NCBI RefSeq assembly: GCF_023256435.1
Contig: NZ_JAGDXM010000022.1
Location: 1-44,294, forward strand
Direction of reading: 5' to 3'
Origin: Thermoplasma sp.
GTDB lineage: Archaea > Thermoplasmatota > Thermoplasmata > Thermoplasmatales > Thermoplasmataceae
DNA: 44,294 nucleotides
Shown: in pieces, positions 1 through 44,294 of the stretch
Layout of the letters: each line of letters begins with the position of its first letter
Numbering within the stretch: the first letter of the stretch is position 1
Translations under genes and position numbers: made by a program
Notes under the pieces: model-generated
Database searches by the model: none
The model's input: only the letters and a program-made list of their open reading frames with translations
Told to the model about the DNA's origin: nothing

Positions 1-208
1 GAAGGGAGTCCGCGTATCTCATCGATGAAGCATTTTAGAGTTACAGCTTCCCCCGAACCCCTAACTTCTCTTTTAAATATAATTAAATCTAGGCTTGTAT
101 TGATCTATCATACTTAATTTTCGTCTGAAGTCACATAGGTTTTGGGGCTGTCATCATAGATCTTATGAGATCGTTTTCATGAACGATCCAGATCTTGGCA
201 GTTCTTGT
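1..208. other. Left-edge flank, possible gene tail
   Basis: The first bases are open in plus frame 3 and stop at 36-38, giving an 11-codon tail (RESAYLIDEAF) that could be the C-terminus of a gene lying outside the window. Frame 1 is also open to about 117, so the choice is not secure. The rest is AT-rich with T-runs that would suit an archaeal terminator. No complete gene is visible. Confidence 0.25.
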
Positions 209-1066
209 TCATCTGAGTCTGCCTGACATGTATATACCAACGCTCATAATGGCGAATCCAATCAGCATCGTTCTGGAGATGCCCTCGTGCAGAATGATCA
301 GGGACAGCACGACGCTTATCGCCGGCACTATGAAAAAGTAGGCGGATATGGCACTCACCCTGTATTTTCTGTAGAGCGTAAGGAAGATGAAGTAAGCCAC
401 CGCGGTGCCGAGGGAACCCATGTACAGCATGATAAGGTTAAACTGAGGGATCATCAGGTTTCTGTTTATTCCTCCGGTGATCAGTGCTATCACCAGAACG
501 ATCGGCATCGCATACAGCAGCTGAAGTGTGTTCAGGCCGGCAGAATCGTATCCAGTCAGGAATTTCCTGTAGAATACCGTTCCAAGAGCCCAACTCAGAG
601 CCGCGAGTATTAGCATGATGAGATCCAGATAGTCGGATACATCAACCGATCTTAAGAATATTATCACCAGGCCAGCAAAGCCAAGTGCAACGCCCGTTGC
701 CTTGCCCCTTCCAAATCTATCATTGAGCAGGAAATAGGAAGCCGCAAGGGACATTATTGGATAGGAATATATTATTATGGATGTGAGGGACGCGCTTACG
801 CCGGTTTCGCCGAAGAACCAGAGCGAAAAGAATGCGGTTATGTTAAGGTTCGCAAGCACGAAAACCTTAAGGTGCTCTGCGAACGTTCTGGGAAACTTTA
901 TCTGCCTGAAGAAAAGTGCAGAGGAGAATGCCAGTGCGTATAGAACCCGCATGAGCAGGATGGATGAGGAAACGTCGTAGTTGTAGGCATATTTCACCAT
1001 TATGTAGTTGAGGCCCCAGAAAAACGCCATGAAGAAAAACAACGCAGGCTCTCCGTATTTCTGCAT
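209..1066 (-). CDS. EamA/DMT-family membrane transporter
   Basis: A 285-residue protein made almost entirely of hydrophobic helices, about ten in number, arranged as two similar halves. This is the usual size and layout of the drug/metabolite (EamA, formerly DUF6) superfamily. The first half starts at the N-terminal FFWGLNYIMVKYAY stretch. The second half starts near residue 145 (LSWALGTVFYRKFL), which is the typical repeat start. Such carriers sit in the cytoplasmic membrane and commonly export amino acids, nucleobases or other metabolites; the substrate cannot be read from the sequence. It is divergent from the polymerase D subunit gene, with about 95 bp between the starts. Family assignment is firm and substrate is unknown. 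Confidence 0.88.
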   Translation of the reverse strand: MQKYGEPALFFFMAFFWGLNYIMVKYAYNYDVSSSILLMRVLYALAFSSALFFRQIKFPRTFAEHLKVFVLANLNITAFFSLWFFGETGVSASLTSIIIYSYPIMSLAASYFLLNDRFGRGKATGVALGFAGLVIIFLRSVDVSDYLDLIMLILAALSWALGTVFYRKFLTGYDSAGLNTLQLLYAMPIVLVIALITGGINRNLMIPQFNLIMLYMGSLGTAVAYFIFLTLYRKYRVSAISAYFFIVPAISVVLSLIILHEGISRTMLIGFAIMSVGIYMSGRLR

Positions 1067-1160
1067 CCCGTGGTGATTTCCAGGTCGATTATATTACTTT
1101 TGAATTCCATGGATAAAGATAATCCATTTATCCTCGAAATGGATCATCCGAAAGTAGAAG

Positions 1161-2552
1161 ATGTCGCAGCTGGATCGAACAAGCCTTATCCAGTACTTCA
1201 ACAACAACGGTGTACTGATATCTCCCGAGGCGCTGGATAAGATCATAAAATACTCATCGAGTTCCCTCATAGAGGAGCTTATAAAAAATTCTGATGGTTA
1301 TATTGATGAAAAGTACGTGGATCGTTATGTTTCCAGGCCCAAGATTAAGAACGATTATGAGGTATACATACCTGATGTCCGTTTCAATGCCTCAATAGAG
1401 GATTTCAGGAAGATGTTCGTAAGCAAGTACGAGAAGCTGAGCAAGATCATAACTTCAAGCTCATCAATGCGCGGTTCTGTGAGTATAAAGACCGCGAAGA
1501 GATCTCAGGGTGAAGTGAAGGTCGTCGGCATGGTATCTGAGGTCTCTATGACCAAAAACGGGCACAAGCGCATAGTGATCGAGGACCTTGACGATTCGAT
1601 CACGGCCATCGTGATGAAGGACAGGGGGCCGGTGAACGAGATAATCTTGGAGGACGAGGTGATCGGAATAATCGGCAGTGTGAGCCAGTCCTCAAAGGAT
1701 CCTGTGATCTTCGTAAATGAGATCATCCGGCCTGATATACCGTATAGAATAATCGATGAGGAAAAGCACGACCCAGTATACGTCGCGTCAATATCAGATA
1801 TACATGTGGGGAGCAAGACATTCAGGAAGAGTCAATTTGAGGATATGGTCAGGTGGCTCTCTGGATCAGATGATGACGCTTCAAAGGTAAAATACCTCAT
1901 ACTGAGTGGAGACGTGGTTGATGGAATAGGTGTGTATCCAGATCAGGAAAATGATCTGGAGATACTGAACCCTCTGGAACAGTATGGAAGGTTGGCCGAA
2001 TATCTAGTGGATATCCCTGAAGATATAAAGGTCTTCATAATGCCTGGGAACCATGATACGGTGAGGCTGTCAGAGCCACAGCCGGTGTTTCCTCCAAAGA
2101 TCCGCGATCTCTTCGAGCCCAATGTGGCCTTCCTGCCAAATCCATACAATCTGAAGCTGGAGGGCAAGAACGTTCTGGTTTATCATGGGATGTCTCTGAA
2201 CGACATGATAGAGCTGATACCCGGTGCCAACTATGATAGCATAGGCAAGGCAATAGAGGCGATACTTGTGAGGAGGCACCTGAGCCCAAAATACGGGGGA
2301 AATACGCCCATGATACCTTCTGCAGTTGATTATCACGTCATAGAGGAGGTTCCGGATATATTCATAACCGGGCACATACATTCCCATTACATAGGCAACT
2401 ATAAAGGAGTAAGATACGTCAATTCTTCAACATGGCAGTCCCAGACAGAGTACCAGAAGATGATGAACTTCAACCCAAAGCCTTCAAAGCTGACGCTATT
2501 CGATCTATATTCCAGATCGGTCATAATAAAGGATTTTGACAATGGGTCATAG
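1161..2552 (+). CDS. polB: DNA polymerase D small subunit DP1 (exonuclease)
   Basis: Small subunit of the euryarchaeal replicative polymerase PolD, carrying the Mre11-like 3'-5' proofreading nuclease. The protein has 463 residues. A helical N-terminal region is followed by an OB-fold segment at about 117-160, then the metallophosphoesterase domain. Its motifs are all present: SDIHVG at 212-217 (D213, H215), GDVVDG from 250, PGNHD at 295-299, YHG at 341-343 and GHIH at 404-407. These supply the expected two-metal ligands, so the nuclease looks intact. The large catalytic subunit DP2 is not in this window. The 3' end overlaps the convergent hypothetical gene by 6 bp. The length is slightly short for the family, mainly in the linker before the OB fold. 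Confidence 0.95.
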   Translation: MSQLDRTSLIQYFNNNGVLISPEALDKIIKYSSSSLIEELIKNSDGYIDEKYVDRYVSRPKIKNDYEVYIPDVRFNASIEDFRKMFVSKYEKLSKIITSSSSMRGSVSIKTAKRSQGEVKVVGMVSEVSMTKNGHKRIVIEDLDDSITAIVMKDRGPVNEIILEDEVIGIIGSVSQSSKDPVIFVNEIIRPDIPYRIIDEEKHDPVYVASISDIHVGSKTFRKSQFEDMVRWLSGSDDDASKVKYLILSGDVVDGIGVYPDQENDLEILNPLEQYGRLAEYLVDIPEDIKVFIMPGNHDTVRLSEPQPVFPPKIRDLFEPNVAFLPNPYNLKLEGKNVLVYHGMSLNDMIELIPGANYDSIGKAIEAILVRRHLSPKYGGNTPMIPSAVDYHVIEEVPDIFITGHIHSHYIGNYKGVRYVNSSTWQSQTEYQKMMNFNPKPSKLTLFDLYSRSVIIKDFDNGS

Positions 2553-2888
2553 CGTCTTCTTTATTATTGCGTCGATCTCATCCTTGAAAACCCGCACAAG
2601 ATCTTCATACATCTCGGACTTAACGCCTTCCGGTGCACTTACAAGGCCTATCTTCGCTATTATCTTAGCCATGCTTATCATGGCATCATACTGTTTTATG
2701 CGCGATTCCATGAACTCCTCTAATACATTTGCAAGTTCCTTCTTTATGCTCTCGTCCTCGTTCATCTTCTTCTTTATATATTCCTTTATGAGATCCTTCA
2801 CTATATCGCGAACAGCCTCGAGGTACAGATCCTCGGTCGGCATCGCCTTCATAAAATTCTTAAAATATTTCTCAAGATCATCGTCCAT
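2547..2888 (-). CDS. Conserved-looking helical hypothetical protein
   Basis: I do not recognise a family for this 113-residue protein. It is very rich in Lys, Glu, Asp, Ile and Met with no Cys and no membrane helix. The predicted picture is all-helical, with a strongly charged segment at about residues 33-70 (repeated KK/EE pairs) that could form a helical bundle or coiled coil. It is convergent with the polymerase D subunit, sharing 6 bp at the stop codons. The composition and codon use look like a real gene. A TTTATT element about 25 nt before the ATG fits a leaderless promoter. Confidence 0.7.
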   Translation of the reverse strand: MDDDLEKYFKNFMKAMPTEDLYLEAVRDIVKDLIKEYIKKKMNEDESIKKELANVLEEFMESRIKQYDAMISMAKIIAKIGLVSAPEGVKSEMYEDLVRVFKDEIDAIIKKTL

Positions 2889-2928
2889 GGAAAAACATCA
2901 TTAGATGGAATAAAGAATTTTTGTAGGA

Positions 2929-3036
2929 TCACATTCTATTTGCTCTTCTCTCTCTTTTGAGGCGCCTAATCCTCTTCTTTCTCCATTTCCATCTCATCTT
3001 TCCGCGCTTTTTCCAGTCCCTTGAACTTCTCTTCAA
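2929..3036 (-). CDS. rpl41e: Ribosomal protein eL41, TTG start
   Basis: A 35-residue, extremely basic protein whose core [18 protein letters not shown] (residues 8-25) matches the archaeal and eukaryotic eL41 signature, a single Arg/Lys-rich helix of the large ribosomal subunit. The frame is read from a TTG at 3036-3034. A start there lines up, in recalled comparison, with the N-terminus of Thermococcales eL41 (MKRRP...WKKKG). A Shine-Dalgarno GAGGTG lies 7 nt upstream on the minus strand. An internal ATG would leave only 22 residues and lose the conserved WKK segment. The gene is shorter than most ORF cut-offs, so it is easy to miss. It lies about 145 nt downstream of the 59-codon gene on the same strand and may share its transcript. 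Confidence 0.85.
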
Positions 3037-3182
3037 CCAAACACCTCTGATCGCTAAAGTGTGACGTTGACCTGATTGAACCACCATATATGAAAGTTAT
3101 TGCTGGTTGAAGGGATCGTTCGGCAGAACATTGAAGCCATCGCAGATGCTGAATATAAAAATATTTTTCAGTTGGGAACGTC

Positions 3183-3362
3183 TCAGTCCGCGTTTCCGTG
3201 GCAGAAGTAACTCGATATGTACCTGTCGTATGCGGACATCTCCACTGCATACACTGAGGGTACTTTCGTGTATCTCTTTATGGCCTCCCTAACAACATCC
3301 TCAACGTCTCCCATAGCAGACAGTTCGCTATACAGCGCATCATCTATCTCTATCTTTGCCAT
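3183..3362 (-). CDS. Small protein, antitoxin-like N-terminus, unknown function
   Basis: A 59-residue ORF beginning MAKIEIDDALYSEL. A beta strand (KIEID) is followed by two helices (about 8-17 and 19-31), then a tail containing SAYDRYISSYFCHGNAD. The strand-helix-helix opening resembles ribbon-helix-helix or VapB-type antitoxins, but no toxin partner is adjacent. I therefore make no functional claim. The start is well supported: the minus-strand TATA element at 3392-3385 is centred about 26 nt before the ATG, the distance expected for a leaderless archaeal mRNA. It precedes eL41 on the same strand. Confidence 0.65.
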   Translation of the reverse strand: MAKIEIDDALYSELSAMGDVEDVVREAIKRYTKVPSVYAVEMSAYDRYISSYFCHGNAD

Positions 3363-3384
3363 TGATAATCATACTCTTGCATGC

Positions 3385-3392
3385 TATTTATA
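3385..3392 (-). promoter_or_regulatory. TATA box of 59-codon gene
   Basis: TATAAATA on the minus strand, centred about 26 nt before the ATG at 3362. This predicts transcription starting at the start codon. Confidence 0.6.
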
Positions 3393-3470
3393 TTTTGCTA
3401 TATTGGACTTCGTCAAATGACGTATGAAATCACATTCTGCGTATCGTTTTCATCAATGAAATACCACACA

Positions 3471-3478
3471 TATTAATA
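3471..3478 (+). promoter_or_regulatory. TATA-like box of MFS gene
   Basis: TATTAATA centred about 29 nt before the ATG at 3504. Its position favours that start over the in-frame ATG at 3483, which would lie almost inside the promoter. Confidence 0.45.
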
Positions 3479-3503
3479 ATCGATGTATATCAGGAATATT
3501 GAT

Positions 3504-4952
3504 ATGGCTCTGTCGCGGAGCGATGCCGTACTGATACCAGTTCTTGCAGGGGTGATGATGGGTGCGATCGACAGCACGATAGTCGTACTAGCGCTGCCCA
3601 CCATATCAGATAGCCTCAGAGCGCCACTGTCAATCTCAATATGGATTATACTTGCATACCTACTGACGGCTGCAGTCACAACAACACAGTTCGGGCGCCT
3701 AGGCGATATGAAGTCCAGAAAGACCATATTCAACAGCGGCATGCTGATCTTCACCGCCGGTTCTTTTCTCTGTGGCGTATCGCCCAATATAGAGTCGCTG
3801 ATCGCATTCAGATTCGTGCAAGCGGCCGGAGGTTCAATGATGCAGGCCAACTCCGGATCCATAATAGCGGACAGCTTTCCGCCAAATCTCAGGGGCCGTG
3901 CTTATGGTTATACTTCAGTGGGATGGAACTCAGGTGCGACGCTTGGGATAGTGCTGGGAGGAATAATAACAACGCTCATTGGATGGCGATACATTTTCTA
4001 CATAAACGTTCCAATCGGCCTGATATCGTTCTATTTCGCCGTGAAATACATAGGGCATGGTGAAACGCGTACAACGCATCTGGACATTCCAGGCGTCGTA
4101 ACACTTTCGGCTGCCCTAGTATCTTTATCTTATGCGGCGACGGACTTCACCTCGCACGGCTTAGACGCGATCAACGAGGCCTTGCTGCTCTTTGGTTTCA
4201 TCATGATAATCATATTCATATTCTTGGAAAGAACGAACAGCGACGCACTTCTCCCCGTGAGCATGTTTCAGAATAGGGTTTTCAATTTCTCCATATTGGC
4301 GGCTTTTCTCCAGAGTCTGGGATATCTTGCAGTCACATTCATAATAATCATGTATCTGCAGGGGCTTCGCGGTCTTTCTCCTCTGGACAGCTCGCTGCTT
4401 CTCGTACCGGGATATGTGCTGGGCGGTTTCACAGGTCCAGTATTCGGTAAGTTATCGGACAGGGTAGGCGCCAGGCTGCCGGCAACCTTGGGCATGATGC
4501 TGATGGCTGTCGCCATAGTCATGTACATGCAGCTAAGCCTCTCCACTCCCCTATATTACATAATACCCATTTCGATAATATCCGGGTTAGGTTCATCCAT
4601 GTTCTTCCCGGCAAATAACAGCGCCGTGATGGCCAGCTCTCCTGTCAGGACGTATGGCGGCGCCTCCGGCCTGCTCAGGACTATGGCCAACATCGGTATG
4701 CTGGGCTCTTTCGTGCTTGCCATAACCGTTTCCACGCTATCTATACCCAGATACATAGCATTTGAGGTATTCGCAGGGGTAGGGCATCTCGTGGGCGGTG
4801 TTTCTGCATCATTTCTGGACGGCATACATACGGCTCTTGCCGTATCACTCGGGATCATACTGGTAGGTGCCATTTTTTCCTTCATAAGGGGCAAGGAGGA
4901 GAGAAAGAGCGGTTCGGTGTCAATGCCACACAGCAGCAATGATCCAAAGTAA
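3504..4952 (+). CDS. MFS drug-efflux transporter, DHA2 type
   Basis: Proton-driven multidrug exporter of the 14-helix EmrB/QacA (DHA2) branch of the major facilitator superfamily. About 14 hydrophobic helices are visible. The family's acidic motif in helix 1 is present (GAIDSTIVVLALPTIS). Motif A follows helix 2 as RLGDMKSRKTIF, and its second-half copy reads KLSDRVGARLP. The motif C region around GWNSGATLGIVLGG fits exporters. A frame-consistent ATG at 3483 adds seven residues (MYIRNID), but promoter spacing argues for 3504. The substrate is not readable. It is followed by a drug-type ABC exporter pair, so this stretch may be an efflux neighbourhood. Confidence 0.88.
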   Translation: MALSRSDAVLIPVLAGVMMGAIDSTIVVLALPTISDSLRAPLSISIWIILAYLLTAAVTTTQFGRLGDMKSRKTIFNSGMLIFTAGSFLCGVSPNIESLIAFRFVQAAGGSMMQANSGSIIADSFPPNLRGRAYGYTSVGWNSGATLGIVLGGIITTLIGWRYIFYINVPIGLISFYFAVKYIGHGETRTTHLDIPGVVTLSAALVSLSYAATDFTSHGLDAINEALLLFGFIMIIIFIFLERTNSDALLPVSMFQNRVFNFSILAAFLQSLGYLAVTFIIIMYLQGLRGLSPLDSSLLLVPGYVLGGFTGPVFGKLSDRVGARLPATLGMMLMAVAIVMYMQLSLSTPLYYIIPISIISGLGSSMFFPANNSAVMASSPVRTYGGASGLLRTMANIGMLGSFVLAITVSTLSIPRYIAFEVFAGVGHLVGGVSASFLDGIHTALAVSLGIILVGAIFSFIRGKEERKSGSVSMPHSSNDPK

Positions 4953-5135
4953 ATCGCTCTGTTATGAAACCTGCGGTTAAATGAGGTAGTGATGCACTTC
5001 AGCAGATCATTCATGATGCCAGATCAATACATTGCGAATCTGCGGTCATCTGCATGTGGGAATATGTATCATATACTCCCGGACACAGCATTTTCACTTG
5101 TTTCGCAGATACACCGCACAAGCTATGACAATCTC

Positions 5136-5142
5136 TATATAT
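5136..5142 (+). promoter_or_regulatory. TATA box of ABC exporter operon
   Basis: TATATAT centred 23 nt before the GTG at 5162. It supports a leaderless mRNA and the GTG start. The rest of the 4953-5161 gap shows no gene. Confidence 0.55.
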
Positions 5143-5161
5143 TCTCTAAAACTGACCATAC

Positions 5162-6079
5162 GTGCTTGAGAAAGTGATAGAGGTCGATCATCTCCGGCAA
5201 ACTTATGATGGCAGGAATTTTGTCGTGGATGACGTTTCATTCTATGTATCAAAGGGGGAAATATACGGCCTCCTTGGAAAAAACGGTGCGGGAAAGACCA
5301 CGACGATCCGCACGATGACCACTATACTCCCAGTTCACTATGGAAAGGTCAGAATCCTCGGTATGGATGTTTCTGAGAATGCCGAAAGGATAAGAAAACG
5401 CATAGGGGTTGTACTCCAGAACGAATCCTTCGATTTTGCAAGCGTCGAGAGAAATCTGAAGGTCTACGGTATGCTTTGGGATGTCCCAAGAGAGGTGCTG
5501 AAAGCAAGAATAGAGGAGGTGCTGGAGGTTTTTGACCTTTCCTCCCTGAGAAAGGTCAGGGCGATGGAGCTATCCGGGGGCCAGAAGAAGAGGCTTCAGG
5601 TGGCCAGGGAATTTCTCCACGACATGGATCTGCTCTTCCTGGATGAGCCCACCGTTGGTCTCGATCCTATAATGCGGCGGTCCGTGCTCAACTACATAAG
5701 GGATAAAGCGAGAAAGGGCCTGACCGTGCTTTACACAACTCAGATCATGGAGGAGGCGGACTATCTGTGCGATAGGATAGCTATAATGAACAAGGGGAAG
5801 ATAGTCGCTGAGGGTACAAGTTCCGACCTGAAAGCTAAATACGGAGATCTGAAGACGATACATGTCATAATCTCAGGGGAACTTGATTACAATAGCCTTA
5901 AGGTAAAATTTCCTGAAGACGTCATAGTTGATAACGATGAGATAAGGATAGTTTCCAAAAACGTAGAGGACATACTTCCTGATCTCATAATCTATCTGAA
6001 GGCGAGAGGCATCAGGATCGAGAGGATCAGTGTGGAGGAAAGTAGTCTGGACGACGTCTTTCTGAAGGTGGTGTCATGA
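5162..6079 (+). CDS. ABC exporter ATPase, DrrA/NodI-like
   Basis: Cytoplasmic ATPase of a drug- or lipid-type ABC exporter, 305 residues. Walker A GKNGAGKTT is at 39-47, the signature LSGGQ at 137-141 and Walker B LLFLDEP with D161 and E162. The switch position normally held by His is Gln194 (TTQIMEEAD), as recalled for many DrrA-type proteins. The C-terminal 80 residues form the extra domain typical of the DrrA branch. The start is GTG at 5162, placed 23 nt after a TATA box; a second GTG at 5174 is possible. The gene overlaps the permease by 4 bp (ATGA), so the two are translationally coupled and form one transporter. Confidence 0.92.
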   Translation: MLEKVIEVDHLRQTYDGRNFVVDDVSFYVSKGEIYGLLGKNGAGKTTTIRTMTTILPVHYGKVRILGMDVSENAERIRKRIGVVLQNESFDFASVERNLKVYGMLWDVPREVLKARIEEVLEVFDLSSLRKVRAMELSGGQKKRLQVAREFLHDMDLLFLDEPTVGLDPIMRRSVLNYIRDKARKGLTVLYTTQIMEEADYLCDRIAIMNKGKIVAEGTSSDLKAKYGDLKTIHVIISGELDYNSLKVKFPEDVIVDNDEIRIVSKNVEDILPDLIIYLKARGIRIERISVEESSLDDVFLKVVS

Positions 6080-6840
6080 TACCTCCGTCTCTGCGGTTGA
6101 CAGCAAGAAATCTCATAATAAATACGGATCCGGGAACTCTGCTGTTCCTCATTGGGCTTCCATCATTCTATCTGATAGTTCTCGGCCTCATGTTTCAGGC
6201 CCTGATACCCAACGTGTTCTTTGAAGGGCATTCAATAAGTTATGCTCAATTCCTCTCACCGGGGGTCGTGGCCATGCAGCCCTTCATAGCAGGATCCATC
6301 GGTGGTAGCATGCTCTGGTCTGATCGCCGCTGGGGCATGTTTGAACAGCTGCTGGTCGGGCCTTTCCACAGGATAGACTACCTGTTGGGCATAATCTACG
6401 TATCCATGATATTCTCAGTTGGCGGAGCAATGCTGATGTTTCTTGTTTCATATCTCCTGACTGGGTTCGTCATCCATTATGTGGTGAACATCATACTCAT
6501 CATTCTGGTGCTTCTTGTGTCATCAATACTATTCACATCTCTGTTTCTGGTGCTTTCGGTGTTCATACGCACCATTCAGACCTACAATACGGTCACCATG
6601 TTCATCTTCTTCATACTTGATTTTGCCAGCTCTGCATTCTATCCCATCAATACCAGAACACCCATCGGCCTCCGTATAATCTCATATGCAAATCCCCTGA
6701 CATACATAGTTGATTCCGTCAGGGATATGATGTTTGCCAGCCTGAACAGATCCGATCTCATCTACGTTATGATCGTAGTGGTGCTATCGGCACTGTTCTT
6801 CATCTTTGCTGCGCTGTCTTACAGGAAGGCAAAGATCTGA
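6076..6840 (+). CDS. ABC-2 type exporter permease, DrrB-like
   Basis: Membrane half of the ABC exporter whose ATPase lies just upstream; the ATGA overlap couples translation. The protein has 254 residues and about six membrane helices, as usual for ABC-2 permeases. A short cytoplasmic N-terminus is followed by a first helix (LLFLIGLPSFYLIVLGL). The conserved ABC-2 features are seen as a WSDRRWGMFEQLLVGP coupling segment at about 77-92 and a late NPLTYIVDSVRDMM segment. The likely job is exporting a hydrophobic compound or lipid. Downstream is a T-run that could end the transcript. Confidence 0.9.
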   Translation: MIPPSLRLTARNLIINTDPGTLLFLIGLPSFYLIVLGLMFQALIPNVFFEGHSISYAQFLSPGVVAMQPFIAGSIGGSMLWSDRRWGMFEQLLVGPFHRIDYLLGIIYVSMIFSVGGAMLMFLVSYLLTGFVIHYVVNIILIILVLLVSSILFTSLFLVLSVFIRTIQTYNTVTMFIFFILDFASSAFYPINTRTPIGLRIISYANPLTYIVDSVRDMMFASLNRSDLIYVMIVVVLSALFFIFAALSYRKAKI

Positions 6841-6907
6841 GAAGAGAAATATTTATCCGTATTTTTTCTCTATATAATAGATGTAATGTCAATACAGGCC
6901 TGATTGT

Positions 6908-7525
6908 ATGTTCAGGGATAGAACTGAAGCGGGGCGAATTCTGGCCGATAGGATAGCCAAGCCAGGCGGAAGGTGTACGGTTACAGGCATAGCGCGTGGC
7001 GGTATAATAACTGCAAGGCCAGTGGCTGAAATACTGGGTTGTGAATTGACAACCATAATAGTCAAGAAGATCGGTCACCCTGAGGATCCAGAGTTCGCCA
7101 TTGGTGCGGTGGCCGAAGGTATGGAGAGAAGGCCGTATCTTAACTCGTTTTCATCCGGCATAGATAGAGAGAGTGTACAGTATGCGGTCAGCAGGCTCAT
7201 GGATGAAATTGGAGAACTTCGCAGGACACTTGGATCTGCGAACTCCGTATTCAATGGCAGATGGGATAATGTAATAGTTGTGGACGACGGATCTGCAACC
7301 GGGACAACAGTGGTCGCAGCTGTCAGAAGTATTAAAATGAACGTCACGAAAAATGTGCTGGTAGCCGTGCCGGTCATCAGTGAAGATGCCTTCGATTTGA
7401 TAAGATCGGAAGGTGTGGATATTGTATACGTCGATATGCCATATGATTTTGAGGCTGTAAGTGAATTCTATTCGGATTTCAGAGAAGTCTCTGTGGATGA
7501 TATACGATCCATGCTGTATGGATAG
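6908..7525 (+). CDS. Phosphoribosyltransferase-domain protein
   Basis: A 205-residue type I phosphoribosyltransferase fold. The PRPP-binding signature VIVVDDGSATGTT lies around residues 122-134, with two Asp followed by the TGTT phosphate loop. An early GIARGG loop at about 29-34 and the flexible region around 59-73 complete the fold. It resembles the predicted phosphoribosyltransferases of COG1926, whose base acceptor is unknown, more than Hpt, Apt or PyrE. The ATG at 6908 lies about 33 nt after TATATAATA (6871-6879). It is a single gene between the ABC operon and tRNA-Trp. Fold is confident and substrate is open. Confidence 0.82.
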   Translation: MFRDRTEAGRILADRIAKPGGRCTVTGIARGGIITARPVAEILGCELTTIIVKKIGHPEDPEFAIGAVAEGMERRPYLNSFSSGIDRESVQYAVSRLMDEIGELRRTLGSANSVFNGRWDNVIVVDDGSATGTTVVAAVRSIKMNVTKNVLVAVPVISEDAFDLIRSEGVDIVYVDMPYDFEAVSEFYSDFREVSVDDIRSMLYG

Positions 7526-7669
7526 ACGAATATTGAAGATGAGAAAGAAGACATATTTTGATTCAGCTGCGAAATTGATATATAGGATTCAAACATCACT
7601 TTTTGAGAAAATACCCTGCGGCATAATTCAGCGGAGGATCCGTTGACACTGCCGGAACATGGGCTACGG

Positions 7670-7809
7670 GGGGACATGGGGTAATGGCATCCTGACGGGC
7701 TCCAGTCAGGAGATGATTAGAAACAGGGTCATCTGATTTGATGATGAGTGACTGGAACTATGATCCAGGAAGAGACCCGTAGATCTGGGTTCAACTCCCA
7801 GTGTCCCCA
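7670..7809 (+). tRNA. tRNA-Trp (CCA anticodon) with intron
   Basis: The mature parts fold perfectly. The acceptor stem is 7670-7676 with 7802-7808 (seven Watson-Crick pairs), and the T arm is 7785-7789/7797-7801 with loop TTCAACT. The anticodon stem is ACGGG 7695-7699 with CCCGT 7776-7780, and the discriminator is A7809. The loop reads C32 T33 CCA G37 then A38 after the intron, so the anticodon at 7702-7704 decodes UGG. An intron of about 69 nt (7706-7774) sits at the canonical 37/38 position. The bulge-helix-bulge is imperfect: two 3-nt bulges fit, but one C-A mismatch lies in the central helix, so the splice sites could shift by a base. CCA is not encoded. Confidence 0.93.
7706..7774 (+). 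ncRNA. tRNA-Trp intron: box C/D 2'-O-methylation guide RNA
   Basis: The intron has the order of a box C/D guide: C-like ATGATTA 7713-7719, D' CTGA 7733-7736, C' ATGATGA 7741-7747 and D-like ATGA 7760-7763. The second guide (7749-7756) pairs over 8 bp with 7701-7708. The nucleotide five before box D (G7755) then faces C7702, which is C34 of the anticodon. The first guide pairs over 5 bp (7726-7730 with 7774-7778) and its fifth nucleotide G7728 faces C7776, position 39. Positions 34 and 39 are the known targets of the Haloferax tRNA-Trp intron guide. Box D is degenerate and the second duplex short. Confidence 0.8.
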
Positions 7810-7923
7810 TATTCCCATCTTTATGAATAATGTGAAAAAGATCATCATAGAATCATTATGGCCATAAAGATTCGATGAAACATCATATATTATATTCTAT
7901 CAAAAAATATCAGATGATTGAGT

Positions 7924-8304
7924 TTAACTCAAAGTTTTTATCAGGGATGCAATTTTTCCATCCTTATCGACATTGTTCAAAGCTTTGGTGAGATTCGAGG
8001 CATCTCTATTTTTCTGTTTTTCTGGAAGCTCCTTCTGCGCCTTCAATCTGGCCTCTATCACTTTCTTTGCTGTTGCATCAGGTAGGCTCCTAACAAGGGT
8101 GAGGTTAGTTTCACATAGGCCTATATATTCAGCATCTGTACCGACTTTGTCCACCTGCATGATCATATCCTTCATTGCTGAGGCAATCTCGTCTACGTTT
8201 TTTCCGAGCAGGCCGTTAAATATCTCAAGCATTGCTGCAGACTGATCCTTCTTGTTCATTTTCAATATTTTCTTTATGTCTATGTCCATAGTTAGATATT
8301 GCAT
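7924..8304 (-). CDS. Hypothetical helical protein
   Basis: I recognise no family. The protein is soluble, mainly alpha-helical and Lys-rich, with one Cys and no membrane segment. An in-frame ATG at 8325 would give 133 residues, but the palindromic TATA element CATTATAATG (8323-8332) overlaps it. The ATG at 8304 (126 residues, MQYLTMDID...) lies 24 nt after the box centre and fits a leaderless start; 8289 is a further option. It stands alone, facing tRNA-Trp, with AT-rich DNA upstream. Confidence 0.65.
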   Translation of the reverse strand: MQYLTMDIDIKKILKMNKKDQSAAMLEIFNGLLGKNVDEIASAMKDMIMQVDKVGTDAEYIGLCETNLTLVRSLPDATAKKVIEARLKAQKELPEKQKNRDASNLTKALNNVDKDGKIASLIKTLS

Positions 8305-8332
8305 CCAATTAGTTAATCTTTTCATTATAATG

Positions 8333-8552
8333 ATAAGAAATCATATTTATGAATTAATCATCTGAAATTGTATACGTATAGACGAGGATCATTGGTATTT
8401 CAGAAAATGTATGATAAGTTTATGGTTTATTTATTAGATGAACATTTTATACTAACACATGTTGAATATCAGAACATAATTCTTCTTCAAACGCACTATG
8501 GATTTAAAAATCTTAAAAATAGAGAAAGATGCAAAATATAAAATAAATTTTT
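8333..8552. other. AT-rich gap with one possible 44-codon ORF
   Basis: This stretch is clearly more AT-rich than its surroundings. It holds one plus-strand ORF, 8407-8541, starting MYDKFMVYLLDEHF and ending RERCKI. No Shine-Dalgarno or well-placed TATA supports it. It could be a decayed gene fragment or chance. No RNA gene is visible. Confidence 0.3.
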
Positions 8553-8870
8553 TCAAAGCACCAGATACATGTAGCCTTCCTGTTTTCTCTTTATTATTTC
8601 CTTCAGGCTAGCCGGAACATATACCACTCCAGGCGCGAGTTCGTCCTTCTGTATATTTCTCGCTTCCATGGATGTACCGCAGGCAACCACAGAAACCTTC
8701 TTGTTCTCAAGAATAGGTTTTATCCTGTTCTTCTGGGTCACCGCCGCTATCCCTCCATTGAGATAGACAACTTCAACCAGCTCGGTCTCGGGCATCTCCG
8801 ACAGATGGGTAGCTGCTGTTATGGACATCGGTATTTTTTCTTCAGAATCAACGGAAAGTATTATTTTCAT
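8553..8870 (-). CDS. DsrE/F-like small sulfur-relay-type protein
   Basis: A 105-residue alpha/beta protein of the DsrE/DsrF-like superfamily. It opens with a MKIILSVDSEE strand, followed by a TELVEVVYLNGGIAAV unit. A VSVVACGTSMEARNI segment places a Cys where sulfur-carrying members have theirs, and the ending ALKEII-type helix is also typical. Related proteins move persulfide sulfur or bind small ligands; many archaeal members have no known role. An in-frame ATG at 8933 would add 21 residues that do not fit the fold. TAATATTA at 8888-8895 lies about 22 nt upstream of 8870, so I chose 8870. A second DsrE-like gene is at 24013. Confidence 0.75.
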   Translation of the reverse strand: MKIILSVDSEEKIPMSITAATHLSEMPETELVEVVYLNGGIAAVTQKNRIKPILENKKVSVVACGTSMEARNIQKDELAPGVVYVPASLKEIIKRKQEGYMYLVL

Positions 8871-9054
8871 ATGTGAACATTGCGTTCTAATATTAACGTA
8901 TCGTGCCGGTATGGTTATATGATTTTTTGTCATGACTTATACTTTTTGCTTGAAATATATTAATTTAATCTTTAATATATTCATTTATGACCGAGAAATC
9001 GTGAATTGTGAGAAACGATAAAATCATCAAGCCTTAGCTGGGGATTCTGTCCAC

Positions 9055-10908
9055 TCAGTCTAACGTCATTTTTCCCAGATCTTCAATCTCTTTGATTACT
9101 TCGGTATCATCCGTATTGCTGATGTCGCCCATTGGAAGACCGCAAAAGGCCGATCTTATTACACGGCGCATTATTTTTCCATTCCTGGTCTTCGGTATCT
9201 TCGAGATGCGGAATACATGGGAAGGCCTGAATGGCTTTCCCATTCCGTTTTCGACGGCCTCCTCTATTCTGCCGTTTAACCCCGGATCCCCAACATAGAA
9301 CACCGCTATGACCTCACCCTTGATCCTGTCAGGTATGGATACAACTGCACATTCCGTCACTCCATCAACACGCATAACGAGATCTTCAACCTCGTTTGGG
9401 CCAACTCTCTTTCCGGCTATCTTTATGACATCATCTGATCTCCCGTACAGATAGAAGTATCCGTCCTCGTCCATCTCTCCGAAGTCGCCATGGAACCATA
9501 TGCCCTTAAATCTTGACCAGTATGTTTCCAGATATTTCTCCTTATTATTCCATAATCCACGCGTCATGGATGGACTTGGATATTTTGCAACCAGATATCC
9601 AACGGTGTTGTAAACCTCCTGTCCCTGATCATTGAATATTGAAGCATTCATACCTAGACCCCTGTAGAGGCATTTCGGTTTCTGCGGTACCGCTGGATTT
9701 GAAGCCAGGAAGCATCCAATTATATCGGTGCCTCCAGATATGTTTGATATGGATGCCCTGCCACGGCCAAGCACATTGAAAAGATATACCCAAGATTCTT
9801 CATCCCAGGGCTCTCCAGTTGATCCGAATACACGAACAGTGTCAAAGGTTCTTCTCGTGCCTCTGTATTTTATCATCCGGACAACCGTCGGAGAAAGTCC
9901 AAGTATAGTAACCCTATTTTTTTCTGCAATGTCGAACAGTCTATCTGGCTCAGGATAGTCGATCGCCCCATCATACAGAAGTATCGTTCCATGCAGGGCG
10001 TTTGTACCAATGAGCGCCCATGGCCCCATCATCCATCCTAGATCCGTGATCCAGTGAAGGACATCCTCCTCCTTAAGATCCATGTAGTATTTGACTTCCT
10101 TCGCTATATTGACCAGGGCACCTCCGTGCACATGCACCGTTCCTTTAGGCTTACCGGTGGTACCGGAGGTATAGAGCATTATCGCTGGGTCTTCGCTCCC
10201 TGTCCTCTCGGTCTCCACATTTTTGCTCCCACTCACGGCATCCTCAAAGCGGTAAAATTTTCCAGAATCTCCGTCCATAATTGTCTTTATGCTGATCTTC
10301 TCTGCAACTCCCGCCATGTCTATGGATTTGCCTTTCCTTTCGTAGGATCTTGACGTTATGAGCAGTTTTGCTCCTGAATCCTCTATTCGCCCCCTTACTG
10401 CGCTGAGGCCGTATCCAGAGAACATAGGGACAGCAACCGCGCCTATGCGGAGTATAGAATAAAAAGCTATAGCACTGTTTGCATTGAATGGCATGTAGAC
10501 CGCAACCCTGTCGCCCTTTCTTATGCCTAGATCAAGGAGTGTAGAGGCCAGTGAGGATACCTTTCTGTTAAGTTCAGAATAGGATAATTCTGAGTTTTCT
10601 CCAGACTCAGCCTCGTATATTATAGCGGTCTTTCCTGATGAGGAATATCTTTCAACGGCATTAAACTCTATGTTTATCTCTCCTCCTGTGAACCATCTGG
10701 CCCATTCAACGCCATCAGAAAGATCGACTACGCGATCATATTTTCTGAAGAACTCAATGCCGAGATCGTCAATGACCCTGGGCCAAAACCATTCCGGATC
10801 ATTGTCTGCTCTCCTGTACAGATCCTTAACACTGATTCCAAGTGAATTCGCAAATCTCCCAAGGTTTGTGTTGGATACGATCTCATCCGATGGCCTGTAA
10901 TAAAACAT
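9055..10908 (-). CDS. AMP-forming acyl-CoA synthetase
   Basis: Activates a carboxylic acid with ATP to an acyl-adenylate, then to the CoA thioester (ANL superfamily), 617 residues. The phosphate loop YTSGTTGKPKG spans about 246-256. The hinge and adenine regions read FHGDFGEMDEDGYFYLYGRSDD, and the catalytic Lys of the C-terminal domain is K578 (RNGKIMRR). The N-terminus (WARWFTGGEINIEFNAVER) resembles the acetyl- and propionyl-CoA synthetase branch. The next gene upstream on this strand is an isovaleryl-CoA-dehydrogenase-like enzyme, so a short or branched acid such as isovalerate is a reasonable guess. A TATA-like ATATATTTA lies about 25 nt before the ATG. Superfamily is certain and substrate is not. 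Confidence 0.9.
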   Translation of the reverse strand: MFYYRPSDEIVSNTNLGRFANSLGISVKDLYRRADNDPEWFWPRVIDDLGIEFFRKYDRVVDLSDGVEWARWFTGGEINIEFNAVERYSSSGKTAIIYEAESGENSELSYSELNRKVSSLASTLLDLGIRKGDRVAVYMPFNANSAIAFYSILRIGAVAVPMFSGYGLSAVRGRIEDSGAKLLITSRSYERKGKSIDMAGVAEKISIKTIMDGDSGKFYRFEDAVSGSKNVETERTGSEDPAIMLYTSGTTGKPKGTVHVHGGALVNIAKEVKYYMDLKEEDVLHWITDLGWMMGPWALIGTNALHGTILLYDGAIDYPEPDRLFDIAEKNRVTILGLSPTVVRMIKYRGTRRTFDTVRVFGSTGEPWDEESWVYLFNVLGRGRASISNISGGTDIIGCFLASNPAVPQKPKCLYRGLGMNASIFNDQGQEVYNTVGYLVAKYPSPSMTRGLWNNKEKYLETYWSRFKGIWFHGDFGEMDEDGYFYLYGRSDDVIKIAGKRVGPNEVEDLVMRVDGVTECAVVSIPDRIKGEVIAVFYVGDPGLNGRIEEAVENGMGKPFRPSHVFRISKIPKTRNGKIMRRVIRSAFCGLPMGDISNTDDTEVIKEIEDLGKMTLD

Positions 10909-11235
10909 AGTTGTACCAATGAATAAATATATTTAATATTTTTTACATATTTTATCTTCAAGGTATTTGAGGCTGCTACCTAGAAATTCAATTATGGTTC
11001 TCAAAAATTATTATCTATACGTCCCGTTCCCATTTCCAGATCAAACCAATATTCCTTCATCCCGGAATGGGCCGCGTTTCCTGATTCAAAACATATGGCT
11101 GATATCCTCACGACTCAGGCATCACACCAGAGGTATCAGTCCAGGCATAAATTCTGAAATGTCATTACGCACTTTATATCTCTATAAGTATCTGAACCTT
11201 CTTGCTATTTTTCTGTAAATTCTTAGGTTTTTCCA
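10909..11235. other. Intergenic region, no gene supported
   Basis: It holds the promoter of the acyl-CoA synthetase at its left end, an AT-rich stretch around 10920-10950. A plus-strand 83-codon frame (10967-11218) has poor composition and no promoter, and a minus-strand 37-codon GTG frame is no better. No RNA fold or repeat stands out. Confidence 0.4.
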
Positions 11236-12384
11236 TTATTCTATTCTTCGGCCTTCAGCGTACATTCTAGTCAGCGCCTTTGCTATTACGCGCTTTCTGA
11301 TCTCCGTTGTGCCAGCGCCTATCTGGCCCAGTATTGCATCCCTCAACAGCATCTCGATCCCTGTATCCTTTATGTAGCCGTATCCACCGAATATCTGTAT
11401 GGCCTCCCTTGCTATGTATTCTGCAGATTCAGATGCATACATTATTGCAGAAGCTGCATCAATAGGATCCATAATATCATACTGGAGTTTTTCCAGAGCT
11501 TTGAATGCAAGCATCCGGCTTGCTTCGTACCTCACATACATATAGGATAATTTTTCCTGTATGAGTTCGAACTCATTGATGTGTAAACCGAACTGTTTCC
11601 TCTGCGACGCATAATTAACTGCCTCATCTATAGCGCGTCTCGCCAGGCCTATGAAAATGAACGATAGTATAACGCGTTCAGAGTTCAGGCCGGACATTAT
11701 GATCCTTTTACCATCTCCCCTCTTACCAAGAATCCTTTTCTCTTCTATCTTTATCCTGTTGAACGACAGCTCACCTGTCGGTGATCCGCGCATGCCCATC
11801 TTTTCCAGTGATCTTCCCCTGCTGAACCCTTCATCAGCTGCAAGGACTATGACTGATGAATAGCCTTCCCCATCCCGGGAATGTACAAGAAATAGGTCGG
11901 CATATGGTGCATTGGTTATGAACATCTTGCTTCCTGAAAGATACAGCCCACCATCCTTCTCTTCGATGTGTGTTGACATAGAGAGAGCATCAGATCCAGA
12001 TCCAGGTTCGGTAAGACATAGAGATCCTATGTATTCGCCGGAGGCGAGCATAGGAACAAAGGTCTCTCTTATGTATTCTGATCCATTTCTATATATATTG
12101 TCTAGACAGAGATTGCTGTGCGCACCATATGATAGTGCCAGCGAAGGAGAGGAATATCCAAGTTCATCCTCTATGATCGCCTGTGCAATATACCCTGCAC
12201 CGCTTCCTCCATATTCTGGTGGGATGGTCACACCGAGATAGCCCATCTTGCCCATAAGCTTGAACTTATCAACCGGAAAATAATCATCTCTATCTATCTT
12301 CATTCTGATGGGTTCAATCTCCCTCCTTACAAATTCCCTGACGGAAGATCTTATTATATCGGAGGCATCAGTAAATCCCTGCAT
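11236..12384 (-). CDS. Acyl-CoA dehydrogenase, isovaleryl-CoA-dehydrogenase-like
   Basis: FAD flavoenzyme that introduces a 2,3-double bond into an acyl-CoA, 382 residues from this start. Isovaleryl-type features are clear: YGAHSNLC near residue 86-93 and LASGEYIGSLCLTEPGSGSD after it. Helix G reads LNSERVIL, with Glu (about residue 236) where other acyl-CoA dehydrogenases have Gly. The late loop reads IGAGTTEIR, lacking the Glu of the common YEGT loop. In isovaleryl-CoA dehydrogenase the helix G Glu is the catalytic base, so the enzyme should be active on branched substrates. An ATG at 12399 adds five residues, but the TATA box at 12408-12417 is 28 nt before 12384. It lies upstream of the acyl-CoA synthetase on the same strand. 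Confidence 0.88.
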   Translation of the reverse strand: MQGFTDASDIIRSSVREFVRREIEPIRMKIDRDDYFPVDKFKLMGKMGYLGVTIPPEYGGSGAGYIAQAIIEDELGYSSPSLALSYGAHSNLCLDNIYRNGSEYIRETFVPMLASGEYIGSLCLTEPGSGSDALSMSTHIEEKDGGLYLSGSKMFITNAPYADLFLVHSRDGEGYSSVIVLAADEGFSRGRSLEKMGMRGSPTGELSFNRIKIEEKRILGKRGDGKRIIMSGLNSERVILSFIFIGLARRAIDEAVNYASQRKQFGLHINEFELIQEKLSYMYVRYEASRMLAFKALEKLQYDIMDPIDAASAIMYASESAEYIAREAIQIFGGYGYIKDTGIEMLLRDAILGQIGAGTTEIRKRVIAKALTRMYAEGRRIE

Positions 12385-12407
12385 TGATATATGTATCATA
12401 TTCTAGC

Positions 12408-12417
12408 TATATATAGT
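12408..12417 (-). promoter_or_regulatory. TATA box of acyl-CoA dehydrogenase
   Basis: CTATATATAG, a perfect palindrome centred about 28 nt before the ATG at 12384 and only 13 nt before the ATG at 12399. It therefore decides the start. Confidence 0.6.
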
Positions 12418-12466
12418 TTATTGAAAACTTATTGATTAATTGAAAATGTAATAAATTTACATAAAT

Positions 12467-13015
12467 TCATGCATTACCAGTCAAATCAGCATATTTCTTT
12501 ATGTCTTCTGGATAATTTATGCTTATGAAGAAACGTTCCTCCTCCTCACTTATGGGTACGCGTTCAATGTCTATCAGACTCAGAAATCCTATCAGGCTTT
12601 CCCCTCCAGACTCTATATAAGCGTTCAGCGCGTCGTATATCGATTCAGTATATATGCCGAAGAGGGGCTCTATGAGTCCATCAGAGTGTACGGGAAATGT
12701 AGGTTTTCCGCTGTAAGACCTCAACACCTTGCTTACGATATCCTGTGTTATGAACGGCATATCTCCTGCAACCGCAAAGAATGTACCAAATCTGTCCAAT
12801 GCGGTGAGAACTGAATCGGTTATGATCCCCTCCGTTGTATCCAGAACCACTTGGCAATCCTGACATCTCAGTGCTGGATCCTTTGTGTATAGAATGACGT
12901 TACCCTGATCCTTTAACTTTGATGCAACCATATCTATGATGCGGCGGCCATTCAGCATTGCAGAATGCTTGCCTGGAAAGCGGACACTTTTCTTTGCAAA
13001 AATCACGAAGTCCAT
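12467..13015 (-). CDS. MobA-like nucleotidyltransferase, divergent P-loop
   Basis: A 182-residue nucleotidyltransferase-fold protein of the MobA type, the family that adds GMP to molybdopterin. Two later signatures fit MobA well: AGDMPFITQDIV at about 103-114, whose Asp binds metal, and FFISINYPEDIKKY at the C-terminus. The N-terminal nucleotide loop is unusual. Instead of LAGGxSxRMGxxK it reads IFAKKSVRFPGKH (about 5-17), keeping the Arg and Lys but losing the Gly pair, which recalls CMP-sugar synthetases. It may be a lineage variant of MobA or act on another nucleotide or acceptor. A TTATTTAT element about 25 nt upstream of the ATG indicates a leaderless mRNA. No other molybdenum cofactor gene is nearby. 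Confidence 0.75.
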   Translation of the reverse strand: MDFVIFAKKSVRFPGKHSAMLNGRRIIDMVASKLKDQGNVILYTKDPALRCQDCQVVLDTTEGIITDSVLTALDRFGTFFAVAGDMPFITQDIVSKVLRSYSGKPTFPVHSDGLIEPLFGIYTESIYDALNAYIESGGESLIGFLSLIDIERVPISEEEERFFISINYPEDIKKYADLTGNA

Positions 13016-13153
13016 GACAATGAATTGTCCGGATCAGATAAATAACTTTCTCATGCCTCTACTTTAGAGAGATGCTGATGATAAACGTATTATGCTGAGT
13101 GACATCCGAAGACAGATCTGTTAATGACGCCCATCTTTCCAGAAAAACGTCAT

Positions 13154-13162
13154 CTTTTTATC
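13154..13162 (+). promoter_or_regulatory. TATA box of tRNA-Val
   Basis: CTTTTTATC is centred 27 nt before the tRNA-Val 5' end, the normal archaeal promoter distance. Confidence 0.6.
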
Positions 13163-13184
13163 TCCGATGCTATTCTCAATCTGC

Positions 13185-13257
13185 GGGCTCGTGGTCCAGT
13201 GGTTACGACGTCGCCCTTACAAGGCGGAGATCACCGGTTCGATCCCGGTCGGGCCCA
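13185..13257 (+). tRNA. tRNA-Val (UAC anticodon)
   Basis: A 73-nt cloverleaf without intron. The acceptor 13185-13191 pairs with 13250-13256, with one wobble. The anticodon arm is TCGCC-CTTACAA-GGCGG with TAC at positions 34-36. The T arm CCGG-TTCGATC-CCGG carries the invariant TTC. The discriminator is A13257 and CCA is not encoded. Confidence 0.96.
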
Positions 13258-13258
13258 T

Positions 13259-13273
13259 ATCATAAATTATGAT
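13259..13273 (+). repeat. Perfect inverted repeat after tRNA-Val
   Basis: Arms ATCATAA and TTATGAT around a single A begin 2 nt after the discriminator base. It may be a terminator or operator element, or chance in AT-rich DNA. The remaining gap to 13340 holds no gene. Confidence 0.35.
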
Positions 13274-13340
13274 CACCGATAATCCATAAGGCGAAGTAAA
13301 ATTTTTCATATACGATCGATATCACTCCTGCCGCAAGATT

Positions 13341-14747
13341 CTACAAGAGATTGTGGGAGAGTATCGAATTCTTAAGTCTATTCTGAGTGAATGGCAGAGC
13401 TATCAGCACTGATGCAAGACCGGCAAAGGTTATTGATGCATAGATATAAAAACTAGGTATAAACACAGCAATTACTGCTACAGCTGTAAGCGGAGCAATA
13501 ACGATACCGGTGACGAAGTTCCTTGCGGAATATCTGGATGAAGAGGGTATTTCACCTATATCTATTATCTGGTAAGGATTCACAATACCGGCCAGATAGA
13601 AGCCCATCACCGTTACCGATGGTGAAATGAACAGAGTTATAATGGCTATTTTCATAAACATGATCTGACCATAGATAACGAATAGAATTATGTTGGCCGC
13701 AACAAGAGGCAGAAGAATTAGCAAGGTGGATATTGCCTTCGCTATAGCCATATGCCTGAAATATATGGTTGCCGGCATTGACATAAGTGCCAGCCATATA
13801 CGCTCAGACTGGATCCAGCCGATACCCCTTATGAGAGGATAGATCGATAGAGCGTAGATTACATAGTAAATTTCGATGATCGATCTTGCTGTTGACGGAG
13901 TAAGCAGTATTCCTATGCCATATAATGTAGCGATTATGATGGAGATAACCAGCCCAATCCCGATGTTTATCCTGCCTGCATAGTTCTTCGAAACGGATCC
14001 GAGCCTCATGGTGGAAGATCCGCCCATCATTCTCAGATTGAATCTGTATATGGCACCTATGGGCGTGGTTCCAGCAAATCTTATAGATTTCCTGACATTG
14101 GAAGATCCCGGCATAACTGATCTATAATAGTATGTTATTTTTGGAGGCCTTATTAAGTTATAGAAAAAGAAGGATGATGCAAACAGCACATCGATAACCG
14201 TTCCCGTTATGGGAAAGCCAGTAAATGTTGAAATGGGAGAGAAAGGAAAACTCACGAATCCCGGGATCAGATACCAGACAAGTATAATTCCTATGAGAAT
14301 CAGTCTCTTTCTCAGATATATCTTTCTGAGCATGTTTGCAAACGATACGTTTGCCACCATTATAAGCCATAGATCGATCGCTGACGGAATGATAAATGCT
14401 GGATATTCAAGCGAAGTGAGAAAATACATGAGGAAGAATGCATACATTGAGTTGATAACAATTGATGCAAGGAAGAAGTTGATCGCAAGGGTTCTAGCCG
14501 GGATCGGAGAAGTAAAGAGAAAGTCGAAGTCCGATTTTTTGAATATCGCTGCCGATCCGATCATCAATATGAATGAGATGAAGGTTATTATGCCAGCGAA
14601 AAAGGGAAATTCCGATCTGACTGGTCTGGCAAAATGGAAGGAGAGTGCAAGCGATAATACAACCGATATCAGGAATATACCTATTACGGCGATGAAACCT
14701 GAGGTCACTCTTGTACGCAGTATGAGAGAAAACAGGCTCTTTCTCAT
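13341..14747 (-). CDS. ABC transporter membrane subunit, large ABC-2-like
   Basis: A 468-residue protein with about ten to twelve hydrophobic helices and a basic N-terminus (MRKSLFSLILRTR). It lacks any soluble catalytic domain. Its start overlaps the end of the ABC ATPase gene by 4 bp (14744-14747), so it is coupled to that gene and is almost certainly the exporter's membrane component. It is twice the length of a simple ABC-2 permease. It resembles the long permeases of poorly studied archaeal exporters with a mid-protein soluble loop (about 215-255, rich in Arg, Gly and Ser). I see no clue to the substrate. Confidence 0.75.
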   Translation of the reverse strand: MRKSLFSLILRTRVTSGFIAVIGIFLISVVLSLALSFHFARPVRSEFPFFAGIITFISFILMIGSAAIFKKSDFDFLFTSPIPARTLAINFFLASIVINSMYAFFLMYFLTSLEYPAFIIPSAIDLWLIMVANVSFANMLRKIYLRKRLILIGIILVWYLIPGFVSFPFSPISTFTGFPITGTVIDVLFASSFFFYNLIRPPKITYYYRSVMPGSSNVRKSIRFAGTTPIGAIYRFNLRMMGGSSTMRLGSVSKNYAGRINIGIGLVISIIIATLYGIGILLTPSTARSIIEIYYVIYALSIYPLIRGIGWIQSERIWLALMSMPATIYFRHMAIAKAISTLLILLPLVAANIILFVIYGQIMFMKIAIITLFISPSVTVMGFYLAGIVNPYQIIDIGEIPSSSRYSARNFVTGIVIAPLTAVAVIAVFIPSFYIYASITFAGLASVLIALPFTQNRLKNSILSHNLL

Positions 14748-15454
14748 ATTCCCTCCATTATCCTGGATATCACACTCTCCACGGTCATCTCCTCGTCTCT
14801 GCTTATATTCTTTAGATCCTCAATGCTTCCTGACCATACGAGCTTGCCATTATTTATTATTATCACGTATTTCGTGAATCTCTCTGCAATAGACATTATG
14901 TGGGTAGAAACGAGGAAAGTTGCGTTCATTCCGTTGAAATATTTGATGATTCTTTCCTGCGTCGGAATGTCCAGATAGTTCAGCGGTTCATCCAGCAGCA
15001 TAATCTGTGGGTCATGAATTATTGCAAGTGCTATTGACAGCTTCTGCCTGTTGCCTCTTGAGAGTGTACCGACTCTGCTGTTCCTGTATTGATTGAGATC
15101 CATCATATTTAGCAAAAACTCAACCTTATCCTCAAGATCCTGCGTATTTCTCAATGCTCCTATGTACTCCAAGTTTTCCCTCACGCTTAGGGTCAGATAC
15201 GGTGAAGCGTCCTCCGGCAGATATCCTATTATCCTCTTGGCTTCAATGGAATCTGGATCATAATTACCCACCTTCACATAGCCTGAATCCGGTTTTATAA
15301 GACCAGCAAGTATCTTAAGTGTAGTGCTCTTTCCAGCCCCATTTGGGCCTATTAGCGCAACCCGTTCCTGGCATTCTATCTGGAAACTCAGGCCGTCCAG
15401 TGCTTTCTTGGATCCGAAGTTCTTATGTACATCCTGGAATTCGATGCATCCCAT
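14744..15454 (-). CDS. ABC transporter ATPase
   Basis: A 236-residue ATP-binding subunit. Walker A is GPNGAGKSTT at about 36-45, followed by a Q-loop region (GYLPEDASPY). The signature reads LSRGNRQKLSIA, and Walker B is IMLLDEPLNYLD with the catalytic Glu. The switch His is kept (STHIMS). LSRG in place of LSGG is a mild, common deviation in exporter ATPases of this type. It is the first gene of a coupled pair with the long permease. The order resembles CcmA-type ATPases with ABC-2 exporters. Substrate is unknown. Confidence 0.9.
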   Translation of the reverse strand: MGCIEFQDVHKNFGSKKALDGLSFQIECQERVALIGPNGAGKSTTLKILAGLIKPDSGYVKVGNYDPDSIEAKRIIGYLPEDASPYLTLSVRENLEYIGALRNTQDLEDKVEFLLNMMDLNQYRNSRVGTLSRGNRQKLSIALAIIHDPQIMLLDEPLNYLDIPTQERIIKYFNGMNATFLVSTHIMSIAERFTKYVIIINNGKLVWSGSIEDLKNISRDEEMTVESVISRIMEGI

Positions 15455-15581
15455 CTTATGCAGAATATGGCATAGTTTAAAATAATTTGCATAATGTTAG
15501 CATCTGTTAAAGCAGTAGTGAGGCATCCAGCCCCTAAGGAATTTGTATGCTAAGTCAAAGAAGATTTAAATAGCGTATGAG

Positions 15582-15591
15582 TATATATTTA
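15582..15591 (+). promoter_or_regulatory. TATA box upstream of leader ORF
   Basis: TATATATTTA predicts transcription beginning at about 15605-15612. That is at the ATGs of a 32-codon ORF and well upstream of the membrane protein gene. Confidence 0.5.
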
Positions 15592-15603
15592 TGCGTGCAT
15601 CTT

Positions 15604-15702
15604 ATGAGGATGATATATTTTGCCACATTTGAATGGGCAATTTGCAGTATGATTCTCAAGGATATGATGCCACGCACTAATAGATATAAGATGGAGGGAT
15701 AG
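15604..15702 (+). CDS. Possible 32-residue leader ORF
   Basis: The ORF starts MRMIYFATFEWAICS and ends one base before the ATG of the next gene. The TATA box at 15582-15591 puts the transcript start near its first or third codon, so the ribosome could enter leaderless here. The next gene's Shine-Dalgarno (GGAGGG, 15693-15698) lies inside its last codons. This arrangement suggests translation coupling. The peptide has no recognisable motif, and it may be only an untranslated leader. Confidence 0.35.
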   Translation: MRMIYFATFEWAICSMILKDMMPRTNRYKMEG

Positions 15703-15703
15703 A

Positions 15704-15922
15704 ATGGCATTCAGATTTACAGCTAAATTCATAACTGGTATTGTGGCGGTTGTATTCATAATAGTCGGTGGATACCTTTTCGGGCTTGTGATAAAGTCTG
15801 TGATCTCAAGCATAAACAGAGGAGAGTTCGAATGGGGGCTTGCTTTACTCGTTATAGGTATAATAGCACTTGTTGTAATAATACCAAAACCAAGGCTGAA
15901 CGGCAGAAAGAAAGTTCAATAA
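15704..15922 (+). CDS. Small two-helix membrane protein
   Basis: A 72-residue protein with two hydrophobic helices, at about 9-34 and 45-62. They are separated by a short charged loop (SSINRGEFEW) and followed by a basic tail (KPRLNGRKKVQ) that should stay in the cytoplasm. The start is fixed by a strong Shine-Dalgarno GGAGGG five bases upstream. No family is recognised; it may be an accessory membrane subunit of unknown partner. The convergent S66 peptidase gene ends 9 bp downstream. Confidence 0.7.
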   Translation: MAFRFTAKFITGIVAVVFIIVGGYLFGLVIKSVISSINRGEFEWGLALLVIGIIALVVIIPKPRLNGRKKVQ

Positions 15923-15931
15923 TTCAATTGT

Positions 15932-16858
15932 TCAGTCAACCACATTTTCCAAAAGTTCAACGTATGGTTCTTCATAGGATATCCTGACCTTTGCGTTGAG
16001 CGGTATGAGCATCTGATCCTCGCCATGTCCAAACGGAAGGCCGTATATTGATACCTTTTTCAGCGAGTTCATGTACATCTCTATGATATCCTCGACAAAT
16101 GGCATCGGATCCTCCGGATCCACATAGCTTTTGAATTCACCGAATGCGAATCCATCGAACTTATCAAGTATGCCAGCCAGTTTCATGGTAAATAGATATC
16201 TGTCTATATCACCAGAAGTAACACCGGTGTCTTCGGCAAACAGTATCTTTCCCTGTGAATCTGGAAGGTAACCTGTACCGATCAGAGACGCAAAGACCGA
16301 GAGATTTGTACCAACGCTTAGTCCTTCCACCTTGCCCTGTATTATATACCTGACTATCCTCTCCACATTGGAGTTGAGATGTGTGGTCTCTCCCTTCAGT
16401 ATGTCGATAAAGTCTTTGAAATTGGATTTAGAAAACTCATCTGGATCGGCTGCAGGCATCGGGCCGTGAAACGTTATGAGTGAAGATCTTGTGTTTAGGG
16501 CCAGATGAAGCGCGGTTATATCGCTGTATCCCACGAATATCTTCGGGTGTTCTCTTATAGCGTCATAGTCTATAAGCGGGAGTATATGTATGGATCCATA
16601 GCCGCCTCTGGCACAGAATATGGCCTTGACATGATCATCCAGAAATGCCTCCATGAGCTCGTCTCTCCTGCTTGTATCTGGTGCTGCAAGCTGGTTCATC
16701 TGCATTAGTTTTTTTATGTTTCTGCCTAGGGTCACCTTATACCCAGATTTCTTGAGCCTAGATATTGATCTGGAGAGGTTCTTCATATCAGGTGCACTTG
16801 CCGGTGCTATTATCCTTATCTCGTCTCCTTCCTTCAGTCTTGGTGGTTTTATCCTCAT
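15932..16858 (-). CDS. S66-family serine peptidase, LD-carboxypeptidase/MccF-like
   Basis: A 308-residue member of peptidase family S66, which in bacteria trims murein tetrapeptides (LdcA) or cleaves microcin C7 (MccF). The fold's elements are present: an IIAPAS opening strand, an ARGGYGS loop at 83-89 and the nucleophile motif GYSDIT with Ser112. Glu209 is in ILFAED, and His278 is in PFGHGED. All three catalytic residues are therefore kept. Thermoplasma has no murein, so the bacterial LdcA role cannot apply; amide or peptide scavenging or detoxification is more likely. Its start overlaps the end of the M20 amidohydrolase by 4 bp, so the two are co-expressed. Confidence 0.88.
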   Translation of the reverse strand: MRIKPPRLKEGDEIRIIAPASAPDMKNLSRSISRLKKSGYKVTLGRNIKKLMQMNQLAAPDTSRRDELMEAFLDDHVKAIFCARGGYGSIHILPLIDYDAIREHPKIFVGYSDITALHLALNTRSSLITFHGPMPAADPDEFSKSNFKDFIDILKGETTHLNSNVERIVRYIIQGKVEGLSVGTNLSVFASLIGTGYLPDSQGKILFAEDTGVTSGDIDRYLFTMKLAGILDKFDGFAFGEFKSYVDPEDPMPFVEDIIEMYMNSLKKVSIYGLPFGHGEDQMLIPLNAKVRISYEEPYVELLENVVD

Positions 16859-18003
16859 CTCAACGCCTCCTTGAATTCGTTTTTGATTCTTTTCAGCAGA
16901 TCGCGATCCATCAGGATCTTGCGTGTGGCCACCACAGTGGCATCTATTGCCCTGAACAGAGCGTCGGCTGCCCTCTCTGGGTCAGCTGCCAGCCTGAACT
17001 CCTCCGTATGCGCCGGTATGGATGGCTGGACTATCTTCACGTCGATGTGGCCTGTGGGAATCACATGGCTTATGTTTGCCTCATCTGTGCTCCCCATGGC
17101 AGGCTCGCTTATCCTGTGGATATTCACTGGATTTATTCCGATGGATCTGAGTCCCTCCTCCAGCGTATTATCTATCGCTTCATTGCTGATATACTCATCG
17201 TAAACCGGAGTAAGATCCTTCATCCTGAGATCACAGCCGTGTATCCTGGCTATGCTCTCTATGGTTTCCTTTGCTCTCGTAGCCAGATCTTCCAGATAGC
17301 TGCGCTTAGAAGACCGCAGATCGATCTCCATCAGAGATCGGTCAGGAATAACGTTCGAAGCCTTTCCCCCTTCCTTTATTATCATACCTATAACTGGTCT
17401 CTTCAGATCCGATATTGAGGATCTGAGGTTGTTGAGGGCGATATATGTTTCAACGGCCGGTGCCAGTGCGTTTATTCCGAAATCTGGCCCGAGAAGGTGG
17501 GAGGCTTTCCCTATGAACTCGGCCTCTATTGTGAGATCGGCCAGAGACACTGAACCCACGGCCCATCTGTCGTCAGGATGCATTCCTATGACAAAGTCTA
17601 TGCCTCTGATCAAGCCCTTTTCAGCAAGAATTGCCTTACTTCCAGCGTATGGGCCTATACCTTCTTCAGACGGTGTTCCGAAAACCGTTACCGACATTCC
17701 GAAGTCTTCACAAAGTGTGACGGCTGTTCCAAAGGCCCAAGCGGCTATCAGGTTATGCCCGCATGAGTGTCCGTTTGGAAGGGCGTCGTATTCCGCAAGC
17801 AATCCAACGGCATGGCCACCCCTATCGCAGGTAGCCCTGAAGGCGGTCTCCATCTCCCCATAGGGCATCTCGACTGTGAAACCATGCTTGGAAAGATGTT
17901 CTGCAAGAAGCTTTGAACTTCTGTATTCCTGGCTTCCAAGCTCGGCATAATTATAGATCTTTCTGGAAACCTCGATTACCTCGCTCTTTATCTCCTCTCT
18001 CAT
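16855..18003 (-). CDS. M20-family amidohydrolase/aminoacylase
   Basis: A zinc-type amidohydrolase of the M20D group (hippurate, N-acyl-amino-acid and IAA-amino-acid hydrolases, AbgA/B), 382 residues. Metal-site motifs are GHSCGHN at 78-84 (Cys81 and His83 as ligands), SEEG at 112-115 with the general base Glu, and GMHPDD at 141-145. A central lid domain at about 160-270 is also expected. It should cleave an amide bond of an acylated amino acid or short peptide in the cytoplasm. It is the first gene of a coupled pair with the S66 peptidase, and together they suggest a peptide or modified-amino-acid degradation unit. The exact substrate is not readable. Confidence 0.9.
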   Translation of the reverse strand: MREEIKSEVIEVSRKIYNYAELGSQEYRSSKLLAEHLSKHGFTVEMPYGEMETAFRATCDRGGHAVGLLAEYDALPNGHSCGHNLIAAWAFGTAVTLCEDFGMSVTVFGTPSEEGIGPYAGSKAILAEKGLIRGIDFVIGMHPDDRWAVGSVSLADLTIEAEFIGKASHLLGPDFGINALAPAVETYIALNNLRSSISDLKRPVIGMIIKEGGKASNVIPDRSLMEIDLRSSKRSYLEDLATRAKETIESIARIHGCDLRMKDLTPVYDEYISNEAIDNTLEEGLRSIGINPVNIHRISEPAMGSTDEANISHVIPTGHIDVKIVQPSIPAHTEEFRLAADPERAADALFRAIDATVVATRKILMDRDLLKRIKNEFKEALR

Positions 18004-18149
18004 CTACCTGAAGTATAAATGCACGTATCTTAAAACTTTTCCATCTAGTCTTCTTCGTTCCCGGGCCTATGGTTTGAGGCTTCAATCAGCACGATCAATC
18101 TGTTACGCAGACGCTGTATCTCAAAACGTCGTAGAAAGTCTGGATCACA

Positions 18150-18155
18150 TTTATA
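18150..18155 (+). promoter_or_regulatory. TATA box of AMMECR1-Memo operon
   Basis: TTTATA centred about 26 nt before the ATG at 18179, giving a leaderless transcript. Confidence 0.65.
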
Positions 18156-18178
18156 GAATGATTTAGCATGATCTTACT

Positions 18179-18784
18179 ATGTCCATGGCTGAAGTTGATA
18201 TAGACCTTGATATAGGGACCAAGGCGGTGAAGCTTGCAAGATCCGCCGCTTCATCTTATCTTAGGGATGAGAAGCTCCCAGATCCTCCTGGTGACCCAAT
18301 ATTTCAGGAGAAGCATGGTGTGTTCACCACGATCAACACTTACCCTGATAACATGCTTAGAGGCTGTATAGGTTTCCCAGAACCCTACTATAACCTCGGA
18401 GAAGGCATAATCAGAAGCAGCATATATGCGGCAACTGAAGATCCACGCTTTGAACCGATGAAACCAGAGGAGTTAAAGCATGTAACTTTTGAGGTATCCA
18501 TACTCACGCAGCCGGTTGAGATAACAGTCAACCCTGAGGATCGGCCGAAGGCTGTACATATAGGCAGGGATGGCCTGATAGCGGTCTACAATGGCGCCAG
18601 CGGTTTGCTGCTGCCTCAGGTGGCTACGGAGTATAGAATGAACCCAGAGGAATTTCTGGAGGCTCTATGCGAGAAGGCAGGGCTCTGGGAAGGGTGCTGG
18701 AAATACAGGAAGGTGAAGATCAGCAAGTTCCAGGCCACTGTGTTCGGTGAAAAGGATCCTGAAGGGGTGATTGAAAGACGATGA
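18179..18784 (+). CDS. AMMECR1-domain protein (AmmeMemoRadiSam A)
   Basis: A 201-residue AMMECR1-domain protein. The diagnostic motif LRGCIG lies at 60-65, preceded by HGVFTTI and followed by a DPRFEPM segment, all usual for the family. The biochemical function is unknown; the conserved Cys in LRGCIG suggests a catalytic or thiol role. The next gene, overlapping by 4 bp, is a Memo-family protein. In many archaea and bacteria these two occur with a radical SAM enzyme as the AmmeMemoRadiSam set. That third gene is at 29077-30138 here. The start at 18179 is set by the TATA box; an ATG two codons later is equally possible. Confidence 0.93.
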   Translation: MSMAEVDIDLDIGTKAVKLARSAASSYLRDEKLPDPPGDPIFQEKHGVFTTINTYPDNMLRGCIGFPEPYYNLGEGIIRSSIYAATEDPRFEPMKPEELKHVTFEVSILTQPVEITVNPEDRPKAVHIGRDGLIAVYNGASGLLLPQVATEYRMNPEEFLEALCEKAGLWEGCWKYRKVKISKFQATVFGEKDPEGVIERR

Positions 18785-19556
18785 GGAGACAGCCGGCTGT
18801 TGCCGGTTACTTCTATCCTGAAAGGAAGGATGAACTCTATTCCCTGCTCTCTTCATTTTCTGTACCAGAACAGCATATAGCTGGCAATGTAATAGGTGCG
18901 GTTGTGCCTCATGCGGGAATAATATACTCAGGACGCACCGCTATGTTTTCCTACAGGTCTCTGGAGAGATCTGATGTCAGGAACTTCGTTATAATAGGTC
19001 CCAACCACAGGCCGGTAACGCCCTATGCATCCATCTATCCATCGGGAAGATGGTCCACGCCGCTGGGGGATGCTGTGATAAACGAAAAGATGGCAGAGGC
19101 GATTTACAGAAACTCAAACTATATTGTCAAGGACGAGGAATCGCATGCCATGGAGCATTCTGTGGAGGTGCAGATACCATTTCTGCAGTTTTTGTTCGGG
19201 GACAGTTTCACGTTCGTGCCCATCATACTCGGTGATCAGGAGATCGAGGTCGTCAAAGATATAAGCGAGGCACTGCTGAAGCTTGAAGATCCTTTCATAC
19301 TCATAGCCAGCTCAGATTTCACGCATTACGAAGAGGCCAGAAGGGTTGAGAAGAAGGATATGGACCTGATCTCGGCCATACTTGCGCTTGATCTGGACAA
19401 ATTCTATTCTGTGCTTCGATCGGAAGATGTAACCGCTTGCGGCTACGGTGCTATAGCCATACTCATGTCCTATACGAAGAGTAGGGGCGGGCATATGGTG
19501 TTCATGAACCATTCAAACTCAGGAGACGTGACAGGCGATTATTCTGAGGTCGTGGG

Positions 19557-22557
<3,001 letters not shown>

Positions 22558-23967
22558 ATGCCATCCGAGAGACTGAAACCAAATCAGATAGGTCTGGCTC
22601 AGGCAATATTCCAGGGCGTATCGTACGTTGCTCCAGCCGCTGATGTGGCTATACTGCTGATAATCACAGCTGGTTTTGCACTTGGAAGCACCCCCTTAGC
22701 CGTTCTGTTTGCATGGGCAGTTTATTTTCTCTTCCTGAATGCAAATTATCAGTTCTCAAGATTTACCGGCGGCGCATCTGGATACTATGGATACGTGGCA
22801 AAATCCATAGGGCCTAGGGCAGGCTTCATAACGGCCATGTGGTACGTCATGTTCCAATTTTTCTCCCTTGCTGCATTCGGTCTTCTGGGCTTCGCCACCT
22901 TTCTTTATTACGTTTCGCCGGATCTGACACACATTGCGTACATCTGGATACTGTTTGTCGCTATAGTTGCATTTTTCACCTTCTATCTAGGTTACAGGGG
23001 GCTTAGGCCTTCACTGAATTATTCAATGTTCAGCGCTTCCATTGAAATTGGCTTTCTGGTTCTCATGGGTATAATAATCGCTGTGAAGGCCGGGTCTGCC
23101 AACACGATAGAGGTATTCACGCTGAAACCCTTAGACGGCAACTTCTCCCTCCTGTTTTTCGCGATGATATTCTCGATTCCGCTTTTTGCAGGGTCTGGAA
23201 CGGTGATAACACTGGCCGAAGAAACAAGAGGTTCTCTAAAGACCATAAAGAGGTCAATATGGATCTCCATGATCGTGCTTCTCATTGCTCTGCTCGTACC
23301 AGCGTACGCCCTAACTGTTGGATACGGGGTCTCGAACATGGCTTCATTTTCTGGGCTGAGCGATCCGGGAATCATAATATTTGAGAAATATGGAGGAATT
23401 GCAGCCGGGATCATCCTGATAATACTCACGGTGAACAGCTATCTGAGTTCAAATGTGTCGCTGATGTCATCTGTTTCACGTGTCATATATTCTCTTGGCA
23501 GAGACGGTGTTCTTCCGAAGTCCGTCACAAAGATACATCCAAGGTACAGCTCTCCCTATATCGCGGTATTGATGCTTGAAGTCGGCGGAATAATTGTGGC
23601 CATCATACCTTCGCTTGCGTACGGCCCATTTGAAGGTGCACTTATACTGTTTTCTATAAACATATTTGCACTGCTCTTCACGCACATACTTGTGAACGCC
23701 TCTCTGCCCATATACGTGCGTAAGAATGGCAAGAAGATGAATCCCATTACCCACATTCTCCTGCCTGTAATTTCGATATTGATCGGTGGAATCGTAATAT
23801 ATTATTCTGCAGTTGCATCCATCGCCCAGGGAAACCCCATCACTACTGCGGTCTTCATTGGCCTGGCATATGTGGCCTTCGCCGCGATCTTTGGCTATGC
23901 ATTCGGTTCTCTGAGGCCTGAGAGGATAGCAAATATAGGATACGTTTCTGTGGAGGAATCCCTTTGA
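22558..23967 (+). CDS. APC-family amino acid permease
   Basis: A 469-residue transporter with about twelve membrane helices of the amino acid-polyamine-organocation superfamily. Typical elements are the GVSYVAPAADVAILL helix 1, which carries the unwound substrate site. A GGASGYYGYVAKSIGP loop after helix 2 and LAEETRGSLKTIKRS in the cytoplasmic loop after helix 6 are also typical. It is divergent from hutU and followed by a DsrE-like gene and hutH. The context therefore suggests uptake of histidine or another amino acid for catabolism. That substrate is inferred from position only. Confidence 0.88.
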   Translation: MPSERLKPNQIGLAQAIFQGVSYVAPAADVAILLIITAGFALGSTPLAVLFAWAVYFLFLNANYQFSRFTGGASGYYGYVAKSIGPRAGFITAMWYVMFQFFSLAAFGLLGFATFLYYVSPDLTHIAYIWILFVAIVAFFTFYLGYRGLRPSLNYSMFSASIEIGFLVLMGIIIAVKAGSANTIEVFTLKPLDGNFSLLFFAMIFSIPLFAGSGTVITLAEETRGSLKTIKRSIWISMIVLLIALLVPAYALTVGYGVSNMASFSGLSDPGIIIFEKYGGIAAGIILIILTVNSYLSSNVSLMSSVSRVIYSLGRDGVLPKSVTKIHPRYSSPYIAVLMLEVGGIIVAIIPSLAYGPFEGALILFSINIFALLFTHILVNASLPIYVRKNGKKMNPITHILLPVISILIGGIVIYYSAVASIAQGNPITTAVFIGLAYVAFAAIFGYAFGSLRPERIANIGYVSVEESL

Positions 23968-23984
23968 ATGATCATTGATTAAGG

Positions 23985-23991
23985 TTATATA
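23985..23991 (+). promoter_or_regulatory. TATA box of DsrE-like gene
   Basis: TTATATA, centred 25 nt before the ATG at 24013, so this gene has its own leaderless promoter. Confidence 0.6.
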
Positions 23992-24012
23992 CCAATTGAT
24001 AATAATTATATT

Positions 24013-24357
24013 ATGAAGAATATAGCGGTCATAGTATCTTCCGGAAAAAACGAGAAGGAAAAAGTGCTGACAGCGCTGACGTTCGCCAACGTGGCAAGGA
24101 AAAACAAGCTGTTCGGGGACGTCAGGCTCATACTGTTCGGCCCAGTGGAAAGGATGGTGGCGGAGGGCGATAAGGACGTGATGAAGCTGCTCGATGACTT
24201 TGCAAGCATGGGCGATAAACCTGTAGCCTGCCAGGTCGTGGCAAATAACTTCAACATAGCAAACGATCTGCAGAGGGTGCAGAATCTGAAGATCGATATG
24301 GTAGGTCCAATCATAAAGGATCTTGCGGAAAAGGACTATGAATTTCTGACGTTCTGA
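24013..24357 (+). CDS. DsrE-like small protein in hut locus
   Basis: A 114-residue alpha/beta protein resembling the DsrE/DsrF-like superfamily (COG1416-type). It opens with an IAVIVSSGKNEKEKV strand-loop-helix. Strand 2 is DVRLILFGPVERMV, and a CQVVANNFNI unit has its Cys at the usual place; an IVGPI-type end strand is also visible. Members carry sulfur or bind ligands, and many are uncharacterised. It lies between the permease and hutH, ending 3 bp before the convergent hutH stop. A functional link to histidine degradation is possible but is only positional. Confidence 0.75.
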   Translation: MKNIAVIVSSGKNEKEKVLTALTFANVARKNKLFGDVRLILFGPVERMVAEGDKDVMKLLDDFASMGDKPVACQVVANNFNIANDLQRVQNLKIDMVGPIIKDLAEKDYEFLTF

Positions 24358-24360
24358 ACG

Positions 24361-25851
24361 TCACTGCAGCACAGATATGAACTCGCCCTTTTCCATCATC
24401 CTTTTTATTTCCTCTATATCGAACGAAGCCGGCCTGTCAGCATCAAGAGGCTTTATTTTTTCCCTGATCTTATCGTAAATTTTCCTTGTTGAGGGTGACA
24501 TCCTTTTGTCTGTGAATTCTAGCGCCTGAGATCCAAGAAGATATTCTATGGCGATGATGTAACGAACATTATCTAGTATTTCGAGAAGCTTGAGCGAACC
24601 ATTTGCACCCATGCTCACATGATCCTCCTGGTTGGCGGAGGTCGGTATTGTGTCGGCGGATGAGGGATAGGACAGTACCTTGTTTCTGTTGCAGAGCGCG
24701 GCAGCCGTATACTGCGGTATCATGTATCCAGAATTCAGTCCGCTGTTCTTCGTCAAAAATGGAGGCAGCCCGCTTAGATTTGTGTCCACAAGCCTGGCTA
24801 GGCGTCTCTCGATCATGTTTCCCAGATCCGTCAGCGCTATAGACAGGAAATCGGCTATGAGGGCAACCGGCTCTCCATGGAAGTTTCCACCAGAAACAAC
24901 CTCGTCCCCGTTGAACAGGGGATTATCCGTTGCGGAGTTTATCTCCACCGAAAGTATGTTCTCCGCAAAATCCAGCACATCCGCGACAGACCCGTACACC
25001 TGGGGTATGCACCTCAGTGTGTAGGCGTCCTGAACCTTTGTCCTGTCCGATCTCTCTACAATCTCACTGCCCTTGAGGTATTCCCTGAACCTGTTTCCAA
25101 TTGCAACCTGGCCTAAGTGCGGTCTTGCTCCCAGTATCCATGGAGTGAATGCTTTGGATGTCCCATTCAGAGCCTCGAAGGAGAGGAGCGCAGATCTTAA
25201 GGCGTTCTCCAGCGTATCATGCGCATCCATCAGGGCTATGCTCAATATGCCTGCCATGAAGGACGTGCCGTTAATCAAGGCTACGCCCTCCTTTTCTTTG
25301 AATTCATATGGTTTCAGGCCGGCCTTTTCCAGAGCCTTTGACGAGTCCATCAGCCGCCCCTCATAGAATGCCTTGCCCTCTCCCATCATTGCCAAGCCTA
25401 TATGCGCCAGCGGGGCAAGATCTCCGCTTGCGCCAACCGATCCGTACTTAGGCACGGCTGGTATAACGTCCTTGTTCAGCATATCCATGATCATCTTTAG
25501 AAGATCAGGTGATACCGCTGAGTATCCCACAGCGAGGCTGTTCAGCCTGACAACCATTATGGCCCTTACGTACTTCAGATCAAGATACTGGCCGACCCCG
25601 GATGAATGGCTTCTTATGAGATTTTTCTGAAGTTCGATCTCCTGATCCCTCTGGATGCGCACATTCAATAAACTGCCGAATCCTGTATTGACCCCATATA
25701 CAGTTCTATCAGAATTTATGAGCTGGATAAAGGATCTGTGTTTTTCTTCGATGGATTTGAGGGTCTCGTCATTTATGCTCAGTCTGTCGCCCTCAACGGC
25801 CACGGCATATACGTCCTCAATGCTCAGCGATTTTCCATCTATCTCAATCAT
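24361..25851 (-). CDS. hutH: Histidine ammonia-lyase
   Basis: First step of histidine degradation, releasing ammonia to form urocanate. From this start the protein has 496 residues. The Ala-Ser-Gly triad that forms the MIO prosthetic group is at 141-143 in GSVGASGDLAPLAH. The catalytic Tyr52 lies in VYGVNTGFG. The QEDHVSMG and SATDNPLF segments also match the family. An ATG at 25875 would add eight residues, but family members start MIEI or similar, so I chose 25851. It converges on the DsrE-like gene and is separately transcribed from hutUI. Only the formiminoglutamate-processing step is missing from the locus. Confidence 0.95.
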   Translation of the reverse strand: MIEIDGKSLSIEDVYAVAVEGDRLSINDETLKSIEEKHRSFIQLINSDRTVYGVNTGFGSLLNVRIQRDQEIELQKNLIRSHSSGVGQYLDLKYVRAIMVVRLNSLAVGYSAVSPDLLKMIMDMLNKDVIPAVPKYGSVGASGDLAPLAHIGLAMMGEGKAFYEGRLMDSSKALEKAGLKPYEFKEKEGVALINGTSFMAGILSIALMDAHDTLENALRSALLSFEALNGTSKAFTPWILGARPHLGQVAIGNRFREYLKGSEIVERSDRTKVQDAYTLRCIPQVYGSVADVLDFAENILSVEINSATDNPLFNGDEVVSGGNFHGEPVALIADFLSIALTDLGNMIERRLARLVDTNLSGLPPFLTKNSGLNSGYMIPQYTAAALCNRNKVLSYPSSADTIPTSANQEDHVSMGANGSLKLLEILDNVRYIIAIEYLLGSQALEFTDKRMSPSTRKIYDKIREKIKPLDADRPASFDIEEIKRMMEKGEFISVLQ

Positions 25852-25984
25852 ATAATTGAGAGCATAAGGAATCATATGTTTTTTACTGTATTTTTATTGA
25901 GTTGACTATTTTTGTTCATGATTCCTTATGTATATAATATTGCAATCTCATACCGGATATTCACGTTTTGCTGCAAGAAATATT

Positions 25985-25991
25985 TTTATAT
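25985..25991 (+). promoter_or_regulatory. TATA box of HTH regulator
   Basis: TTTATAT, centred 23 nt before the GTG at 26011. It selects this GTG over the upstream ATG at 25912. Confidence 0.55.
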
Positions 25992-26010
25992 CAGATGGCA
26001 GTTGTCATCT

Positions 26011-26244
26011 GTGTATCAAAACGTGGACGTCAGGGAATTCCCACTTTCGGTCAGGTTGGTTTTTTCCTACCTGAAGGATCAAAAGATATCGGATGTGGCA
26101 CATATAATGGAGGCCACAGGCCTTTCAAGGCGATCCGTGATGTACGCAGTTAGGGTACTCAAAGAGGCAAACCTCATAGATATCCAGATATGCCTTTCAG
26201 ATACCAGAAGACGCTTTTACTGCGTGAAGATATCCGGTACGTGA
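26011..26244 (+). CDS. Small winged-helix DNA-binding protein
   Basis: A 77-residue winged-helix protein. A helical segment (PLSVRLVFSYLKDQK) leads into an HTH, where helix 2 is SDVAHIMEATG and recognition helix 3 is LSRRSVMYAVRVLKEAN. A wing with basic residues (LSDTRRRFYCVKI) ends the domain. It has no visible ligand domain. Reading back in frame to an ATG at 25912 adds 33 poorly conserved-looking residues and would put the TATA box inside the gene. It sits between hutH and the aromatic amino acid operon and may control one of them, an inference from position only. Confidence 0.75.
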   Translation: MYQNVDVREFPLSVRLVFSYLKDQKISDVAHIMEATGLSRRSVMYAVRVLKEANLIDIQICLSDTRRRFYCVKISGT

Positions 26245-26293
26245 TATTGGGCATTCTGTATATTATTCTTCCGATAAGTGCACATTCTGCACA

Positions 26294-26671
26294 TTGATCA
26301 AGCTTGAAGTATTACAATCTGATATTGATTATATGGATGCATCGGAAAAATTAGGTGAGATAAACGAAGTGTTCAAACTTAGCAAGAAGTTGAAACCTGA
26401 GATCACGGATAAGTTTCTGTCCTTTATGGAATCTACTCTTGGGAATGGTTCTCTTGATGTTAAGGCAAAGGAACTGATCGCTCTATCGCTTTCTTTGGCG
26501 CTACAGTGTGAGTGGTGCATACCTTATCATACCGCAAAGTGCCTGGAGGCAGGGTGCAGTGAAGAAGAGATGATCGAGGCATCATATATATCAGCTATAA
26601 TGGCCGGAACACCGGCTTTGATGAACGTAAAGATCATGGCCGACGCGATTGAGCAGCTAAAAAATAAATGA
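26294..26671 (+). CDS. Carboxymuconolactone decarboxylase/AhpD-like protein
   Basis: A 125-residue all-helical protein of the CMD/AhpD superfamily. The AhpD-type redox motif CEWCIPYH (about residues 73-80) has the CxxC and the His four residues later that relays protons. Such proteins reduce peroxide-system partners or handle electrophiles. The start is uncertain. TTG at 26294 is about 30 nt after a CTGTATATTATTC promoter (26258-26270). An in-frame ATG at 26333 gives 112 residues, beginning MDASEKL. It stands between the regulator and the aromatic operon, with a 125-bp AT-rich gap before the latter. Confidence 0.85.
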   Translation: MIKLEVLQSDIDYMDASEKLGEINEVFKLSKKLKPEITDKFLSFMESTLGNGSLDVKAKELIALSLSLALQCEWCIPYHTAKCLEAGCSEEEMIEASYISAIMAGTPALMNVKIMADAIEQLKNK

Positions 26672-26796
26672 TTGAAATATTAGATATATTAATATGTTTA
26701 TAAGTTTACTATATCTATACTATATATTCTGACAATTTTTCATTTATCAAGAGAAAATTTAAGAATGATAGACATATACACGCATTATGAAGTCTG

Positions 26797-27330
26797 GTGG
26801 TTCACTTTATAGACCTTGAGGATCTCAGGGCTAAAGTGCTGGAAAATACAAGGCAGCTAGTTCTTCTCATGAATGAGCGCATGGAGCTTGCAAGGCATAT
26901 TGCCGAAATAAAGGGCGATCATGGAATGCAGATAAGGGATCCGGTGAGGGAGGCGCTCGTCAGGCAGGAGCTTAAGACGGACAACCCCCTTCTGAACCTG
27001 ATATTTGAGGCAACGATCGTGGAGCAGGTGGGCGGGATAAAGCTCGACGATCCTATACAGCTGTCCGGTACCCGCGACAGTCTGATGTTCATTCTAGGCC
27101 TCTTCATCTGCAGGCCGGGTCTTGAAGTTCACAGTAAGAACGTTCCTGAGAGCTTCATTAAGGGATGCTCTGTAAGCGGTGGCCATTTCGTTGATGGAGA
27201 TTCGGCATGCGGCATGCTGATCGATATAGGTTCAGGCTTTCCGGTTCGGCTGACTGATAAAAGTATGACCATATTCCCGGATGCGCTGGATATACGTAAT
27301 AAAAACAATATTCTGAGGGTGAGGCTTTGA
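26797..27330 (+). CDS. Chorismate mutase fused to unknown C-terminal domain
   Basis: Residues 1-85 are an AroQ-type all-helical chorismate mutase (chorismate to prephenate). The active-site residues fall at Arg11, Arg28, Lys39, Asp48 and Arg51, the same numbers as recalled for the E. coli P-protein domain. Residues about 88-177 are a second, beta-looking domain with SVSGGHFVDGDSACG and a tail of charged residues; I recognise no family for it. It could be a regulatory domain for aromatic amino acid feedback. The start is GTG at 26797, about 22 nt after ACATATAC (26771-26778). The stop TGA overlaps the TTG start of the prephenate dehydrogenase, so it is the first gene of the operon. Confidence 0.87.
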   Translation: MVHFIDLEDLRAKVLENTRQLVLLMNERMELARHIAEIKGDHGMQIRDPVREALVRQELKTDNPLLNLIFEATIVEQVGGIKLDDPIQLSGTRDSLMFILGLFICRPGLEVHSKNVPESFIKGCSVSGGHFVDGDSACGMLIDIGSGFPVRLTDKSMTIFPDALDIRNKNNILRVRL

Positions 27331-27917
27331 AAGCAGCGATCATAGGCAGGGAGGGCAGGATCGGCAGAGTGATCTCTGACATATTGCAGAATAACGGCGT
27401 AGAGATCGATGATGACGCCGATCTGGCATTTCTATGTGTTCCAATAAGGCCGGCCATCGATTACATAGAGAAGGGAGGGCATACCTATGTGGAGGTATCT
27501 TCCGTCAAATCCGCATTCAAGAGATTCGCCGGATCCATAGTGAGCATACATCCCCTGTTTGGGCCGTCCAGCTACAGGGATGGGATGCACCGGACCATCG
27601 TTTTCATAAACGATATATCAAACGTAAAATATAAAGAGATAATAGAGGAAATGTTCAGAGGCTACGAAATAGTATCCATGAGTGCCGAAGAACACGATCG
27701 AATGATGGTAAATGACATGATAATTCCATATCTTATGTCGATGATAGCGAAGCGGACGGATGCAAAATACAGAACGCGATCCTTCGACCTTATGAAGAGC
27801 CTCGCATCCATAGTCGATGGAGAGAATCAGGAGGTACTGATGGATACCATAAAGCTGAATCCCTATGCAGGCGTCGCAAGGGAGACCATAGAGGAAATTC
27901 TTGAGGTGATTTCATGA
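27327..27917 (+). CDS. tyrA: Prephenate dehydrogenase, compact TyrA
   Basis: Oxidative decarboxylation of prephenate to 4-hydroxyphenylpyruvate for tyrosine. A TTG start overlaps the preceding stop. The Rossmann loop is reduced to GREGRIG (7-13), and the strand-loop LAFLCVPIRP follows. The catalytic His is in SIHPLFGPS. At 196 residues it is well short of the roughly 270-300 typical of TyrA. The missing part is in the helical dimerisation half, which appears trimmed rather than broken because the reading frame is intact to the coupled DAHP synthase. Prephenate versus arogenate preference cannot be told. Confidence 0.85.
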   Translation: MKAAIIGREGRIGRVISDILQNNGVEIDDDADLAFLCVPIRPAIDYIEKGGHTYVEVSSVKSAFKRFAGSIVSIHPLFGPSSYRDGMHRTIVFINDISNVKYKEIIEEMFRGYEIVSMSAEEHDRMMVNDMIIPYLMSMIAKRTDAKYRTRSFDLMKSLASIVDGENQEVLMDTIKLNPYAGVARETIEEILEVIS

Positions 27918-28855
27918 TAGTAATTGCAAAGGACGAAAACGATAAAAGAACGATTCAGGAGGATCTGGAAAAGAGAGGATCGGAATACCATATGATAAAG
28001 CTCTACGATAATTATGTCTTCATGTCGGACGGCGGCGATGAGGAAAAGGACAGGCTTTACTCTCGAAAATTCAGGAAGAAGAGCATAATAGACGTCTCCG
28101 GTGTCAGGATAGGCGAGGGCCTGAAGATAGCCGCCGGGCCCTGCTCGGTGGAAAACGAGGAGATGATTCTGGATATAGCCAGATCTGTCAAGGCAGCGGG
28201 TGCAGATATGATCAGGGGTGGCGCCTTCAAGCCGAGAACTTCGCCGTATTCGTTTCAGGGCCTGGGCGAAGACGGAATAAAATATCTGGTTGAAGCAAAG
28301 GAGGAAACTGGACTCCCCATTGTAACAGAGATAATGAATCCCGCATACTACAGGTACTTCGATGGAGTGGATATGCTGCAGGTCGGATCCAGAAACGCGC
28401 AGAATTTCGATCTACTCAGATTCCTTGGGAAGCAGAAGAAGCCGGTGCTTCTCAAGAATGGTATGGGAAACACAGCAAAGGAATGGTTGGAAACCGCGGA
28501 ATACATACTGTCTGGAGGAAATGGAAATGTAGTTCTCTGCTACAGAGGGGTCAGAGGCATAGAGAATTCGACGCGCTTCACAATGAACGTTGGAAGCATA
28601 ATCTACGCAAAGTCAGAGACGCATCTGCCAATATGCGCAGATCCCAGCCACGCCTCGGGAAGACGTGATTTTGTCGAATCCATGGCGCTCGCTTCAGTGG
28701 CCGCTGGCGCGGACATGCTGGAGATAGAGGTTCATAACGATCCGGACAGGGCATTATCCGATGCGGATCAACAGATAACGCCTTTCGATCTAAAGAGAAT
28801 AATAGAGAAGGCAAGGGCTCTAAAAAGGGAGCTCGATGCCTGGGACAAGCAGTAA
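27914..28855 (+). CDS. aroF: 3-deoxy-7-phosphoheptulonate (DAHP) synthase
   Basis: First step of the shikimate pathway, joining phosphoenolpyruvate and erythrose 4-phosphate. The 313-residue enzyme belongs to the AroA-I-beta (KDO8PS-like) type. Motifs are AAGPCSVE with metal Cys77, RGGAFKPRTSPYSFQGLG starting at Arg101, QVGSRNAQNFDLL, CYRGVRG and CADPSHASGRRD. A 60-residue N-terminal extension (MIVIAKDENDK...) resembles the ferredoxin-like regulatory domain seen in Thermotoga-type enzymes. It is coupled to TyrA by an ATGA overlap and is the last gene of the operon. Control of flux by the extension is family-based inference. Confidence 0.93.
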   Translation: MIVIAKDENDKRTIQEDLEKRGSEYHMIKLYDNYVFMSDGGDEEKDRLYSRKFRKKSIIDVSGVRIGEGLKIAAGPCSVENEEMILDIARSVKAAGADMIRGGAFKPRTSPYSFQGLGEDGIKYLVEAKEETGLPIVTEIMNPAYYRYFDGVDMLQVGSRNAQNFDLLRFLGKQKKPVLLKNGMGNTAKEWLETAEYILSGGNGNVVLCYRGVRGIENSTRFTMNVGSIIYAKSETHLPICADPSHASGRRDFVESMALASVAAGADMLEIEVHNDPDRALSDADQQITPFDLKRIIEKARALKRELDAWDKQ

Positions 28856-29076
28856 TATTGAAAAATCTCATACATCGATCAAAATACTGGATTTCCGTAT
28901 TTTTCGGTTATCTGTATTTTCATAGATAGCATCATCGGCCCTGGCCTATACGAAATATGCATGGAGGGCAAAGATGTCTATGCGGAAGAGAATATCCGAG
29001 GATTCTGATCAGAGGAAGCCCAATTTATGAGCAATATCCATCCGCACAAAATGTATCGCGATATAAGCTATATTTC
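28856..29076. other. Intergenic gap, no gene supported
   Basis: This 221-bp gap lies between converging genes. Several short frames exist, including a plus-strand one ending EENIRGF at about 29005, but none has a start codon with a promoter or Shine-Dalgarno. T-runs near 28900 may terminate the aromatic operon. Confidence 0.35.
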
Positions 29077-30138
29077 TCAGAAAATGTAGTCGGATGTCCT
29101 ATCGCTGTTCAGTGGTATATGCGGATCAAAGCCGCATTTTTTGCACCTTCCATTTTTGTCCAGGCCTACAACCTTTGATGAGAAGATAAAGCGCTCTATG
29201 AGAAGATTGCCGCAGTTTGGGCAGTACGTGTTCTCGTAGTATCCCGGTACATTTCCTATATATACGTATTTGAAACCCATAGACACGGCAAGATCGCGAT
29301 GCTTCTTCAGGGTTTCAACCGGGGTTTCTGGCAGATTCATCATCATATAGTCTGGATGAAACCTCAGAAAACTTATGGGTACATATTCTCCAATTATATC
29401 CATTATCCTCTTGAGCATTAATCGTGCATCATCTAGGTTGTCACCAACTTCCGGCACGACAAGGTCTGTTATCTCCACGTGAATTCCTGCAGCTTTCAGG
29501 TTTTCTATGGTTCTGAATATGGGTTCTGCTGAGGGCACGGATATGTATTTCCTGTAGAACGCATCGCTGGCGTTTCCCTTGAAATCCACAGTAGCGGCAT
29601 CTAGGAAATCTCTGGCATAATCTACTGCTTCAGGCGTTTCGAAGCCGTTAGTCACGAATATGTTTATCAGGCCTTTTCTCCTGGCTATGACACCGATGTC
29701 ATGGGCGTATTCCATAAAAATGCTAGGCTCATTGTATGTGTAGGCTATGCCGCGGCAGCCCATGCTTATGGCTTCCTCCACTATCTGCTGCGGTTCATAA
29801 TGATAGCCTGTTATCGTCCTTCTCTGGCTTATGTCATAGTTCTGGCAGTACTGACATGCAAAACTGCATCCAACAGTGCTGAGCGAATATATCATTGATC
29901 CAGGGAACATGTGAAGGACGGGCTTCTTTTCGATTGGATCCACATTTATGGCGGCAGGAATCCCGTATACGAGGAGATATAGGTCTCCATCGATATTCTT
30001 TCTGACGCCGCAAAAGCCGGTTTTGCCTTCTTTCAGTTTACAGTATCTGCTGCAGGCTGTGCACTCAACCATGTCATCGATCTTCCGGTAAAGAGTCGCT
30101 TTAACCGGCCTGTTGATGACCGCCTGCTCTAATGGCAT
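29077..30138 (-). CDS. amrS: Radical SAM enzyme AmrS (AmmeMemoRadiSam)
   Basis: A 353-residue radical SAM protein of the pyruvate-formate-lyase-activase-like group. An N-terminal Cys motif (C26, C29, C33 and C43) precedes the core CxxxCxxC at 91/95/98 (CSFACQYC), which holds the SAM-binding 4Fe-4S cluster. A CPNC...CKKC pair near the C-terminus could bind zinc. This architecture matches the radical SAM member of the AmmeMemoRadiSam set. Its partners AMMECR1 and Memo are in the window about 10 kb away, with the hut and aromatic genes between. Reaction and substrate are unknown. It is transcribed divergently from the enolase-superfamily gene. Confidence 0.88.
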   Translation of the reverse strand: MPLEQAVINRPVKATLYRKIDDMVECTACSRYCKLKEGKTGFCGVRKNIDGDLYLLVYGIPAAINVDPIEKKPVLHMFPGSMIYSLSTVGCSFACQYCQNYDISQRRTITGYHYEPQQIVEEAISMGCRGIAYTYNEPSIFMEYAHDIGVIARRKGLINIFVTNGFETPEAVDYARDFLDAATVDFKGNASDAFYRKYISVPSAEPIFRTIENLKAAGIHVEITDLVVPEVGDNLDDARLMLKRIMDIIGEYVPISFLRFHPDYMMMNLPETPVETLKKHRDLAVSMGFKYVYIGNVPGYYENTYCPNCGNLLIERFIFSSKVVGLDKNGRCKKCGFDPHIPLNSDRTSDYIF

Positions 30139-30210
30139 AATAGATCATAATATCAATGAAATGCAAGCATTTAGCTGTTTTGTATTGGCTGAATATATAC
30201 CTCTTATCTT

Positions 30211-30225
30211 CTTCTTTTTAAGAAG
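30211..30225. repeat. Inverted repeat in divergent promoter region
   Basis: CTTCTT and AAGAAG arms around a TTT loop, located between the radical SAM gene and the enolase-superfamily gene. It could be an operator or chance in AT-rich sequence. Confidence 0.25.
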
Positions 30226-30307
30226 TGCTTTATAGAATGGTTAGGGATTGGGTGGCTCATGCTGAGAAATCATGCGAGGAATAATTAAATAGCGGCCTTG
30301 GAATTAG

Positions 30308-31399
30308 ATGATCATGCAGATCAATTTCTACAGGGTTAGAATCCCATTTCTAAGGCCATTCACAACGAGTTTTGGAACAGAGGAATACAGGGAGGCACTG
30401 CTTTTCAGGATTTCGCACGAAGGCATAGATGCATATTCCGAATCAGTCACATCGGTGATACCAGACTATGGATATGAAGATAACACCACTGCCATGCATG
30501 TGATAAGGGATCTTGCGGCAAAATATATCGCAGACCTACCTGATCCAGCCACATTTATGGAGAGGGTGAAGGGGATAAAGGGACACAATATGGCAAAGGC
30601 CGCACTGGAGATGCTGCTCTGGGATTATCACAGCAAGGCTAGCAATCAGCCCCTTTACAGATATCTGGGAAAGAGCAGAGGCTATGCCAACGTTGGAATA
30701 TCCATAGGCATGGCGAAGATTGAAGATATGGAGGATCAGATAGAGAAGGCCCTATCGCTGGGATACAAGAGGATAAAGGTGAAGATCGCAAGGGGAAGGG
30801 AAAACATAGTCAAAGAGATACGCGATTCGTTTCCTGATATACCATTGAGCGTGGATGCGAACGGAGATTACGGTGCGGCCGATATACCGAGGTTAAAGGA
30901 TCTGGACAGGTACGATCTTGAATATATCGAACAACCATTTCCCGGTGATGATCTGATATATCATTCCAAGCTGAAAAAGGAGATCTCAACACCCATATGT
31001 CTTGACGAATCTATAACCTCTGCGGATAAGGCGCTGAAGGCCTTCGATATAGGAGCTGCTGACGTTATAAATATCAAACCAGGACGCATTGGGGGGTTCT
31101 CAGAATCGCTGAAGGTCGCAGAGATAGCTAGAGAGAATGGAGGTCATGTCTGGGTTGGTGGAATGCTTGAGACGGGCATAGGCAGGGCATTCAACATAGC
31201 CTTTGCATCCCTGGAGATGGTTGATTATCCTGGAGATACATCACCCAACGAAAAGTACTTTGGCAAAGACATCGTTCTAAACCCATTCAAGATGAAGAAT
31301 GGGATCATAGAACCGTATCATGATGCTGGCATAGGGGTAAGGATCGATGAGGGCGCTCTGATTAGGTACATGGTCGAGGCGGGCACCATATCAGTCTGA
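30308..31399 (+). CDS. Enolase-superfamily enzyme (MenC/NAAAR/muconate cycloisomerase group)
   Basis: A 363-residue enzyme of the muconate-lactonizing subgroup of the enolase superfamily. The full catalytic set is in place: Lys157-x-Lys159 (RIKVKIARG), metal ligands Asp183, Glu208 (EQP) and Asp233 (LDES), and the opposite base Lys257 (INIKPG). This pattern is shared by o-succinylbenzoate synthase, N-acylamino-acid racemase and dipeptide epimerase, so the reaction cannot be fixed. The neighbours (Gfo/Idh dehydrogenase, short-chain dehydrogenase, sugar porter) point to carbohydrate or peptide metabolism rather than menaquinone, but this is weak. The ATG at 30308 follows a TAATTAAATA element by about 20 nt; ATG 30314 is an alternative. 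Confidence 0.88.
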   Translation: MIMQINFYRVRIPFLRPFTTSFGTEEYREALLFRISHEGIDAYSESVTSVIPDYGYEDNTTAMHVIRDLAAKYIADLPDPATFMERVKGIKGHNMAKAALEMLLWDYHSKASNQPLYRYLGKSRGYANVGISIGMAKIEDMEDQIEKALSLGYKRIKVKIARGRENIVKEIRDSFPDIPLSVDANGDYGAADIPRLKDLDRYDLEYIEQPFPGDDLIYHSKLKKEISTPICLDESITSADKALKAFDIGAADVINIKPGRIGGFSESLKVAEIARENGGHVWVGGMLETGIGRAFNIAFASLEMVDYPGDTSPNEKYFGKDIVLNPFKMKNGIIEPYHDAGIGVRIDEGALIRYMVEAGTISV

Positions 31400-32359
31400 T
31401 GAGGCCTTGTAAATCCTGTCGATCGTTATTATGTCTCTTAGCGCTATCTCCGGAGGCATGGGTACAGGTTCGTCCTTCTCCACCGATTCAAGAAAGCCTC
31501 CGATCTCCTTTTCTATCACGTCATAAGTTTCGACGGGAATATGCTTCCCGTTGACTATTATATCTCCATAGGCCGTCTTTCTCTTCCTCTGTGTCCACGG
31601 TTCCAGTGGCTTCGTTCCGACATCTTCATAGATGCTTCCATTATCACCAATAATTTCAAATTCAGGTATCAGCGGATACTCTGGATAATTCCATGAATAG
31701 AAGAATATGCCGTGCATACCGTTTTCAAAATTGAACACCGCCTCAGCCGTATCTTCACCCACATAATCCCACGTTCTGTGCACGAACGATCGAAGAGATC
31801 TGAAATTCCCGCCAAAATTAAGCAGTGTATCGATATAGTGCGTGCCTTCATCGATCAGTATGCCCCGGCCTACCATCCCCTTTTCGTTTCTCCAACCCTC
31901 CAGCTTTCTGTAGGACTGATGCCTCACTATGACTGTGTGCGGTGTCCCTATCTCCCCGTTCTTTATCCTGCGGATGGCCTCCGCAACTGATGGATCGAAG
32001 TAGAACTGTTCGGCAACCATGAACTTCAATTTAGACTCATTTGCCTGCTGTATCAGGCTTATGCCAGAATCTATGTCAGGTGTTATGGGTTTCTCAACAA
32101 GCAGATTCTTCTTTGCTCTGATCGCAAGTGTACCCATTTCGTAATGCAGGCCATCAGGTACTACAAGATCTATAATATCTGCATTTGATCGCAGAGCATC
32201 TTCATAGTTTTCGTATACCTTAGATATTCTGAACTGTTCCATGCATCTTCTGGCTTCTTCCGGATCTCTCTCCACTATTGCCACATCGTAGCCGAGCTTT
32301 GAATAGATCCTTAGGTGCTCCTTCCCGAAACCCCTGCAACCAACCAATACAATATCCAT
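31391..32359 (-). CDS. Gfo/Idh/MocA-family oxidoreductase
   Basis: A 322-residue NAD(P)-dependent dehydrogenase. The Rossmann fingerprint opens as VLVGCRGFGKEHL, and the family motif is VEKPIT (about residues 93-98). The mid-domain carries IDEGTHYIDTL, whose His-Asp region serves in substrate binding. Members act on sugars, inositols or sugar acids. It overlaps the convergent enolase-superfamily gene by 9 bp at the 3' ends and is followed upstream by a short-chain dehydrogenase on the same strand. A sugar substrate is supported only by family and by the neighbouring sugar porter. Confidence 0.88.
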   Translation of the reverse strand: MDIVLVGCRGFGKEHLRIYSKLGYDVAIVERDPEEARRCMEQFRISKVYENYEDALRSNADIIDLVVPDGLHYEMGTLAIRAKKNLLVEKPITPDIDSGISLIQQANESKLKFMVAEQFYFDPSVAEAIRRIKNGEIGTPHTVIVRHQSYRKLEGWRNEKGMVGRGILIDEGTHYIDTLLNFGGNFRSLRSFVHRTWDYVGEDTAEAVFNFENGMHGIFFYSWNYPEYPLIPEFEIIGDNGSIYEDVGTKPLEPWTQRKRKTAYGDIIVNGKHIPVETYDVIEKEIGGFLESVEKDEPVPMPPEIALRDIITIDRIYKASSD

Positions 32360-32514
32360 ATGGGCTTAAAATTGCCCTATGACACTTAAACCTTTTGATT
32401 ATAATTATTTTATTTAATGATAACGTAAAAAGATAGCATGCCACTATGACCCTTAAAATTATGACCTCTCTGAACTGAACTTATTTTAAAAATGTGAAAT
32501 AATAAAAAATAAGT

Positions 32515-33282
32515 TTATACGCTGTGGGTCAGGTTATCGATCCTGCCTCCGTCGATCACGATGACCTGTCCGTTCATGTATTCTGAATCGTCCGAGGCAA
32601 GGAAAAGCGCTACGTTACCAACGTACTCTGGCCTGCCGATCATTTTCAGCGTTGTTCTGGATCTGAAATCATCTTCAAGCTTCCTGATCTCATCTTGGCT
32701 CTTTCCGCCTATGGTGAGATCGGTCTCGATCCAGCCCGGCGCTATTGCGTTTACCCTTATTCCATATTCTGAGAGGTCAAAGGCCAGCCTCTTGGTGAGC
32801 ATGATGACACCGGCTTTGGTTATGGAATAGAATGTTGTGTTTCTGGCAGCGGTTCCTATTCCAGCGTTTGATGCTATATTTATTATCTTTCCCTTTTTCT
32901 CCTTCAGATCCTGGAGGAATTCGAGAGTTGTGTATATCTGCCCCATGAGGTTCACATCTATCATACGCCTGACCTTGGAGTCGTCATACTGGTCAAAGGG
33001 CATTAGATACCATATCCCTGAGTTGTTGACTAGTATGTCTATCTTTCCCAACTTGCTGTGGATCTCCATTGCCATCCTGTGAACCTGTTCACGGTCAGAT
33101 ACGTCTGCCTTGAATATTTCCCCACCGGTTTTCTTTTTCACCTCAAGGGCGCTTCTTTCATCGCTGTTGTAATTTATGGCTACTTTGGCCCCTTCTTCGG
33201 AAAATTTCTCTGCAATAGCCCTTCCAAGACCCTTGCTTGCGCCAGTTATGAGCGCAATCTTTCCCTCAAGCTTTCCAGACAT
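32515..33282 (-). CDS. Short-chain dehydrogenase/reductase
   Basis: A classical SDR of 255 residues. The cofactor motif is TGASKGLG (about 14-21) and NNSG lies at the end of strand 4. Catalysis uses Ser (IASNAG), Tyr and Lys (YSITK), with PGWIETDL following. The sequence at the end of strand 2 (NYNSDERS) lacks an Asp there, which suggests NADP preference. It resembles both glucose-type dehydrogenases and 3-oxoacyl-ACP reductases of archaea. It is not the recalled AldT aldohexose dehydrogenase of T. acidophilum. Because it is divergent from a sugar porter, a sugar dehydrogenase is the more likely role. Confidence 0.88.
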   Translation of the reverse strand: MSGKLEGKIALITGASKGLGRAIAEKFSEEGAKVAINYNSDERSALEVKKKTGGEIFKADVSDREQVHRMAMEIHSKLGKIDILVNNSGIWYLMPFDQYDDSKVRRMIDVNLMGQIYTTLEFLQDLKEKKGKIINIASNAGIGTAARNTTFYSITKAGVIMLTKRLAFDLSEYGIRVNAIAPGWIETDLTIGGKSQDEIRKLEDDFRSRTTLKMIGRPEYVGNVALFLASDDSEYMNGQVIVIDGGRIDNLTHSV

Positions 33283-33554
33283 ACATGGTTATTAGGGCAT
33301 CTTTGAAAAATATTTTCCAAATTGCATTATTATATATATTTGGTATCTTTATCAATTATTATTTGATATTAGAATATTACATTGGTTCTTCTTATTTCCA
33401 TCCATGTTGATCTATATTAATTTTGCTGGTATTCATCCATTCTTTATATATTGGGTCATCTAGGTATTTATAATGATCTATGAAAATATATATATTTTAA
33501 ACGTTCTGCAATTTAATGTAGGAAAATTATTAAGTATTATGCGGATTTTATAGC
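33283..33554. promoter_or_regulatory. Divergent intergenic region, SDR and sugar porter
   Basis: This 272-bp stretch is strongly AT-rich and holds several TATA-like tracts, notably around 33480-33500 and 33524-33541. The position fits promoters for both genes. No repeat or RNA gene is evident. Confidence 0.4.
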
Positions 33555-35012
33555 ATGGAATCTTCAGTCAGATATTCAGAACTGATCGAAAGACTCGATA
33601 TGAGCAAGGTCACCAGATTCTACTGGCTTCTGACGATACTCGCTACCATAGGCGGATTCCTTTTCGGATATGATACCGCAAATATCGGATCTGCTTTACC
33701 GTTCATAGAGAGGATATACCCAGGGATATCCGGATTTGTAGAGGGTTACTTGGTTGCGGGAGCATCTCTAGGAGCTGGCGTTGGTGCACTTGTTGCTGCA
33801 GGCCTTACTGACAGATATGGAAGAAAGTATCTGCTTATAGCGGATGCAGCCATATATGCGGCTGGAGCACTGCTTTCGGCCTTCACCGTCGATCTAGTCA
33901 TGCTTCTGCTCTCAAGAACTCTGATAGGTATAGCAGTGGGTGCAGACTCTGGGATAGCAACTGCTTACATAGCTGAATATGCGCCGAAGGCTAAAAGAGG
34001 AACCTTGGGAATATTGCAGCAGTGGATGATAACGATCGGAATTCTCGGGGCTTATCTTGTTGGGATGGCTACCCTCTTCTTTGCTCCAGGTCTGGCGTTC
34101 AAGTTTGGCTGGAGGATAATGCTGGGGGTTGCCGCCATACCGGCAGCCATCGGCCTTGCATTCAGGTTTATGATGCCAGAGTCCCCCAGATGGCTCCTGG
34201 TCAAGGGAAAATATCGAGAAGCAGCCACATCGCTCAAAAAACTTGGAATATCAATGAATGAAGAAGAGCTGAAGTCTGTTAAACTTACACAGCCGCATGG
34301 TATAACTCCTGGTGTGAAGAGGGCTCTGCTGATAGTTGGCCTGTTCTTCGTGTTCCAGCAGATAACAGGAATAAACATACCATTCTATTACGGTCCGGTT
34401 GTTCTCCAGAACCTGCACATAGTGGGAAAATCGACGTCGCTCGTCTACAGCATATACTATTCGGTAGCGGCTTCTGCCATACTTGCCATAATAAACGTCG
34501 CGGCCACATACATAGGTTTCAGGTATATCGATTCTGTCGGTAGGAGGAAGCTGGCTCTGATGGGCTACGCAGGCATGACGTTCTTTGGAATACTTGGTGG
34601 CTTGCTGTTATACCTAAAGCTCGACATAGGCCTGTTCATAGCATTTGCCGGGTTCATCATATTCTTTGCATTCGGTGTTGGAGGAACAGGCTGGATGATA
34701 CAGGGAGAATACTTCCCAACGAGCATGAGGGGCCTTTACGCATCCCTGGGTGCATTCATAGACTGGATAGCCAATTTTGCCATCGTTGAACTCTTCCCTG
34801 TTATGGATTCTGCCATAACGATAAAGAACGTGGAGTTTGTCTTCGGAATCCTGTCCCTTATAGCTCTGATACTGTTTTACTACATAATGCCAGAGACCAA
34901 GGGGCTTTCCGTGGAGCAGATAGACACGCTGTTCGAAAACAACACACTGGGACAGATGAAGAAAGCTTCTATATCTATAAGGAAAGAGGCTGCTCCAGCC
35001 GATCCCAAATGA
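33555..35012 (+). CDS. MFS sugar porter
   Basis: A 485-residue, 12-helix transporter of the sugar porter (SP) family. The N-terminal GFLFGYDTANIGSALP matches the helix 1 signature. Family motifs follow: DRYGRKYLLIADA after helix 2, PESPRWLLVKGKY at the domain junction, QQITGIN with its sugar-binding Gln pair, and the ending PETKGLS. These are the marks of glucose, galactose and xylose proton symporters. Together with the divergent SDR it suggests uptake and oxidation of a sugar by a branched pathway. The specific sugar is not readable. Confidence 0.93.
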   Translation: MESSVRYSELIERLDMSKVTRFYWLLTILATIGGFLFGYDTANIGSALPFIERIYPGISGFVEGYLVAGASLGAGVGALVAAGLTDRYGRKYLLIADAAIYAAGALLSAFTVDLVMLLLSRTLIGIAVGADSGIATAYIAEYAPKAKRGTLGILQQWMITIGILGAYLVGMATLFFAPGLAFKFGWRIMLGVAAIPAAIGLAFRFMMPESPRWLLVKGKYREAATSLKKLGISMNEEELKSVKLTQPHGITPGVKRALLIVGLFFVFQQITGINIPFYYGPVVLQNLHIVGKSTSLVYSIYYSVAASAILAIINVAATYIGFRYIDSVGRRKLALMGYAGMTFFGILGGLLLYLKLDIGLFIAFAGFIIFFAFGVGGTGWMIQGEYFPTSMRGLYASLGAFIDWIANFAIVELFPVMDSAITIKNVEFVFGILSLIALILFYYIMPETKGLSVEQIDTLFENNTLGQMKKASISIRKEAAPADPK

Positions 35013-35073
35013 ATTATTTTATTAAATTTTTATCAAAAACATTTTAATAAGGCGATTCTGTTCTCTTACCATA

Positions 35074-35586
35074 ATGAGGAAGAAGATCGTACTGATAGGT
35101 CTTATCATATTCATAGTCGGTATCGCAATGGCGGCTGGCGGGGATTACCTTGTTGGGCATTACACGGTAACGGGTACCGCTATAGAACAGATTTCAGCTG
35201 GTATGTACGGCCATGAGATCAACATATCCGCACCATCTCTTCTGACGGTGGACAGCACATTTTCATCGGTATACCTCGTGTCATCGGCTAACCTTACTGG
35301 CCTCAATGCATCCAATGTAGCGTCCAGATCCATAAGCCCGCTGACCACCACATCAGTATCCTCTGAGCATGTGTGGGCTTACGATCTCACAGCAGCAGGA
35401 TCATATTATATAATTGCATTCAACAGCTCTGCTCCGACCATAACCTACAGCTACATACCTTTGAGCTACTCATACATATCCGTTGTGATGCTGATAGGCA
35501 TAGTTCTCATAATAGTTGGAATAATAATAGCAGTGATCGGACTGATTCTAAGGAAAAAACAGGTGCCAGAAGAACCGCAGATCTGA
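35074..35586 (+). CDS. Two-helix membrane protein with outer domain
   Basis: A 170-residue protein. A basic start (MRKK) leads into an N-terminal helix (IVLIGLIIFIVGIAMA). Residues about 25-130 form a Ser/Thr-rich, beta-looking domain, probably outside the cell. A C-terminal helix (about 132-158) and a short charged tail (RKKQVPEEPQI) complete it. No family is recognised. The minus-strand protein at the right edge has the same layout but no obvious sequence match. The promoter ATTTTAATAA (35041-35050) is centred 28 nt before the ATG. It precedes the prepilin peptidase by 48 bp, which may be coincidence. Confidence 0.65.
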   Translation: MRKKIVLIGLIIFIVGIAMAAGGDYLVGHYTVTGTAIEQISAGMYGHEINISAPSLLTVDSTFSSVYLVSSANLTGLNASNVASRSISPLTTTSVSSEHVWAYDLTAAGSYYIIAFNSSAPTITYSYIPLSYSYISVVMLIGIVLIIVGIIIAVIGLILRKKQVPEEPQI

Positions 35587-35634
35587 CTCTTCATTTCCTA
35601 TCGTGAAAATATTTAATAAATTACGAGATCTTCA

Positions 35635-36330
35635 ATGGATCAAATGTTATTTAGCTACTCTCTATTGATGACTTCGTTTGCTGTTTTTGCCATTACAGCT
35701 GTCTACTCGTCAATATCAGACATGAAGAAGAGGAGCGTTAATTCTTTCACATTTCTTCCCATGTTTGCAATTGCTACGCTTTACTACGCCTATATACACG
35801 ACTATTATCTTGTTGCGTTCACTATAATCCTTATGGTTGCCACATTCATACGCACTGATTCCTATCTATATTTTATCTTGCCAATCACCGCATTTGTAAT
35901 GGCCATGATATTGGGGGCCATGAGCATAGGAACGATAATAGCTGTTGTTCTGACACTGCTGGGTTACAGAGAGACTCTCTTTGGCATCGGAGATGTGAAG
36001 GCCGAGGTCTCGTATATACTGGCTTTCCAGTATATTAGCAGGCCGTTATTTGGTGCATCAGTTTTTGCGATCAGCTTTCTGATATACCTTTCAATATTCT
36101 CCGTTCTGGCTATAGCAGCATTCTATGTCCATGCTGCGATTATAGGTCTAAAATTCAGAGGTATTCATCTCGCATACGACGAAGCAGAGTATTCAAGAAA
36201 CAGGCAAAAGTACAGAGTAATCGGTTCAGGCGACCAGGCAATTATGTCATACAGGATGCCATTCCTCGTTCCCATAAACCTCGCCGCCTTATTCGCAGTT
36301 CTGATTGGACTGCCACAGATGTTCATTTGA
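35635..36330 (+). CDS. A24 prepilin/preflagellin peptidase
   Basis: A membrane aspartyl peptidase of the A24 (GxGD) family, which removes class III signal peptides from archaeal pilins and archaellins. Its two active-site Asp are visible: Asp29 in SDMKKRSVN at the end of helix 1, and Asp120 in GIGDVKAE (117-124). Both lie at the cytoplasmic side of predicted helices. The protein has 231 residues and about six or seven helices, near the FlaK/PibD size. A promoter ATATTTAATAAA (35609-35620) lies about 20 nt upstream. No pilin or archaellin gene is in the window. Confidence 0.85.
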   Translation: MDQMLFSYSLLMTSFAVFAITAVYSSISDMKKRSVNSFTFLPMFAIATLYYAYIHDYYLVAFTIILMVATFIRTDSYLYFILPITAFVMAMILGAMSIGTIIAVVLTLLGYRETLFGIGDVKAEVSYILAFQYISRPLFGASVFAISFLIYLSIFSVLAIAAFYVHAAIIGLKFRGIHLAYDEAEYSRNRQKYRVIGSGDQAIMSYRMPFLVPINLAALFAVLIGLPQMFI

Positions 36331-36414
36331 TATTTCATTCGGCGAGATGTAATTTAGGGTTATTTTCCCGAAAGGAAGAGATAAAATACTGGAGGGCAAT
36401 GCATCCTCGATCAG

Positions 36415-37449
36415 GTGCATCAATTGGCTGTGGAACAGAAAATGCCAGAATTTGTCATTCGCGATGTGGAAGAGGCCGATGCCAGGCTGAAAGAGCTTGG
36501 ATCAAAGAGAATACTCCTGCAGCTGCCCGACGGCTTGAAGCCCTATGTATTTGACTATTTCAATTATCTTTCCCAGAGATACGATGTTATAGTGTCTTCG
36601 TCCCCCGTGTATGGTGCATGCGATATCGGCCCTTCGTATCTCTATGATAGGGTAGATGCGATAGTTCAGATCGGGCATTCGGTAATGCGGAACATTAAGT
36701 ATCCGAAGCCAGTAATATTCATTGAACATTACAGGGATGTTGAGATAAGGGAATTTGATACGAAACCCATTGAAAAATATTCTAAGATAGGACTCATCTA
36801 TTCAATACAGTATCGTTTTGCTGCTCAACGCGTTAAGAGCATACTTGAGGAGAGGTCGTTCACCGTCCTTATAGGAAAATCAGATAGAAGAATGGCCTAC
36901 GACGGTCAAGTTCTTGGATGCAACTTCAGCTCAGTTCACTCCATTGAGAATGAGGTGGACGCATTTCTGATAGTTTCCACCGGTATATTCCATGCGCTGG
37001 GATCGCAGATATCCACAGACAAGCCCGTGTTTTTATTTGATCTGAACGAGATGTCGTTAAAGCCTATGGAGAAGGAGGCTGACGCCTTTATAAGAAGGCG
37101 CTATGCACAAATATACCGTGCCATGGATGCCAGAAAGATATGCTTTATCGTTGACACAAGGATAGGACAGCGCAGAGAGCGGCTTGCCAGGAAACTGATG
37201 CAGGATGCAAAGGGCCTGGGTATGGAGGCGATTCTGGCCTATACGGACAATATCAGCGATATGGACATGCAGAATATGGGTTGCAATCTCATCGTTTACA
37301 CAGGATGCCCAAGAGTACCAATCGACGATCAGGAGAAATTTTCCGTACCCATATTGACGCCAGCCGAATTCGGGATGGCTTTTCTCAAATCAACGAACAG
37401 ATACGTGCTTGACGAGATAGTTTCAGTCGACGATCCTGCCGATCAGTGA
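36415..37449 (+). CDS. dph2: Diphthamide synthesis protein Dph2
   Basis: Transfers the 3-amino-3-carboxypropyl group of SAM to a His of elongation factor 2, the first step of diphthamide. The three Cys that hold its unusual 4Fe-4S cluster are Cys69 (GACDIGP), Cys169 (LGCNFSS) and Cys298 (TGCPRVP). The protein has 344 residues, the normal archaeal size. The start is GTG at 36415, about 30 nt after TAAAATAC (36381-36388); GTG 36430 or ATG 36442 are possible. The ends of this gene and the convergent e-MtaB gene overlap by 27 bp. Confidence 0.95.
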   Translation: MHQLAVEQKMPEFVIRDVEEADARLKELGSKRILLQLPDGLKPYVFDYFNYLSQRYDVIVSSSPVYGACDIGPSYLYDRVDAIVQIGHSVMRNIKYPKPVIFIEHYRDVEIREFDTKPIEKYSKIGLIYSIQYRFAAQRVKSILEERSFTVLIGKSDRRMAYDGQVLGCNFSSVHSIENEVDAFLIVSTGIFHALGSQISTDKPVFLFDLNEMSLKPMEKEADAFIRRRYAQIYRAMDARKICFIVDTRIGQRRERLARKLMQDAKGLGMEAILAYTDNISDMDMQNMGCNLIVYTGCPRVPIDDQEKFSVPILTPAEFGMAFLKSTNRYVLDEIVSVDDPADQ

Positions 37450-38628
37450 AGTGTTTTCGAAGCCGGTTATGCGAACAAGATGCCATGTGTATTTTCTGGC
37501 ACTGGCTGATACAATAACTGGCCTGTATGCCACATCCCTCCCGATCATGGTTCCTGGCTTCCCATCCTCAGTTATCAGTATCCTCTCCTCCCTTCCGATC
37601 ATTGCAGAAAACTTCTCCTGAATCAGCTGCCTGTGCAGTTCCGCTATCTTTCGATCCTGATCCTTCAACACATTTGTCGGTTTTGGTCTGCGTTCGAAAT
37701 CCGCCGTCAGCTCCCTTGGTGAGAACCTTGTGACATTGACTATATCAGGCTTTACCTTACCTATGAGATCGTAGGTCAGGTCAAAGCTCTCATCCGTCTC
37801 GGCGTGATACCCTATGATGACATCGGTCGATATGGTAAGATCAGAAAAACGCCTCCTGAACGAGTTTACTATCTCAAGAAAATCTTTAACGGTGTATTCC
37901 CTGTTCATGGCCTGAAGTACATGATCGTCTCCGCTCTGAACCGGTATGTGAAGAAATTTGAACACCTTGGGATGATCGTAAGCATTCACGAGATCCTCGA
38001 TTATTTCTGAGGTATTCTTGGGTTCCATCATGCCTACCCTGATCATGAAATCCCCAGGTATTTTGGAAAGCATCTCTATTAGTGATGGCAACCTGATACC
38101 GATGTCCTTTCCATAGGCTGCTGTATCGAGAGAGCTTATTCTTATCTCCTTCTTTCCAGACTCTATGATCATTCTGGCCTGATTCACAATTTTTTCTGGT
38201 CTTCTTGAAACAAGCTTCCCCCTGGCGATATGCGATATGCAGAAGTTGCATCTGCCTGTGCAGCCTTGATTTATTGGTATGCCAGACATGATTTCAGCAT
38301 CTATTATCGAGGTATCATCGAGGTACTCCTGGAATTGCTGAAACCGATCCCTGTCAATGGACTCGATGACTCCTCCTGAGAGTTCCCTTCCCTTTATCGC
38401 GGACAGGCATCCTATCACCTGGACCCTTCCGTATCTGCTCAGTTCCTCTATCCGACGCATCATATGTTCTTCGGTCTTCTGTATGACTGCGCAGGTGCCT
38501 ATTATTGAGACATCGGCTTCCTCAGGTCTTTTCACCAGTGTTGATCCCTCATTCAGCAATTTATTGACGTAGAGCCCAGTTTCTCCTTGATTTAGCGTGC
38601 AACCATAGCTCTCGTAGTAAATCTTCAT
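37423..38628 (-). CDS. tRNA t6A methylthiotransferase (e-MtaB/CDKAL1)
   Basis: Radical SAM methylthiotransferase that makes ms2t6A37 in tRNAs reading ANN codons. The 401-residue protein has the UPF0004 N-terminal domain, with cluster ligands Cys10, Cys46 and Cys74. The radical SAM domain has CTGRCNFC (123/127/130), and a TRAM-like RNA-binding C-terminus includes ERILITEDGKPG. The euryarchaeal size and the MKIYYESYGC start fit the e-MtaB group rather than MiaB or RimO. It is tail to tail with Dph2 (27-bp overlap). Both genes modify the translation machinery. Confidence 0.92.
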   Translation of the reverse strand: MKIYYESYGCTLNQGETGLYVNKLLNEGSTLVKRPEEADVSIIGTCAVIQKTEEHMMRRIEELSRYGRVQVIGCLSAIKGRELSGGVIESIDRDRFQQFQEYLDDTSIIDAEIMSGIPINQGCTGRCNFCISHIARGKLVSRRPEKIVNQARMIIESGKKEIRISSLDTAAYGKDIGIRLPSLIEMLSKIPGDFMIRVGMMEPKNTSEIIEDLVNAYDHPKVFKFLHIPVQSGDDHVLQAMNREYTVKDFLEIVNSFRRRFSDLTISTDVIIGYHAETDESFDLTYDLIGKVKPDIVNVTRFSPRELTADFERRPKPTNVLKDQDRKIAELHRQLIQEKFSAMIGREERILITEDGKPGTMIGRDVAYRPVIVSASARKYTWHLVRITGFENTSLIGRIVD

Positions 38629-38862
38629 TTGATGTGCATTTTTATCTCGTATATTAGTGTGATTTTCTGGGGAATCTGAAATCGATAACCATTTGATGAT
38701 ACGTCAAGTGTCGTAATTGACCATCGCAAAAACTAAATTACGGTTGTTATCGCATATTTGTTGATAGAAAATAATCCTTTTATAAAAAAATATTATTGCA
38801 TCCGTTATTTAATAACAGAATCTTAAACTCAGAATTTATATATTTAAAATAAATAACTAAAT
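38629..38862. promoter_or_regulatory. Promoter region upstream of Lrp-like regulator
   Basis: This 234-bp gap holds the regulator's TATA box TTTATATAT (38835-38843), centred 24 nt before its ATG at 38863. Its left end holds the promoter of e-MtaB. The middle has no supported gene. Confidence 0.55.
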
Positions 38863-39396
38863 ATGGAAAAGAAAGACATATCAGATCAATATCTGGAGGG
38901 CTACAGCTGCGACGTGGCCATCCGCTGGTCCAGGATCGATCCATCACTTCTGCCTGTTGATGAACTAGACAAGCAGATAATATGCTTTCTCAGGTACAAC
39001 GCAAGGATCTCAAATGCGGAGATAGCCAAGGCCCTCAATACCAGTGAAGCAACGGTGAGAAGGAGGATAAATGAGCTGGTCAGGAAAAAGATAATAATAG
39101 GATTCTCGGCTCTGGTCGATCTTCAGGCAGTGGAGAACAGTATAAAGGCCTACATAATAATAGACGTAGATCCAAATAAGATGGATGATGTTGCGAATTC
39201 CATAACTGATAACATAAACGTGCTGAGCCTTTATAGGAGGAGAGGAAAGAATCAGTTGATAGCGGAAACGCTGTTCCTGAATCTTGAGGCTATTGAAAAT
39301 TTTGAGAGTCAGATCTCAAAGATGAGCGGCGTGAAGAACTTCGAAACCATGATCATATCTAAAGCCTACAGGAAGAACCCATGGATAGGCATATGA
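38863..39396 (+). CDS. Lrp/AsnC-family transcription regulator
   Basis: A 177-residue regulator. The HTH lies at about 27-75 (LDKQIICFLRYNARISNAEIAKALNTS, then SEATVRRRINELVRKKII) and the RAM ligand-binding domain follows (IKAYIIIDVDPNKM). About 25 residues before the HTH (MEKKDISDQYLEGYSCDVAIRW) are longer than in the minimal Lrp/AsnC proteins. Such proteins commonly sense amino acids and act as dimers or octamers. The downstream, convergent gene is an aspartase/fumarase, which makes aspartate a candidate ligand by context only. Confidence 0.9.
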   Translation: MEKKDISDQYLEGYSCDVAIRWSRIDPSLLPVDELDKQIICFLRYNARISNAEIAKALNTSEATVRRRINELVRKKIIIGFSALVDLQAVENSIKAYIIIDVDPNKMDDVANSITDNINVLSLYRRRGKNQLIAETLFLNLEAIENFESQISKMSGVKNFETMIISKAYRKNPWIGI

Positions 39397-39505
39397 TTAT
39401 TTTCTAATTTTTCAACTCATTACGTCATTTATCTTTATTTTACAATAGCGAAAAGGATCATCGTTGAACAATTGATCAGAAATGAAAAGATATGAAAATA
39501 TTGGT

Positions 39506-40879
39506 TTAATCTTTCGGTACGCCACTGTCCATTATCTTCATATACTGTTCTTCCGTGAGCTTTCCGGTGGCTAGCACAAGGCTCTTTATTGACTTTCCAG
39601 TCTCAACAGCCTCCCTGACGATCTTGGCCACATTATCGTAGCCTAGATACGGGTTCAGCAGCGCAGCGGATCCAAAGCTGTTTGCCAGATGCTCTCTGCA
39701 TACCGGAACGTTTGCCTTGATCCCATCTATGAGCTTCTCCTTGAACATCTTAAGTCCGTTGGTCATGATGTCTATGGATCTTGTAAGCTCGTAATCTATG
39801 TTGGGCATCATCACGTTGAGCTCAAGCTGGCCTGCCTGTACGCTCATATTGACAGCCTGCTGCGATCCGATCACTGAATGGCATATCATGTTCATAGCCT
39901 CCGCTATTGACGGGTTGATCTTTCCAGGCATTATCGAAGATCCCTGCTGTACAGCTGGAATTATGATCTCGTGGATGCCTGTGCCTGGCCCGGAGTATAG
40001 AAGCCTGATATCGTTGGCGATCTTTTCAACATCCAGGGCAAGGTTTGTTACGGAGTTCATAACCCTGGAAAAATCTGTCATGAACTGCATTATTCCAAGC
40101 AGATTGGAACTCTTCCTAAAGTTCTCCTTTGTGATCTCATTGATGTGCTTCACAACGTTTTCTTGGTAATTCTTTGCCGTATTGATGCCTGTTCCAACTG
40201 CTGTACCGCCTATGTTGAGCTCCATTATGTAGTCAGATGCGTCTATTATCTCATCACGATCCTTCTTCATTGCGTAAGCGTAGGCTCCGAATTCCAATCC
40301 AAGTGTCACAGGAGCAGCGTCCTGCAGATGTGTTCTTCCGGGCTTTGCTATGCCTCTGAACTCCTTGCTCTTGTTCTCCAGACTCTCTATGAGCTCGTTC
40401 AGCGCGTTCTTCAACTTCTTGACCTTTTTGGAAACGGTCAGGCGCATCATGGTGGGGTAAACATCATTGGTTGACTGGCTCATGTTGACATGGTCGTTTG
40501 GGTGTATCACGGAGTAGTCACCCTTGTTCTTGCCCATCAGCGTGAGCGCCACATTGGCTATGACCTCATTGGCATTCATGTTGTAAGAAGTTCCGGCTCC
40601 GGCCTGATACACGTCGATCACGAACTGATCGTGGTATTTCCCGTTGATTATTTCATCGCATGCCTTTGATATGTAATCAGCCTTCTCTCTGTCGAGAGAT
40701 CCACCATCAGCGTTGGCAAGAGCAGCAGCCTTTTTGACCTGCGCTATTGAAACAATGTGGTCAGAATCTGCGGTGAGACCCGTGATTCTGAAATTTTCTC
40801 TGGCTCTTGCTGTGTTTATGCCATAGAAAACATCATCAGGCAGTTGCACTTCCCCTATAACGTCTCTTTCTGTCCTCAT
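39506..40879 (-). CDS. Aspartase/fumarase-superfamily lyase
   Basis: A 457-residue member of the aspartase/fumarase superfamily. The signature loop GSSIMPGKINP (about residue 315) carries the catalytic Ser. The N-terminal ENFRITG, HVNMSQSTNDVYPT and THLQDAAPVTLG segments are also present. Features point both ways: the start resembles aspartase (FYGINTARARENF) and the GGTAVGTGIN segment resembles fumarase. It could be the fumarate hydratase of the citric acid cycle or an aspartate ammonia-lyase; I leave this open. A TATA element (CATATAAATT, 40899-40908) lies 24 nt upstream of the ATG. It is divergent from the 2-oxoacid oxidoreductase. Confidence 0.9.
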   Translation of the reverse strand: MRTERDVIGEVQLPDDVFYGINTARARENFRITGLTADSDHIVSIAQVKKAAALANADGGSLDREKADYISKACDEIINGKYHDQFVIDVYQAGAGTSYNMNANEVIANVALTLMGKNKGDYSVIHPNDHVNMSQSTNDVYPTMMRLTVSKKVKKLKNALNELIESLENKSKEFRGIAKPGRTHLQDAAPVTLGLEFGAYAYAMKKDRDEIIDASDYIMELNIGGTAVGTGINTAKNYQENVVKHINEITKENFRKSSNLLGIMQFMTDFSRVMNSVTNLALDVEKIANDIRLLYSGPGTGIHEIIIPAVQQGSSIMPGKINPSIAEAMNMICHSVIGSQQAVNMSVQAGQLELNVMMPNIDYELTRSIDIMTNGLKMFKEKLIDGIKANVPVCREHLANSFGSAALLNPYLGYDNVAKIVREAVETGKSIKSLVLATGKLTEEQYMKIMDSGVPKD

Positions 40880-41069
40880 GAGTGACTATCGTTTGAACAT
40901 ATAAATTTTTGATTGCCTCATTTACACAAGTGATGATCAAATGTTTTCTATATGTTCAATGGCATGACAAATATCTACAATGATCAAAATTGGTATCTTA
41001 CCGATGCTATATATCAATTAGTTTAGAAAAGAGAAAAAACATATTAATATCATTCGGTGATAACAATAG
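40880..41069. promoter_or_regulatory. Divergent promoter region, lyase and oxidoreductase
   Basis: The minus-strand TATA element (AATTTATATG, 40908-40899) serves the lyase. The plus-strand ATATTAATAT (41041-41050) lies 25 nt before the oxidoreductase ATG at 41070. A GGTGAT at 41057-41062 could also act as a Shine-Dalgarno. Shared control is possible. Confidence 0.5.
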
Positions 41070-42836
41070 ATGACAATCATGAGGCAAAATGAGGTCATTA
41101 TCAGAGTAGCCGGTGCAGCCGGTGATGGTGTGCAGTCGGCTGGTGAGATCTTGGTGAGAACTTTTGCAAGAAGTGGGCTTTATGCCACATCCTACAATTA
41201 CTATCAGGATATAATAAGGGGTGGTGAATCTTGGTATCAGGTCCGTGCTTCTGACGTTAAGGTGAAGAATCAGGGGGACGGTCTTGACATACTTGTGGCA
41301 CTGAACCAGGATGGTGTTGAGAGGCATACAAATCCAGATATAAATGAGGGTGGTGCTTCTCCTCTGGGAAAGGACGGAATCGCAATATTCGATAACTCGA
41401 TCAAGGGTTACACGAAGAGAGATACCAACTACTGTCCAATGCCCCTCGCCGATATAGCGGCGAAGTACAGTAAGAATACGCTGCTGAAGAATACTGTTGG
41501 TCTTGGCGCGGCGATAGCGGCATCAGGAATAGATTTCAACATCTTCGCGGATGTGATAAGGGATCAGTTCGGCAAGAAGGGAGATATAGCTGAACTGAAC
41601 GTTAAGGCGGCAAAGGAAGGCTACGATTATTTCCTGGCGAATTACAAACCGCTTGGTAAGAAATTCAAATTCGGAAAGAAGAAGTACATGATCTCCGGTG
41701 GTATGGCTGTTGCATTGGGTGCCGTAGCCGGCGGACTGAAGATGTATGTTGCTTATCCTATGACGCCTGCATCTTCAGCCCTTCACTTCCTTGCACAGCA
41801 CGCCAAAAAGTATGGTGTTTTTGTCAAAATACCTGAGGATGAGATATCTGCTATAAACACGGTTATAGGCGCAAACTATGCTGGTGTCCGTGCCATGACA
41901 GGTTCCTCAGGAGGAGGCTTCGCCCTCATGACCGAGGCCGTGGGTTTATCCGGCATGACCGAGGTACCTCTCGTAATATATGAGGCACAGAGACCAGGGC
42001 CTTCGACTGGTCTGCCCACCAAGACGGAGCAGGGAGACCTAAATCAGGTCCTTGGCGCTTCGCAGGGAGATTTCCCGAGAATAGTGTTTGCTCCAGGCGA
42101 CATAGAAGAGGCCTTCTATCTCACGAGGGAAGCCATGAATATAGCGGAAAAATACCAGACACCTGTTTTCATAATGTCCGATCTGTATCTGGCTGAGCAT
42201 TACGATACCATAGACAGCTTCGATTTGAACTTCACCATAGATCACGGGCTCAGGGCCAAGGACAATGAGCAGGATTACAAGAGGTATCTTATAACTGAAA
42301 CGGGCATATCGCCGAGGGCAATTCCCGGACAGCCTGGAAACATGCACAACGAGGATTCGGATGAACACAATGAATACGGGGACGTCGTCAGCGACGCCGT
42401 AACTAATCCACAGGACAGGATAAGGATGATGCAGAAGAGGATGCGCAAGATGGACACATACATAGAGGAGATGAAGCCTACACCCACGTACCATATAGAA
42501 GACGCAGAATACGTGATAATACAGTGGGGAAGTACGAAGGGGGCTGTAGAGGAGGCCGTAGACATACTCAGATCAAAGGGCATAAAGATAGGCGCCATAG
42601 AGGTCAAGAACGTGTTTCCGCTGAATCCTGACATAGGTACTCTCCTCAAGAACAAGAAGAAGATCATAGCGGTTGAAAACAACTATTCTGGGCAACTTTC
42701 AAAGTACATATCAGCCCAGTTCCTCGTCAAGCCAGATCTCATAACGAAGTACGACGGCGAGGCGTTTTATCCAAATGCGCTTGCTGACGAGATCGAGGTC
42801 AGGATTGGCAAGAAGAAGGAGGTCATAAGGGAGTGA
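41070..42836 (+). CDS. 2-oxoacid:ferredoxin oxidoreductase, fused gamma-alpha subunit
   Basis: Large subunit of an archaeal 2-oxoacid:ferredoxin oxidoreductase that oxidises pyruvate or 2-oxoglutarate to the acyl-CoA with reduced ferredoxin. The gamma domain comes first (GAAGDGVQSAGEILV, residues about 12-26). The alpha domain follows with YPMTPASS at 229-236, where the usual motif is YPITPSS. At 588 residues it fits the two-subunit Sulfolobus-type enzymes. Substrate range in that group is broad, so the 2-oxoacid is left open. A ferredoxin-type delta subunit is absent, as expected. The gene is coupled to the beta subunit and is divergent from the lyase. Confidence 0.93.
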   Translation: MTIMRQNEVIIRVAGAAGDGVQSAGEILVRTFARSGLYATSYNYYQDIIRGGESWYQVRASDVKVKNQGDGLDILVALNQDGVERHTNPDINEGGASPLGKDGIAIFDNSIKGYTKRDTNYCPMPLADIAAKYSKNTLLKNTVGLGAAIAASGIDFNIFADVIRDQFGKKGDIAELNVKAAKEGYDYFLANYKPLGKKFKFGKKKYMISGGMAVALGAVAGGLKMYVAYPMTPASSALHFLAQHAKKYGVFVKIPEDEISAINTVIGANYAGVRAMTGSSGGGFALMTEAVGLSGMTEVPLVIYEAQRPGPSTGLPTKTEQGDLNQVLGASQGDFPRIVFAPGDIEEAFYLTREAMNIAEKYQTPVFIMSDLYLAEHYDTIDSFDLNFTIDHGLRAKDNEQDYKRYLITETGISPRAIPGQPGNMHNEDSDEHNEYGDVVSDAVTNPQDRIRMMQKRMRKMDTYIEEMKPTPTYHIEDAEYVIIQWGSTKGAVEEAVDILRSKGIKIGAIEVKNVFPLNPDIGTLLKNKKKIIAVENNYSGQLSKYISAQFLVKPDLITKYDGEAFYPNALADEIEVRIGKKKEVIRE

Positions 42837-42841
42837 TCAAG

Positions 42842-43690
42842 ATGAACATGAACGATTATAAGAATAAGAGGGTGCCGCCAGATTGGTGCCCAGGTTGTGG
42901 TAATTTCGCGCAGCTTTCTGCAATAACGATGGCTCTTGCGGAACTGAAGATAGATCCTAAGGATGTGGTTGTAGCATCTGGTATCGGATGCTCATCCAAC
43001 ATGCCTGAGTTCCTGAACACATACGGCTTCCATGGCCTTCATGGAAGGCTTGTGCCGTTCGCCGCTGGCGTAAAGTGGGCAAACTCAAAGCTGACAGTCA
43101 TAGCATACGGTGGAGACGGTGATGGATTCTTTGAAGGCACACAGCATTTCTACCATACTGCAAAGAGGAATGTTGATATAACGTACATGGTATCCGATAA
43201 TCAGGTCTTTGGTCTGACGACCGGGCAGGCCTCGCCTACAGCACCTATAGGACTCAGAACAAAGACTACACCGGACGGAAATATAGAGACTCCGTTCAAC
43301 CCGATCGCCTTTGCGCTGAATGCTGGAGCGACATTTGTTGCAAGAGCATTCTCAGGAGATGTGAAACACCTGAAGGACATAACGGTACGTGCTATCAAGC
43401 ACAAGGGGTTTTCCTTCATAGACGTCATCAGCCCATGCGTTACATGGAACAAGGAAAACAGCTATGAGTACTTCAGGCCCAGAGTCTACCATCTAGAAAA
43501 CAACGATGTCACAAACTTCGACCAGGCATATAAGCTCGCTTTTGAATGGGGCGATCACATACCGATAGGCGTCTTCTATGAGGTGGAAAGGCCAACATAC
43601 GAGGACCTAGACGAGGTTCTCAAGGATGGACCGCTTGTGGAACAGAAGGTACATACGCTTACCGAAGAGGACTTGGAAGAATTTGCATAA
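42842..43690 (+). CDS. 2-oxoacid:ferredoxin oxidoreductase, beta subunit
   Basis: The TPP- and 4Fe-4S-carrying subunit. TPP binding is shown by GDGDGFFEG. The cluster ligands are the three Cys of WCPGCG and GIGCSS plus a later CVTW, the pattern of the two-subunit archaeal enzymes. I start at ATG 42842, placed 8 nt after a GGGAGTGAT Shine-Dalgarno. A GTG at 42833 would overlap the alpha stop by 4 bp and add three residues (282 versus 285). Tight coupling to alpha is clear either way. It ends 4 bp before the convergent membrane protein gene. Confidence 0.93.
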   Translation: MNMNDYKNKRVPPDWCPGCGNFAQLSAITMALAELKIDPKDVVVASGIGCSSNMPEFLNTYGFHGLHGRLVPFAAGVKWANSKLTVIAYGGDGDGFFEGTQHFYHTAKRNVDITYMVSDNQVFGLTTGQASPTAPIGLRTKTTPDGNIETPFNPIAFALNAGATFVARAFSGDVKHLKDITVRAIKHKGFSFIDVISPCVTWNKENSYEYFRPRVYHLENNDVTNFDQAYKLAFEWGDHIPIGVFYEVERPTYEDLDEVLKDGPLVEQKVHTLTEEDLEEFA

Positions 43691-43694
43691 TTCT

Positions 43695-44294
43695 TCAGTC
43701 CTTTTTAAATTTTGTTAAATAAATCGCAAGCAAAATTGTTCCGGTTATTAGAGTTAATATGCCAATTGATTCTATAGAAATATTTGAGTATGCGGTTTTT
43801 GCAATCTTCGTTGAATAAACCAGCGAAGTGTGCGAATTATTTCTTGTCAAAATCTGAACATCATAAGGGATGTTGCTGTATTGGGCTGGAAGAAATATAT
43901 TGAAGTTAGTCCCTGGATCTAATGTGAGATTCTCGATTAACTTCGTGCTGGTCACGGTAACGCCAGTAAAATTTCTGTATTCTGAAATTATGTAAATACG
44001 TATCCATGTGGTGGAATTGCCTGCTATTATGGAAAGGTTTGATGGGATTCCGTAGAAGTTATATAATGTAATGTTTGAACTTCCATTGACTGAATAATCC
44101 TCGATCGAATAACTGTAATATATCGGATGCTGAGTGTAGGAATAACCTATAAGAACAGATCCAAGTAAGATTAGCAATATGGATAATGCTAAGAGCTTAA
44201 TTCCAGGTCTCTTCCCGTCCAACAACTTTCGATTCTTTGCTATTTCTATGCTTATCCTGGAAATTCTATCAGTCCTCTTACCATTCTGTAAATA
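43695..44294 (-). CDS. Two-helix membrane protein, cut by right edge
   Basis: The frame runs open from the window edge. The internal TTG at 44225 would give 176 residues, but 23 more codons upstream (basic, ending EIAKNRK) continue without a stop. The true start probably lies beyond 44294. After that basic segment comes a membrane helix (KLLALSILLILLGSVLIGYS) and a long Asn/Ser/Thr-rich beta-type domain with many N-x-S/T sites. A C-terminal helix and a short KFKKD tail follow. The outer domain is probably glycosylated in the S-layer-free cell surface. No family is recognised; the layout resembles the protein at 35074. Confidence 0.6.
   Translation of the reverse strand, partial: YLQNGKRTDRISRISIEIAKNRKLLDGKRPGIKLLALSILLILLGSVLIGYSYTQHPIYYSYSIEDYSVNGSSNITLYNFYGIPSNLSIIAGNSTTWIRIYIISEYRNFTGVTVTSTKLIENLTLDPGTNFNIFLPAQYSNIPYDVQILTRNNSHTSLVYSTKIAKTAYSNISIESIGILTLITGTILLAIYLTKFKKD

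Follow-up and report, generated by a model that had tools for sequence, protein, structure and literature searches.

The intron of the tRNA-Trp gene in the 44,294-nucleotide stretch of Thermoplasma sp. DNA that we analyzed (the window) is very probably a dual-guide box C/D RNA, predicted to direct ribose methylation of C34 and C39 in the tRNA that carries it. A preliminary description of the stretch had proposed an intron-borne guide for these two positions. We find support for this reading in conservation across the phylum, in covariation at both splice junctions, and in the published mechanism for tRNA-Trp introns of other archaea (PMC2584109, PMC4090602, PMC5372725, PMC6313347). The D guide and the D' guide each pair across one of the two splice sites, and the boxes that depart from the consensus form a pair that covaries among relatives.

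The tRNA-Trp intron and its two guides

The tRNA-Trp(CCA) gene occupies positions 7670-7809 of the forward strand, on which all features described here lie. It matches the Rfam tRNA family (RF00005) at 48.8 bits, above the gathering threshold of 29, and its anticodon loop holds a long insertion. The tRNA-Trp gene was not reported by ARAGORN run in default bacterial mode. The cloverleaf assignment places a 69-nt intron (7706-7774) directly after G37, with A38 at 7775 and C39 at 7776 as read from the sequence. This location, between positions 37 and 38, is the same throughout an alignment of 34 sequences. The intron also matches box C/D families in Rfam independently of the tRNA assignment. The best match is to sR3 (RF01133), at 7709-7765 with 28.1 bits and an E value of 2e-4; this score is below the gathering threshold of 41 for that family, and the intron does not qualify as a member. 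The tRNA-Trp gene is identical in one relative (genome G001) and 98% identical in another (G004), and BLAST finds the same gene in 44 of 61 genomes.

The D guide, UGACUGGA (7749-7756), forms an uninterrupted 8-bp duplex with 7701-7708, a target that spans the 5' splice site. G7755, the fifth base before box D, is opposite C7702, which is C34. Every base of the D' guide, GGGUC (7726-7730), pairs with 7774-7778, which spans the 3' splice site. G7728, the fifth base before box D', is opposite C7776, which is C39. By the N+5 rule, C34 and C39 are thus the predicted sites of 2'-O-methylation, and position 39 is a C in 134 of 134 introns of Thermoplasmatota. All of the coordinates in the preliminary description hold, including the boxes, the 8-bp and 5-bp duplexes and the intron bases that take part in them, and reading the sequence confirmed the N+5 register at both positions. 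We shuffled the intron 200,000 times with its dinucleotides preserved and the exons held fixed. A D guide with 8 or more bp arose in register 183 times, and a D' guide with 5 or more bp arose in register 169 times. Both guides in order arose once. The comparative evidence is far stronger than this test.

The genome encodes fibrillarin (PF01269, 207 bits), Nop5 (PF01798, 119 bits) and L7Ae (PF01248, 88 bits), and a splicing-endonuclease domain is found in a 289-residue reading frame (73 bits). We postulate that L7Ae would bind the C/D k-turn and the C'/D' loop of the intron, and that Nop5 and fibrillarin would then join. Pairing of the D guide across the 5' splice site would direct 2'-O-methylation of C34, and pairing of the D' guide across the 3' splice site would direct methylation of C39.

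Boxes and the k-turn

The intron contains, in order, box C (AUGAUUA, 7713-7719), box D' (CUGA, 7733-7736), box C' (AUGAUGA, 7741-7747) and box D (AUGA, 7760-7763). The internal boxes are well kept: box D' is CUGA in 127 of the 133 introns scored, and the UGAUGA columns of box C' are invariant in the 34-sequence alignment. Boxes C and D do not fit the literal archaeal consensus (RUGAUGA and CUGA), with U instead of G at position 6 of box C and A instead of C at position 1 of box D. The same AUGA is found as box D in 97 of 132 introns.

Boxes C and D nonetheless form a k-turn of the L7Ae type, in which the G.A/A.G core and the 3-nt bulge are kept. The terminal stem, GGA (7709-7711) paired with UCC (7764-7766), begins directly after box D and is separated from the G.A pairs by the expected three-base bulge; its 5' strand also takes part in the helix beyond the splice-site bulge. 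This stem is paired in 90% of cells, and three of its three pairs have changes on both sides. In the terminal stem and stem II together, 23 cells are changed on both sides, compared to 10.6 in shuffles.

The preliminary description called box D degenerate. AUGA is indeed off consensus, but its first base pairs with position 6 of box C (U7718-A7760), and this pair covaries. A Watson-Crick pair between C6 and D1 in the C/D k-turn has been used as a search criterion (PMC7994747), and the pair in the window is of this kind. Across 132 introns the pair is U-A in 100, G-C in 14, C-G in 9 and A-U in 3, with a mismatch in 6. It is Watson-Crick in 126 of 132, compared to a permuted mean of 82.5 and a maximum of 96, in a permutation test that, like the others used here, ignores kinship among the sequences, so that independent changes are far fewer than sequences. 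The pairs other than U-A are spread over several distinct families: G-C in f5, C-G in f11, f27, f28 and one member of f21, and A-U in f26 and one member of f29. Judged from these sequences, box D is compensated, not broken, by its U-A pair with box C. Boxes C and D can thus drift together by way of a compensating pair, and sRNA searches based on the consensus may penalize such boxes. At the neighboring position, single lineages have U-A, C-G or G-C in place of the usual U.U between C5 and D2 (loci L080, L103, L111 and L019).

Conservation and covariation across the Thermoplasmatota

Of 250 genomes of the class, 237 had a match to a covariance model of the arrangement at E<=1e-6. A large number of the matches are full-length (about 137-215 nt) and clearly tRNA-Trp genes with an intron, although the weakest matches may be other tRNAs. 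In a DNA pattern scan of named genomes, the titles of the matches listed were nearly all Thermoplasmata, Thermoplasmatota, Methanomassiliicoccales, Poseidoniales or Aciduliprofundum. Two loci, one titled Chloroflexi (L165) and one Bacillota (L183), could not be parsed as tRNA-Trp and were left out. In all, 161 loci, including covariance-search loci and the pattern-scan matches listed, were parsed and yielded 134 distinct tRNA-Trp introns.

The intron and guides were aligned across relatives, as the preliminary description had proposed. Across the 134 introns the D duplex is retained throughout, and the D' duplex in most. The 132 introns tallied have D duplexes of 8-12 bp without exception; this set is partly selected, in that the parser required at least 7 bp of D duplex and the presence of CUCCAGU and ACUGGA was the basis for choosing the pattern-scan loci. 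The D guide is also present in 40 of 40 diverse covariance-search loci, which were chosen without the pattern-scan filter. Over the 34 distinct aligned sequences, 99.3% of cells are paired in the D duplex and 94.7% in the D' duplex, and sliding the partner columns by one to three positions reduces total pairing from 97.5% to 18-48%.

Both duplexes covary where they cross into the intron, at bases that neither of the two filters fixes. Intron base 2 and its partner in the D guide are U-A in 89, C-G in 39 and U-G in 6 of the 134 introns; the Watson-Crick count is 128, compared to a permuted mean of 76 and a maximum of 94. Similarly, the last intron base and its partner in the D' guide are A-U in 55, G-C in 54 and U-A in 3 introns. 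The Watson-Crick count is 112 among 128, where permutation gave a mean of 55 and a maximum of 75. In comparative terms, 134 distinct introns from some 25 families of Thermoplasmatota confirm that a tRNA intron has been retained as a guide to the tRNA in which it lies.

The two guides are not equally constant. Position 39, position 38 and the last intron base are contiguously paired with the D' guide in 111 of 134 introns, and this pairing is lost in some lineages. In 29 of the 134 introns the D' duplex is shorter than 5 bp while the D duplex is kept. Among these are introns of Poseidoniales, several Methanomassiliicoccales and Ferroplasma-like members; in the Ferroplasma-like members the D' duplex is 4 bp. 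In five loci of Poseidoniales and relatives (L121, L161, L167, L180 and L192), the D guide to C34 is retained and the D' guide is lost or broken. From the sequences, D' looks like the more dispensable half of the guide.

It is possible, though unlikely, that the D guide alone works, making only Cm34, and that the D' half is a structural remnant that aids RNP assembly. The short D' duplexes (5 bp in the window) fit such a division, as does the finding that the predicted C39 methylation of tRNA-Trp was not detected in the set of Pyrococcus furiosus tRNAs analyzed (PMC7668247). However, the match between the D' guide and the last intron base, and its covariation, speak against this reading, as does the near-invariance of GGGUC within the order. 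In addition, the same arrangement is responsible for methylation of position 39 in Haloferax (PMC2584109). We favor a guide with two working halves.

Some genomes gave no strong match to the covariance model. Among these, a pattern for intronless tRNA-Trp gave 0/40 matches. A looser intron pattern gave mostly chance matches in coding sequence, but it found the intron in one genome (G068) and a fragment of it in another (G054), indicating that some of the apparent absences are missed or fragmented genes. In one genus (g25, family f4), three of three genomes (G043, G046 and G049) had no strong model match, no intronless match and no convincing guide-type match with the looser pattern. The tRNA-Trp of this genus may be unusual.

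Several tRNA-Trp loci have other features. At one locus (L271, G015:C1:586200-594800), the last ~20 bases of the tRNA-Trp gene recur about 8.2 kb downstream. Next to this repeat is a 442-aa reading frame that is tyrosine recombinase-like by eye, with no Pfam match, and a Prim-Pol protein (PF09250) is encoded inside. This locus is probably an element integrated at the tRNA-Trp gene. In four other genomes (G018, G045, G048 and G054; loci L061, L066, L067, L075, L076 and L077), contigs end at or inside the tRNA-Trp gene, and some of these relatives have two copies, each at the end of a different contig, a pattern like that of a recurrent point of integration or of assembly breaks. At another locus (L270, G147:C10:116200-118500), two tRNA-Trp genes 1.8 kb apart flank one ATPase reading frame (PF01637/PF03008); the D' guide is weakened in the second copy (L117).

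Order of methylation and splicing, and known systems

Pairing of the guide with its target is incompatible with the fold needed by the splicing endonuclease, and C34 would thus be methylated before splicing. Methylation could occur in cis, or it could be carried out by the RNP of another precursor or of an excised intron. Folding of the free precursor at 37 C gives a minimum that is neither the cloverleaf nor the guide fold and is not informative alone; at 59 C, the predicted minimum includes the helix between the D guide and its target.

The preliminary description had held that both duplexes need the unspliced RNA. For the D guide this agrees with our results: on the spliced tRNA its duplex is reduced from 8 to 5 bp, and from -11.5 to -6.4 kcal/mol (37 C). 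For the D' guide it does not. The spliced tRNA reads GACCC at G37-A38-C39-C40-C41, the same five letters that the D' guide pairs with in the precursor, because G37 and the last intron base are both G. Therefore, methylation of C39 before splicing is not forced by the letters in this species.

These properties of the spliced tRNA would suit a split order of events in Thermoplasma, in which C34 is methylated on the precursor and the RNP of the excised, possibly circular, intron makes Cm39 on the spliced tRNA. A circular tRNA-Trp intron is known in Haloferax, where removal of the intron is tolerated (PMC7714728). We consider this order improbable. Across the class, the guide base tracks the last intron base, whether A, G or U, and not position 37, which is G in every intron printed. 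We infer from this pattern in the sequences that the unspliced precursor is likely the selected substrate across the class. The Haloferax precursor, moreover, is methylated sequentially, according to the accounts of Singh 2004 given in PMC5372725 and PMC7994747.

Lastly, it is very doubtful that the boxes and complementarity are due to chance or are a by-product of the bulge-helix-bulge splicing structure without guide function: the intron must pair with the anticodon loop for splicing, and stem I of the k-turn is also the outer helix of the splice-site motif, but the D guide is not part of the splice-site strand, holds its N+5 distance to C34 and covaries with intron base 2, the covariation of C6 and D1 is a feature of k-turns and not of splicing, and we reject both a chance origin and a purely splicing structure on the basis of the shuffles and the covariation.

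A dual guide acting at C34 and C39 has close precedents. The intron of Haloferax volcanii tRNA-Trp contains a C/D guide that forms Cm34 and Um39, with part of the intron in the pairing (PMC2584109), and the preliminary description was correct that the two sites are the same. The general statement made for this system is that both methylations must precede splicing (PMC2584109), and the same situation is described there for the pre-tRNA-Trp of at least 29 archaea. Such a guide is found in most euryarchaeal tRNA-Trp genes (PMC5372725), and archaeal tRNA-Trp introns, with a median length of 65 nt, nest a C/D RNA (PMC4090602). In Pyrococcus, the sRNA in the pre-tRNA-Trp intron is called sR50 (PMC7994747). 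Cm34 and Um39 (or Cm39) are listed for tRNA-Trp in PMC6313347; T. acidophilum tRNA-Trp is absent from the sequenced tRNAs listed there.

As summarized in PMC2584109, PMC5372725 and PMC7994747 from Clouet d'Orval 2001, Bortolin 2003 and Singh 2004, the H. volcanii intron resembles the one described here in its location at 37/38, in its C, D', C' and D boxes and in the targeting of riboses 34 and 39. In the same summaries, guide pairing includes intron bases, so that methylation precedes splicing. The two differ in that position 39 is a C here and a U in H. volcanii, and the intron is 69 nt here and 103 nt there. The C6:D1 pair is U-A here; the comparison to H. volcanii is by published description only. 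In the Rfam sR3 consensus, GGGUC precedes box D' and UGGAGC precedes box D, with 39 and 34 in the same N+5 register, but the sR3 boxes are canonical (AUGAUGA and CUGA), whereas Thermoplasma has AUGAUUA as box C and AUGA as box D.

Thermoplasmatota introns from outside the order (families f8-f32) have the same boxes, two guides and junctions as Thermoplasma. They are 75-136 nt long, and most have, between box D and the 3' splice site, an additional hairpin (GGGGUAGCUCCCC-like) that Thermoplasma lacks. This hairpin is strongly paired in the introns of loci L081-L113, and four examples of it have energies of about -13 to -20 kcal/mol.

For most euryarchaeal tRNA-Trp introns, earlier work already describes the mechanism, both target sites and the pairing across the splice junctions. 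To these our analysis adds the covariation at the splice junctions across the phylum and the compensated k-turn. The Thermoplasma intron is a well-preserved example of an arrangement that has been recognized in many archaea since 2001, and does not constitute a new type of system.
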